DNA of 64,000 bases from Pelobates cultripes (taxonomy: Eukaryota; Chordata; Amphibia; Anura; Pelobatidae): contig OW240913.1 in NCBI GenBank assembly GCA_933207985.1, positions 98,243,265 through 98,307,264 of the forward strand. The letters run 5' to 3'. Shown piece by piece: positions 1 through 64,000 of the stretch (positions are counted from its first letter, which is position 1; every line of letters begins with the position of its first letter). Made by a program: the position numbers and the translations under genes. Below the pieces are notes generated by a model, which was not told the DNA's origin, did no database searches, and was given only the letters and a program-made list of their open reading frames with translations.

Positions 1-285
1 TCCTACATTGGCTTCCTATAAAATATAGAGCTCAATTTAAAATTCTGGTTCTTGCTTTCAAATCTCTACATAATGCTGCTCCCACCTATCTTTCCCCCCT
101 TATACACAAGTATGTCCCGTCTAGGCCCTTACGATCTGCTGAAGACCTCTGATGCTCGCCTTCAAGATTTCTCGAGGGCCGCACCATTACTATGGAACTC
201 GCTTCCCTCCTCTGTTAGATGCTCAACCAGTCTCCACTCCTTCAAAAAATCATTAAAAACCCACTTCTTCATAAAAAGCGTATAA
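1..285 (+). pseudogene. L2-type LINE, C-terminal end of ORF2 (fragment)
   Basis: The translation starts in mid-protein with LHWLPIKYRAQFKILVLAFK and goes on through NAAPTYLSPLI, then, in another frame, ends with SRAAPLLWNSLPSS and SLHSFKKSLKTHFF. This is the typical C-terminal tail after the reverse transcriptase of L2/CR1-group LINEs, which act at the target site in the nucleus. The two parts are in different frames with a stop near 150-155, so the copy is dead. The element continues left of the window. Only about 95 residues remain of an ORF2 that is normally near 900. The 3' UTR that follows supports the assignment. The LINE group is sure; the L2 rank within it is less so. Confidence 0.8.
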
Positions 286-540
286 ATTAAACTGTTAATA
301 GCTCCTGACTGATTCCTCTTCTGCAACTGTCACTAGTCTAATACTATCCTTACCTTTTTGTGTCATTTTACCCGACTCCCTCTAGCATGTAAGCTCTTTG
401 AGCAGGGCCCTCAACCCCTCTGTTCCTGTGTGTCCAACTTGTCTGGTTACAACTACATGTCTGTTTGTCCATCCATTGTAAAGCGCTGCGGAATTTGATG
501 ACGCTATATAAATAACATAATAATAATAATAATATAAAAG
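286..540 (+). mobile_element. L2-type LINE 3' UTR with (TAA)n tail
   Basis: Directly after the ORF2 stop comes the usual tail of vertebrate L2-like elements: the TAAGCTCTTTGAGCAGGGCC block, then GTAAAGCGCTGCGGAA and GACGCTATATAAATAA, ending in an ATAATAATAAT microsatellite around 515-535. Such short tandem tails are the target-primed reverse transcription signature of this clade, which lacks poly(A). Confidence 0.8.
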
Positions 541-1079
541 ATTTTTGTTTCATCCCAACATGGTAATGCTTTTTCTGTTCATATATGTTAATTTCTGCTC
601 ATTTTTGTGATTCAGGGGACTGTTTTTGTTTTTTTAATGTATTGTAATTTGCAAATGTAAATTCTGATATCATATAGGGAAAAAAAAACATGTGTGAATG
701 CCCTTATTAAAAATTATATTAGTTTTATTTACAGTGTTTTTATAGAGTGCATACAGTTACTTACTTACGTGTTGGTCCATGTAAAGAAATATACTTACTG
801 AGTGTAACATCTCAAAAAAATCTTGTTTTGCAATTCTAGTTTTATTTAACACAAAATTTAAAAAAATGTATGTTCATACAAGGTTTTAAACCATGCTGCC
901 AGGATTTAAAAAACAAACAAAAACAAACACTAGGCTATGAGTAAACTTACATAGATGTCAATGAGCGAGAGCAAATTCTTTAATTTAGATTTCTTTAATG
1001 CATTTGAACAAGATAGCCATCTCCTGATTATATAAATCTTCATGTACAGATATTTTGTCATGTTCATTGCTCTCTAAGG
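541..1079. other. AT-rich stretch without recognised features
   Basis: Low-complexity AT-rich sequence with A and T runs. No coding frame, RNA gene or terminal repeats were recognised. Confidence 0.4.
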
Positions 1080-1213
1080 CAGTGGTTCCCAAGCAAGTCC
1101 TCATGACCCACCAACAGTCTAGGTGTTGTCAGTATCTACTTTGGAATAGAAAAAAGTGAAGTACAGAAATCCTAGATTTTTGGTGGGCCATGAGGACTGG
1201 TTTAAAACCACAG
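1080..1213. mobile_element. hAT-type MITE, 134 bp
   Basis: The element starts CAGTGGTTCCCAA and ends AAAACCACAG, close to inverted copies of each other, with larger inverted blocks inside (AGTCCTCATGACCCACCA against TGGTGGGCCATGAGGACT). It is flanked by an imperfect 8-bp target duplication, CTCTAAGG on the left and CTCTAAGA on the right. CAG-start TIRs with 8-bp duplications fit the hAT superfamily. There is no coding capacity. Confidence 0.65.
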
Positions 1214-1285
1214 CTCTAAGATATTGGAGATGACATCTGTGACTAATTTGGCATGTTTCTATTATTATTATTATTATTGAATCTT

Positions 1286-1601
1286 AATCATCTGAGCCTA
1301 TTGAAAATGTTGCTCTCCTTTGTTATCCTTCCTCTGATCATTTTCTCCCACTTATTTGAAGCAGAAGTTGGATAATGATCTTCCACCAGTTCCCTCAGCA
1401 AGCCCGTTTTCCTTTTTAACTGCCTACCGTAATAATATATTTGTTTTTCACTGTTGATAATTTCCTTGGGATTGCTTTCAATGCACACACTGTCCCCAAC
1501 TTTAACATATGCAGATTTTTTAGAAGCATTGACTCTCTACTTATAAAAGAAATTCCAAAAAAGTGGATCACTTTTAAGTGACCGCTATGGCCCTTATCCA
1601 T
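1286..1601 (-). pseudogene. Unidentified retroelement-like reading-frame remnant
   Basis: On the minus strand one frame reads through NASKKSAYVKVGDSVCIES, then KEIINSEKQIYYYGRQ, and ends KESNIFNRLR with a stop near 1288. The KVGDSVCI phrase and the spacing recall the C-terminal tail of retrotransposon integrases, but no catalytic motif is present and I cannot name the family. It could equally be a chance frame. There is no start codon context or splice evidence. Confidence 0.25.
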
Positions 1602-1994
1602 ACTAATCAGTCTTTTTCGTTAAGACAAGTGCCTCATTACCAAAAACAGAAAAGAGAAAGACATATAGTGTAATTTTGTTAAGAGCTCTAATAGTGAAGA
1701 AATAGTAGGTATCCTCCTCACACATAAGAGAACTTTTCAAGACTTTCAAGACATTCCCCAAATTATATAAGCATCCACATCACTCTTCATCTAATCATTA
1801 TTTTTTTTTCAAACAATATTTGTAAGAGTCACTGCATATGCCCAGTCTCACTTCACAGCTTAAAATATAGAGACATGTTTTCCTCAGGAATTTCAAAGTC
1901 CTTGGCCAGCAGTCCATATAGGATAGTCACATAATGTGTTCCACCCTAGCCTGGGTTTCCTCAGATGTGAAGTTCTTGCTTACAATATCTCATA
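1602..1994. other. No recognised features
   Basis: AT-rich sequence with a T9 run near 1800. No open frame, repeat or RNA gene could be supported. Confidence 0.35.
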
Positions 1995-2280
1995 TGGCTC
2001 ATTTCCACTGAGCAGATCAGTTTGGGTTGGTTCGGTACCATACGCTATTTTGAGTGTTTCCATTATGAAAGTGGCCCATACAACCAAACCAAACCGCACC
2101 ATTCATGGTCCCCCTTCAGATGTAGGGCCATAGGAAATTGTATGGTATGGTTAGGGCGGAGCTACTGGCGTCACACGATACATTCCACTGATTGGTGGAC
2201 AGAAAAACATCAGTGCTCACGTCAAAGGCAAGCGCGAAACAAACACCACGTCGCCGTTTAGTCCAGATAATAGGAGAAGG

Positions 2281-2949
2281 ATGCCTGCAAACAACAGCAG
2301 GGTCTGGTCGGCTCAGGAACTATCCACTTTGCTAACTATAATTGGCGATAGCGTTATTCAGAGTGAGCTTGATGGATCAGTGAGAAATGAAAAGGTGTAT
2401 AAAGATATTTCTCAGCAGATGGCAGCTGAGGGATTAGAACAGACATCGGGTCAGTGTAGGGCAAAGCTTAAAAAGCTGAAAGGCCAATATAAAAAAAATT
2501 AAGTATGCCAACAGCCGTAGTGGAAACAGTCGAAGTACTTGGAAGTGGTACGACGCCATGGATGATATTTACAGTCATCGGCCGGCAAACCAAGGTAGGG
2601 AGGGAAGTCTGGACTCTGCATATGCACTTCTCGAATCCATGATAGAACCCGTTGGTAAGGTTTTTTCCTACTTGGCATTGGCTTTCGCTCTCCTAACCAT
2701 TTATAAATTCACTGCACAAAACCATTAACTATTTGCACAAAAAACACATTTTATTTGTACAGTGGACTGAACTATTGATCTGTGCATTTTCAGATACAGT
2801 TGATGGACTCTCCAATGATACCTCAACCTTTTCTTATGTTTCTGACGATGGTCCATCAACATCGTTCAGCAGCACCAGTACGATGACGTCAACACCGACC
2901 CAACCACAGACCCAACCACAGTGTATGCCCAATGCATCCCCGGCACACT
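2281..2949 (+). pseudogene. Harbinger Myb/SANT-like DNA-binding protein (two exons, frameshifted)
   Basis: The protein opens MPANNSRVWSAQELSTLL and continues through an RNEKVYKDISQQMA helix to TSGQCRAKLKKLKGQYKK, the tri-helical Myb/SANT-like fold used by Harbinger elements to bind transposon ends and import the transposase. A one-base change in an A run near 2490-2497 breaks the frame; the true frame continues with YANSRSGNSRSTWKWYDAM. A donor (GTTG|GTAAGG at 2655) and an acceptor (TTTTCAG ending 2793) join MIEPV to DTVDGLSNDTSTFSYV in frame, so an intron of about 139 bp is well supported. The second exon is Ser/Thr/Gln/Pro-rich and ends at CACTG|GTAAGA near 2949, probably another donor. The frameshift makes this copy non-functional. 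Confidence 0.7.
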
Positions 2950-3130
2950 GGTAAGATATGTGAACTCACTCAAAATGCTTCTATATAGTTTGTTTGTGTG
3001 CAACACGTATGTTGTTAAATACATAATGTATATCCTTCCCATCTTATATTAGATTTTTTACATATTCAGTATTATTTTTATTTTTTAATACGTGTAGAAC
3101 TACATGACAAATGGCATAAAGTTGCTTACC

Positions 3131-3333
3131 CTGTAGCGCTGCCGTCTTTGTCTTTGCCGCACAAAAGTGTACTTCTCCTCTCGGCTCAAGACCCAAGTCA
3201 TACGTTTTCTTCTCTTTTCTGCTGTGTTTCTCTTCGCCGCTTGCAACCTTCTCTCATAAAGTGCGGCATTTATTTTAATTTCAAAGAACCAAAAGCCAAA
3301 TAGAGCAAAGACGAGCTGCTGGATGACCTCCAT
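3131..3333 (-). pseudogene. Harbinger transposase, N-terminal exon only
   Basis: The minus-strand frame starts MEVIQQLVFALFGFWFFEI, continues with YERRLQAAKRNTAEKRRKR and is rich in Arg/Lys and Gln (RQRQRRQR). This basic N-terminus resembles HARBI1-type transposases. The exon ends at a good donor, CTACAGG|GTAAGC, near 3131. No downstream exon with the DDE domain lies between here and the convergent Myb gene, so the transposase is lost. The family call rests on composition plus the Myb partner and is moderately sure. Confidence 0.5.
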
Positions 3334-3446
3334 TATTGTTATTTGTAATTGTAATTCTAGTACCAGGGCCCTCTCTTCGTTAGTTCAGCACTGTTTACTT
3401 TATTTTATTTTCACAAAAGTGCCTGTTACATAGCATTTTTTTGTAT

Positions 3447-4330
3447 GTGTGGCGGACCTGGTACAATTTCCTGGGATTGCCCGAACCGATATTGGAATTT
3501 ACCGATCAGAGCTGTATGCCCCCGTTTGGGAACCGAACAGAGCATGTGTGGTCCCCCTCATTATTGACTTAGAACACTGACCACCCATGGCTGTTAACCG
3601 CAATTAAAGGATTAACTTGAGTGCTTTCCCTGGGTGGCTGCCATTCATATAACCGAACGCACGTTGTACAGTGCATGGTGGCTATTCTGTCTCCCGAACA
3701 CAGGCAGCAGTGTGGAACTCTTGTAGAACACGTCATCGTACGTGTGGAACTCTTGTCGGCTATACGTTTTCATGAATCCCGGTGAAGATGGTACTGCTGC
3801 CTGTTCACTTTCCCGACCAGCTACACGAAGCACATTCAGGAGATAGTAAATACCAGCTGGGGGGAGCACTCACTGCTAAAGAGCCAGGTGGAGCGTTTGT
3901 CGGTGTTCATGCAGGAATCCCCAAACAAAGATGCCGGTTGCCTTGTATTCTCTGGAACTATTTTGGGGCATCAACTTCTCAGCAAATTGATCTGAGTGCT
4001 TATTGGATATGTTTTGTGCTCTGACCCAGGCTATTCGGGAGTGTAAGACTTGTAAGGTTCCCATCATATTTTCGTATGTTTTTGGGGTGTTTTAAAATAT
4101 TATACATTATTTCCTGGATTGAGAGATAATTGAGTTATCTGATTTAGAGCTCAATTATCTCTCAGACCCAGAGGCTGTAAAAGCCCCTGTAAAGTTGCTG
4201 TGAAGACCGCATGCTAGGGGTCCATGTATAAAAGGCAGCGTGTGTACAAATAAAAATTAGTTGACTCCCAGAACTGTGTGTCGTCCAGTTACAGGGGGAA
4301 TGGGCTATGTTCACTAAACAGCGCTACCCT
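3447..4330 (+). mobile_element. LTR-like block (possible solo LTR), approximate ends
   Basis: The block begins TGTGGCGGACCTGG, much like the TGTGGCAAACC start of the gypsy LTR at 23.4-23.9 kb. Near its 3' side are a TATA-like ATGTATAAAAGGC (about 4225) and AATAAAAATTAG (about 4248), in the order expected for U3-R. A 15-bp-arm hairpin lies between them and the left end. No internal retrotransposon genes adjoin. No convincing target duplication was found, and the 3' boundary (TTACA near 4292 or CTTTCA near 4330) is open. Confidence 0.4.
4120..4164. repeat. Perfect 15-bp inverted repeat (hairpin)
   Basis: Arms TGAGAGATAATTGAG (4120-4134) and its exact reverse complement (4150-4164) enclose a 15-nt loop. 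It lies inside the LTR-like block, upstream of the TATA-like motif. Confidence 0.8.
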
Positions 4331-4439
4331 TTCAGCTCCAGAGTATTCCAGTCTATTATTTAGACTTGTCAACACTATAGTCAGGTGAAGAAGATTTTAA
4401 CTGAGGAAAATGCAGATCTGATTATGTAGTTGTCCTAGA
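4331..4439. other. No recognised features
   Basis: Short AT-rich spacer between the LTR-like block and the Penelope-derived inverted repeat. Confidence 0.3.
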
Positions 4440-5365
4440 TACAAGCAAAACCCAGATGGCATACGGCTGCATAATCTAAAAAATAAAATAAAAATAGAAC
4501 ACATTGCAATACAATTTAGATAGGTAATATGTGCTGTATAAAGATGCACTCACAAGATATAGATATATAATACACTCAAGGGTGCCTCCCCTGATGTAAT
4601 TCGGGGCTGAAAATCTCCCTCTGCTGCCCGCAGATCGAATACTTGCTGTTCTGCTAACATCAGTGTTAAATCTTGTATTATCTTTGGCGACCACTAGAGG
4701 CCGCACATCACTTCAGTGAACTTTGTGGCATGTATATAGCTGTTTTGATCTCTGCAGCTCACATCACTCATCTAATGGAACGCGGAAGTGTCTAATGGAA
4801 CGCACTTTTGGTTCCGGTTTTCGGCAGATTTCTAATTACCAGCCGATATATGGGAGATGATTTCTTTGAAGATCTACAGGTGATCCAGTGCAAGAAGGGA
4901 ACCAATAGGACCACGGATTGGAAACAACGCCCACTGAACCACCAATAAACTCAGGGATTAACCCTATTTAAAGGGACTCTGGGCAGGGAATTGTTAGGCT
5001 GCTATTTCTGTACAAGTATTTGTAATTGCTTTGATTTTATGGTCTCTGAGGAAGTTCCAAGTGTGGGATGAAATGCGTAAGACCACAACTACTGCTGTTT
5101 TATCATTTTATTGGAGTTATAATAAAGCCGCTATTTTATACTACCATCCGAAGTCCTGATTTCCTGAGATTCTGCTGGCTGCAGAGGGAGATTTTCAGCC
5201 CCCAAATTACATCGGGGGATGCACCCTTGAGCGCATTATACATCTACTTCTTGTGAGTGCACCTTTATATAGCGCATATTACCTGTTCAAATTGTATTGC
5301 ACTATGTTCTGTTTATGTTTTTTTAGATTTTGCAGCTGTATCCCATCTGTGTTTTGCCTGTATCT
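4440..5365. mobile_element. Penelope-like element LTR remnant with inverted arms
   Basis: The left segment (about 4440-4635) is a diverged reverse complement of the right segment (about 5185-5365); matched blocks include AGAGGGAGATTTTCAGCCCC, CACCCTTGAG and CTTGTGAGTGCA. Between the arms is a plus-strand YTGANRAA-hairpin-GAAATGCGT module (5046-5078) followed by ATTGGAGTTATAATAAAG. This layout matches the pLTR units of the coding PLE at 24.8-30.5 kb. No RT or GIY-YIG coding is left here, so it is a non-autonomous or deleted copy. Confidence 0.6.
5046..5078 (+). other. PLE hairpin module 1 (hammerhead-like)
   Basis: CTGAGGAA, stem GTTCC/GGGAT with loop AAGTGT, then GAAATGCGT. The stem uses two G-U pairs. 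It is one of nine such modules in the window. Confidence 0.5.
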
Positions 5366-5929
5366 TGGTTTAAAAGATGACTACCTGGGAAGTGATCCTT
5401 GGGAGGCTGCTCACCTGATTTATCTGAGAAGTATTTTATATACTTACTTTGCACTATTCACACGTGATTGTGGTGATAGTATTGTTTTTGTCTTATATGT
5501 AGTTGTCCTACCTGTATGGTTAGTTTATGTAAAGATTGACATAGTTTCTGAAAGACTGGTTGCTTTGTGTCTGCATCTCCCTGAATGTCCTACTGTTTTC
5601 TCCCCATCCAAAGGGTTGTTTTTTCCTCTCTCTCACTCACACTGTGCCTTTTATGACCATCCTTTTTCCTTCTCTAACTTTCATGAATATCACTCTCCAT
5701 TCTCCCCTCTTCATGCACCATTCATTTATCAGAACACATTAACAAAATACTATCAGTTCTACTCACCCACTCACCCATCACAACCCCAAATTTCACCCTC
5801 CCTGTGTAACTCTCCACAGTCCCCACCTGCGACTCCTCATTCTGATACTCATACTCCATCGAGTGATTTATGCACCTCTGTTTTAATATACATACCCAGG
5901 GTCAAATAACTGGGCAAATGCACACAGTA
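5366..5929. other. Pyrimidine-rich stretch, no clear gene
   Basis: A long open frame (5253-5909, plus) crosses this stretch, but its composition is driven by C/T-rich sequence and shows no recognisable domain; part of it lies in the PLE arm. I regard it as fortuitous. Confidence 0.35.
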
Positions 5930-6064
5930 ATGGAGGGACAGTATAACACACCTGTTCAGCATTACTCTGCTCCACACTCAACAGGGGAAGAGGAGGGGCA
6001 ACAACTTTATTGTACCATGGATAGGAACACTATTGAGAGTATCTTATGATTATATCTCAACAAC
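5930..6064 (-). mobile_element. Candidate LTR of the Ty1/copia element, left copy
   Basis: This segment aligns with 16030-16148 at roughly three quarters identity by eye; shared blocks include CAACA..TTATT, GAACACT.TTGAGA and ATAT(C)TCAACAAC. Read on the minus strand both would start TGTTGA..ATA, a usual copia LTR start. The two copies bracket minus-strand copia coding sequence, as LTRs should. The outer limits could not be fixed and no target duplication was found. Confidence 0.35.
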
Positions 6065-6137
6065 TGCACTTGATCTCACATGTATATATATCTATATTTT
6101 TTTATTTTTTTAAAATGTTTATATTTTTTAAAGAAAC

Positions 6138-6443
6138 TCACATGCCAAACAAAAAATTCAAGAACTCTTCCAACTTGTACTTTGTTGCAGACTTGGTCAG
6201 GATATTTGCTATCATCCTATTGGTTGAGCAGTAATCAAGAACCATGGCTGCCACCTTCATTGATAACTGATTGGATGAAGTGGTATTTGATATCAATATC
6301 TTTACATCTTTGATGCCAAACTTGATTTCAAGAGTCATTGCTCCCAGATGGTCCCCAACTTGTACTGGTTCATACTGGTTTAAACTGCCCATTCCACTGA
6401 GAGATTTTTTCATATATAAACTGTCCTGTGTATTCAAAGCCAT
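6138..6443 (-). pseudogene. Ty1/copia RNase H C-terminal end
   Basis: The minus-strand frame contains VGDHLGAMTLEIKFGIKDVK and VLDYCSTNRMIANILTKSA, matching the last part of copia-type RNase H (the DNQGA box, the K-H/V-D/K-I segment, and the near-invariant NxMIADxLTK tail). RNase H degrades the RNA template during reverse transcription. About 100 residues survive. It lies 1.7 kb from the rest of the RT-RNase H remnant at 8195-8880; a Tc1 copy and TG-rich DNA sit between them. Confidence 0.65.
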
Positions 6444-6689
6444 GATCGGACTGGGAAAAAGAATTCAGCCTGAGCATTTTAAAGCTGAACAGCCCAGTAA
6501 GAGGGGGGTAGGGACAGATGACAGATTAGCAATGACAGGCACTCCCCCTCATTTCAAGCATAGAACCTTGCTGGAGAATTCTCACATGGGAACATTGCCC
6601 TATGTTTGTATTACACAGCACAGCTCTTGGTTTGCTGGTGACTTATGTCTGGTGTCCATATAATAGGGATACCAGAGGTCAAAAGCAGG
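6444..6689. other. No recognised features
   Basis: Open frames here have no recognisable domain. Confidence 0.3.
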
Positions 6690-7215
6690 ACATGGTTAGT
6701 AAAGGGTGTTGTGCGCATATGTGGGGAGACTGTCTGTGGTGCTGTGCATGGTTGGGGGCTGATTGTGTAATTGCGTGTGGTATACTATGTGTGGCTAGGG
6801 ATTATATGCATGTGTGACTGTCTAGCAGTTGTATATTGTGGGTGTATCTAGGGGCTCTAGAGGGTGTGTACAGAGACTGCAATGTGTGTGTTTATTAATA
6901 GGGGCTGTAGTTTGTGTGTACAAGGTATAGTGTGTATGTATAAGGGCTGTAGTGTGTGTGTGGCTAAGAGCTGTAGAAAGTGTTTGTGTGTCTAGAGTGT
7001 GTAGTATATGTATTTGTCAATGGGGTCTAGTATGTGTTTAGAGTTTGTGTACATCTAGGGCTGTAGTGTATACTTGTATCTATTGTGTTTGTAAATTGAC
7101 TATAGTGCATGTGTATGGGGCTTCAGTGTGTTTGCATTGGGGATGTTTTTGTTTGTGTGTGGGTGTGTGTGCAGGGGGCTTTAGTGTGTATATACATTTT
7201 GTGTTGTGTGGGAGC
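6690..7215. repeat. TG-rich degenerate minisatellite
   Basis: The stretch is dominated by GTGTGTG and by loosely repeated GGGCTGTAGTGTGTGTG-like units. It resembles the TG-rich blocks at 12960-13250 and 56580-56930. The frames across it are cysteine/valine-rich artefacts of TGT/GTG repetition. Confidence 0.7.
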
Positions 7216-7269
7216 ATATGGGTTCAGGGTGCAGGGTCTCAGCCCTTAGCTATCATGGCCCACCAGGCC

Positions 7270-8190
7270 TTGTCACAGCTAACACTTAAAATACCTGAAT
7301 AAGTCAAGAGAATGGTCCATAAAGTTAAGAGAAGAGATCATAACCCTTCACAAACAAGGAACAGGATATAAAAAGATAGCAAAGGCACTGAATGTTCCCA
7401 GAGACACCGTTGAAAGCATAGTTTGCAAGTTCAAAGTTGGAGGAACAATGCTTATAATACCTGGACAAGGAAAAAAAGGAAGCTATTAGTGGCTGCAATG
7501 AGAATTCTGAGAAGGCAGGTTGGGAAAAACTCTTAAGTGGCTGCAAAATATGTGCAGCAAGATTTGGTGGCAACGGGCATTGAGGTTTCAGTGAGCACAG
7601 TAAGGCACACACTAAACGCAGAAGGTTTCCATGCCAGAGCTCCAAGACTTACACCAATACTAAACCAAAAGCACAAAAAAAGTCAGCTCCACTATGCTCA
7701 AAATCATATAAATAAGCGCAGAAGTTTGGGGGTTCTGTTGTATGGAGCAATGAAACGAAACTGGAACTTTTCGCTCCAGTCTATCATGTCTAGAGGAAGA
7801 CATATGAAGCATATGCTGAAAAAAACACTCTGCCTACAGTTAAGCATGGTGGTGGCTGGGTGATGCTCTGGAGCTGCTTTGCAGTGTGTGTCAGGCAAAA
7901 TGGATTCATTGAAGAGTCAGGAAATCCTAGACGTCATGCTCTGTGAGGAAGCTGAAATTGAGTGTCATTGGACTTTCCAACAAGACCATGATCCCTAGCA
8001 TACCTCAAATTCCACCAAGGCTAGGTTTCAAAAGAAGTCCTGGAACATTTTACAATGGCCATCACAGTCACCTGACTTGAACTCCATAGAAAATATCTGG
8101 TGGAATTTGAAGAAGGTGATTGCAACACGCAAACTTAAGAATATTGAGTCACTGCTCATGAGAAATGGACTAAGTTTCCTCGTGAACACT
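7270..8190 (+). pseudogene. Tc1-like transposase remnant (copy 1)
   Basis: Read through several frame changes, the translation shows a Tc1-type transposase: KLREEIITLHKQGTGYKKIA and VPRDTVESIVCKFK (paired-like DNA-binding helices), VSVSTVRHTLNAEGFHAR, then the catalytic core VVWSNETKLELF, FQQDHDP-HTSNS and PDLNSIENIWWNLKK. Such enzymes cut and paste DNA into TA sites. The first catalytic Asp codon is AAT (Asn) at 7749-7751, and there are stops and frameshifts, so it is dead. It interrupts the minus-strand copia RNase H. Terminal inverted repeats were not resolved. Confidence 0.8.
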
Positions 8191-8194
8191 CACA

Positions 8195-8880
8195 GAACCT
8201 AGTATCTGGCTATGCATCTCATTTGCAGTAGGTCATAACAACAAAAGGGTGCTCTACTTAGTACTGAGGGTTCTTGCCATGAATAATTTTAAGACTGGGG
8301 AAGTCATTATAAATTGCATTTTCACTTGAATTTAGAGATGCAATCAATGGACTGTTCTCTGTTAGACTAATGGGGTATCCAGTAATGCTCCTTCTATCAT
8401 TCACATCAGAGGCCCAATCAGCATCACTGTATGCTTCTAGTTGAAGGTCTTGATTATATTTCTTCTAACATAACCCATATATTATATATTATGCATGCTT
8501 CAAGTATCTATTCACTTGCTTAGCTAGGACCAAATGTTGTTAGTTGGTTTTGACAAACATTGTGAAAGATTATTGATTAGCCAGCTTAAACCCTGCCTTT
8601 TGCATGTCATGTATAGAAAGCTGGCTTTTATTTCTCTATACTTTTTTGTATCCCTAAGATTTTTTGACCATCATGGTATAGTCTTTGTTCACATGGTGTT
8701 GATCTTATAATCTGTCATACTGAACTGTTGTAGAATCTTTGATATGTACATCTTTTGGTTCACCTTTACTAGACCATCACTTTGTTTGAAGTCATAGCCT
8801 AGGGAATGTTTGATTCTTCCAAGGTTTTTTATTTTGAATTTAGCTGTAAGCATTTAAACAAAGTGATGGTTTTAAAAAAA
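8195..8880 (-). pseudogene. Ty1/copia reverse transcriptase C-terminus and RNase H start
   Basis: On the minus strand one reads GRIKHSLGYDFKQSDGLVKV, VNQKMYISKILQQFSM, KYREIKASFLYMTCKRQG, LSWLINNLSQCLSKPTN and then, after frame changes, AYSDADWASDVNDRRSITGY. These are the standard copia landmarks from the RT thumb to the RNase H DADWA motif (first catalytic Asp of RNase H). Many stops interrupt it. The RT palm with its catalytic Asp pair is missing, displaced by the LINEs inserted on the right. Together with 6138-6443 and 14300-15960 it makes one minus-strand element. Confidence 0.7.
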
Positions 8881-8896
8881 AGAGGGAGCACCGAGT

Positions 8897-10345
8897 TACA
8901 TAGAAACATAGAATGTGACAGCAGATAATAGCCATTCGGCCCATCTAGTCTGCCCAATTTTCTAAATACTTTCATTAGTCCCTGGCCTTATCTTATAGTT
9001 AAGATAGCCGTATGCCTATCCCACGCATGCTTAAACACCTTTACTGTGTTAACCTCTACCACTTCAGCTGGAAGGCTATTGCATGCATCCACTACCCTCT
9101 CAGTAAAGTAATACTTTCTGATATTATTTTTAAACCTTTGCCCCTCTAATTTAAGACTATGAACTCTTGTTGTGGTAGTTTTTTCTCCTTTTAAATATAG
9201 TCTCCTGCTTTACTGTGTTGATTCCCTTTATGTATTTAAATGTTTCTATCTATCATATCCCCCCTGTCTCGTCTTTCCTCCAAGCTATACATGTTAAGTT
9301 CCTTTATCCTTTCCTTGTAAATTTTATCCTGCAATTCATGAACCAGTTTAGAAGCCCTTCTCTGAACTCTCTCCAAAGTATCAATATCCTTCTGGAGATA
9401 CGGTCTCCAGTACTGCATACAATACTCCAAGTGAGGTCTCACCAGTGTTCTGTACAATGCATGAGCACTTCCCTCTTTCTACTGCTAATACCTCTCCCTA
9501 TACAACCAAGCATTCTGCTAGCATTTCCTGCTGCTCTATTACATTGTCTGCCTACCTTTAAGTCTTCAGAAATAATCACCCCTAAATCCCTTTCCTCAGA
9601 TGTTGAGGTTAGGACTCTATCAAATATTCTGTACTCTGCCCTTGGTTTTTTACGTTCAAGATGCATTATCTTGCACTTATCCACATTAGATGTCAGTTGC
9701 CACAACTCTGACCATTTTTCTAGTTTACCTAAATCATTTGCCATTTGGCTTATCCCTCCTGGAACATCAACCCTGTTACATATCTTAGTATCATCAGCAA
9801 AAAGACATACCTTACCATCAAGACCTTCTGCAATATCATTAATAAAAATATTAAAAAGAATGGGTCCAAGTTCAGATCCCTGAGGCACCCCACTGGTGAC
9901 AAGCCCATGCTTTAAATATACTCCATTGACTACAACCCTTTAACATGGTTTCCATTACTTTCCCCACTACTGAAGTAAGGCTTGCCTATAGTTGCTTGAC
10001 TCCTCCCAACTACCTTTCTTGTGAATGGGCACACCATTCACTAACTTCCAATCCTCTGGGTCTACTTCTGTTAACAATGATTGGTTAAGTAAATGTTTTT
10101 CTAGTACACCACTAAGCTCTTTTAATAACTTTGAGTGTATTCCATCAGTCTTTACTTTTGACAGTTGAAATAGAACCTCTTCCTCTGTAAACTCACATGT
10201 AACAAATGTCTCATTTGTCCTTTTTCCTAACTGAGGCCCCTTTCCTTCATTTTCATCTGTAAATACTGAACAAAAATATTAATTGAGGCAGTCAGCTAGA
10301 CCTTTATCCTCTTCTATATACGTTCTGTCTATTGTTTTTAGTCTA
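8897..10345 (-). mobile_element. CR1 LINE, 3' part
   Basis: The left edge starts TTACATAGAAACATAGAATG, the amphibian CR1-type 3' UTR read from its end, and coding sequence of the RT follows on the minus strand. The upstream part (about 10000-10345) still encodes KTIDRTYIEEDKGLADCLN and FTDENEGKGPQLGKR. A deletion near 9890-9990 has removed part of the fingers/palm. It is inserted in the minus-strand copia element in the same orientation. Confidence 0.8.
9239..9888 (-). pseudogene. CR1 reverse transcriptase, palm to C-terminus
   Basis: The frame starts at PQGSELGPILFNIFINDIAE, followed by CLFADDTKICNRVD, where FADD is the RT active site, then DLGKLEKWSELWQL and SEERDLGVIISEDLKVG. After a frame change near 9440-9457 it continues [37 protein letters not shown] and [12 protein letters not shown]. 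The order and wording are those of CR1 ORF2, a target-primed reverse transcriptase. It lacks the N-terminal APE endonuclease and has at least one frameshift. Confidence 0.85.
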
Positions 10346-10359
10346 ACCTGGCAAGGACC

Positions 10360-11430
10360 TGACTGAATGCAGCAGCTACTGCCCCATTTCGCTCATCAAT
10401 GTAAACTTAAAATTTTTTCAAAGATATTAGCCAATCACCTAAAACCTCTTCTCCAAACACTAATACACACAGACCAATCCGGCTTGTAGCAGGTTGCAAA
10501 GCCAAACATAACACCACCAAAGTGCTGAACCTCATACACATCTCCCAAACTAACCAGAAACAGAGCCTACTACTTTCTGTCTAAGCCGAAAAGGCTTTCG
10601 ACAGAGTGGACTGGACACTGCTAATCAACACTCTCCAAGCCCTAGGTTTCATCCCGAACTGGATGAAATGGATAGGAGCCATTTTTTCCACCCTAACAGC
10701 AAAACTTAGAATCAATAGCCAATTGTCCGAATCAGTGAAAATCAGTAATGGCATGAGACTGGGGTGCCCCCTCTCACCTTTACTATTCATCTTAACCGTA
10801 CAACTCTTTCTGCAAGGCATTAGAGACCACTCAGAAATACACGGTTTCCAAGTCCCACAACAGAAATTCAAGATCTCTGCTTTTGCGGATGATCTTCTAT
10901 TCACTATTACTGACCCGCCACCTCTTTACCCCCACTGCTCAAATACATTTCCACATATAGCAAAATCTCCAACTTTGAGGTCAATCACACCAAAAATGAA
11001 ATACTCCCCCACCCCTGCCAAATTAATAACCACTCACGAACATACCTAAAATCCTCTTACCAATTCACATGGGCTACACAGGACATCACATACCTGGGAG
11101 TCTACTTAACCAGAAATCTTAAACAAACATACAGCCTAAACTTTATGCCACTAATAAAAGAGATCTCACAAGATGGCAAAAGCCATACTTTGGCTGGCTA
11201 TGTAGAATCAACATAATTAAGATGAACAAACTACCTAACTGATTATACTTATTACAAACCCTCCCAGTTGACATATGCCCACTGTTCTTCTCCAAGCTTA
11301 AACACCTCTTCACTTCATTTATCTGGGCCAACAAGCATCCCAGAATAGCATACGCAGTCCTAACCAGACATAAAAACCAAGGAGGATTGGGTCTTCCGCA
11401 CATGGAACCATAGAGCAATAGCACTCACTA
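10360..11430 (+). pseudogene. L1-type reverse transcriptase fragment
   Basis: Motifs in order: AEKAFDRVDW (in a shifted frame at about 10588), LQALGFIPNWMKWIGAIFS, GMRLGCPLSPLLFILTVQLF (L1 GCPLSPLLF box), FKISAFADDLLFTI with the catalytic FADD, then after frame changes ITYLGVYLTRNL, INIIKMNKLP-like LESTLKMNKLPN, FFSKLKHLFTSFIWANKHPR and KNQGGLGLPHM. These follow L1/Tx1 ORF2 from RT to the region before the C-terminal Cys-rich domain. Stops and frameshifts throughout make it inactive. Confidence 0.8.
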
Positions 11431-11604
11431 GAATCTAGGAGTGGACGGCCGATCCACCACTTAAACAATGAGTATACATAGAAAACTCAATGTTCCAATC
11501 ACCTTTCTATACCATCCCATGGCACCATAAAGGGACTCCTCTTGCCACAACATTCCCAGCATCGTACAATCATCCCCACACTATGCATTTGGTCAAGGAT
11601 TATT

Positions 11605-11945
11605 CATTTATTTATTTATTTATTTATTTATTACTGGTATTTATAAAGCGCCAACAGATTCTGCAGCGCTGTATAATTAGTGAAGAACGTACAATATACG
11701 CAGACAAATACAAGAGGTAGAGAGAGCCCTGCCCGTAAGCTGATATCTAGCCATTGTAGCTCTTTATACAAAGTGCTTAGCTAGATGATCCCGTGAGCTT
11801 ACAATCTAAAGGATACAATGGGGATTTGAGACAAGAGGTAGTGGGGGAAATTTGGAGGTGATGGCTAAGAGAGTTAACAGAGAGAAGCAGCTACTGGTAA
11901 AATACAAAGGAAATAAAGAGGTATTTGAGTGAGAATCTCAAACAG
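11605..11945 (-). mobile_element. L2-like 3' tail repeat (SINE-sized) inserted in the L1
   Basis: It begins with (ATTT)n then TATAAAGCGCCAACAGATTC and TGCAGCGCTGTATAATTAG, the reverse complement of the L2 tail seen at 286-540. Further on come GGGCTC-type blocks (GAGAGCCCTGCCCGTAAGC) and GTGAGCTTACAATCTAAAG. The L1 sequence resumes at about 11950. Pieces of the same family lie at 19985-20340 and 44175-44260. Confidence 0.65.
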
Positions 11946-12585
11946 CTGGTGGAACATGCTATAGGAATGCTATAGGAACCTCCCAGATGTTTCTCCACAC
12001 CCTTCCCCACTATACCCACTCGCACATAACCCCAACTTCCTCCTAGGCCTCCAACTACACTTCTTCCAATCATTTCCCCCAACTCAAGAAACAAGATACC
12101 CTATGATCAGCTCCATAACACCCCTAACTACACTCACCAGAATGGACTGTCCTATCAATACACAGCATTTCTGCTACACACAATTGGCTAATTTTCTGGT
12201 TTATGTTCAATGTTGCTGTTCCTAACGTAACTTAAGCAGGCCTACTGAATCCAAGTAAATGACCGGCAGGATACGACAGCCATACAATACTTGTTGATAT
12301 AACAATCACACCAAAAATGAAACCCCCCCCCTGCCAAATCATAGAAATTCTCCACCACCTATACACAATCTCAGGCTATTACCACCAGTACAACTGCTAA
12401 CAAAAAGGAACACTTATGCACTATTCAGAATTTGTAACTATGTTCGTATTGCTTCAATTCCTGTACCTTTTCGTAAGTGCATAACGCATGATACTGATTT
12501 ATCTGATTTTAATGTCACAAAGTGTACCAATGTAATATGCAAAATGAAAATAACAAGAATATTTAAAAAAGAAAAGAAAAAAAAC

Positions 12586-12868
12586 CCCTGTTTTATTAAG
12601 CTAAAGTTATTTTGATGCCTATAGTATCCCTGAAAACAACCTGTCTAATATCATATAGGTCCCTCTGCCAACACCGCTCTGATGCATCATGGCATGTACT
12701 CCACAAGACCTCTGAATGTGACCTGTGGTGTCTGGCACAAAGACATTAGCAGCAGATCCTTTAATTCCTGCAAGAGACCTCCATGGATTGGATTTGTTGC
12801 TCCAGCACTTTGCACAGATATTCACCAGAGCTCTTTGGTCTTTGAAGGTCAAGACCAGGCCTGCCATC
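12586..12868 (-). pseudogene. Tc1-like element copy 2, 3' part
   Basis: The plus strand carries ACACCGCTCTGATGCATCAT and GGCATGTACTCCACAAGACC, which I recognise as the reverse of the 3' coding end of a widespread Tc1-like family; on the minus strand this reads LVPDTTGHIQRSCGVHA and MMHQSGVGRG. The matching 5' end of the same family lies at 13952-14310. The middle with most of the catalytic core is missing and a TG-rich segment sits in its place. Confidence 0.55.
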
Positions 12869-12959
12869 AGAAATGTTGACTCACCGCGAGTCCACCCACA
12901 GGACCCGCCCCTGAGTCCACCCATAGTGCCCAACCAAAAGTCCACCCACAAGACTGTAG

Positions 12960-13250
12960 TGGTTGTGTGTGTGTGTGTAGAGTGAATGCAGAATGTGTGT
13001 AGTGAATGCAGTGTGTTTGTGTAGAAGATGCAGTGGATGCATTTGTGTAGTGGATGTAGTGTGTGTAAAGTGCATGCGGTGTGTGTTTAATGCAGGTGTA
13101 GTGGATACATTGCTTGTGCGTAGTGGATGTAGTGTGTGTAGTGGATGGAGTGTTTGTAGTGGATGCAGTGTGTGTAGTGGATGCAGTGTGTCTGTGTGTA
13201 GTGAATGCAGTGTGTGTGTGATTTTGTAGTAGAGGCAAACTGTGTGAGTA
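12960..13250. repeat. TG-rich minisatellite (GTAGTGGATGCAGTGTGT-like)
   Basis: Degenerate units of about 18-24 bp built around GTGTGTAGTGGATGCAGTG. The long cysteine- or histidine/threonine-rich frames on either strand are by-products of the repeat. Confidence 0.75.
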
Positions 13251-13408
13251 TATATGTGGAGTAGGATAGTGGCTGCATTTTGCGGGGGGAAAAAGTTTTG
13301 TTTTTGTAATTTACCTTTTTTTATAATTAACTTATTAATATATTCACCCCTCCATTACACTCCATGGGGGTCTGGTTGCATTGTGCAGGCTGCCTGGTGC
13401 TGTGTAGG

Positions 13409-13534
13409 GAAGAGGGGGCCCAGCCAACATGATCTTCAGCATTCAGCAGCACCAACTCTCCAAAACCTGGTGTTCACAAGAGTTAGAGAGATCTTCTGAA
13501 AGCTGAAGATCTTGTGTACTGGGCCCCCTCTTCA
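13409..13534. repeat. Spaced inverted repeat, ~33-bp arms
   Basis: The left arm GAAGAGGGGGCCCAGCC.. with ..ATGATCTTCAGC (13409-13441) pairs with GCTGAAGATCTTGTG.. and ..CTGGGCCCCCTCTTC (13502-13534) with a few mismatches across 60 bp of spacer. Confidence 0.7.
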
Positions 13535-13951
13535 CTATACAGAATGCAGGGGGCCCACAAGGGTAGAACTAACATGGAGAGGCCCCAGGTGCAAGAATCG
13601 CCCCTCCCTCACTAGCACAAGTGTGGCCAAAATGTAGATCCCCATCTGTCTTACACATCCTACACTGCTTTGCCAGCTGGGATCTGCAATTTGCCCATCC
13701 TTGCAGGGTCATATTTAGTACTAAGCAGTGTTTGTGTGTTTGAATATAAGTATGTTTTTGTATGTAGTATGTGTGTGAGTTTGTGTAGTGTGTATATACT
13801 ACCACACACTCCGAAACACACACTAATACACATAAACACACACACACATATACACATGAACACACACTGACACACATGCAGATACACAGGTACACACTGA
13901 CATACATGCAAATACACGGATATACACACAGACACACATTGACCTGTCTAT

Positions 13952-14310
13952 CGTGACCAGCATTACATTTTCAGAAATTTGAGCTATGGTAACTTTTCTT
14001 GATTGGATCAGATGGGCTAGTCTTCACTACTCACGTGCATCAACGATCCTTGGGCAGCCATGACCCTGACATCAGTTTATTGGTTGTCCTTCCTTGCATC
14101 ACTTCACTTTTGGTAGGTACAAGTCACTGCATACCAGGAACACCCCACTTGCAATTTTAGATATATTCTGATCAAGTTGTTCAGCCATCACTATTTGGCC
14201 CTTCTCAAAGTCACTCAGATCTTTTCGCTTGCCCATTTTACCTGCTTCCAACACATGAAATTCAAGTGAACTGACTGTTCACTTTCTGCCTAATATAACC
14301 CATCACTTAT
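13952..14310 (-). pseudogene. Tc1-like element copy 2, 5' part (N-terminal DNA-binding domain)
   Basis: The minus strand opens at ATG 14236 with [20 protein letters not shown] and, through stops, reaches CPRIVDARE and RLAHLIQSRKVTIAQISENV. These are the helix-turn-helix segments of a Tc1-type transposase that bind the terminal repeats. The upstream CCTAATATAACCCATCACTT block (plus strand) belongs to the 5' UTR of the family. It is inserted in the copia integrase remnant. Confidence 0.65.
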
Positions 14311-15960
14311 GATCAGTGTATGTCCATACTTCCTTTAGCAATTTACTTTCGATTAACAGACATCTTGCCATTTCAAATAAAGTGCTAAGGTCTCATGTCT
14401 AAACCTTGTTTAGTAGTGACTGAAAACTAACAGCCATGAACGCAGTACCGTTGTCAGATCTTTTACACTTTATTTCCATACAGGGCTGTGTTCGCAAATG
14501 AACTTCTCATTGACTAACAGCCCTCTCATTATTTGGGAATTATAGAAAACACTGTTCCTAGTAGTTATCAGTGAATGAAATTACATATTTGAACTCTTCT
14601 CTAGCTTGTGGTTCTATGGGATTTGCCAAGTCTGTGTGCACCAGTTCTAGTGCTGCTGGGGCTCTGACATCAGACTTATCAATTTTACACTATCCTTAAT
14701 CTTCATTCCTTCTACAACATTATGTAACTTTGCAATGTCATCATACTTATGGTAACCAAAAAATGTATGCCATGTTTAAATATTGTAACATCCATGACTG
14801 CAATCTTCATTTTCAGCAAAGTATTTAATCTATTGTGTTTTTGGAATATGAATTTGATGCTGTTCTTACAAATCAGTTCACTTCTACCTTGTTTAAAGTT
14901 AACTGATATGCTATTTGTATTGCTGCCTCTACAGAGAAGATATCTCGAGGTTATGAAGGTATATCCAACACTTTCTTCAGAGTTGCAAGCATAGGATTTC
15001 CTTTACTGTCAAGCCGTTAAATCTCTGCATCACCTCTCCCCAATGCCACACCTGATGTCTTTTTTCCATCTGCAAACTCTGTAATTTGTTTCTCTAGATT
15101 AAAGGTGTTATCAAAACATTTAAACCTTGTTGCCCCTGTGTTGACCATTATCCCTTTTATTACCAAGCCATCAAGTAGGTAATTTCTGATTTTGAAGACA
15201 TCTGAGTGTCTCTGGTGATCATTATCTGCCTTATTTGACATCATCTCTCTTCTTGCACATACAGTTTGCATCTCTGTGCGGTGGGCTACTACAATAATTA
15301 CACCACTGTGAATGGTTGTTATTTTGACTGTTTGAGCATGCTATGGCACTCTTTGCCAGCAGTTGCAACAAACAATATTAGAGTAATCCTTCATTAAAGA
15401 CCTACGAGTCACATTACTTGCTTTCAAGATTCTATCATCAATTGAGTTCACACAGTATTTCTTAGTATATTCGAAACTTCACAGCTGTGTTTTGAAAGCT
15501 ACAAAAAGTATTTTTCCATAACCCTGCATTATGTGGATGGCAAACTGTTTAAATGATTCAGGGAATCTTCAAAATCATCGCATTCAGCAATCCATCACTT
15601 AAGGTTTCTCCTGCATTTCTTATTGCAAATATATCACAGTTCATCATACTTTCATTAGCACCTTTTTGAAGGGTAGTTAGCTTATGTGCAAGCTATCTAT
15701 TTAGGGTTATCCCTTGCCTGCATAATAATCTGTTTCATCACTTTCCAACAGCTTTCTTCCATCATCAGCTGCCTCCCTCATTTTTAAAGATAATCTTTTG
15801 TCATCTAATAAATTATTTAACTCACCATTTACTTCCTCATACTAATGGTTATCTTCATCCTCATTACTAGGATCATCTTGCTTCACACTGAAAATTTTCT
15901 TTGAGATTCCTCAACCATAGATGTATCTCCCATAGCTTTCAATAATTTTTTTTTTCCAGC
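14300..15960 (-). pseudogene. Ty1/copia gag - protease - integrase remnant
   Basis: Going downstream on the minus strand: a gag C-terminus (LPESFKQFAIHIMQ, then FEYTKKYCVNSIDDRILKAS), a perfect zinc knuckle CNYCSSPPHRDANC (CX2CX4HX4C, about 15260-15303), a protease segment with GIMVNTGATRFKCFD (normally DSGAT; here NTGAT) and FADGKKTSGVALGRGDAEI, and an integrase with LELVHTDLANPIEPQ, EFKYVISFTDNY (about 14561-14600) and CKRSDNGTAFMAV (about 14434-14463), the first two catalytic aspartates of the D,D-35-E core. The order gag-PR-IN ahead of RT is the copia order. Stops and frameshifts are frequent. The protease Asp-to-Asn change alone would inactivate it. Confidence 0.75.
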
Positions 15961-16029
15961 AAAGCCTGCGCTATAGGTTTCCAGCATCCCTACTATCCCC
16001 TAACCTGTTGCAATCTGTGTACTGAGGCT

Positions 16030-16148
16030 AGAATAACTGGAAAGAGGACTAATGGGGAAACATCACCACACACTCAATTAAATATCCGGGGTAACAACAT
16101 TATTTGAACATGAACACTGTTGAGAACACCTTTGGATTGTATATCAAC
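16030..16148 (-). mobile_element. Candidate LTR of the Ty1/copia element, right copy
   Basis: Counterpart of 5930-6064: GTAACAACATTATTTGAACA, GAACACTGTTGAGA and ATATCAACAACC line up with the left copy. It lies upstream (minus strand) of the gag remnant, where the 5' LTR should be. The 3' boundary of the LTR is not resolved. Confidence 0.35.
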
Positions 16149-17480
16149 AACCTCCCTTGCTATTCTCCACACCACCCCCACTACTACTCTTCATTCTCTT
16201 CTTCATAATTCCCCCACCAGTCATATACATTCTTATTCCCTCACTTGTATGGAGTTATTGGTTGTCAGACCTCTTTCCAGGTTGCTAGCAAAGACACATT
16301 TAAAACGGCTCCATTTTGAGTGGTTGTTTTATAATGTCCTCCACAGTTCTCAAGATGAAGTTGTAGCCAACTTATTATTGGAGGTCTCCTACCATCAACT
16401 TGAGATATAATTGCAAACCTTTCAAAATTGCCATTTAAGTTTTCATGTAATATTGGCCTTCAAAGTTCAACACCACACGGTTACTGACCAAGAACACGAG
16501 TTTATCCTAGTTTTTCACTGATAACGCATTGATAAATGGTTTAACTTTGCTAGACACACTGGACATTTACATATAGTACTTCTTAGTAATGGGCAATGCA
16601 GAAGACAAGTGGACATGGTAAAATTACACAGGTGTGTATAATAACATTTAAAGCAATAATTTATTGTTTGTTTTTTACTAAAATGTGAGATTGAGTGTGT
16701 TTTTTTGTTATTGTAAAACTCTATTGTTGGAAAAATATACATTAATGCGTTAGTGGCCTTGAAAAACAATAAATGAACAGTTAACAAAACAAACAAAAAA
16801 CTGAACCTTGTGTAAGAGAAACATACTATTGCCTCTGTGTTCTAAAGAAAATCATAAACTGCTTGACCTTACTTTGTATAGTTTATGTCTCAATTGCATT
16901 GTTTTGCCATATAAAAACACTCCACATCCCTGCATCTTTTATATTACATAATGATTTATGTTTCAGGGGATGCTTTAAATATTTTATACTATTGCATTTT
17001 AAAATCCCTAACTGCAAGTCATGAAAAGAATTTGTTCAACATGTTTACATTATATTATCCCAACCTTATTACACGTTTCTCAAGTGTTTACGATATCAAT
17101 AAATTGACATAATTAAAATTCTTTGTGCTATTATATATAACCTTTTCACACACAGTACCTTTTGTATGTTAAGAGAGGCATAAGCAAGTAGAACTTAAAA
17201 ATAAAAATACTACAAATGTGAAAATAAACAGATTGCTCTATTTCTAAAACACTGCCACAGAACTGGTTTAGACACAATGGCTGGATTCTATTAAAAAAAT
17301 ATCATATTAAATTGGATATCAATTCTCAATAAAATTTACTATATAACGTTTTCACTAAAAGTACTTTCTGTTCAAAAAAAAATATTAGCATAATATTTAT
17401 TTGAAACACGGGATGCATAGCATGCACATAAACTCACAATAAAATGGCAATTGTGTACATAGATTGCTTGTCAGGCAAAC
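16149..17480. other. No recognised features
   Basis: AT-rich, with short unconvincing open frames on both strands. No element termini, RNA gene or conserved coding segment could be supported over about 1.3 kb. Confidence 0.35.
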
Positions 17481-17484
17481 TTAA

Positions 17485-18016
17485 AAAGAACACTATAGGG
17501 TCAGGAACACAAACATGTATTCCTAACCCTATAGTGTTAAAACTACCATCTAGCCCCCCCTTCTCCCCCTTGCCACCTAAATATAGTAAGATATTACCTT
17601 TGTTCAAGTTTGCTGGCTCTGCCCCTGATCTGCCTGCTTGGCTGACATTATCAGAAGTGTTGTTCTTTCCCATATGATTGGCTGAAACTGCCAATGAGGC
17701 AGATCAGGGGCAAAGGCAGTACAAGACAAACACAACCCTGATCAATCAGCATCTCCTCATAGAGATATGTTGAATCAATGCATCTCTTTGAGGAAAGTTC
17801 AACGTCTGCATGCAGAGGGAGGAGACACTGTGCAGCACTTCCCCAAGAAGCACCTCTATAAGCCATATGAGGAGTGGCCAGTGGAGTTATCCCTAGGCTG
17901 TGATGTAAACAGTGCATTTTATCTGAAAAGACTTTACTGCAAAAAGCCTAAAGGGACTGATTATACTGACCAGAACAAATACAATAAATAGTTGTTCTTG
18001 TGACTATATTGTCCCT
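17485..18016. mobile_element. piggyBac-type MITE, TTAA-flanked
   Basis: The element is bounded by TTAA at 17481-17484 and 18017-18020. Its left end AAAGAACACTATAGGGTCAGG and right end GTGACTATATTGTCCCT are related inverted repeats. A hairpin (AACACTATAGGGT..ACCCTATAGTGTT, 17489-17538) lies just inside the left end. Precise TTAA duplications are typical of piggyBac. There is no transposase. Confidence 0.7.
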
Positions 18017-18020
18017 TTAA

Positions 18021-18698
18021 AAACTAAAATTATGTAAATTTACATTTTTTTTTAATTTCCATTATCGATGTATCCTTTACATACATTTTTAGGAAATAAA
18101 AAATGTTATACTGCATATATTACATCTTGCAATATTTCAAATATTTCACATGAAGTCTATAATGGTTGTATAACAGCAAAATATGCTTGGATATATTTGT
18201 AAGATCCATGATTGCATTACTAGCAGAACAGCTTACTAAAATGGTATCATAATGTAAATATAGTGTATGTAATTGAAGATAATGGCCACCTACAAAGGCT
18301 GAAAATGTATGTGTGGGCTCCAGCCTCAAAAAACATTATTGTGTTGATTATAAAAACATTCATCCCAAGTGTCACTATTTAGGAGAAACAGTCCATATTT
18401 CGGGACAAACTCACTCTGTCCCTCTTTTCTATACTAATGTCCATATTTCTAGGGGCTCCATATTGTTGGTGTATCAGAGTGTATAACAGAGCCCCACGGC
18501 ACTAATACTCACAATAATGTGACTTTAAACTCCAATAAATGCATTAAGAAATCAGTCTGTGTAAATAAGATACATTGTTCTTGTTCTAAATTACATTTTA
18601 GTTGCATAAAGTGTTATTAGTAAGTCACCTAAAATTTATCAGAACAGCCCCTCCACTCACACCACTAAAATGAAAGTGTCCCTCTTTTTTCATTTGAC
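18021..18698. other. No recognised features
   Basis: AT-rich. The GTCCCTCTTTT blocks near 18417 and 18678 suggest an old dispersed repeat, but no termini are visible. Confidence 0.35.
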
Positions 18699-19207
18699 AA
18701 GTTGGAAGGTTTTTAAAAATAGGGAGTGTATTGGGATGTCCCTTTTGCCCAAATGAGTACTCTAGGACTAATGCACCAGGTAAGAATATGCATTAGCCAG
18801 CATTTCATAGGTTTCTTCATCGACTAGTAGTCACTCAGCAATCACAATGTTCTCCAGGCATGGGCTGGTACACTGGGATATTTCCCAGTTGACTAATGCT
18901 TCTGTGGTTGACGAGGCTGCCACATTATGTGATATTTACAAATGACTGCAGTAAGTTGGAAGGTTTGTAAAAATAGGGAGTGTATTGGGATGTCCCTTTT
19001 GCCCTATATGAGTACTCTAGGACTAATGCACCAGGTAAGAATATGCATTAGCCAGCATTTCATAGGTTTCTTCATCGACTAGTAGTCACTCAGCAATCAC
19101 AATGTTCTCCAGGCATGGGCTGGTACACTGGGATATTTCCCAGTTGACTAATGCTTCTGTGGTTGACAAGGCTGCCACATTATGAGATATTTACAAATGA
19201 CTGCAGT
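18699..19207 (+). repeat. 254-bp tandem duplication (two nearly identical units)
   Basis: Units 18699-18952 and 18953-19207 both start AAGTTGGAAGGTTT and end AATGACTGCAGT. Differences are few (for example TTTTTAAAAA against TTTGTAAAAA, GACGAGG against GACAAGG, CCAAAT against CTATAT). High identity points to a recent duplication. Neither unit codes. Confidence 0.9.
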
Positions 19208-19984
19208 CTGAAATTAGACAAATGGGGAAATACCCGTTTCCTGGGTATGACCCGTTCAAGCTCCCCTTACCGTTTGGAAGGAAGGAATGAGCTGACATTT
19301 TTAGCCCATTTGTAGATGTTAAATGAGTTTCATGGATTACTAGCAGATAAATTAATTGCACTACTGGCTGGTAATAATTGAAAATGATAGTTAGTGAGGC
19401 TTAATTAATTAAATTTGAGTTCACAAAATAAATGAAAGTAAAAACATATGTATACTATTTTGGGAGTAAGGGGGTTAATTGCTATTGATGTGTTTATATC
19501 TTGCAACAGACTCTAGCACTGTATATAGATAACTTAATTAAAAAAAATACTTTTGTGCATCATCTAAATATCTCAAGTAGAAATTCTGGAAAAATCCACC
19601 TTGGGCACCGTCATTCCAGGAAAAGACGCCTATGTTGAAATAACCAAGAAAGAGTGGTGAGTGGAAGAACCGAACAGTGGAAAGCGTTAGATAAAGAGAT
19701 TTTCAGGACTTTAGGCTAGGGGAGAGTCACAGGGTAATAAATTCCGTAACAAAAATCCTGCAGATGAGAGTTGTTGTGTGGTTTTGAAATCCAAAAGTGT
19801 TAATAAGGTCAACAAAAGAAGCAGTGTGAATAGAGAATAAAAGTAAGATAAGAACCAGAAAAACACAGTGTCACAAAGTCCAAGGTTGTAGACAATTTAA
19901 AGAAGAAGAGGAGATGGGTCAACGATATCAAAGGCAGCAGAGCGGTCAAGGATAAATAAGAGAGAATAATGACCTCTAGATTTC
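19208..19984. other. No gene recognised
   Basis: AT-rich. The right half (GATATCAAAGGCAGCAGAGC, AGAGAGAATAATGACC) resembles dispersed repeat sequence adjoining the L2-like tail, but I cannot assign it. Confidence 0.3.
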
Positions 19985-20340
19985 TCGTGTATCTATTATT
20001 AGCATTTATATAATGCCAACATATTCTGCAGCACCCAACAATTATAATTTAAAGAATATTACAATTACAATTAAAGAATATTTAGAGTTGTAGGTTGTCC
20101 TGCTCAATCAGGTTTACAATCTACAATGATTTTAGGTAGACATACCATATTTTTCCGTGTATAAGACTATGTTTGTTTCTAAAAAAACAAATTATCTAAA
20201 ATTGGGTTGAAGAAAAAATAGGGGTCATCTTATACATGGGGCGTCTTATACACAGAAAAATACGGTATATCTTTAGGTGTCTTGCCCATAGACACTTACT
20301 GATAAGGTGGTGTGACAGGGATTTAAACCTCAGTGGCTGG
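19985..20340 (-). mobile_element. L2-like tail repeat split by a small MITE
   Basis: TTAGCATTTATATAATGCC and ATATTCTGCAGCACCCAAC match the reverse L2-like tail at 11605-11945. The same family seems to resume after the MITE (GTGTCTTGCCCATAGACACT). The gypsy coding region abuts on the right. Confidence 0.5.
20142..20268. mobile_element. Small palindromic MITE with 26-bp TIRs
   Basis: The left end ATACCATATTTTTCCGTGTA.. (20142-20167) is, but for two mismatches, the reverse complement of the right end ..TACACAGAAAAATACGGTAT (20243-20268). The 127-bp element has no coding capacity. The superfamily (ISL2EU-like or hAT-like) is unclear. Confidence 0.7.
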
Positions 20341-21415
20341 GGCACAGATGGCTGCTACCTCCTCTATTCTCTGGTGATAGGGTTTGAGCATGTTCACATG
20401 GAGCATGCGTCGTTTCCCTACCCCAGAGCACGGGCCGATCACATAAGTGGTGTCACATCTCTGTTCTACCACTTGGTATGGGCCCTGCCAGGTGGCCTGT
20501 AGCTTGTCTGTGCGGACAGGTTTCAAAATTAGAACTTTCTGTCCCACCTGAAAGCTACGGTCTCTGGCTCCCCTATTGTACCACCGGCGCTGTTGCCGCT
20601 GAGCCGCTCGGAGGTTCTCCTGTACGGTTTGGGTTAGAGCCTCCAAGCGGTCCCGGAACTCCAGCACGTATGGCACAATGGAGACTCCATCTGCACTGCT
20701 CCCCCCCTCCCAATGTTCTCTAATTAAGTCTAGGGGTCCCCTCACCCGTCTCCCAAACAATAACTCAAACGGAGAGAAGCCGGTAGATTCCTGTGGCACT
20801 TCTCGATACGCAAAAAGCAGATGGGGTAAAAACCTCTCCCAGTCTTTATGGGACTCCCCAAATGTCCTGAGCATCTGCTTCAAGGTACCGTTAAAGCGCT
20901 CACACAACCCATTGGACTGCGGGTGATAGGCAGAATTTACAATTGGCTTAATGCCACATAACTTCCATAGCTGGTGGGTCACTTCGGCTGTAAATTGGGT
21001 CCCCCTATCCGAAATTATCTCTTGGGGAAATCCCATCCTGGAAAATATCTTCATCATAGCTTCGGCTACCGTTTCTGCTTGTATATTGGAAAGGGCTATA
21101 GCCTCCGGGTACCGGGTGGCATAATCTACAATGGTCAGAATATACCGCTTGCCGGAAGGGCTAGGCTTGGACAGTGGTCCTACTATATCCACTGCTACTC
21201 TGCTAAAAGGGTTCTTCAATAATGGGAAGGGGGCACAATTTCGCTTTGTGGCGTTCACCCCTTTTTCCCACTCTCTGACAAATGTCACATGTCTGACAAT
21301 ACTGTCTCACATCTCTAGATATACCTGGCCAGAAAAATGCATGTGTCAATCTGTACCTCGTTCTTGTCATCCCTAAATACCCAGACAGCGGAATATCGTG
21401 GGCAATTCTAAGCAA
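20323..21415 (-). pseudogene. Gmr1-like Ty3/gypsy integrase (frameshifted)
   Basis: Integrase inserts retrotransposon cDNA into the genome. The N-terminal zinc domain reads HDIPLSGYLGMTRTRYRL with CQTCDICQRV; the second His of the HHCC set is Tyr here. The catalytic core follows: PFSRVAVDIVGPLSKP (D), EIISDRGTQFTAEVTHQLWK (D) and NSAYHPQSNGLCERFNGTLK (E). The C-terminus has the gypsy GPY/F motif (TWQGPYQVVEQR) and a stop at 20323. Two lesions break the frame: an extra T near 21205 between EEPF and SRVA, and a 10-bp tandem duplication at 21402-21421 at the join with gag-PR. No RT or RNase H follows; the sequence downstream is a repeat, so the 3' half is missing. Confidence 0.85.
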
Positions 21416-23255
21416 TTCTAAGCAGTTCCTGCCGGTATTTCTGGGGCACTATAAGCTGCTTATTAGTCACATGTACAGACCTCCCTACCACCCGCTCAGC
21501 AACACGATATAACAGATTTTTCTCCCATACATACTGTTCTCCCTCTAAACCTGTCTGACCAGCTGTCGCCTTATCCTTATAAATTTGCCATGTGGGATCG
21601 TTTTTAACCTCTGCCTCAAAGTCAGTCGGGGTATCCCAGGAAACACGGGTTACACGGGGTACATTGTCTCTTACCTGAGCCTCAGAGTGTGTGGAAGATG
21701 AAGCCGTGGTGCGAGCCTGCTGACGGGTGGTCACTGGATATGCCTCATGGCGAGGACTTTGGGGCACAAAAGCGGAAGTCATTTGCCCCAGGTCATTCCC
21801 CAAAACAACATCAGCTGGTAACTTGTGCATCAGCCCCACCTCCACCATACCTTCCCCCGCACCCCAATTCAGATGTACCTTGGCAGTTGGTAGCCGGTAC
21901 ATGGCACCCCCTGCTACCCGGACTGCTACCGATCCCCCGGTATGTGCTGATCCTGACACCAAATGCGGGGCAACCAAAGTTAAGGTAGCGCCGGAATCAC
22001 GTAGCCCCTGTACCTCTTTCCCTTCCAGAGTCACGGTCTGGCAATGTGGTTGTCGGTTGTCAGTAGCATGGATGGACATTACATCGTGCAAAACGCCCAG
22101 GGGTTCATCAGCCGACTCAAGCGGCACTCCTGGCAAAGTTGGCTCTGCATGATAATAATGAGCAGCTGCCCGCGGGGCCATATTCTGCCGGAGCTGATTC
22201 CAGTTCTTGCGGCTCCGGTTTTGGGTGCACTCCCGGGCCATGTGCCCCCATTGCTTACAGGCATGGCACTGGATGTTGGACCTGCCATTATAACGGGAGT
22301 GGGGAGGTTGTCCCACAAGTGCTGGTCTGGATGGTGCTGTCGCTGGGGCAGGAGCAATAACTGGAAACGGTTGCGGGTTGGGTTTTGCATACCCTCGGTT
22401 ATTATTTTTATGATGCCTCCTAGCATCATAATGTTGGTCGGCCAATCGTGCCGCTTCGGTTAGGGTGTGAGGATTTCGGTCATTCACCCATTCTTGAGCC
22501 TCTGGTGCCAGGCCATTACAAAACTGCTCCAGTAGCAACATCTGGCGTAACTCTTCCATGGTGGTAGCTCTGCTGGCTTGTATCCAGCATTGTGAGGCTT
22601 GGTCAAGCTTGTGTGCCCACTCCGCATGTGAGTCTTTGTCCCCTTTTTTCAATTCTCTGAACTTGCGCCGGTATGCCTCTGGGGTAATGGCATACCTTTC
22701 TAATAGCGCCTGCTTTACCTTGTCATAATTCTTGCTGTCCTCTCTGGGTACAGCCCGGTAGGCGTCTGCTGCACGCCCAGACAGTTTGCCTGCCAACAAA
22801 GGTACCCACATAGCTTGCTCTACATCATGCAAGTCACACAATCTTTCAAAATCTTGCAAGAATCCATCTATTTCGTCTTTATCCTCGCAAAAAGTTTTAA
22901 ATGCATGATGTGGTATTTTTGGCCTTCCCTGGCCCACAGTTGAAACAGCAGCGGTTTCTGCTTGAGGTGAGAAGGCTTGATTCATTTGCGCCATCACGTA
23001 CTCCTGTGCATCCGCCGAAATTATGGTCATAATTTCTGGAGATACTGGAGCGGGCCAAAATGCCAATCTTGTCCTCATTTCTCGTTCAAATGGGGTCTCC
23101 TCCATGTTTGCTGGGGGTGTAGCACTACGAGCTCGGTCTCCTTCCATTAGCTCGGCAATAAGTCTTGCTTTAGGCTTATTGCTGGCTATCTTACCCCTGG
23201 CTTCCAACAGCTCCTTTAACGTTTGCCGTTTCAATATGGTGTAGTCCGTCCCCAT
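21408..23255 (-). CDS. gag-pro: Gmr1-like Ty3/gypsy Gag-protease polyprotein
   Basis: 615 codons, open from MGTDYTILKRQTLKELLEAR. Residues about 120-260 form a SCAN-like capsid domain (KQALLERYAITPEAYRRKF, MLLLEQFCNGLAPEAQEWV, HTLTEAARLADQH). SCAN domains are thought to derive from this gypsy gag group. A zinc knuckle CHACKQWGHMAREC (CX2CX4HX4C) near residue 340 binds RNA, and a retropepsin with GLRDSGATLTLVAPHLV lies near residue 430; it cleaves the polyprotein. The end, NKQLIVPQKYRQELLRIA, is already the linker that precedes integrase, so protease is followed directly by integrase without RT. That fits the unusual PR-IN-RT order of Gmr1-type elements. The stop at 21408 is produced by the 10-bp duplication. 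Start codon chosen as the first ATG after the LTR and leader. Confidence 0.85.
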   Translation of the reverse strand: MGTDYTILKRQTLKELLEARGKIASNKPKARLIAELMEGDRARSATPPANMEETPFEREMRTRLAFWPAPVSPEIMTIISADAQEYVMAQMNQAFSPQAETAAVSTVGQGRPKIPHHAFKTFCEDKDEIDGFLQDFERLCDLHDVEQAMWVPLLAGKLSGRAADAYRAVPREDSKNYDKVKQALLERYAITPEAYRRKFRELKKGDKDSHAEWAHKLDQASQCWIQASRATTMEELRQMLLLEQFCNGLAPEAQEWVNDRNPHTLTEAARLADQHYDARRHHKNNNRGYAKPNPQPFPVIAPAPATAPSRPALVGQPPHSRYNGRSNIQCHACKQWGHMARECTQNRSRKNWNQLRQNMAPRAAAHYYHAEPTLPGVPLESADEPLGVLHDVMSIHATDNRQPHCQTVTLEGKEVQGLRDSGATLTLVAPHLVSGSAHTGGSVAVRVAGGAMYRLPTAKVHLNWGAGEGMVEVGLMHKLPADVVLGNDLGQMTSAFVPQSPRHEAYPVTTRQQARTTASSSTHSEAQVRDNVPRVTRVSWDTPTDFEAEVKNDPTWQIYKDKATAGQTGLEGEQYVWEKNLLYRVAERVVGRSVHVTNKQLIVPQKYRQELLRIA

Positions 23256-23364
23256 TCACTTCTGCATCTGTATCAATTGCCTTCTGCTTTCCAGTATGTT
23301 AATTCCAATTGTATAAACAGCGTTTTTCCTGCTGTACGGTTGGATCCCGCCGCTTGCCACCAAT
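23256..23364 (-). other. Gypsy leader with probable primer-binding site
   Basis: Between LTR and gag. Immediately inside the LTR, the minus strand reads AT then TGGTGGCAAGCGGCGGGATC, in the position and with the TGG start of a tRNA primer-binding site. The matching tRNA was not identified. Confidence 0.5.
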
Positions 23365-23917
23365 TGTTGCGGAGCTGCAATTTTATAATCCCAGGATCTC
23401 TGCTGGTAGAATGCAATAACCAAGTACAAAGCTGGAAGCAGGCAATATTCCCAAATCCTCCCAAGAACCAGACGAAACACAGTCTGAGAGTCAACTGCCA
23501 CTTTATTCAAAAAGACTGATATTTAAAGCAGGTCACTCAACTGTCACTTTATTAAAAATAACTGATATTTAAAGCAGGTCACTCAACAGGGGTTTCCAAA
23601 GATGGGCAGCAGGGGTTTTGGTTGAGGGGACTGGAGGGAGACTACCGTTTCCAGGTCCTCCTCCCAACAGCCCCTGCTGTAACATACAGTAATGAAAACT
23701 ACGAGGACATAAACCGTTACCTTTCTACTTCAAAATATACAACTTAGTCAGTTTTAATAGCAATGCTAACGAATGGGGAGGATTCGAACAGACATACACA
23801 GTACAGCATAAATTAAACATAGCCGGAGACGCCACACTATACCGGCGCGCAGTACACAACAGAAAATAGGCACAACCATTCTATCTTAGGCAGTCCCAAG
23901 TGGCTAGGTTTGCCACA
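23365..23917 (-). mobile_element. Gypsy 5' LTR (553 bp)
   Basis: Read on the minus strand it begins TGTGGCAAACCTAGCC (23917) and ends CCGCAACA (23365), with the TG..CA ends of LTRs, a primer-binding site just inside and gag downstream. Two 46-bp tandem units (23491-23536 and 23537-23582), each with CTGATATTTAAAGCAGGTCA, lie within it and include TTTAAATA on the minus strand, a TATA-like element. The 3' LTR is absent from the window. Confidence 0.7.
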
Positions 23918-24399
23918 CTTATTACCATCTATCTATGTGTCTATCTATTTTTCTGTACATCCGTCCTTCGATGCATCCTTCAAATAACTTCCATTTATCA
24001 TGTTTACCTGCTGCAACTAGCACCATTGAAATAAAGGTTATTTTACTTCTTAAGCATTCTCACTTGATCCATTCAAATGTTTCATGGAAGAAAAGAAAGT
24101 ATACATGTACACTATTTTTAATTTTTGTATAATATAGTGGTCCAATTATTTTTCATCAGGCATGTACAGACAATTCAAAACTCCCACCTATAGACACCCA
24201 CAAGTGCAAGGTGAAAAAAAAGTAACTTAGTTTTATTTCACAATGTACAGCTTCCCAGGGTCACCTACCAGTTGGTAACCAATCACAAACAAGAATTTTT
24301 TGAATATTCTTGTATATGTATATAAATATATATATACATACAAAGTATGGGGTACAGCTGAATATCTAAAACAGAAAAATGAACAGTGCATAATGTAAT
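23918..24399. other. Short (TCTA) tract, otherwise no recognised features
   Basis: A TATCTATC-type microsatellite near 23926-23952, then AT-rich sequence with no gene. Confidence 0.4.
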
Positions 24400-24745
24400 A
24401 TTGTCATAAAATAGAAAAACGTGCTTTTATTGGTAGCACTCACAAGAATCTAACATTCTGCTTTTTGTCATGTATTGTTTGTTTTAATATTATGCCCCCT
24501 GAAAAAGTTCCATTTATGGAACAAAATGGGTAGGACATTGATTTTATACAAGGAATGTGTTACCTACTTGCCTGGATCCCTGAATCTGACTCCCGGATTG
24601 TGCAAGTACATAGAAAGAGGAGGCTGTGGGAGGTTTTCTCAAGGCAATTGAATACTTCACATTCTTGTAAATGCTACCAATACTACCCTATGCACTGTTA
24701 TTTTTTTTAATTTTAGACATTCAGGTGTATCCCATATTATGTATA
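24400..24745 (+). mobile_element. Penelope-like LTR fragment
   Basis: It carries hairpin module 2 (24499-24530), an upstream TTATTGGTAGCACTCACAAG block and a diverged inverted copy of that block near 24655-24690 (ATTCTTGTAAATGCTACCAA). The arrangement is that of the PLE at 4440-5365. It ends near an AT microsatellite. No coding remains. Confidence 0.5.
24499..24530 (+). other. PLE hairpin module 2
   Basis: CTGAAAAA, perfect 6-bp stem GTTCCA/TGGAAC with loop TTTA, then AAAATGGG. The GAAA after the stem has become CAAAA or AAAA, so any ribozyme activity is unlikely. Confidence 0.5.
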
Positions 24746-24843
24746 TATATATATATATAAATCCAAAAAACGGGATGCACTCACAGGTCTTCATATAGGT
24801 GAAAAATAGTGCTTTATTGATACATAGGATGTATACAGAAATC

Positions 24844-24879
24844 GACCAACGTTTCGACCCTGCCGGGTCTTTTTCAAGA
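24844..24879 (-). other. PLE hairpin module 3 (left arm of PLE-1)
   Basis: Minus strand: TTGAAAAA, perfect stem GACCC/GGGTC with loop GGCA, GAAACGTTGGTC. The GAAAC-GTTG-GTC part has the form of a hammerhead stem III plus GUC cleavage triplet. Confidence 0.6.
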
Positions 24880-26289
24880 TCACTGAATACAAATCATAAA
24901 TGTGCTTATATATGAAATATAAAGAATAACACTTACCAATCGATGAAGTGAAGTGTCTCTGCCCGTTACCACCCGGAAGTGAAAGAGAGGCGCTGGTGAC
25001 GTCACGCCCCCAAAGACGCACGGCAGGGATTGTGTCGTTACCATAGTGACAGTATACGGAACTGTGAAAAAAGTAACTATCGAGTGTAAGAAGACAACTA
25101 AGGAGGAGGAATATCTATATGGTGTTAGAAGGAAATAATCATGGCACATAATGCCAGTATAAAATAAGAAATAAACAAGAGTAGACTAAAAAACAGTGAA
25201 TGTGAAAGAGTGTGATGCATACCAGAATAAAATGATCAAACCGTGAATCTGGTGTGTGGTGGCTAAGTGAAAAAAACATGTCTACTCGGAAACTAATCTA
25301 GCGTATTCAGATTAAAAAATCATAACCTATGAAAAACAAGGTTACGGCTAAATAGTGCAATATGCTAGAACATGTGACATGAATCAACATAAATCATGTT
25401 GCAAAAATCGGTCTAATAGACAAAACATGATGATACTATACACAAATAAGTGCTGATCACAATAGAGAAAACATAGCTCAATGAAAAAACAAGTAATATA
25501 TGTTGTAAGCAAAAGATATAGATAAGCCTAGTGTGACAACAAACCTATATTATCACTAAAAAAAGAAAACTATTGGCGTGTAGCATTGACTGCTATATAC
25601 ATACAATATCTGTTAAATGATATAAACATAGAAGGATCATCTATAGTAAGGAACAATGCAAATAGCCAGTTTAGTGGCAAAATAATCTAAAAGAATACAG
25701 ATTAGAGGCACACCTGCATATTAATGACATATGCTAGAAGCCTGATTATGTATACACAATGTGTACAACAGACCACAAAGTACAGGGAAAAATATATAAC
25801 GCAAAATAAGTTAAATATGATGATCATAGGTAAACTATAGCTCCATACATAAACAGAAAATCTCTATATTACACACAAGCATATGAATGATATTTACCAT
25901 AATAAAGGTGGGACTAATATGAATATTGAACCAAATTGGGCAGAGAGGCTAGCAGGAAAATAGAATGTGTTGGACTGTCAATCAGCCAAGTAGTATGTTT
26001 TATACCATAGGATGGCTAGACAAAACCCAAATGCCCGCAATAGGGCCCTAGAAGATAGAGAAAAATATAAAAAAATATAAAAAATATATAAAAAATAATA
26101 TGTAAAAAATAAATAAAAATATGCAAAATAATATCACTGTATAAGAAATAAAAATATGAGAAATCTTGATAAAAGACCACGGACCACGTGTTATAACCAA
26201 CATGTACAGGACTATTATCACACAATAATAACTTAAAAAGCAAACAATTAAAAAAGATACATTTACAAGAACATGGTAATAATATTTTC

Positions 26290-28390
26290 ATTTAAGCCCT
26301 TGGGGGCTACAGTGTCCAAATAATGGATCTAGTAAGCCTCTCTCTGTAAGAGAATTTTGGATCTATCTCCGCCACGATCCAAAGGAGGAACATGATCAAT
26401 GCCAATAAATGTAAGCGTGGGCAGATGATGTTGCATAGCTAAAAAAAATGTTTGGCCACTGGTTTTTCTGTTGCTTGGTCACGGTATGCAGTCATTATCC
26501 CCGAACGATGACCTCTAATCCTGTCACGTACAGTAAGGTCTGTCTTCCCGACATATGACAATCCATAGGGAGATGTCACCATGTAGATGACATGGTCTGT
26601 GGTACATGTGATGTAATGTGTAATCAGTATGTGTTTTCCAGTGTGGGGATGAGCGAATTAACTGCAGATCACACATCCAGTACACTTAAAACATCCCTTC
26701 TTTTTGATCCGTGCCCTTTTCATATAGCACTGAGTGGGATCATTCCGGACTAGTAAGTCTCAAAGGTTACGGTTTCTTTTATAGCTGATGATGGGACGTT
26801 GCTGAAAAATAGAAGGGGGGCTGTTGTCAGCCTGTAACATATCCCAATGCTTCTGTATTGTATTCTGTATTTTCAAAGTCCCTGTATGGTAAGTCATGGG
26901 GAGGAAAAGCTGTGTCTCCTTGGCTTTGGCGGCACCTTCCAAGTGTGGTGAATTAAATTGCTCTCTAGCCCTCTGTTCTGCGATATCCAGTGTGTGGGGG
27001 GCATAACCTCTATCTAGAAACCATTGCTTCATCTCCTGAAGTTGAATTTCCATCTGTATAGTGTCACTATTGTAGCGTAGAACTCTGAGGAACTGAGAGA
27101 TTGGGAGGGAATCCTTCAGGTGATGAGGTTGAAAACTGACAGCCGATAAAGTGGTATTCCTATCTGTTTCTTTTCGGTATAAAGTATACCCAATGCCTCC
27201 TGCCATTTTATATAGAAAGACATCTAGGAATTGAATTTGATCACTGTTGTGATTTAAGGTAAATTTTATTGAAGTAGGCAATCTATTGAGTTGTTGAACC
27301 ATCTCCTCTAGTTCTTCTTGTGATGTCTATCAAAGAAGTATATCATCCACAAACCTAAAGTACTTCAGCCATAGCCGCCCCCATAGCAGTTCCACATGTT
27401 TGTAAATAAAAATTACCTTCAAACTTGAAGTAATTACAAGAGAGTGCAATGGTTAATAGTTCCAAAATGAACTCGATTGGGGGACCTTTATACACCTGTG
27501 ACTTTGAGAGAATTTCACGGACTGCTTGAATACGGACGGCTTCTGTGGGATAGCTGTGTATAAGTTTTGAACATACAGGATAGCAAAAATGAAAACAATC
27601 TGTGTGTCAGTCCCAAGTTCTCTGAGTTGATGAAGAAGGTCTTGAGTGTCTTTAAGGCAGAACGGCAGCTCTTTTACACAATCTTGTATGTAATAATCCA
27701 CATATTTGGCAATCGGCTCCAGGAGACCACCCCTGGCTGATACTATCGGTCTGCCCGGAGGGTTTTGACTGGATTTGTGGATTTTAGGTAAGGTGTAGAG
27801 GACTGGGTGTATCGGATAATTAACATGCAGATACTTGGCTGTCTTGGGGTCTACGTACCCAGCTTGAAGACCAATATCAATCAGCTGGTTAATCTTCTTT
27901 TGAAATGTATGGACTGGGTCTTATGTGAGTTTCCGATATGTCACTCAATTGTCGCATAATTTCATCCTTGTATTGTTGATAAGATTGAATCAGGATTCCC
28001 CCACCTTTGTCTGCGGGGCAAATCACAATGTTCATATCTTCTCATAGATCTTTAAGTGCTGTTTTTTCTTCAAGGGTCAGATAGGGTCTGTATTTAGAAG
28101 TTTTTTTTTATAATATTCAGCACATCTTTATGTACAGATTGTACAAAAGTTCTAATATCATGTTGTTTGATTTGATGTCCTTCTTTTCCCTTGTAAGACA
28201 GGGACAAGGTTGGTGTGTAGAAATTTCTTTGCTGTATTCGTTGGCATTAAGAGTACGATGCAATTTATACATGTCAATTTCAACAGAAAATGTCTGTTTT
28301 TTTTTTTTTTTTTTACTGGAATAAACGTCAAGCAATCTATTCAAGAATTTGAAGCAACAAATGTTACTGCTTTGCAAGCACCGACATACC
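26290..28390 (-). pseudogene. Penelope reverse transcriptase with GIY-YIG endonuclease
   Basis: Reading downstream on the minus strand: PADKGGGILIQSYQQYKDEI (RT fingers, about 28000), ALSCNYFKFEGNFYLQTC and GTAMGAAMAE (about 27385-27440), YFRFVDDILL with the catalytic Asp pair (27342-27353), HNSDQIQFLDVFLYK and TLYRKETDRNTTLSAVSFQP (thumb), a Cys-rich CFKCTGCVIC, and a GIY-YIG nuclease domain beginning HVIYMVTSPYGLSYVGKTDL and containing VRDRIRGHRSG, ending near GLNENI (26290). PLEs use the nuclease to nick DNA and prime reverse transcription. Frameshifts and stops (at least at 27340, 26700 and 26440) leave only a 180-residue open piece at 26760-27302. The GIY signature has Gly-Leu instead of Gly-Ile. 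Confidence 0.85.
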
Positions 28391-28598
28391 GTGAAAATAT
28401 TGTGTATTCCATGTTCTTGTAAATGTATCTTTTTTTATTGTTTGCTTTTTAAGTTATTATTGTGTGATAATAGTCCTGGACATGTTGGTTATAACACGTG
28501 GTCCATGGTCTTTTATCAAAATTTCTAATTTTTTGATTTCTTATACAGTGATATTATTTTGCGGGCATTTTGGGTTTTGTCTAGCCATCCTATGGTAT

Positions 28599-29272
28599 TG
28601 TAACGAAAATATACCCCAACACGCAGGATTTAAGCTAAACAAATGTCAGTACAGAGGGAAGGTACGTCTACCGGACCTTAGAGTGGCCGGACTCGACGTA
28701 AAGGAGAGAGATACAAAGTCAGGAGCGATCCGAGGTCAAGGGCACAAAGAGACAGCGTAAACTTGGACTAGCCGGGGTCTGGTACACAGAAAACAGTATG
28801 CCGGCAAACAAAACAGATAAGGATAAAGAGATAACGTAGTCAGAAACAAAGCCAAGGTCAAGTACGAAGGAACACAACTGAACACAACAAGCGCTAAAGG
28901 GAACTGAAACAGAAACCATGATAGGGCAAGGAACTAAGGGAAAAAGGTGAGTATATATACCTAAACATCTAATATGATTGGTCCCTGTCACATCCACGCC
29001 CCCAAAAGGTAGGTGTATGAGGAGTATGGCATGACAGGGACCAATGGGATGCCTTTTCCAATTTAGGCTCCCACTGTCCCTTTAAGAGCGCGCCCGAGAC
29101 CAGCGGCGTGCTCTTAGAGTTAGACGGGACACGTGTCCGCTTGTCGCAGTCACTGCCCGCCTTCCTGTTACAGCCGTCGGATGAGCCGCGCGCGGCTCGT
29201 GCAGCAGCAGGACCGCGCGCGGCTCGAACAGAGGATCCCGGCCGGCCCATGGAAAGGGTAAGTACCGCTACA
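28599..29272. mobile_element. Solo LTR (674 bp) with GGTAT duplication
   Basis: It starts TGTAACGAAAATATACC and ends TACCGCTACA, and is bounded by GGTAT at 28594-28598 and 29273-29277. The left PLE arm keeps the uninterrupted target (CCATAGGATGGC on one side, AGTATGTTTTATACC on the other), which proves the insertion. Ends in TG..CA with a 5-bp duplication show an LTR retrotransposon reduced to one LTR. The right third is GC-rich (CCGCGCGCGGCTC). Open frames inside are spurious. Confidence 0.9.
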
Positions 29273-30405
29273 GGTATAAAACATACTACTTGGCTGATTG
29301 GCAGTCCAACACATTCTATTTTCCTGCTAGCCTCTCTGCCCAATTTGGTTCAATATTCATATTAGTCCCACCTTTATTATGGTATATATAATTCATATGC
29401 TTGTGTGTAATATAGGGATTTTCTGTTTATGTATGGAGCTATAGTTTACCTATGATCATCATATTTAACTTATTTTGTGTTATCTATTTTTCCCTGTACT
29501 TTGTGGTCCGTTGTACACATTGTGTATAAATAATCAGGCTTCTAGCATATGTCATTAATATGCAGGTGTGCCTTTAATCTGTATTCTTTTAGATTATTTT
29601 GCCAGTAAACTGGCTATTTGCATTGTTCCTTACTATAGATGATCCTTCTATGTTTTATATCATTTATCATATACTGTATGTCTGTAGCAGTCAATGCTAC
29701 ACGCCAATGGTTTTCTTTTTTTATTGATAATATACTGGTAGGTTTGTTGTCACACTAGGATTATCTATATCTTCTGCTTACAACATATATTGTTTTTTCA
29801 TTGAGCTAGGTTTTCTCTATTGTGATCAGCACTTATTTGTGTATAGTATCATCATGTTTTGTCTATTAGACCGATTTTTGCAACATGTATATTGGTTCAT
29901 GTCACATGTTCTAGCATATTGTACTATTTAGCCGTAACCTTGTTATTCATATATTATGATTTTTTAATCTGAATACGCTAGATTTGTTTCCGAGTACACT
30001 TCACATGTTTTTTTCTCTTAGCCACCACACACCAGATTCACGGATTGATCATTTTATTCTGGCATGCATCACACTCTTTCACATTCACTGGTTTTTAGTC
30101 TACTCTTGTTTATTTCTTATTTTATACTGGCATTATGTGCCATGATTATTTCCTTTTAACACCATATAGATATTCCTCCTCCTTAGTTGTCTTCTTACAC
30201 TCGTTACTTTTTTTACAGTTCTGTATACTGTCACTATGGTAACCACACAATCCCCGCTGTGCGTCTAGATGGTGTGACGTCACCAGCGGCTCTCTTTCAC
30301 TTCCGGGTGGTAACGGGCAGAGACATCTCACTTCACTTCATAGATTGGTAAGTGTTATTCTTTATATTTCATATATAAGCACATTTATGATTTGTATTCA
30401 GTGAT

Positions 30406-30440
30406 CTTGAAAAAGACCCGGTAGGGTCGAAACGTTGGTC
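30406..30440 (+). other. PLE hairpin module 4 (right arm of PLE-1)
   Basis: TTGAAAAA, stem GACCC/GGGTC with loop GGTA, GAAACGTTGGTC, followed by AATAAAGC about 25 bp on. It is the mirror copy of module 3. Confidence 0.6.
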
Positions 30441-30610
30441 GATTTCTGTATATATCCTATGTATCAATAAAGCACTATTTTTCACCTATATGAAGACCTG
30501 TGAGTGCAGTCCATTTTTTTTATTTTTCTGTATCTTGGACGTCAGTGGATACAGCACCCAGGCAAGATACTTTTATTTCAAATGTAAGGAGAGTGCCAAG
30601 CATTACTTTT

Positions 30611-30612
<2 letters not shown>

Positions 30613-30649
<37 letters not shown>
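30613..30649. repeat. (TA)n microsatellite
   Basis: About 37 bp of TA repeats immediately left of the Tc1 copy 3 terminal repeat, where the TA target site would be. Confidence 0.9.
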
Positions 30650-30650
<1 letters not shown>

Positions 30651-32136
30651 TGCTCAAAAAAATAAAGGGAACACTTAAACAACACAATGTAACTCCAAGT
30701 CAATCACACTTCTGTGAAATCAAACTGTGCACTTAAGAAGCAACACTGATTGACAATCAATTTCACATGCTGTTGTGCAAATGGGATAGACAACAGGTGG
30801 AAATTATAGGCAATTAGCAAGACACCGCCAATAAAGGAGTGGTTCTGCAGGTGGTGACCACAGACCACTTCTCAGTTCCTATGCTTCCTGGCTGATGTTT
30901 TGGTCACTTTTGAATTCTGGCGGTGCTTTCACACTAGTGGTAGCATGAGACAGAGTCTACAACCCACACAAGTGGCTCAGGTAGTGCAGCTCATCCAGGA
31001 TGGCACATCAATGCGAGCTGTGGCAAGAAGGTTTGCTGTGTCTGTCAGTGTAGTGTCCAGAGCATGGAGGCGCTACCAGGAGACAGGCCAGTACATCAAG
31101 AGATGTGCAGAAGGCCATAGGAGGGAAACAACCTCTGCCTTTGTGCAAGGAGGAACAGGAGGAGCACTGCCAGAGCCCTGCAAAATGGCCTCCAGCAAGC
31201 CACAAATGTGCATGTGTCTGCTCAAACGGTGAGAAACAGATTCCATGAGGGTGGTATGAGGGTCCGACATCCACAGGTGGGGGTTGTACTTACAACCCAA
31301 CACCATGCAGGACATTTGGAATTTGCCAGAGAACACCAAGATTGGCAAATTCGCCACTGGTGCCCTGTGCTCTTCACAGATGAAAGCAGGTTCACACTGA
31401 GCACATGTGACAGATGTGACAGAGTCTGGAGACGCCGTGGAGAATGTTCTGCTGCCTGCAACATCCTCCAGCATGACTGGTTTGGCAGTGGGTCAGTAAT
31501 GGTATGGGGTGGTATTTCTTTGGGGGGGCCGCACAGCCCTCCATGTGCTCGCCAGAGGTAGCCTTAGACCCCTTGTGAGACCATATGCTGGTGCGGTTGG
31601 CCCTGGGTTCCTCCTAATGCAAGACAATGCTAGACCTCATGTGGCTGGAGTGTGTCAGCAGTTCCTGCAAGATGAAGGCATTGATGCTATGGACTGGCCT
31701 GCCCGTTCCCCAGACCTGAATCCAATTGAGCACATCTGGGACATCATGTCTCGCTCCATCCACCAATGTCACATTGCACCACAGACTGTTCAGGAGTTGG
31801 CAAATGCTTTAGTCTAGGTCTGGGAGGAGATCCCTCAGGAGACCATCTGCCACCTCATCAGGAGCATGCACAGGCGTTGTAGGGAGGTCATACAGGCACG
31901 TGGAGGCCACACACTACTGAGCCTCATTTTGACTTGTTTTAAGGACATTACATCAAAGTTGGATCAGCCTGTAGTGTGTTTTTCCACTTGAATTTTGAGT
32001 GTGACTCCAAATCCAGACCTCCATGGGTTGAAAAATTTGATTTCCATTTATTTTTTTGTCAGCACATTCAGCTATGTAAAGAACAAAGTATTTCAGAAGA
32101 ATATTTAATTCATTCAGATCTAGGATGTGTTATTTT

Positions 32137-32139
<3 letters not shown>
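30650..32139 (+). mobile_element. Tc1-like transposon copy 3, right TIR lost
   Basis: The left terminus CTGCTCAAAAAAATAAAGGG, the TA target, the transposase gene and the 3' UTR (TTCATTCAGATCTAGGATGT) are all present in the order of a well-known vertebrate Tc1 family. At the right the sequence runs GTGTTATTTTTGTG and then enters a (TA)n tract instead of the expected inverted copy of the left end. Length about 1.5 kb. Confidence 0.85.
30947..31920 (+). pseudogene. Tc1-like transposase (copy 3), nearly complete but frameshifted
   Basis: [20 protein letters not shown] and [20 protein letters not shown] form the N-terminal DNA-binding helices. VHVSAQTVRNRFHEGGM is the second helix-turn-helix. The catalytic triad is intact: VLFTDESRFTLS (D), LLMQDNARPHVAGVCQQ (D) and SPDLNPIEHIWDIMSRS (E), with the usual 34-residue D-E spacing. 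Frame changes near 31100-31200 and 31530-31570 split it into three open pieces, and a TAG near 31815 ends the last. Of the four Tc1 copies this is the best preserved and the youngest looking. Confidence 0.9.

Positions 32140-32192
<53 letters not shown>
32138..32192. repeat. (TA)n microsatellite
   Basis: About 54 bp of TA repeats at the point where the right TIR of Tc1 copy 3 should end. Confidence 0.9.
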
Positions 32193-32193
<1 letters not shown>

Positions 32194-32195
<2 letters not shown>

Positions 32196-32348
32196 CAATG
32201 TTAAAAAAATCTGCACACCAGTCAAGCCATAAGACTTGCTTTTCCCAAATAAATTTTGTGTTAGTAACATCACTGCAGATTTGTGATTTCTGTGGGAAAA
32301 GCAAGTCTTATGGCTTGACTGGTGTGTAGATTTTTGTTTAACATTGCA
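32194..32348. repeat. Long near-perfect palindrome, ~55-bp arms (MITE-like)
   Basis: The left arm (32194-32247) begins TGCAATGTTAAAAAAATCTG and contains CAGTCAAGCCATAAGACTTG; the right arm (32293-32348) is its reverse complement with a few mismatches and ends TTAACATTGCA. The spacer is about 45 bp. It lies against a (TA)n tract and codes nothing. Confidence 0.9.
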
Positions 32349-32430
32349 TTAAGTATCCACAGACTTCAGGTGGAAGGGGTTTTCAATTACAATTTTTCCC
32401 CACCATAACCTATTTGGATTTTATACACAA

Positions 32431-32468
<38 letters not shown>

Positions 32469-32948
32469 TTCTGTAGACAATTGTGATTCTTTATTAGGAT
32501 TTTTCAGACGGGCGACTGATCTCTATTTAATGTGTAAGCACTGAATTGTTTAATTGTTACGGGTAGAAAACATGCGTCTAATTTACTTCCATGATATAAA
32601 TGATCTTTTCCCCCCAACTAACCTCACTTATCACACCCATGCCAGCCTTTTTAAAATATCAAGTGCCTGACCTTCACATGGAATGTGATTTAACAATTTG
32701 TTCTTTTGTAGACAGGTTACGAAAGATTTATTTAAGGGCCCTTACTGTGAGATATCTGTTATGAAGTCAAGTAAACTAAGTAACTAAATACTATACGTGT
32801 ATTATATATTGTTCTGATTAAAGTGTGTGTATAGGTAGACACTAGACAGACAGGCAGAGACGCAGAGACAGATAGATTTTTAGATAGATAGATAGGAGAG
32901 AAAAAATATATATAAAAAAGAGTGGCAGCAATCCTCAGTAGGGTAACG
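32349..32948. other. Microsatellites, no gene
   Basis: (TA)n at about 32431-32466 and TAGA-type repeats near 32860-32900. No coding sequence was recognised. Confidence 0.5.
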
Positions 32949-32952
32949 TTAA

Positions 32953-33405
32953 AGGACCACTATAGTGCCAGGAAAACATACTAGTTTTCCTGGCACTATA
33001 GGGTCTCTAGGTCCCCCCCACCCTTAGGGCTCCCTCCCGCCGGGCTCTAGGAGGTGGAAGGGGTTAAATCTTACCTGTTTTCCCCCGCCAGGCTCCCACG
33101 GCGAGGGGAACTCTCCTCCTCCTTTTCGCCGTCATCGTCTGAATATGCATGTGCGGCAAGAGCCGCGCGTGCATTCAGCCAGTCCATAGGAAAGCATTCT
33201 CAATGCTTTCCTATGGACGCTGGCGTCTTCTCAATAGGAAAATTACAGTGAGAAGTGCGGAAGCGCCTCTAGCGGCTGTCAATGAGACAGCTACTAGAGG
33301 CTGGATTAACCTGTAGGTAAACAGCAGAAAGGGTTAATCATAGATGGACCTGGCACCCAGACCACTTCATTAAGCTGAAGTGGTCTGGGTGCCTATAGTG
33401 GTCCT
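32953..33405. mobile_element. piggyBac-type MITE, orientation A
   Basis: TTAA at 32949-32952 and 33406-33409 bounds termini AAGGACCACTATAGTGCC and GTGCCTATAGTGGTCCT. A copy of the same family lies in the opposite orientation at 38318-38814 (shared GTGCCAGGAAAAC, CACTTCA.TTAA.GAAGTGG, GCCGCTAGAGGCGC-like and AGGAAAGCATT blocks). Several internal hairpins are visible, such as GGAAAGCATT..AATGCTTTCC. Confidence 0.8.
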
Positions 33406-33631
33406 TTAACCTACTAAATTAATTAATCCTAAGTAATAAATATGAGGATGCACAAAGGGATAAAAAAAAAAAAGGTAACCGGTATAAAACGTAATGCAAG
33501 ATGATAAAACTAATTAAATATAAAAATAAAAAGTGCATTTATTGCTATGTAATCATAAGATATAATCAGATATAGTGAATTTATAAAAGCAAATCAATAA
33601 TCAATAAAATTAATTTAGATAAAACATCTGC

Positions 33632-33667
<36 letters not shown>

Positions 33668-34447
33668 CATTAATACATAGGAATAGCAGCATACACAGAT
33701 ATCAGCAATAATGATTAAACAAATAAATCAATAGCCGTCAAAGGTTACCTCTTTTTAAGGAGGAGTGTGTGTAACAAAGTGCTTAAAAGATGAAAGTGAT
33801 TTACAGGCAGCTCTATACACTTGTGTGGAAATATCCTCTATTCCACTAAACAAAACTGTAGATTTAAGTAACAGGGACCTACACCTGTAAGTGGAGCGCT
33901 CAAACACATATACAGCTTACCAAACGTTATTTCGTTCAATGATGCAGTATAGGGTACATGTCAAGGAAAATACAAAAAATACAGTATAGTGCAGATGGTA
34001 TTTAAAGTGGCAATGCAATAATTGTAGTGATGTCGTGATGAATTGTACACTCACATTTCAAGGAGCCTGTATATAGAAACACTGGCTCCGTATTGAGGCT
34101 TGTGTGCTTATTATGGTAGCACCACCCTTCTACTTCGATTTGGAGTAATTCTCAAAGACAAAAAGAGGGAGAGTGGACCAATGTGTAGATTGCGATCATA
34201 AAAACACAAATATGTGTTAGTAAATGTGGTGCTCACCTGGTCCTGAGCCTATGGGTCCCGGCTCTAGGTATATAGATTCTGTGCCAATTTGAATGGGGAT
34301 GGCACTACCCCTATGAAGATTCTCTGGAGGCTCCAAAAAGGACTTAAGTGGGATCTTAAGTAAATTAACAAAATTATTGGTGTATAATACATTTAAAAAC
34401 AAATGTTTTAAAAAGTCCTCAATAAAAGTCCTTTAAAAAATGGCCAA

Positions 34448-34480
34448 TACGCGTTTCACTCTCAAATAGAGCTTCTTCAG
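34448..34480 (-). other. PLE hairpin module 5
   Basis: Minus strand: CTGAAGAA, stem GCTCT/AGAGT with loop ATTTG, GAAACGCGTATTGG. The first pair is G-U. Confidence 0.55.
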
Positions 34481-35235
34481 TCAGCTGTAGGTTTGGTCCT
34501 CTGAATCTTCCATTTTTAAATGTCTTTTGGATCTTCCCCTTTAATGAGCTCAGTGCATTTTGTCCAATCATAATGAAGTTTACATTTTTCTTGTGTGGGG
34601 AAATGTGTATGTATACCTTTAATAGCTTAGGGCTATCGGCGCCTTTATTTGCTATTGATTTCATTGGTGAGCAGTGGTGGTTGGCGGAAGTGTTCCGCAT
34701 CCGTCCGGGCGGTTGGCGGAAGTGACGTCCCAAACCCACGTGATCGCCACGCAGCCGCCGTCCGGAATCTCCCTGACTCCCTGGCCGTGCCGCACATCTC
34801 CCATGCGTGCAGGTCGGGGGGAGGGGATTGTGATATAGTCTGTGGTCATGCCGGAACGTCCCGACCCTAAGGCATGTCGGCATGGCCGTTAGCTTGATGG
34901 ACAAGTTAGCTTGATAGACAAGTATGTGAATGGGGGTGTATAAAATAAAAAAAATAATAAAAACGAAACAAAGAATAATACAGCAATAATAATGAACATA
35001 ATTGTGTATCATTGAGCTTATATAATATAAATATAGTTAGTGGTTATTAGAGTGCATAGGTGCTTATAAAGTGATGAGTGTTCTTAAAGTGATAGTAATA
35101 AATGGATCCATATTAAGGTGAATATCCTTTTGGATGTATATTGTGCCCAATAGGGATATAAATTTATATTCTTTAAGTGGTATTCACAGTTAGTGTTAAA
35201 TTAAAACACAGATAATGCACCGTTGGATAGAAGGG

Positions 35236-35273
<38 letters not shown>

Positions 35274-35344
35274 AATATGATGTATATATAAAATGTATAT
35301 GATCTGTTTATAATGATGTACATATATATAAATGATGATGGGAC

Positions 35345-35596
35345 CTAATAGATAAAATATATTGGTTTAAATAAAATGGCAGAGTTCGAACCCTGGGGTT
35401 TTAAAGTCCCAAGGTTGAATATCCACCTCATCTCACTCTGTCTTAATAACTTGGCAAAGTCCCCTCCTCGCCAGTTGCTGATTGCATTTGTAGCAGCTTG
35501 TAAAGATTCATATAAAAAGTCTCTTTGTGAAGTCCTGAATGAAAAGAGAAAAAGACTTATATCCACATAACAGGTTCTGGTGGTGTATATGAACAC
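35345..35596 (-). pseudogene. Penelope GIY-YIG domain C-terminus (PLE-A)
   Basis: The frame holds WRGGDFAKLLRQSEMRWIFN and LGTLKPQGSN, close to WRGGDFIRKIGQEEMRWIFQ in the PLE at 63.15-63.85 kb, including the conserved E-x-x-W-I that ends the nuclease fold. The rest of the nuclease and all of the RT are absent. About 40 residues are convincing. Confidence 0.75.
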
Positions 35597-35749
35597 TAGT
35601 TAGTTCTCCCAATAGTTAGGTAGTCCTGTCCTAGGAATTTTGCCTTGTTCCAGCTCCTTTGAGGTACTGTGTGATAGAATCTTTCCAGGTCCATTTTACA
35701 ATTGCTGGTAGCAGGGAATTAAATTTCAGTTGATGCTTCTAGCAGACAC

Positions 35750-35780
35750 CAAGCACCTTTTGCCCATCAGGCTTTATCAA
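35750..35780 (-). other. PLE hairpin module 6
   Basis: Minus strand: TTGATAAA, short stem GCC/GGC around TGATG, then AAAAGGTGCTTGG. Decayed relative to modules 1-5. Confidence 0.4.
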
Positions 35781-36976
35781 TAGTGTGGTCAGCATTTTGG
35801 GCCTTATTTAAACTGCCTGGCTTAGTCAGTTGGTGGGCGGGAACTGTGAGAGGATAAATTGCTGATTTGCCCCTTGATTCAGTGGGCGGGGAAAGGAGAG
35901 TCTCCTGATCTTCGATCAGGTTTGGCTATTTCCGCAGGTTCTCAGAGTATAGGAGTAATTCTGACATATGTGGTGCAATGTTTTAAGTGAGCAAATAGGG
36001 GGAATGTCTACACCTCGGTCTTGCTTATTCAGCTTAGCATGCTTTGCACTTTACCATACTTATGTAGCAGTAGCTCAAATTTTAGAAGAGGATCTTCTCT
36101 AAACTATGCAAACTTCATTGGAATCACTTCTTACTGCAGCAATAGAAGAAGGAATTACAAAAAAACAGAATTCAAATAATTATTCATTACACATCCAATG
36201 ACACTAGATTTTATTTTCTTCCTAAGACCCATAAGAACCTGAAAAATAACCCAGGCAGGCCAATCATTTTAGGAATGAATTTAACATCTAATATGTCACA
36301 ATATATATATTCTTTCCTCCAGCCTTACATCATAAAGGTTAAGGCACACCTAAGGACACAGTTAATACCATTCAATGCCTGATTAAAGTTACATGGCAAG
36401 ACCATTACATCTGATGGTTAATGACGAATGTGACATTGTTACATACACCTTTTTGAACATGGCAAAGCATGTGAGGCAGTACAGTATGCCCTCAACTAAG
36501 AAGCATTATTGGCAAAAGAACAGAGTTATTTTATTGTGGATGCTATATTGTTAATGTTATTATTGGCACAATGGCACTTTCTATCTTCAGAATAAGGGCA
36601 CATCAATGGGAACAAAATTTGTCCCGAGTTTTGCCAACCTCATTGTGGGATTTGGGAAGATCATATGGAATGAACAAAGGAGGGTCCAGAATATGCATTG
36701 TACAGTAGATATTTAGATGATATACTACTTTTCTCGAAATGAGGAAAGTCAACTCTAATAGAATTCCTGACATACCTCAATTCAAACAACTAGGGAGTAT
36801 ATCTGAATACACAGCCATTTAGAGGCAGAGTTTTAGACCTTGACATCTATATAGAAGATCAAGACCAAAATCCACTTCAAGAATGGCAATGTCAACAGCT
36901 TCTTTTTGAAACTAAGTGGCCATTATCAACCTTGTGTTGATGAACATCCCTCAGAATGAATTTAAAAGATTGAGAA

Positions 36977-38978
36977 AGGGGGCGGGGCCTGACTAGCATG
37001 GCGACTGGATGTGAATCCTATGAGCTCGTGGTGAAACATGCAACAAAATCCTATTTACAAGCTGTTCCACACAAACTCGCACTGAGTTCAATATAAAATT
37101 TGACCGATCTACTGAATGACCGTCTTGGGAGCGCATCCCGGGGTCATTTACCTCCTTCCAGATGCTGGTGCCGAGTGAGGCCTAGTAGGCGCTGAGACGG
37201 GTTGAGGCGGCCGCTCTCCCAGACCCACGCAGGCAGGGCTCCAAGCATGATCCTGATGCCCTGCTACCCCCCTCTCTGGACCGGCGGGGGTGATCCCGGT
37301 CCTCATCCTGATAACTCCCCAGATCATATGAAGAACTGGGGCAGGGTCGCAAACCCCAGCAAGGACACCGGAGGTACACTTAAGATGGCGGCTGCCACGA
37401 GTACCCCAGTGCCGGGAAGAGAGGCAAGCACTATCCACCAACGATTAGAAGCTCTCTTCGATGCGTTCTGGAGAAAGCTGGAGAGCAGGCTGATCTTACC
37501 TAAAGCAAAGGTGGTCCCTTCCACACAGTACCCGAACTGCATCCCGGCATGTAAGGCAGTTCCCGCCAGAGGCCCAAAGCGCATGAGACGGCGGATGGTG
37601 CACTGGCACAAAAAAGAGTAAGGCAATTCACCGGCAGGCACTGAAGCTGCGTCCCTCCATGCCCACGAGGACAGAGAAGTGGAAAATAGGAGAGGAAGAA
37701 GGGAAGCAACTGCAGCCACAGAACCCATCAATTCCACCTTCAGCAGCAAGCCTGCAAAATCAAGCTATGTGGGACTGTGAAATACCTGTTAAAGGGATAG
37801 ACTGATGGCATTATATTTTAGTGCAGGAGGTGTACGCTGTTGACCCACCTCCCCTTAACTACCAATCTCTGTTTCTTTGCTGAACTTGTTATGCCACCAG
37901 TGTTCCGCTCCTTAATACTTAACTGCCTACTAGATACAGCCTATTAATACATAGTATACCCGTGTTCCTTTTATTATCCATGTCTAGCCTGTTATGCCAA
38001 GGACAGAATAAGCTAAAACCCACGATGTCTATAGTTCTTATCAGTTAGACTATTCTGCATTTGCCCATCATTTAGACAGGATTGCTCACCCTGCTTACTA
38101 TGTCACGGTTTTCTTTTTAATGTTTATTGCAAAGTATTGCTTAGTGTGCTGTCTACACTTAATCATCTACTATAGAGCCTTTTATTTCAGACAGTGGAGC
38201 ATACTATTGTCAAGCATATTTTTTCTTCTTATAGTTACTCATGTTATCAAGAGCCACATCCCCATAGCTGTATAAAGATAGTTACCAACTTACCTAGAGC
38301 AAGCCTCTGATACTTAAAGGACCACTCTAGGCACCTAGACCACTTCAGCTTAATGAAGTGGTCTGGGTGCCAGGTCCAGCTAGGCTTAACCCATTCTTTT
38401 ATAAACATAGCAGTTTTAGAGAAACTGCTATGTTTATGAATGGGTTAAGCCTTCCCCCAAATCCTCTAGTGGCTGTCTCATTGACAGCCGCTAGAGGCGC
38501 TTGCGTGATTCTCACTGTGATTTTCACAGTGAGAGCACGCAAGCGTCCCTAGGAAAGCATTGTGAATGCTTTCCTATGCGACCGGCTGAATGCGCGCGCA
38601 GCTCTTGCCGCGCGTGCGCATTCAGCCGTCGGGGAGGAACGGAGGAGGATCGGAGGCGGGGAGAGCTCCACCGTCCAGCGCTGGAAAAAGGTAATTTTTA
38701 ACCCCTTTCCCCCTTCCAGAGCCGGGCGGGAGGGGGACCCTGAGGGTGGGGGCACCCTCAGGGCACTATAGTGCCAGGAAAACGAGTATGTTTTCCTGGC
38801 ACTATAGTGGTCCTTTAACTCATGACGTTATCTTACATATCTTTTAAAAATTTGTGCAGATTATGTGAATGTCGCACATTTATTTTGCTTGTACACAACT
38901 GTGCTTATTGTTGCTGTTGTGGCACTATGAGTGTATATGTATTTTGATGCAAAACAAAAAAAAGAATTAAAAAAAAAA
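36977..38978 (+). mobile_element. Non-autonomous L1-type insertion with poly(A) and 13-bp duplication
   Basis: AAAAGATTGAGAA at 36964-36976 and again at 38979-38991 brackets an insert that starts AGGGGGCGGGGCCTGACTAG (an L1/Tx1-like 5' UTR start) and ends in a 12-nt A run after AAAACAAAAAAAAGAATT. The GC-rich first part (37100-37760) keeps long but non-conserved frames, while ORF2 is absent; then comes a 3' UTR-like part. A piggyBac-type MITE sits inside at 38318-38814. Poly(A) plus a long duplication shows target-primed integration. Confidence 0.8.
38318..38814. mobile_element. piggyBac-type MITE, orientation B
   Basis: TTAA at 38314-38317 and 38815-38818 bounds termini AAGGACCACTCTAGGCACC and GGCACTATAGTGGTCCT. 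It is inverted relative to 32953-33405. A strong internal hairpin (GCTTAACCCATTC..GAATGGGTTAAGC, with CATAGCAGTTT/AAACTGCTATG, 38392-38451) is present. Confidence 0.85.
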
Positions 38979-39328
38979 AAAAGATTGAGAAGAAATTGTA
39001 CTGAACTCCAATAAGCAGATCTTATTGTAGCTAGATTTGTAGAAAAAGAATATGATGAAGCAGAAGTGGAGAAACAAATTAAAAGAACTGAAGTAGCGGA
39101 AAGTTCATCCCTATTAAAGATCAAGGAAAGACCCTCAACACATGCATTGAACACGATACCACTAAAAGTGTTGGACTTCCATAGTGAGATTGTGAGATTA
39201 GATCCCGTTCTAAATTACTATGCAAATTATATTTTTCTCATTTACCTTAATAATTGATGTAAATAACAGTGAGCATAACTCATATGTTATCAACTATTAA
39301 GAGTGCAATTCAAATCTGAGCTTCTCCC

Positions 39329-39490
39329 ATATTTGCACAGTTCCGTTTTGAGTCACACCTATTGCTCCCATCGGTAGGCAATTCCTGCGGTTCTCAGCTG
39401 GGTCGTAACATATTTGCTCAGTTCCATTTTGAGTCACACCTATTGCTCCCATCGGTAGGCAATTCCTGCGGTTCTCAGCTGGGTCGTAAC
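39329..39490. repeat. 81-bp tandem duplication within L1 ORF1
   Basis: Units 39329-39409 and 39410-39490 differ at only two or three sites (for example CACAGTTCCG against CTCAGTTCCA). Both encode, on the minus strand, VTTQLRTAGIAYRWEQ followed by a stop. Confidence 0.9.
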
Positions 39491-40190
39491 CGGGCCAAAC
39501 CTCTTACGCATCAGGAGGGTGGCCCTTGTGAGGTTCTGGTAGAATGTGAGACTTGAGTTCTCAAATGTGAGCGGTGCCTTGTCCTTAGGTGCCAACATAA
39601 TTTGGAGTTTGTCCGGCAGGGTGATGCATCTTAAGATGACGTCCCGCACCAATGATGTTGTGCGGTGAGTAGGGCTTGGGAGACGGTATACATTGTCTGT
39701 ATAAATTTTCTTGGCCACAGTGTGAGACAGGATAATAGCCAGCATTCTTCGAATGTAGTTTGGCAGTTCTTCTGTGGTGATCGCTGGGGGGATGCCCCTT
39801 ATCTTCATATGCGTACGTCTCTGACGGTGTTCAATCCCATCCCTCCGCCGAGGTATGAAGCTTCTGAGAGCACCAGCCCTTGCCTGGCATTGATACTGGT
39901 GAGGCTGGTGGTGACTGGGAGTGTGGGCTCTCGGCTCTGTTTGCGACAATGCCTCCCGGGATATCTTCCAGGCTTTGGAGTGTGCGGTAGACCCCAGGCG
40001 TCCGTGATGATTTTGGTGCCTGAAAGAAAGGCATCAATTGGTTCCTCTTGCCTCTCTGATTCTGGCCAGGTAAGTGTGGTGGTTGGATTGTGCTCAGATT
40101 GGCTGATATCAGTAGGATTAGGTTAGAAAAACGAGGAGCTTTTGGAAATGGCGTCCGATCAGGTCAGTGGACAAACTCTGCCCCCTCCAA
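39440..40190 (-). pseudogene. L1/Tx1-type ORF1 (RNA-binding protein) fragment
   Basis: The open frame reads RRTHMKIRGIPPAITTEELP, NYIRRMLAIIL, NVYRLPSPTHRTTSLVRDVI, LTFYQNLTRATLLMRKRFGP and LRTAGIAYRWEQ. This is the RRM plus C-terminal domain of vertebrate L1-type ORF1p, a nucleic-acid chaperone that coats the LINE RNA. Upstream (to about 40190) comes a further stretch with a 5' UTR-like GGGGGCAGAGTTTGTCC on the minus strand. The coiled-coil N-terminus is not evident. No ORF2 follows, which is odd because L1 copies normally lose their 5' rather than 3' end. Confidence 0.75.
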
Positions 40191-40376
40191 CATCATCTTT
40201 GTGTAATGGTCACCTTTCACAACTTTATATATGCTGTTACTTTATATACACCATTAATATATTCTGTTTTAGGTTATAATACTTTATAGTAATATTTCAA
40301 TTTCAATTTACCCCTCAGTAATGTTCACTCTAATTTTCAAAAAAAATAAGACAACATGCTTGTGTTTTAATAATGG

Positions 40377-41290
40377 TGTAACGGATCACCTGGCACCCCG
40401 ACTGGGTACCTCCATTGACAGATGCTTCCTAGCTAATGCCGAGGACCATAAGCACCGCACCAGACACCACAACCACCAGCAGACTCCACAACCGCCGTAG
40501 CTTAACTGGAATCTCGCCGTCTTCATTCCACCCTGGACCAACCTCTGACATCCAGGACCGTGTGGGAGAGACCTCTCCTCCAGGAGAGCGTAACAAGAAC
40601 AGCTCTTAAAAGAGCTAAGTGATTAGAGCCCAGGGGAGTATACAAAGTATAGCAATCCCCAATGTGATTATAGCAGTTCCCCTCCAATTACGAGACAAGA
40701 TTGCGTGTTGAGGGTCAAACAGGATCAGCAGATCTGAGGGTTTACTGAACATCTTGGTCTTTAATACAGTTTTTCCTCACAAGGTTACCACCCAGGTGGA
40801 CCTTGTGGGGCACGGGAACACAGAAAAAACAAGCCAATAAAAACATAGTTTTATATTCAGTCACTCCCATACAGTGTACACAATCCCTCCCCTCTGCCTG
40901 TTATATAATTAACGAAGACTAACTCAATTAACTTTAAGCAGAAAAAAACATATTTTTAGAAACCCCAAAAAGAACCCCAAAATACAACATATCCCCAACA
41001 TATCCAAAAATCACCTAGATCGGTTCAGGGGTTCAGGGATGTCCTGGAAGTCTTATTTGTGCCCCAACATGCACATGGTCCCATGCCCAAAACAGTTCCA
41101 TACACTCAACAGCAAAACACTGCTGGACAATTTAAGATGGCCACCGCCACATGTTTGAATCTGTTCCAGTTAAAAGTCCAAGGGGCAGAAACAGTACTTT
41201 TGAACCTGGGTTATCACAGGGCCCATAGTCCCAGGGTAGGAGGCTGGCAAGCAGGCCCCTTCAAAAACCAGTGGCGAAGTTGTTTTAGTC
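40377..41290. mobile_element. LTR-like block within PLE-B (tentative)
   Basis: It starts TGTAACGGATCACCTGGC. The sequence up to about 41290 has no homology to the opposite PLE-B arm, so it is probably an insertion. A matching CA end and target duplication were not found. Open frames inside are short and unremarkable. Confidence 0.3.
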
Positions 41291-41530
41291 ACAAGAGTTG
41301 TAGGCATTCTACCTCCCTGTTCACTTAAATACTGCACCAAATATGTCACAATTGCTCCGATATTCAGTGAAACTTGTGGAAACAGCCAAACCCAATCAGA
41401 GATCAGGAGACTTCCCTTTCCCCATCCACTGAATCAAGGTTCCAATCATCAATTTAGCCCCTCACAACCCCCGCCCAGCTAAGGCTGGGGGTTTAAATAA
41501 GACCCAAAATACTGACCACACATGCTACTA

Positions 41531-41560
41531 TTGGTAAAGCCCAACAGATGAAATGCGTTT
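41531..41560 (+). other. PLE hairpin module 7 (decayed)
   Basis: TTGGTAAA, GCCCAACAGAT, GAAATGCGTTTGG. The stem no longer pairs well; the flanks match module 6 in inverse orientation. Confidence 0.35.
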
Positions 41561-41661
41561 GGTGACTGCTAGAGGATCAGCCGAAATTTAAATCCCCATT
41601 ACCAGCATTTGTAAAATGGACCTGGAAAGACTCTATTATATGGATCTGTAGATAAAATTAA

Positions 41662-41893
41662 AGGGACACTATAGCTACCAGAACAATTACAGCTTATTGT
41701 ATTTTCTTTGGTGAGTAGAAACAGGATTTTTGCAGTAAACACAGATTTTTCAGAGAAATGCATTATGTTTACATTACCGCCTAGGGATACTTCCACTGGC
41801 CACTCCTCAGATAGCTACAAGGGGGAAACTAGTTAGTGTTTATAACACTATATGGTCAGGAATACATGTGTTCCTGACCCTATAATGTTCCTT
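41662..41893. mobile_element. piggyBac-type MITE, degenerate right end
   Basis: TTAA at 41658-41661 is followed by AGGGACACTATAGCTACC; the right end reads GACCCTATAATGTTCCTTCC with the flanking TTAA mutated to TAAT. Confidence 0.55.
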
Positions 41894-42257
41894 CCTAATA
41901 TAAATCAAATTGCACAGTCACAGCTACATATATCTAAACGCATTGCATACACATATCTAACAATAAGTGCAGAATAAACCTCGAAATAACAATCCTTTAA
42001 AAGAAAACCAATTAAATGATTAATAAACGCAATACGATGTGCAAATCATTTAATCTCTGCAACATGTTTACCCAAACTAGAACACAATATTTTGTTAAAT
42101 GATGCCTATTAAAAATGTACATTGCAACTCTTTCATTTTGTTTTAAGTGATACTCCAAACACCAAAACAACGTTACCTTGATATAGTGGTTTTGGCCTAT
42201 AATTGAACTTTAATTATCCAAGAGAGACTGGTTCAGACTCAGGTATTTAACAGAGCA

Positions 42258-43271
42258 CCTTTTTATCCCATTCTGAAGAAGCCACTTATGGTGAAACGCG
42301 TTTATGGTTATTAATTCTGTATTTTACTGTGTATTTTAGATCAATAAAAGTTTTTTGGCTACTTTATTGTACCAATCCTCTTTTTATTGCACTCTTTATG
42401 CACTTTAAACAACTTTTGTTTTTACCTATTCCTGGCATTTTAACCTTTCCTGGTTACTTTTACTTCCATTGGCAATTTTAAAGTTCCAGTACTCCAAGAA
42501 ATCCTAGGTGGGGATCATACCACCGGCGCCTATCCATAGAGCAGTACCTCTGCTCTATCTTTGTGAGTATTATTTTATTTTCTCTACTACTCTCTTAACC
42601 TATCACAATTGAGAGCACTATTGCTGCTTTTTATTCTTCTATATTGGAGCCTTGGATCACCAGACGGTGCTGACGGACGTATCGCCGCTACATATCCTAT
42701 AAGCGGGGATTATACCGCTGTACGCTATCCACACCAGAGCTGGCCATAGCTCCCTCAAATGTGAGTTTTTTACCTCTTCTTATCTGCACATTGAACCACA
42801 TCAAAATTGAGAGCACTATTGTTGCTTTCTGTCTTTCTTTTTCGAGCTCTGGACTACCAGACGGTGCTGACGGAGACCCCTCCCTACATATCCCATAAGC
42901 GGGGATTATACCGCTGTACGCAATCCACACCAGAGCTGGCCATAGCTCTCCTGAATGTGAGTTCTTTACTTTTTGTTACCTATCACACCCTGAACTTTCA
43001 TACTATACCATTAGTCGCCTCTACCTCTCTTGTATTTACATATACGGAACGGTCTACACCAGACGCATCCACGGAGGAACTCTATCAAGTATCCTAGACC
43101 ATCTATTGGCACCCTAGCAATACTTTACTGGACTATCTACCCTTATTTGGCGCAGCCCTTCCATATCTGTTTGTATCTATCCACCGAAGGACCCGAGGGG
43201 TTTTCCTTCATTTGGGTTGCTGCCTACCTTGACTAATTTTGTGATTACAAGCGCTGAATTCTTTTTGTGTT
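42258..43271 (+). mobile_element. Non-autonomous Penelope LTR unit with 14-bp duplication
   Basis: TATTTAACAGAGCA occurs at 42244-42257 and 43272-43285. The insert opens with hairpin module 8 (42273-42302) and GATCAATAAAAG, then holds two 197-bp tandem units (about 42609 and 42806 onward) sharing TTGAGAGCACTATTG, CAGACGGTGCTGACGGA, AAGCGGGGATTATACCGCTG and CACACCAGAGCTGGCCATAG, plus a weaker earlier copy. No RT is encoded. It looks like a lone pLTR unit mobilised in trans. Confidence 0.75.
42273..42302 (+). other. PLE hairpin module 8
   Basis: CTGAAGAA, stem GCCA/TGGT with loop CTTA, GAAACGCGT. It lies 15 bp from the insertion point, so it marks the very end of the element. Confidence 0.55.
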
Positions 43272-44174
43272 TATTTAACAGAGCATGTATAACATAATTT
43301 TAAATCAAACACACTGTGCAACAAGAGAGCAATAAACGTTTTTCAGGAAGTGTTCAGGGAGGCTGTTTAAGTAACAGCCAGTAGAGTGGAGGTATGATGA
43401 AGGCTACTTAACTTTATATCCTGTGATTTGGGGATCACTAGTGTTTTTAGGTAAGGCACTGCAGAACTAAATAAAGAGATATGAAAATAAAAACTTAGTT
43501 AAATAAATATTCAAGGCTAAAAAGTAATATGGATTTGAAATCTTACTGTTAATATATAAGGGTATTAAATGTTATATATTAAAATAGCAAATGTTGTATT
43601 AATCCTTTGCAAGAAGACCCTAAGAACAATAACAGGTAATGATGCAGTTTTTATGTTGTCATAAATGCAAGGGTCCTCCAATATAAGTAGTCAAACTCTT
43701 CTGAAGTAGTTTGACTTCTTTCCTAAAGTCTGCTGGGCACTGCTTCCCTTTTTTGCTCTGGAGAACCAGAAGCTCCTGCTAAGAGCTCCTGTTAGCTCTC
43801 CTAAGTTGAGCCCTGATGTGCATGGCCAGCTCATAGAATGTAAGCTGAGACTGTAGGCTTAACTCAGGCAGAAAGAGCTCTTGCCAGGAAGAGTACTCAG
43901 CAGACTCCATGTAACTATTCTAAAATACTAGCACTAGAAATACTAGCACACTGTGTTTATGATGCTTGGAGCGTTCCTTTAAGGACTGTCTAAGCCTAAG
44001 TCATCAAATAAAACCTTTATTCAAAATTGGAACATCCCATTCATTTAGTGAAAGCATAATTTCGTTCATCAGCTAAAACTAAATAAACAGAAAATACTTC
44101 TGAGTGGTGCTTGGTCATTAACCCCTTCCCGACACAAGACAGAAAGTTTCTGTCACGGCAGTTCTACCCTTAAA

Positions 44175-44260
44175 GGCGCATTTATAAAGTGCCAACATAT
44201 TCCGCAGCACTGTACAATTAGGGTAGAACATACAATATGAACAGACCAAGATAGGGCTTG
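44175..44260 (-). mobile_element. L2-like tail fragment
   Basis: ATTTATAAAGTGCCAACATA and TCCGCAGCACTGTACAATTA match the reverse L2-like tail at 11605-11945. Confidence 0.55.
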
Positions 44261-45302
44261 GGAAAAAAATTTGGTCCTGGCATTTTTGCATCACAGCAGC
44301 CCACTGATTGAGTGTATTCCAGACATCTTCTTTATGAACTTTCCAATGTTGCAACTGGTCGCCTTGACATGGGGAAGTAAGTAGGAAGCATTAAAGGAAG
44401 ATGCAAGAGGAAAGATGTATATAATGTATTTGTTCCATTCAGTGCATACATACTGCAAAAAATAGAGTTTTAGATCCAATGTTAATGACTCATACTATGC
44501 TCTTTTCTCCTAATGCTATACTAATTACTGATATAGTAACCAAAGGACCCGCCTTACAGCTCTGTGCATGCTTTCAGGATTTATGTGGATCAATACTTGG
44601 CTTAAGTGGAGTCCAGTTTTCTGTTACATGAAGCAATAGCGCCATAAATCTTCATGAATACTGTATGGTCTGTCCACCATAAAAACTTTAGATGGCACGA
44701 TAAGCTTCTGTTAGTGGTACATATGTACACGCAATACTTACATTGAAAAAAGTCACCAAATTATATATCAAAGGGTGATATATGTACCTACAAATGGCAT
44801 ATGCATGCTTCTAAATAGCTACAGGTAATTACTATGAGTGGCTGTATGCAGTGAGTCATCAAATCAGCAATATCTGTTGGATGATTATGGCTGCCATGTT
44901 TGTAGTTTTGGGACTGCACTATCCCTAAATAGTAAGTGTGGGAAAATGTATTTTACATTCATATTGTTTTATATTTTAAGAAACTTATTATTTCATTATA
45001 TTGTTAAAACTATGAATTAATGTTCTTGTCTATAAAAAAGCAAGTCTATAATTATCATTTGTATATCAAGCAAGAATATAATTTCCTGTCTATGTTCATG
45101 ATAATGTTTTGCATTTTTTTCCCATCACTGTGATAAAATTCATTTCAGACTCAATTTTTTTTTTTTTGTCTAATTGACATCAAAGAGTAAATTATCGGCA
45201 CAGGTAGCACTGCACGTATTTACAAGGAAAATTATACTGAGCGAAAGCAATATGAAAGTGTCACCATTCAGTTGTGCAGAAATTATTTAACTGTGTATTA
45301 AG

Positions 45303-45382
45303 GGACAGGTCCCTTGCACTCTAGCTATAATAACCACTTTAAAGAGATTAAGTGGTTATGATGCCCGGAGTCTTACTTTCTG
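45303..45382. mobile_element. Short TTAA-flanked hairpin (possible MITE remnant)
   Basis: TTAA at 45299-45302 and 45383-45386 enclose ATAACCACTTTAA / TTAAGTGGTTAT inverted arms. The termini are poorly conserved. Confidence 0.35.
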
Positions 45383-46949
45383 TTAAATACTGGTAGCCAC
45401 CAAGAGGAGCAACATGAAATGTACACACAGCTTGCAAAAGTATACTAAATTCTGGGATCTAGTCGCTAAAATGTAGGAAGTGTCTTGGAGAGCTTTCCAA
45501 TCTGAACTGTTTGTTGAATAGACCCTTACATGGTTATGACAAAGTGCTTTTGTTACCACCAATACTGGCATCAACAGTAGATGTCCTGCAAGGTATACTT
45601 TTATTGAATCTTTCTTAGGTCTTTAGAAAAATTACAAATGTACAGGAGTCCATGGCAACCTAGGTAAAAAAAACAAAAAAACATATGCAAGTTAGCTGTA
45701 AACTAATTTTCTTGGATCTTAACGAAGCAAAAATTAAAATATACAAAATATGGAATATCCAATTTCCAAACACTAACTATAAAGTATCATTATTATATAC
45801 ATAACTTATATTTAACTTGCCACAGTCAATAGTGCAACACTATACAAAAAAATTGTGGTTTCCAGCAGCTCTGTCACGCCCCTACAAAAAGATAATTTCA
45901 TAAGAATGAAATCTACCTTTTGCTGCACCCCTGGTCACGGCACTGGAAGCGGATATGCAAAGACCCCAGAAGGTGACAGAGTGGTTTTAACAATGACAAA
46001 ATACAATAGGCTCTATCCTCCTCACCAATGATAACAGCTGTGAGACACACAAAACACCATATCCCACTGTAGCACTTAGGTCCAAGGTCAACTGGGCATT
46101 GACTGTTACATGTTGGGAAAGTAATGCAGTAGCTGTGCAAGAGAATATTGGAATGTTTATTACTACCCTACCAAACAAAGGGTTAAGGGGAATGCTTGTT
46201 GGGTATAACAACCCTTAAATCATTCAATACACCTGTTTTTGGGTGGAGAGTCACAATCACTTTGAGTGTCCCATGCCTGATGCCCACGATGCACCATGTG
46301 TAAGAGAAATGTGTTCCCTTACTTTATTATGGCTAGTTGAAAGAACCCAATTTACATTTCTAATTCTAAACTTCTAAGGGTTGGCCTTAGAAGAAAAGAG
46401 AACATATGAAAAGGTATCCAATACTTCCACAAATCATGGTCAGAAACATTGAACTGTGGTCACATGTTTGAATTTCATCTAAACAGAGCCCTAAGTATTC
46501 ACTCATGTTTGAAGTCAGATCTGCTAAGAAACAGTATAATGGGCCATAGCTGTTGATTTATGCACTCCTTTTGATTGACACCTACTTGTGATAGTGAAAT
46601 TGGCTGTTGAATTTTATTCAATTTGTCAGTGTTGTGACATCAATTACTTGCATTTTTTTCAATGGCAAATGATTATATCCTGTCAGATTAAACGGAATTA
46701 AAACATCATATCTGAATACTAAATAGTGTTCTATAGATCTATTGGCAAAATAAGGAATCATAGCTATATATCTTGTCTTGCATGTACATTGGAACAAACT
46801 CCAATATGTACAGAAACAATCAATTATGTATGAGTTTGTCAAGTCAAGCCTGTAATAAAATTAAGCTTTTGCATAGTATTTTTCACTGAAAATCTGTCTG
46901 GAGCTTTCTTTATGTGAACCAATTACTTTCCTTTTCATGCTTGAAGTTC

Positions 46950-47760
46950 ATCATAATCAACATCTAGATGCTTTGGAATTGTACAGATGATAATTTATTT
47001 TTAGTACAAGATGAGAAGTTAAAAAGGAGGTTGATATCTAGACGATATCCATCACGAACTATTAAGAGTTCCCTTAACATTGCTAAAAACAGAAATAGAA
47101 GTGAGTTACTCTAACAATGGAAAAGTGGTATAAGAGAAAGTTGGAATGAGATGGTTTACTTTTCTATTCCCTTTAGCACCTAGTTTAAAGTCCTCAAGTC
47201 AATAATTAGGCAGAATCTACCAATTTTGTGTGGGGATGAATTGATGGCATCATTTGTACAGGATAACATTTTATTAGTGGATAGAAAAGTGCCTACTTTA
47301 ACCAATTGAATTGTATCAAGTCTTTTTTTTAAGTAATGAAGTTAGAAGGAAAATTGATAACGTTTTTCACAAATGTGGTTTGAATCCCTGCAAATCTTAC
47401 AATTTTGCTCTGATTATCCTGTCTTTTTTTGAAGGTTACTGGAAAGGATAGCCCATTTGCACATTTATCCATTGTAATATGAGATTTGTTGTGCACTTAA
47501 TAACTTGCACTTGTGGGCAAAATGAAATAGAAAGAGGATGTTAAGGCCTCTAGGGGATGTCTTGATCCATGTTCTTTCCAGGAGGGAAATATTCTGAATC
47601 TTCACTTTTGAGACCAGGGTTCCTTGTGGATTGAATGTGCAGTGGGACATTTCCTTCATATATTAAACTTGGTTACCCTGAGAGGAACCATTAGATCATT
47701 GATATTACAGTTACCCAAATGGTTGGTCATTTGGGTAACTGTATTATCTATAATTTTGGT
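46950..47760 (+). pseudogene. Penelope RT thumb and GIY-YIG remnant (PLE-D)
   Basis: The plus strand reads WNCTDDNLFLVQDEKLKRRL, SRRYPSRTIKSSLNIAKNRN, then FKVLKSIIRQNLPILCGDEL, then GLNPCKSYNFALI (Cys-rich linker) and, from about 47475, MRFVVHLITCTCGQNEIERG, which corresponds to the VIYLLKCPCRLEYEGRT start of the GIY-YIG domain in the PLE at 63.5 kb. Frame changes and stops are numerous. The remnant ends just before a TTAA-flanked MITE. The RT palm was not recognised upstream. Confidence 0.65.
47706..47743. repeat. Perfect 16-bp-arm hairpin
   Basis: TACAGTTACCCAAATG (47706-47721) is the exact reverse complement of 47728-47743, with a 6-nt loop GTTGGT. Confidence 0.9.
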
Positions 47761-47778
47761 AACATATACTATACTTAA

Positions 47779-48219
47779 GGGACACTATAGTCACCAAAAC
47801 AACTTTAGCTTAATGAAGCAGTTTTGTGCAGAGATCATGCCTCTATATCACTGCTCAGTTATCTGCCCTTTAGGAGGGAATTCACTTTTGTTTCTGTCCA
47901 TGCACACCTCTCCTGGTTTTGACTGCCTGTATAAAAAAAATGGTTTCATTTTTAATCAGATGTTAACATGCTTTAAATGTTTTTATCTACTGCTCTGTGA
48001 ATTGAGATTTACAGCAAGCTATTAACAGTGCAGGAAATAAGACATTCTAAATTAAAAGAATTTGTAAAAAGGAAGTATAAACATTAGCTCTCACTTTAAA
48101 GGAAGGGCCTGAGGGAGGCTGTGTAAGTCATATACATTAAGGTGTGACTAGGGCTGTATAAACAGTGGTTTAACTGTCAAAGCTGCTTCATAAGTTGTTT
48201 TGATGTCTATAGTGTTCCT
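47779..48219. mobile_element. piggyBac-type MITE
   Basis: TTAA at 47775-47778 and 48220-48223. The termini GGGACACTATAGTCACC and TGTCTATAGTGTTCCT are inverted repeats, followed inward by CAAAACAACTTTAGC / GCTGCTTCATAAGTTGTTTTG. Confidence 0.85.
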
Positions 48220-48527
48220 TTAAATATATGTATTGCACAATTAGTGAACACATTTTAATCAATACTTTGTGTATCCATCTTTGTTAAAATCTGAGTGTGA
48301 GTTTGGAGAAAACATGGTAAGGGATCTGAGACCATGCCTCCATATGGAATATCGCCAGATCCTTCAAATGTCACAGTCAATGCTGGCGGACTCTCCTCTT
48401 AAGTTTACCCCATAGTGTTTTGGGAGCAGAATCTTGATTTTATTGTTAGTAAACCATTTTTGTGTTGATTTTGTATGTTTTTAATCATTGTTGTCTTGTT
48501 GGAAGATCCAACCACTATCTATATTAA

Positions 48528-48768
48528 AGAGACATCTTATTGAAGGGGTCTTTATGCAGTCCCTGTTCCCTTAGCCATGCAATGTAAAACATTACAGTTT
48601 TAGAGAAGCTACAATGTTTACCTTGCAGGGCTCTAGTGGCTGTCTACCAGATAGTCACTATAGTTGCTTCCTGCAGTTTCACAGAGTTTAACTCCACAAT
48701 GCAATGCTGGACATTGTATGAGGATGCCTATTTTCTTCAAAATTCCCACCCTAATGCTATAGTGTTCT
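48528..48768. mobile_element. piggyBac-type MITE within Tc1 copy 4
   Basis: TTAA at 48524-48527 precedes AGAGACATCTTATTGAAGG; the right end reads CTAATGCTATAGTGTTCTTT with the second TTAA mutated (TTGA). Tc1 coding resumes on both sides. Confidence 0.55.
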
Positions 48769-49749
48769 TTTGAGATTTTTGACAGAGGCAGTCAGTTGTT
48801 CATTTAATGTCTGTTATTTGATAGAGTCCATGATGCCATATATACTAGCAACATGTCCATGTCCTCTGGCAGAAAACAGCTCCAATCCATTAAAAAGCCA
48901 CCACTATATTTAACTGAGGGCATAAAGTACGTTTCCATATGGCTACCTCTCTGTGTCCGTCAAACTCACCATTTGGTGCTTATTGCCAAAAAAAGCTCGA
49001 TTTTGGTTTCATATGACAATAGAATCTGTAGTATCTGGCAAACTGAAAATGCTTGAGTTCGTTTTTGGATGAGAGTAGAGGCTTTTTTTTTTATTGAAGT
49101 ACTTCCAAACAACTTTGGTAATGCAGCAATGTATTGGATTGTAGTTTTGGAGATTTTCTGACCCCAAGATTAGTGATGCACCGAACGGTTCGCTGGCGAA
49201 CAGTTCCTTGTGAATATAGCGTGTTCGCGTCCGCCTCGGACGGCGAACACATGCGCGGTTCGATCCGCCCCCTATTCGTCATCATTGAGTAAACTTTGAC
49301 CCTGTACCTCACAGTCAGCAGACACATTCCAGCCAATTAGCAGCACACCCTCCCTAGCAGACCCTACCACCTACTGGACTGCATCCATTTTAGATTCATT
49401 CTCAAGCTGCATGCTTAGTGAGAGGAGGGAAAGTGTAGCTGTTGATTAGATAGGGAAATGCATAGCTAGGTTAGGGTATAGAGTGTCCACTACAGTCCTG
49501 AAGAACTCATCTGATCTCTGCTTTAAGGACAGCACACCAAAAAGCCCTTTTTAGGGCTAGAACATCAGTCTGCTTTTTTTTTTTCTGTGTAATGTAATTG
49601 CAGTTAGTTGTCTGCCACTGCTGCCAGCTTCTGTGTCAGGCTCACAGTGGATACTGTGCCCAGTGCCACCACTCACTCACTGGTGTCACAATAGCTTGCA
49701 TTTAAAAACAAAAAACTTTTTTCACTGTTATAGATTGAATAGCAGTCAG

Positions 49750-51049
49750 TGTCACGAACGCACCCTACTCCAAGAGTGTGCGTGACGTAGTTGTGGTGGT
49801 GAAAGGGTTAAAGTACACTATTTGTCTGCACTAGACCGGAAATAATGACAAAATCCCCCTTTAACACCACCCACACTTAAACATAATAATATAACTATTA
49901 CTACTTTAACGCTGCCACCACCAAGACAATTTATAAATGGGGTGCCTTGGTCCCCCAGGTAAATCAATAATAAAAACCCATCAAATATTACTTAGCACAA
50001 TATTTAAGGAATTATAAAAATACTAACTAGTCTCTTCAGGTAACGTGATTCTTAACCAGACAAAGGCAAAACTTAATAAATGAATGTTTATTATGAGCAA
50101 AAGATAGTCACAGTGCATATAAAAATATATGATAAACAAATTATTTACACCAACAACAGATAAAAACAAAAAGGATAAAATACAGAAGTCCTAATTACTC
50201 ACTTAGGTTTTCAAAGTACAACTTCTGTCCAGGGGGTCTCTGGCAAGGAAAGATGGTGACTCACCCAAAATTAGATCTTGGCCCCAAGCAAGTACACAAA
50301 CACCCTTCAGGATCATTAGATATATACCCTGTGGTTTATCAAGTCTTGCCCAGGGGTGGAGTTAAGGCATACCTACAGTAATAACTGACCACCTCCTTTG
50401 TTCCAGACCACTGTCAATCCAAATGGAAACATTTGACTCTATCTTCTTTTTTGTACCTGCCACAGAAATAATAATTGCATCTACAAATTTGTTATTATTT
50501 TCCCATTCCATAGACATGTTGCACGTCCCACCCACGATCCAATAGGACGGACATCACAATTCCTTTCCCTAGGGTCAAGTTAGGCCACTCATGTTTGGAC
50601 TTGGTTAGAAGATGGCGCTTGTCACATTCCAAATATAACAAAAATGAGGCTTAATTATTATTCTGTGGGGGTAAATATGAATGTTTTTTGTCCTTCATTT
50701 GGATATGATACTAGAACAAAGCTAATGGCATTTACATATCAAAGAGATTTACTCACCACTTACAAAGTACAGGCCAAATGGATGAAGAGACATTCAGACT
50801 TTTTCCAAGTGTAGAACCTCACACCTTGCAGACTTCACATCCATACAGTAAAATCCTTTTCACATTCCTATGCCATTCACACTACCCCTTCTGTCATCTG
50901 CCCTCTGTGGGGGTCCCAGCTTCAAAAGATGTAACCCCTGTTGACCTCAGCAATAGCATCTCTGTAATTTGTGCCATTTACTACAAGAAATCACATTAAA
51001 AGATGATATTCCATAGTGTCATAATAAATTATACACCCTTGCCGTGACA
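49750..51049. mobile_element. Solo LTR (1,300 bp) with GTCAG duplication
   Basis: It starts TGTCACGAACGCACCC and ends CTTGCCGTGACA, with GTCAG at 49745-49749 and 51050-51054. Both flanks are the repeat AGCAGTCAGTGTC of the hAT element. TG..CA ends plus a 5-bp duplication mark an LTR retrotransposon reduced to one LTR. ATAATAAATT near 51020 may be part of a polyadenylation region if read on the plus strand. The family is unidentified. Confidence 0.9.
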
Positions 51050-51054
51050 GTCAG

Positions 51055-52820
<1,766 letters not shown>

Positions 52821-53400
52821 TTGTGATTTAGGAATGTTAGGACTGTTTAATTTTCCATGGGAGTTTTGCCATGGATCCCCCTCCGGCATGCCACAGTCCA
52901 GGTGTTAGTCCTCTTGAAACAACTTTTCCATCACTATTGTGGCCAGAAAGAGTCCCTGTGTGTTTTAAAATTCGCCTGCCCATTGAAGTCTATGGCGGTT
53001 CGCCCGGTTCACCAGTTCACGAACATTTGCGGAAGTTCGCGTACGACGTTCGCGAACCGAAAATTTTGTGTTCACAACATCACTACCCAAGATAAAATCC
53101 ACTTCTGCGCTTTCCAGCTGTGATCCTTGGAGATTTTTTGGCCACTCAAAACATTGAGACAATATAGACACACATACACTTTCAGGTTGTTTCATAACAT
53201 TTGACTGGAACTTCTTAACTATTGCTTTTGCAATTTTCTTATAGCCACCTCCAATTTTGTAAAGCTCAACAACCTTTTGCTAAATTCCTTGGTCTTACCC
53301 ATTGTGATGAATGACTAAGGGAATTAGGCCTGTGACATATTTAGAGACCTGTGAAACAGGAAGTCATGGTTAAACAAGTTACTGTTCCTAGTGTGATAGA

Positions 53401-53811
53401 ATTTATCTTGATTCCAAGGCTCAAGCTTATAGGTGGCATACAATGATATCCTATATTAAAATTGGCTTTCAGGACTTGATGCTTAAAACGACACTTAAGA
53501 CCATATATGTCTAGTTCCAGGAGCAGATAGCCCCTATCTGAGATGTCTCTTCTCTAATTATTTTGTTCTTTCTCTGAACTTATTTGTTATATGTACATTT
53601 TTTTAAATTTAAATAATGGTTACTAGACACTGTTCCACACAAGCGCAAAACAGATTAGTACAATGTTACTTTGTCACCAAAGTAAAATGGGCCACTATAA
53701 GCAGAAGCAATTTACAAAACTAACCGATATGCTGTTCTGAAAAGGAATTACTTTTTTAATATCAATAAGCAGGATTCACAGATAATTGGCAAAAGAGCGC
53801 ATTAAATCCTC
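53401..53811. other. No recognised features
   Basis: AT-rich spacer between Tc1 copy 4 and the R3HCC1L-like fragment. Confidence 0.35.
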
Positions 53812-54254
53812 AGTCTTAAATTCCGCAGGAAAATCGTAGATCTCAATCATGTGCGGCAAATCGAAATCATCCATTTCTGGTTCTTTAGGTTCGTAGTCGT
53901 AATAGTTAAATCTGGATGCCTGTATGGTCTTTGCAGATCTTCCAAAAGATGAGGGTCAAGACAGTCTCCATCATCAGTGAATATGGTATCCCAGCTTTCA
54001 GCATCATCACAACTTCCATCACACTGAGCTGAGCTGTCTTTTGAAGTTTCACAATAAGTCGTACATGGTCTTTCCACACTGTCCTCTTTCTTGGTCTTGT
54101 TACTTAATTCATCGTCAGTCCCCTCCAGTGTACAATCAATCATTGTATTATGTATGTTTGGTTCCTGCAGATCATCTGAGCAGCTTATGCCTATTTGAGA
54201 ACTCACACATAGTACAGCAGACACTGGTTCTTGAACCATATATTTCCCTGCCAT
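53812..54254 (-). pseudogene. R3HCC1L: R3HCC1L-like gene fragment (frameshifted)
   Basis: The minus-strand frame runs MAGKYMVQEPVSAVLCVSSQ to DDAESWDTIFTDDGDCLDPH, then in the next frame KTIQASRFNYYDYEPKEPEM, DDFDLPHMIEIYDFPAEFKT and EDLMRSFANY, followed by a stop. The acidic DDGDCLDP motif and the YYDYEPKEPE to IEIYDFPAEFKTEDL run are what I recall of the C-terminal half of R3HCC1L, a coiled-coil/R3H protein linked to RNA binding and the exon-junction complex. One missing base at about 53946 (LLEDL to KTIQ) shifts the frame. There is no splice acceptor at its right edge, where gypsy integrase sequence begins within about 20 bp. A retrocopy or a transduced fragment fits better than a live exon, though a sequencing error cannot be excluded. 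Confidence 0.6.
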
Positions 54255-54261
54255 TCATTAT

Positions 54262-54362
54262 TATCTTATTATTATTGCATGGTATTCCGCTTAATATTAT
54301 GTCGGATAAGGGTTCCCAGTTTGTGTCACGATTTTGGAGAGCACTTAACATATAGTTGGGTA
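54262..54362 (+). pseudogene. Ty3/gypsy integrase scrap
   Basis: LHGIPLNIMSDKGSQFVSRF and WRALNI, then GIEL in a further frame, is the second-Asp segment of gypsy integrases (usually G-x-P-x-x-I-x-SD-R/K-G-x-QF). Only about 33 residues remain. The orientation is opposite to the R3HCC1L-like fragment it touches. Confidence 0.7.
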
Positions 54363-54365
54363 TTG

Positions 54366-54880
54366 AACTTTACATAGTTGCATAGCTGAAAAGAGACTTG
54401 CGTCTATCAAGTTCAGCCTTACTCACATATGTTTTTGCTGTTTATCCAATAGAAGGCAAAAAAACCTAGTCTGAAGCGCTTCCAATTTTGCAACAAACTA
54501 GGAAAAAATTCCTTCTTGACCCCAAAATAGTAGTCAGATGTCTCCTTGGATCAAGCAGCTATTACCCCACTAATGAGAAATTATATCCCTGTATGTTATG
54601 TTTTTGCATGTATGTATCCAATTGCAGTTTAAACATCTGTATGGACTGTGATAAAACCACCTCTTCAGGGAGAGAATTCCATATCCTTATTGCTCTTACT
54701 GAAAAAAAAACCTTTTCTTTGCCTTAGATGAAATCTCATTTCTTCCAGCCTAAATGTGTGACCTTGTGTCCTATGTATAGTCCTCTTTATGACTAGATAT
54801 CCAGATAATCATACTTTGCATATCCCTGGCACATTGCTTATTTTATCACCTTTGTCCATCATGTTAAAAGTAAATTTAAC
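54366..54880 (-). mobile_element. CR1-type 3' UTR segment
   Basis: It begins TTACATAGTTGCATAGCTGA and AAAGAGACTTGCGTCTATCA, then CAAAAAAACCTAGTCTGAAG and TTCCTTCTTGACCCCAAAAT. The same family tail is at 59120-59239 in the opposite orientation. Frames across it are not coding. Confidence 0.65.
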
Positions 54881-55639
54881 CAGCTCAGGCCCATATATCT
54901 TTCTTGTTTTTTGTTTAATGGTTTTATTTCCCTACTTGAATACCTATGTCTTATCTCTGTAATTTTCACTCCAGCCTTTGTTTTTCCTTAAATGACCTTA
55001 AATCAAATGTCCATAGTTGCATCTCCCCCATCTGACCCTAATGTATATCTCTCTCCCACATTCTGATTTTAAACAGGCCAAGCCCAGCAAATAACCAAGA
55101 GCTCCATCAGCTGTTCCACTGCCATTTGCAACAGGTAGCCTTCTGGAAGACTGATCCCCCCACCCTACCCCTCACCCACCCCATGCTCATTTCCTCATTT
55201 ATAGATAGTCTCCTACGCAACTTTCCTTCTCCAGAAATGACAGGTGCAAACACTGATCAGCACACCCTTCCAATCTCTTAACCCTATTGAATACATACCC
55301 TCTCTCCCTACAAATGGCTATATATCACACACCAATATTATATATTTTGATGTAATTTTTAATTTTTGTTTTTCACTATTTGTGTTTCATTTTCATCTAC
55401 ACACATCATACCACTAACATGAATCCAAATATAAACTGTTATTCTTAATAACCCGTTTCTCAATCCAATGTTTTTTGCTTTACTACTACCATAAGCACAC
55501 ACCTCAAACTGGAAAACAAATTATCATACACCATGGCCTGCTCTGTTGCTGTAACTTATCTTCTGAGTGCTGGTGGAGAGGTTTAAAAAAAAATAGCCCT
55601 CCTACCCCCACCTTATAAAAAATTATAAAATATCCCATT
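54881..55639. other. No recognised gene
   Basis: AT-rich left part; the right part is probably the 5' UTR of the L2 element that becomes recognisable at about 55640. Confidence 0.35.
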
Positions 55640-56238
55640 CACTATATGGCCAAACAAAAATGATGTCCAAATTCCTATTCCTTATGTTACTTGCCCTTGC
55701 AAATGATATGGAGTCTAACCCTGGTGCCCCAACTAATTCTAGTCCTACTCTCCCCACTAAAAAAGGCCTCTCTTTTGTGCACTGGAACATCCATAGCGTA
55801 CTCCCTAAACTGGATGCACTGCAAGCCTGGTGTTCCCATTAAAACCAAAAATCCTTGTGCTCTCGGAATCATGGTTAACAAATAAAATAAAAGATTCCGC
55901 CATTGCAATACAGGGTTATTCATGTTTTAGAAATGACAGAGCAAAGAGAGGAGGAGGCATTGTTATTTATGTTAATAATTCAATAAAGTTTACCTCCTTA
56001 CAAAACTTTAGCCCTCTTGACACCTTTGATTTCCTTTCTGGCACAATTGAGATCTCGTGTAAATCAATCATTGTTGCAGGAATCTACCACCCAGGGCCGG
56101 TGCAAGGATTTTTGCCGCCCTAGGCAAAAGTAAAGTTTGACGCCCCCCTCCTCCCCCCCGTGACATCGCAATGCCCCACCCATATGACCTGCCATGTTAA
56201 CTAACGCTAGTGCTGCAGTGCCGCTGTGTTTACATTAA

Positions 56239-56315
56239 AAGGCCTGCAGGGACAGGCTATAGACACCAGGACCACTACATTAAGGTGCAGTGGTTCTGGG
56301 GACTATAGTGTTTCT
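56239..56315. mobile_element. Short piggyBac-type MITE
   Basis: TTAA at 56235-56238 and 56316-56319 encloses GACAGGCTATAGACACCAGG and CTGGGGACTATAGTGTTTC, with a CCACTACATTAAGGTGCAGTGG hairpin-like centre. Confidence 0.55.
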
Positions 56316-56579
56316 TTAATGTGAGGTAAATTAGAGATTAGTGCCACGAATAATATACTAGATTACCTACTTACAAGCAGATGAGGATGATGATGGGCTC
56401 TAGCTGCAGTCTGGCTCCACTGGTCTGGTGTATAACAGGATCTCTGGAGGCTGTTTGTAACTGTGGTCACACAAATCAATGTTCTGGGAGAACGAGAAGC
56501 AGCTCCATTTTTTGGGGGCCCTTTACACAGCTCAAGGTCTGGGTCCCAGGGTCCACCTTCATTTTCCACCAATGAGTTT

Positions 56580-56930
56580 GTTCACAGGGGATGGAGTGTG
56601 TAGGGAATGTCCTGATTTGTGTGTAAGGAATGCATTTTGTGAATCTGTGTTTGTATGTGTAAGGGCTGCAAGGTGTGTTTCTGTGTATGTAAGGGATGAA
56701 GTGTGTGAGTCTGTAAGGGGTGCATTGAGTGTGTGTAAGGAATGCATTGTGTGTTTCTGTGTGTGCAAGGGATGCATTGTGTGTAAGGGTTGCATTGCGT
56801 GTGTGTGTGTAATGCATTGTGTGTGTAATGCATTGTGTGTTTTTCTGTGTGCAAGGGGTTCATTGTCTTTGTGTGTAAGGGGTGCATTGTGTGTGATTGT
56901 GATTGTGTGTGTGTGTGATGGATGTCAATC
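56580..56930. repeat. TG-rich minisatellite (TGTGTAAGGGATGCATTG-like)
   Basis: Degenerate units of about 18-30 bp around GTGTGTAAGGGATGCATTGT. Similar in style to 12960-13250. Confidence 0.8.
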
Positions 56931-57478
56931 TCTCCCCCCTCCCTTGTCACTCTCTTCTCCCCCCCTCCCTTGTTACTCTCATTCCCCCTCCCTCCCCTGT
57001 CACTCCCCCCTCCCTGTCAATTTCTCTCTCCCCGTCAATTCCCCTCCCTGTCAATGTCTCCCCCCCTGTTAGTTTCTTTCCCCCCCACCTCCCTGTTAGT
57101 TTATTTCTCCCCCCTCCCCTGTCAGTTTCTTTCTTCCCCCCTCCCCTCCCCTCCCTGTTTCTTTCTTCCCCCTCCCTGTTTCTTTCTTCCCCCTCCTTCC
57201 CTGTTTCCTTCTCCCCCTCCCTCCCTGTTTCCTTCTCCCCCCTCCCTCCCTCTTTTTCCCCCTCCCTCCGTTTCTTTCTTCCCCCTCCCTCCGTTTCCTT
57301 CTCCCCCCTCCCTCCTTCCCTGTTTCCTTCTCCCCCTCCCTCCCTGTTTCCTTCTCCCCCTCCCTCCCTCTTTCTTCCCCCTCCCTCCCTGTTTCTTTCC
57401 CCTCCCTCCCTCCCTGTTTCTTTCTTCCCCCTCCCTCTGTTTCCTTCTCCCCCTCCCTCCCTGTTTCTTTCTCCCCCT
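56931..57478. repeat. Polypyrimidine tract with CCCTCCCTG units
   Basis: Over 500 bp almost only C and T on the plus strand, in CCCTCCCTGTTTCTTTCTTC-like units. It stops at the gap, so it probably caused the assembly break. The open frames here (Pro/Ser/Phe-rich) are artefacts. Confidence 0.9.
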
Positions 57479-57578
57479 NNNNNNNNNNNNNNNNNNNNNN
57501 NNNNNNNNNNNNNNNNNNNNNNNNNNNNNNNNNNNNNNNNNNNNNNNNNNNNNNNNNNNNNNNNNNNNNNNNNNNNNN
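57479..57578. other. Assembly gap (100 N)
   Basis: Exactly 100 Ns, a conventional placeholder for a gap of unknown length. Confidence 1.
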
Positions 57579-57676
57579 CTGACAGGAGAGAGCGCTGAGC
57601 GCTTCCCTCCTGTCAGCCTCTCCTCAGGCTGCGCCCGGGCGGTGCGGTCCGCCCTCATGGACGCACCGCCCGGGCA
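57579..57676. repeat. Two GC-rich hairpins at the hAT right end
   Basis: CTGACAGGAG..CTCCTGTCAG (57579-57616) and GCCCGGGCGGTGCG..CGCACCGCCCGGGC (about 57633-57675). Confidence 0.8.
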
Positions 57677-58154
57677 AAGCTGCAGCCACCTGAGGCTCAA
57701 TACAGAGCGCTCGGGCGGCTGCAGGATAAGCGGGGCCGGCGCTCCTGGCGGTGCCCCCTCCCAAGGGGCGCCCTAGGCGGCTGCCTAGTCCGCCTTACAG
57801 GTAGCGCCGGCCCTGCTACCACCCAACTAGCTCCCCTGTGCATTCTCTATCTGACATAGCCCATCTCCTAAGTGAAACCATAGCTCAAAACCCAAAAAGT
57901 TGGTCTTTGGAGATTTTAATATTGATTGGATGAATCCTAAAAATAATAGTTATTGCTCGCTGTTTAAAACTTTGCAACTAACGCAATTTATCTCCTCCCC
58001 AACTCGCATAAACATTAAAAGCCATAACCATACCCTGCTCGATTGGATTCTCTCCACTTCTCCTGATAGAATCCAGGAGGTTGGTGTTCTCCCTAACAGT
58101 TTCAGTGATCACTGTTTAGTGTACTCCGTGCGCAAAATAAAGGCTACTAAATCC

Positions 58155-58597
58155 AGAGCAAAAAAACGGGTTGCACGAGTATTCTAAGAACGGACAGCAG
58201 CTAAAATAGCCTGCCCTTCAGTGGGTCCCCACTCAGAACTCAAGCTGGTTTTAGCTCATCTTGTGCCATTACAGAGAGAACGTATCTGAAGCATATCAGA
58301 CTGGTCCCACCCATACGGGCAGTCCAGATCCGAAATGCCAGCAAGTTCTCTCTGCACGAGAGATACAGCAACCTCAGACGATCGTTTCAGCCTTGTTAGG
58401 CATCATCAGTGAGGCATAGCTGATATCTCTCTAGGCACCGTGAGCAAGGGGTCCACGTCTGGATTACCCTTTAAACTAATGGAGAGCAAAAAACGGGTCG
58501 CAAGAGTATTCTGAGAACTGACAGCAGCTAAAATAGCCTGCCCTTCGGTGGGTCCCCGCTCAGAACTCAAGCTGGTTTTAGCTCATCTTGTGCCATT
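58155..58597 (-). mobile_element. Retrozyme-like insertion: 1.35 copies of a 328-bp hammerhead-bearing unit
   Basis: The L2 codons T-K-S are followed by 443 bp of foreign DNA, after which S-P-K-V-K-I-T-R resumes; TCC flanks both sides (58152-58154, 58598-58600). The insert begins and ends with the same about 115-bp block (58155-58270 and 58483-58597; AGAGCAAAAAACGGGT.. to ..CTTGTGCCATT), so it is a head-to-tail unit of 328 bp plus a third of the next. The unit carries a type I hammerhead on the minus strand. Size and design match hammerhead-bearing non-coding retroelements of animals, such as the 330-bp newt Sat2 unit and retrozymes. No coding sequence. Confidence 0.75.
58358..58432 (-). ncRNA. 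Type I hammerhead ribozyme
   Basis: On the minus strand: stem I 5' strand GAGAGATAT-CAGC-TATG-CCTCA, core CTGATGA (58403-58409), stem II GCCT/AGGC with loop AACA, core GAAA (58385-58388), a 2-bp-class stem III C-GATC-G, cleavage triplet GTC (58377-58379), stem I 3' strand TGAGG-TT-GCTG-TATCTCTC. All invariant core positions are present. Stem I pairs over 17 bp with an internal loop (TATG/TT) that could make the loop contact known to speed natural hammerheads. The only flaw is a U-U mismatch at the base of stem II (positions 10.1/11.1), usually G-C. Predicted cleavage is between 58377 and 58376. The second, partial unit lacks the ribozyme. Confidence 0.85.
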
Positions 58598-60700
58598 TCC
58601 TCTCCCAAGGTTAAAATCACCAGGTCCTTCAAAAAATTTAAACTTGAATACTTTCTTAATGACATCAAGAAACTCCCATGGTATAGATTAAATATTATCA
58701 CAGATCTGGACTGTGCAGTTGAATTCTTTCAGTCTAAACTCCTACAAGTTTGTAATTTGCATGCCCCGCTGCGTAAGGTGAGAGTAAAAGGAGCACATAC
58801 GAACTGGATCACAGCTGACCCCATCCAAATGTACCAGTTTCGGGATTCATTGTGGTCAAAGTTCAAGCCTACTGGCTCTATGAACGATCACTGTGCATAT
58901 AGACAATGGCGAAATATATGCACATAACAAACAAAATTGGCCAAGGGCCAATATTTCTGTGAAAATCTGAAGAATAACCTATCAAACCCTTGAAACTTTT
59001 GGAAAGTCATAAATAAATTACAAACTCCCCCAATCTACTCCCAACCCTCCAATGTCAAAGTGGATAACCAAACCCTGCAACTTCCCTTAGATGTAGCAAA
59101 TGCCTTTAACAAGATTTTGCAAAATTGGAAGTGCTTCAACCTGGGTTTTTTTGCCTTCTTTTGAATCAACAGCAAAAAAAGAAATGTGAGGAAGGCTGAA
59201 CTTGATGGACACAAGTCTCTTTTCAGCTATGTAACTATTATTTTGTCGGATGCTCCACTACCCGAATTGCCAAGCTAATAAATGACACACATCCTGAAAC
59301 TACAAATGTGGATCAGGCCCCACTAAATTTGCAAAGACTTAATACAGACAAGTTAATTTTTAGACCTGTACCTATTAGTGTCGTTAAAAAGCACCTTAAT
59401 AATCTAAAAATGAAAAACCAGTCTGAACCTGATCAAATCCCAGCAATGCTGTTGAAGCTCAGTGCGCCGGCAATTGCTAAACCTGTCGCAGCCATAATTA
59501 ACGAATGTCTGGATACATACCCAAACTTTGGAAGACTGCAAGAGTAATGCCTATCTATAAAAGTGGCGACACTATTTTGGTTTCTAACTATCGCCCAGCA
59601 TCATTGCTCCCAGTATTGTCAAAAATCTTAGAAAAATGTGTCCATACGCAACTATGTGAGCATTACCAACAATCAAACTATGATCAATCGGGTTTTTGCC
59701 CGAATCACTCCACTACAACTGCCCTCTTAAAGGTTTGCAATGACATCTAAACTGGCATGGAACAAGGAGACCTAACTGGAGCTATTTTCCTTGATTTTGC
59801 AAAGGCCTTTGACACAGTAGACCACGACATTCTACTGCACAAACTCAAAAACTAAGGTATTGGTGATTGTCCGCTAACCTGGTTTCGATCGTATGTATCA
59901 GATCGCTCTCAATCTGTGTCCATTTCTGACAGCAACTCCCTCTTCCAGTCACGTGTGGTGCTCCCCAAGGTCCCCTACTATTTACATTATTTATAAATGA
60001 TCTGCCTAATGTCTGCAAATCCTCAAATGTACACATGTACCCAGAGGAAACAGTGATCTATGCGAGCAAATCCGATCTACCGAAGCTTGAGGCTGTGCTC
60101 CAAGACCAGTTCACAGAGCAAACTCTTCCTAAACACTGACAAAACTGTCACAATAATCTTTGGAACAGTACCTAAATTTCACAAATTACACAATCCCCAC
60201 CTATCCAAAACTAGGTGACCTGTACAGAAACAAAATCTGCCTTAGCCCTACAGTGAAAGAAAAAAAAAAATTGTACAGCAAATGCTGATCATTGATTATG
60301 GGGATGTAGTAGATGCACCTGCACCGCAATCCCACATTAATAAACTCAATACATTGTATAACTCGTTCTGCCGATTTGCGCTACAAAGCACTAAAGCACT
60401 AAACTGGCTGTTGCTGGAATCCAGACGCATCCTTCATCTTTCCAGCCTTATGTTTAAGAGCTTTTCTGAGAAGCTCCCACCCTACCTGAGCAGAATGCTC
60501 TCCTCTGCTGTTCCCACCTCATATTACCACTGATCCAGTACCAGCACTTTATTTAGTCTACCTTAATACAAAAAGAAAGCAGCCCGATCCTCCTTTTCCT
60601 ACAGAGCGCCACAATTATGGAACAACCTCCCGAACATTTTAAAATCTTCCCCAAACCTAAAGTCCTTTAAGAGGTCCCTCTCTACATACCTCAAAACAGA
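58598..60700 (+). pseudogene. L2 ORF2 linker, reverse transcriptase and C-terminus
   Basis: After the insertion: ITRSFKKFKLEYFLNDIKKL, HAPLRKVRVKGAHTNWITAD, then the RT with NNLKMKNQSEPDQIPAMLLK, ARVMPIYKSGDTILVSNYRP, SLLPVLSKILEKCVHTQLCE, IFLDFAKAFDTVDHDILLHK (catalytic Asp region), PQGPLLF-like sequence, then MYPEETVIYASKSD where the usual F/YADDT box is damaged to PEET. The C-terminal part reads SFCRFALQSTKAL, FKSFSEKLPPYLSRMLSSAV and YRAPQLWNNLPNILKSSPNL-like sequence. Many frameshifts. A CR1 tail interrupts it at 59120-59239. Confidence 0.8.
59120..59239 (+). mobile_element. Severely 5'-truncated CR1 tail in the L2 element
   Basis: ATTTTG at 59114-59119 and 59240-59245 brackets 120 bp that reads AAAATTGGAAGTGCTTCAAC to CAGCTATGTAACTATT, the reverse complement of the family at 54366-54880. 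The L2 frame (NKI-L / F-V-G-C-S) is restored when it is removed. Confidence 0.75.
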
Positions 60701-60909
60701 ATGCACGTGTTATGGTTTATTATATATTTCCAACCTGTTCTATGTTAAATTTTGTATATATTGTGTATTAATATTGTTTTTGTATTTTATTTTACCCTAG
60801 TATCAATGCAATGATTTGTGGACCCAGGACATACTTGAAAACTAGAGAAACCTCAATGTATCTTTCCTGGTAAAATATTTTATAAATAAATAAATAAATA
60901 AATAAATAA

Positions 60910-61330
60910 TGGTTTGTACTGGCCCTGAATATATTTGTATAATGTTATCATATCATAGCGCCGTTTTACTAAACTAAAGAGATTAAACATGTTTAACCTT
61001 TCTTCGTAACTAAAATACTCCATTCCTTGTATTCATTTTGTAGCTCGTCTCTGCACTTTTTCTAGTGCCTTGATATCCTTCTTTAGAACAGGTGCCCAAA
61101 ATTGCACAGCATATTCAAGGTGTGGTCTTACCAGCGATTTATAAAGAAACAAAATTATATTTTCATCCCAAGAATTTATGCCCCTATTTTTACATAACAA
61201 AACCTTACTGGCCTTAGCAACTGCAGATTGACATTGCATATTGCTGCCTAATTTGTTGTCTATAACAATTCCCAAATCCTTCTCATGTGTGGTTATCCCT
61301 AATTCACTACCATTTAGGGTGTACACATAT
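60910..61330 (-). pseudogene. CR1 LINE C-terminal fragment
   Basis: The minus strand encodes [60 protein letters not shown] and APVLKKDIKALEKVQRRATK, standard CR1 ORF2 C-terminal wording. It abuts the (TAAA)n tail of the L2 element. The frame is open over 97 codons. Confidence 0.85.
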
Positions 61331-61388
61331 ATTATATATACACATATATAATTATATTTTTATTCTTAAACAATATTTTTGAGGACCG

Positions 61389-61454
61389 ATGACGGTTCAG
61401 GACCATCATCGATCCTCAAGGGGATGTTTCCGATAACGGTCCTGAACCGTCATT
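61389..61454. repeat. Perfect 16-bp inverted repeat
   Basis: ATGACGGTTCAGGACC (61389-61404) and its exact reverse complement (61439-61454), inside a longer near-repeat with two GATCCT(C/T)AAGGGG blocks. Possibly a small MITE. Confidence 0.7.
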
Positions 61455-61639
61455 GATCCTTAAGGGGTTAAATTGACGTGTGTATGTCGACATTCTGTTT
61501 GTGTTATTTATGGGTGATGAATTTGCTTTGTAGCATTATATTGGTGCGTATGTGGGCTTTTATATTGTATATATGCATGAATAGTTTGTGGTATTGTGTA
61601 TAATACCTATGAATGGGGGCTGCTTGTGGAATTGTGTGT

Positions 61640-63150
61640 GTGGATAATATGATTATAAATAGGATGGCGCAAGTAAGAGAAGGATCTTAGTACATGCAGC
61701 AACCAACAAAAACAAATCCTGGTAAAACGATTTGAACATAAAATAACTTACAGTAGTGATGGTGCCCAACAGAGAAATAAAAATCGTATTCACTATGGAC
61801 CTCTTATAGAGAGTGAAAGTAACCCTGTGTACATAAAATGAGGTGTTTACAGAGTGGAAATATTATAAATACTTTAAAACCAAACAGTGGTTGTGATAAA
61901 ACAAAAACACAATCTGTAGGTATACTTGCAAACATGGAAATCACTCTGACACCTATTAAGGAGACAAAAACAGAAAGAGAGCTCCTAGTGCAGCGTAGTA
62001 ATAAGCTTATAAATATATAAAATAAAGCAAACAGAGGTGCCCTTTAGGTGTTACACTCACAAGATTGGAGTGGTAAAAGCACTACTCGTTGCTATAGCAC
62101 TCAGGGAGGATCAGCCCCTAGAGTGCGTGGGATCCGTGGAAAGGAAGCTTGCAATCCGGATCTCAGGTAAGTATACTTTATTAATAACAATTAAAAAACA
62201 GCAAAACTTGTTGTGGAGTTAGTTAGTCCGCTCACCAGCCTCAGGAAACCACAAAGAAAGTTCCATATACTTATGTAATGTAAAAAAATCTTCTGGTTGC
62301 TGTTGCCCACTGTCTCCAAATCACTTCCTGGTTCCGGGCCCGTAATGCATTTCGCCCCACCCACAGGGCTTTGTCAAACGGCTGATGCTTCCTCCCACTA
62401 TACTGTGTCTTATATACCCCAATCCATGTTTCCAACCATTTTAAAATCAATACAAACTTTCTCATCAACATTTCAGAGTCCAAAATAAGTCTTTTATTAG
62501 TAGCACTGCTGATCCCAGTGCCAACTGATAGAAATGGGGTCTCAGATATTTAAAACTGTGAATATATACAAAAACAAATAATAATAATAATATTGCCTAA
62601 ATCAATTTTTTTTCCCCCACATATTTCTGTGAGCAATAAGAAACTCTACAAAAACTTATTTTACTCAATTAGCATTATGAATTTAAGTAACTCTATACAC
62701 ATTTAAAATTCTAAATAAATAAGACAATTTCTTTTCTTAAAGTGGCAGCACACATTCTCATAATACTACAAAAATCTGTCTAAAAACCTAATTAGGGAAC
62801 AAAAAACATATACACCCCTACATAAATGGGGGTATTTAGCACTTTGAAACTTATTTCATGGCAGCTCATTTGTTTAAAAAAACAAAAACAAAAAACAACT
62901 ACTTTTAAAAATACTTAAAACTTAAAAAAGGGGGTATATTGCCTAAAGCAAATTTTGCACATATTTCTATACGTAATAAGAAATTCCTCAAAAATATTTT
63001 TTGTTTAATTAGCATTGTGAATATAAATAAATATGTTCATGATGTTACAGTCAATAAAAAAAAAATATAGTACATAAAAAAAATATATAAAAACACAATT
63101 TAAGATCAAAATTATAAAAAAATAAAACACATAAAAACATTTTTAAAAAA
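61640..63150 (-). mobile_element. Penelope-like element LTR / 3' region (PLE-C)
   Basis: It lies downstream of the PLE-C coding end. It includes hairpin module 9 (62343-62377) and AT-rich sequence with repeated GTGAGCAATAAGAAAC-like blocks (62630 and 62968). The left boundary is not defined. Confidence 0.5.
62343..62377 (-). other. PLE hairpin module 9
   Basis: Minus strand: TTGACAAA, stem GCCC/GGGC with an 8-nt loop, GAAATGCATTACGG. Confidence 0.5.
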
Positions 63151-64000
63151 CTACAGAAAATTACAAAGTTCAAAATCTTTATTAAGACCGGACGGAGTTA
63201 GTGTTTCCATTTGAAAGATCCATCTCATCTCTTCCTGTCCGATCTTACGAATAAAATCACCTCCCCTCCAGTCCCGCTGTACCTTCTTAATGCCTATGAA
63301 CTCTAGTCCCCGTGGATCCTGTCCATGTACTTTCTTAAAATGTTCTGAGACACTATGACTTTCTAATCCTTTTCTAATGTTATAAATATGTTCTCTTATC
63401 CTTATGTGGAGTGGACGGGTCGTCCTTCCCTCATACTCCAGTCTACATGGACATTTCAACAAATAGATCACATTATTGCTGTGACAAGTAATGTGCTCTT
63501 TAATCTTGAATTCTCTTTGCGTTCTCTCTGACCTAAATTTTTCCACTTTGCTCTCTTTGATATTCCCCATATTCCTACAGGCAAGACACATCTTGCATCT
63601 GTAGAAACCAATGGGGTGTCCTAGGAAATTCTCTGTTACTCTCTTAGGTTTTTCTCTCAAGTAACTATGTACAAGATTGCTTCTTAAACCTGGAGTGCCC
63701 CTAAAGGTAATTTTGGGTTTGGACGGGAGTAGCCCACTTAAATCTTTGTCTGTTTTTAATATTGGCCAGAATCTGTTGATAGTTTTTTTCAAATATTTAT
63801 GCTGATTATTAAAATCAAAGACTAACACTTCATTAAAACTTTCCTGATTCATATTTTCACTTTTTCTTTTTGAATTAGATCTATTTGTGCAATTGGTTAC
63901 ACCTCATTAAAAGCTTTTTTTAGGAGATCTTCTGGATAAGATTTTTCCCTAAATTTCTTAAAAAGGTCTTCATTTCTCTGTCGCGCACCATCACTACTGT
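63151..64000 (-). CDS. Penelope RT C-terminus with GIY-YIG endonuclease (PLE-C), runs off the window
   Basis: 233 codons are open from 63852 to the stop at 63151. In order: FNNQHKYLKKTINRFWPILK and PSKPKITFRGTPGLRSNLVH (RT thumb/linker), the Cys-rich CKMCLACRNMG, KIKEHITCHSNNVIYLLKCP, then the GIY-YIG core CRLEYEGRTTRPLHIRIREH, SVSEHFKKVHGQDPRGLEFI and WRGGDFIRKIGQEEMRWIFQ with the conserved Glu, ending LNKDFELCNFL. The GIY signature is weak (L-E-Y-E-G). Upstream, ARQRNEDLFKKFREKSYPED and LLKKAFNEV (63895-63990) continue the RT but need a 2-base frame change near 63888. This is the best preserved PLE endonuclease in the window. Confidence 0.85.

Follow-up and report, generated by a model that had tools for sequence, protein, structure and literature searches.

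In metazoan genomes, non-LTR retrozymes are described as tandem arrays, from dimers upward, of 150–450-bp units that carry type I hammerhead ribozymes, with a GC content given as below 50% in the text and below 45% in the Figure 1 legend of the same report (PMC7229834). Their target-site duplications, when present, are longer than 4 bp, which is worded there as an observation and not as a condition of membership (PMC7229834). Further characters of this group are the lack of protein-coding capacity, of an LTR, of a primer-binding site, and of a polypurine tract, together with numerous dispersed copies and circular transcripts. In the axolotl, retrozyme units of 331 and 353 nt were found as circular RNAs (PMC7229834, Cervera and de la Pena 2020), and for the ribozyme HHR_Amex2 a stem III of two pairs with a tetraloop is described, along with a U-U mismatch at the base of stem II (PMC7229834). 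Amphibian hammerheads are reported to cleave poorly alone and well as dimers (PMC7761336, PMC7229834). The route by which animal retrozymes return to the genome, with regard to both template and enzyme, is presented as a model, in which tandem cDNA is made from circular RNA (PMC7229834). For plants, a circular template is expected to give cDNAs of varied length (PMC4918200). Frog hammerheads are listed in the literature for Xenopus tropicalis, where they are associated with repeats and resemble the two most conserved vertebrate hammerheads, those of C10 and the RECK intron (PMC3088659), and under other amphibians (PMC7229834).

The locus described here was found in a window of 64,000 nt, the whole stretch of DNA that was analyzed. 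We consider it very likely that a 443-base insertion, which carries one type I hammerhead motif and interrupts the frame of a broken LINE, is a copy of an amphibian-type retrozyme, probably made when a self-cut, 327-nt RNA circle was reverse transcribed. The insertion occupies positions 58155 to 58597, with its sense on the minus strand, and corresponds to 1.35 copies of a 327-nt unit. It was delimited by a direct repeat at a spacing of 327, by its exact ends, by the reading frame of the empty site, and by LINE relatives. The direct repeat covers 110 nt at 95% identity on either side of the ribozyme, which is itself present only once, between the two repeat pieces. With the ends included, the first piece in the element's sense comprises 115 nt (58483..58597, minus strand) and the second 116 nt (58155..58270, minus strand). 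Their alignment showed 109 identical columns out of 116, with six substitutions and one 1-nt indel. At three of the six substitutions a CG in one copy is matched by TG or CA in the other, as expected for decay after insertion. Because of these six substitutions, the indel, and the three CG differences, the element is likely not young. The target-site duplication is the triplet TCC (GGA in the element's sense), with its left copy at 58152..58154 and its right copy at 58598..58600. The longest stop-free stretch inside the 443-nt block has 64 codons, and a search with that frame yielded no homologue among predicted proteins. No further copy of the element was detected in the window, where only matches of at most 45 nt at 71–100% identity were obtained besides the element itself. 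An exact pattern search for a second copy in the viral_contigs and genome_contigs collections, neither of which is expected to hold frog DNA, was likewise negative.

The interrupted LINE is present in pieces on the plus strand. The end of the endonuclease domain reaches up to the insertion (57876..58154; PF14529, E = 6.1e-5, with 23.3 bits where the curated cut-off is 27.4), and the linker between endonuclease and reverse transcriptase continues from the insertion on (58598..58924), as assigned from the empty-site frame and from relatives. The reverse transcriptase follows as two open pieces separated by a stop (59502..59852; PF00078, E = 5.9e-6 and 6.8e-4, neither reaching the curated cut-off). 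Three of the eight LINE pieces scanned matched an endonuclease (PF14529, PF03372) or reverse transcriptase (PF00078) family, all with scores below the Pfam curated cut-offs because the pieces are broken; the relatives also support the domain assignments and themselves carry endonuclease and reverse transcriptase domains. The closest LINE protein came from Pelobates cultripes (77% identity over 48% of the query), and proteins from Leptobrachium leishanense showed 60–73% over 27–54% of the query. On these grounds the DNA likely belongs to a frog, perhaps to a spadefoot or one of its kin. When positions 58155–58597 and one of the two TCC triplets were removed, the frame was open through the junction. 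Among the 57 LINE relatives found, 16 matched the empty-site protein and 13 aligned across the insertion point. These junction-spanning relatives are distant, with the nearest about 41% identical, and the frog proteins (Pelobates cultripes, Leptobrachium, and others) stop short of the junction. Over the 34 residues around the junction, the alignment was gap-free in seven of the 13, including the two nearest (P0008 and P0011), and contained one to four gap positions in the remaining six; the full alignments had up to 32 gap positions, this number being reached in the weakest relative. Two other observations were made on the same LINE. It carries a second insertion at 56092–57815, bounded by CAGGGCCGGTGC...GCGCCGGCCCTG and flanked on either side by the 8-bp duplication CTACCACC, which resembles a hAT-type DNA element; this insertion holds TG-rich and C-rich minisatellites and the only N run of the window (57479–57578). 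Near the LINE start, positions 55705–55728 encode DMESNPGA, which bears a resemblance to a 2A ribosome-skipping motif with an altered last residue.

The presence of a type I hammerhead motif on the minus strand (58358..58431) was confirmed from the core letters and the stems, together with a weak Rfam match below the gathering score. All invariant core elements of this type, CUGAUGA, GAA(A), and U-H17, are present between three stems, with stem I open. Read on the minus strand from 58431 to 58358, the order is the 5' strand of stem I, CTGATGA, stem II, GAA, ACGATCGT (stem III), C, and the 3' strand of stem I. The motif had first been noticed in an initial annotation of the same DNA as a complete minus-strand type I hammerhead with a tiny stem III, a U-U at 10.1/11.1, and a predicted cleavage site between 58377 and 58376, and each of these points was borne out. 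Stem III consists of 2 bp with a tetraloop. Stem II is formed by GCCT/AGGC with the loop AACA and a T-T (U-U in the RNA) at its base. Computation assigned H17 to the C at 58377, so that the predicted cleavage site on the minus strand lies between C17 (58377) and the base after it, U1.1 (58376). Stem I had been annotated as interrupted, with 17 bp. An internal loop and a bulge were indeed found, but the fold computation gave 8 + 4 + 6 = 18 pairs.

A descriptor scan of both strands returned this site as the only one in the whole window. In dinucleotide-shuffled windows the same descriptor gave four matches in three of 400 shuffles, or about 0.01 expected per window, a rate that is to be read with the fact that the descriptor was composed after the site was known. 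The covariance models were less favorable. The initial annotation had named a missing covariance-model hit above threshold as one part of what would speak against a ribozyme, and formally this part was observed, since no Rfam family reached its gathering score anywhere in the window. With relaxed filters, the region 58000–58800 (801 bases, searched with 4227 families) gave six matches. The sole hammerhead among them was Hammerhead_HH9 (RF02275), with an E value of 0.034 and 20.1 bits compared with a gathering score of 52; this figure is the best of its clan, as the search reports only the best family per clan. The match extends over the full model (1–77), so that the site is alike in form to RF02275 without being a member at this score. 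HH9 is one of the two most conserved vertebrate hammerheads.

Folding computations, in which tertiary contacts are not represented, were performed for the motif, for a pair of motifs, and for the complete unit. As an isolated 75-mer, the motif had as its minimum free energy structure a rod with a partly paired core (−34.9 kcal/mol), compared with −27.7 kcal/mol for the native hammerhead. The low energy z-score of the motif segment (−5.6) belongs to the rod and not to the hammerhead fold. Stem III is made of the self-complementary ACGAUCGU, which would allow eight pairs to form between two copies. The modeled double hammerhead had −70.2 kcal/mol compared with −55.4 kcal/mol for two separate native folds, and the unconstrained motif pair had −74.0 kcal/mol compared with −69.8 kcal/mol for two monomers in their best, non-hammerhead fold. 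These predicted preferences, for a rod when alone and for pairing as a double motif, agree with the published poor cleavage of single and good cleavage of dimeric amphibian motifs, and a lone ribozyme of this design would be expected to cut poorly. Folded as a circle, the 327-nt unit reached −127.1 kcal/mol, compared with −94.4 kcal/mol (S.D. 5.6) in 100 shuffles (z = −5.8, no shuffle as low). Three control stretches of 327 nt gave z values of −0.1, −0.7, and 1.6 (40 shuffles each), and the opposite strand of the unit had −105.7 kcal/mol. The best circular fold of the unit also hides part of the hammerhead core. Directly 3' of the ribozyme, a long hairpin is predicted on the minus strand (58272..58354), closed by CAGAGAGAAC (58354–58345) and GTTCTCTCTG (58281–58272).

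The element was compared with the retrozymes described above. Its unit of 327 nt lies within the range of 150–450 bp given for units with type I hammerheads. Both peculiarities of HHR_Amex2 were found, namely the stem II base with its U-U and a stem III of two pairs capped by a tetraloop. As in the published retrozymes, no long open frame is present. Because HHR_Amex2 is described with the same U-U, this pair need not be random damage in the present copy. Two traits agree less well with the description: the GC content of the unit is 49.2%, which is below the 50% of the text but above the 45% of the legend, and the target-site duplication of 3 nt is not longer than 4 bp. With 1.35 units and one ribozyme, the locus is shorter than a dimer, the smallest of the published arrays. 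Among the published elements, HHR_Amex2 and its retrozyme Rtz_353 share with the element the ribozyme type, the stem II base, and the form of stem III, and Rtz_353 likewise has tandem units, which are of comparable length, contain no long open frame, and have a GC content below 50% (PMC7229834). The differences are the unit length (327 nt compared with 353 nt), the host (likely a frog compared with a salamander), and the presence here of only 1.35 units with one ribozyme and a 3-nt target duplication (PMC7229834). Kinship with the axolotl unit is suggested by the described form of the latter and not by aligned letters (PMC7229834). On the same basis, the element is likely a new member of an already known kind, the amphibian retrozymes, and belongs by form to the HHR_Amex2 class.

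Rtz_331 (HHR_Amex1) and newt satellite 2 share with the element a unit of about 330 bp and a weak stem III with a palindromic tetraloop; better cleavage as a dimer is published for both and is predicted by the folding models for the present motif (PMC7229834, PMC6155905). Unlike this site, HHR_Amex1 has one stem III pair in the description that we used, which does not mention a U-U (PMC7229834). The Xenopus tropicalis hammerheads also lie in interspersed repeats of a frog and are likened here by description, not letter by letter; the weak HH9 match fits their reported resemblance to the conserved vertebrate ones (PMC3088659). Plant LTR retrozymes, like the present element, combine hammerheads with a lack of coding capacity and with a proposed circular RNA template, but they differ by a type III hammerhead inside each LTR, by about 700 bp between the hammerheads, and by 4-bp duplications (PMC4918200, PMC7229834).

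Other explanations of the locus were considered. The near-identical 115- and 116-nt pieces that flank the ribozyme-bearing stretch could also result from an insertion of about 212 bp with LINE sequence duplicated over an unusually long stretch (about 115 bp) on both sides. Yet the endonuclease frame hits a stop after 58184 when it is read into the left piece, and a counterpart of the piece's approximately 39 residues was seen in none of the 13 spanning LINE relatives, distant as these are. Because no spanning relative has an insert of this size at the insertion point and the empty-site frame is open, both repeat pieces were assigned to the insert rather than to a long target-site duplication, which we regard as highly improbable. 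A chance look-alike of a hammerhead, lying within an unrelated tandem repeat, would be in line with the lack of an Rfam family at gathering score and with a native fold that is not the most stable one. Coincidence is nevertheless extremely unlikely given the roughly 0.01 bare-descriptor sites expected per window and the position of the site within a 327-nt tandem unit, where it displays the named peculiarities of axolotl HHR_Amex2 (PMC7229834).

It is also very unlikely that the insertion is part of the pseudo-LTR of a Penelope-like element, in which hammerheads are also of type I and also tandem. Type I hammerheads have been described in these pseudo-LTRs, as has the co-occurrence of Penelope-like elements with retrozymes (PMC7761336, PMC7229834), but the hammerheads concerned are minimal, without helix III or loop-loop contacts (PMC7761336). 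In the present site, stem III consists of two pairs and a tetraloop, stem I is looped, and the unit size is that of amphibian retrozymes. No Penelope-like protein is present at the insertion, where the flanks are the endonuclease and the reverse transcriptase of one LINE; the Pfam scan for such proteins covered nine of the 40 open reading frames of at least 100 aa in the window. A tRNA-derived SINE was ruled out, since ARAGORN found no tRNA gene in the window and the element ends carry neither a poly(A) nor a microsatellite tail. For delta-like agents of toads, a hammerhead on both strands has been reported (PMC7761336); the descriptor found no second hammerhead on the plus strand.

Under the preferred explanation, an amphibian-type retrozyme copy, a source locus of at least two tandem units would be transcribed, and hammerheads acting mostly as pairs joined through stem III ACGAUCGU would cleave the transcript into units of 327 nt. 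These would be circularized by a host RNA ligase. An autonomous retroelement would supply the reverse transcriptase that runs 1.35 times round such a circle, and the cDNA would be joined into the LINE. The insertion is continuous through the predicted cleavage site. Since it is uncut there and longer than one unit, a cleaved, linear monomer did not serve as its template. A fractional length that passes through an uncut site is consistent with reverse transcription of a circular or of an uncut multimeric RNA, and the latter would leave the same product as a circle. Recombination at a later time may also have removed whole units and would leave the same ends, so that 1.35 denotes the present length. 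We propose only tentatively, and with slightly less than even confidence, that the insertion is the frozen record of a single reverse transcription event in a frog, 1.35 turns round a ribozyme-made RNA circle, joined with only a 3-nt duplication. The initial annotation had stated that such ribozymes process multimeric RNA into monomers and circles. This is reported for the family, but the present copy has one ribozyme, one cleavage site, and 1.35 units, and the interpretation is thus partly supported. The surrounding element, the LINE that it interrupts, and the point of insertion had escaped that annotation. With one site in 1.35 units, its own transcript would be cut once at most and would release no unit-length RNA, and the present copy is likely dead.

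If the tentative reading is correct, one insertion whose empty site is known would reveal the circular template of animal retrozymes directly. The exact empty site in a protein-coding LINE defines where the insertion starts and stops, the length of the duplication, and how many turns it comprises. With many copies of this kind from one frog genome, the circle-template model would become testable; scattered start points, fractional lengths, and an intact cleavage junction across copies would favor circular templates. The locus also likely adds frogs to the hosts of HHR_Amex2-like ribozymes, in a position between the satellites of salamanders and the conserved amniote hammerheads.

Several other features of the window were recorded. 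Two adjacent minus-strand open reading frames lie at 20323–23255. The longer one (615 aa) contains a SCAN domain and a zinc knuckle that falls slightly short of the Pfam cut-off, and the other (321 aa) contains an integrase core. They likely represent either a retrotransposon whose gag-like protein bears a SCAN domain or a host protein that descends from such a retrotransposon. A 255-bp unit is present in two tandem copies with 98% matches at 18699–19207. At 51771–52780, a 91-bp unit is repeated in about 11 tandem copies with 94% matches, and this array is adjoined by a C2H2 zinc-finger open reading frame on the minus strand (51326–51775).
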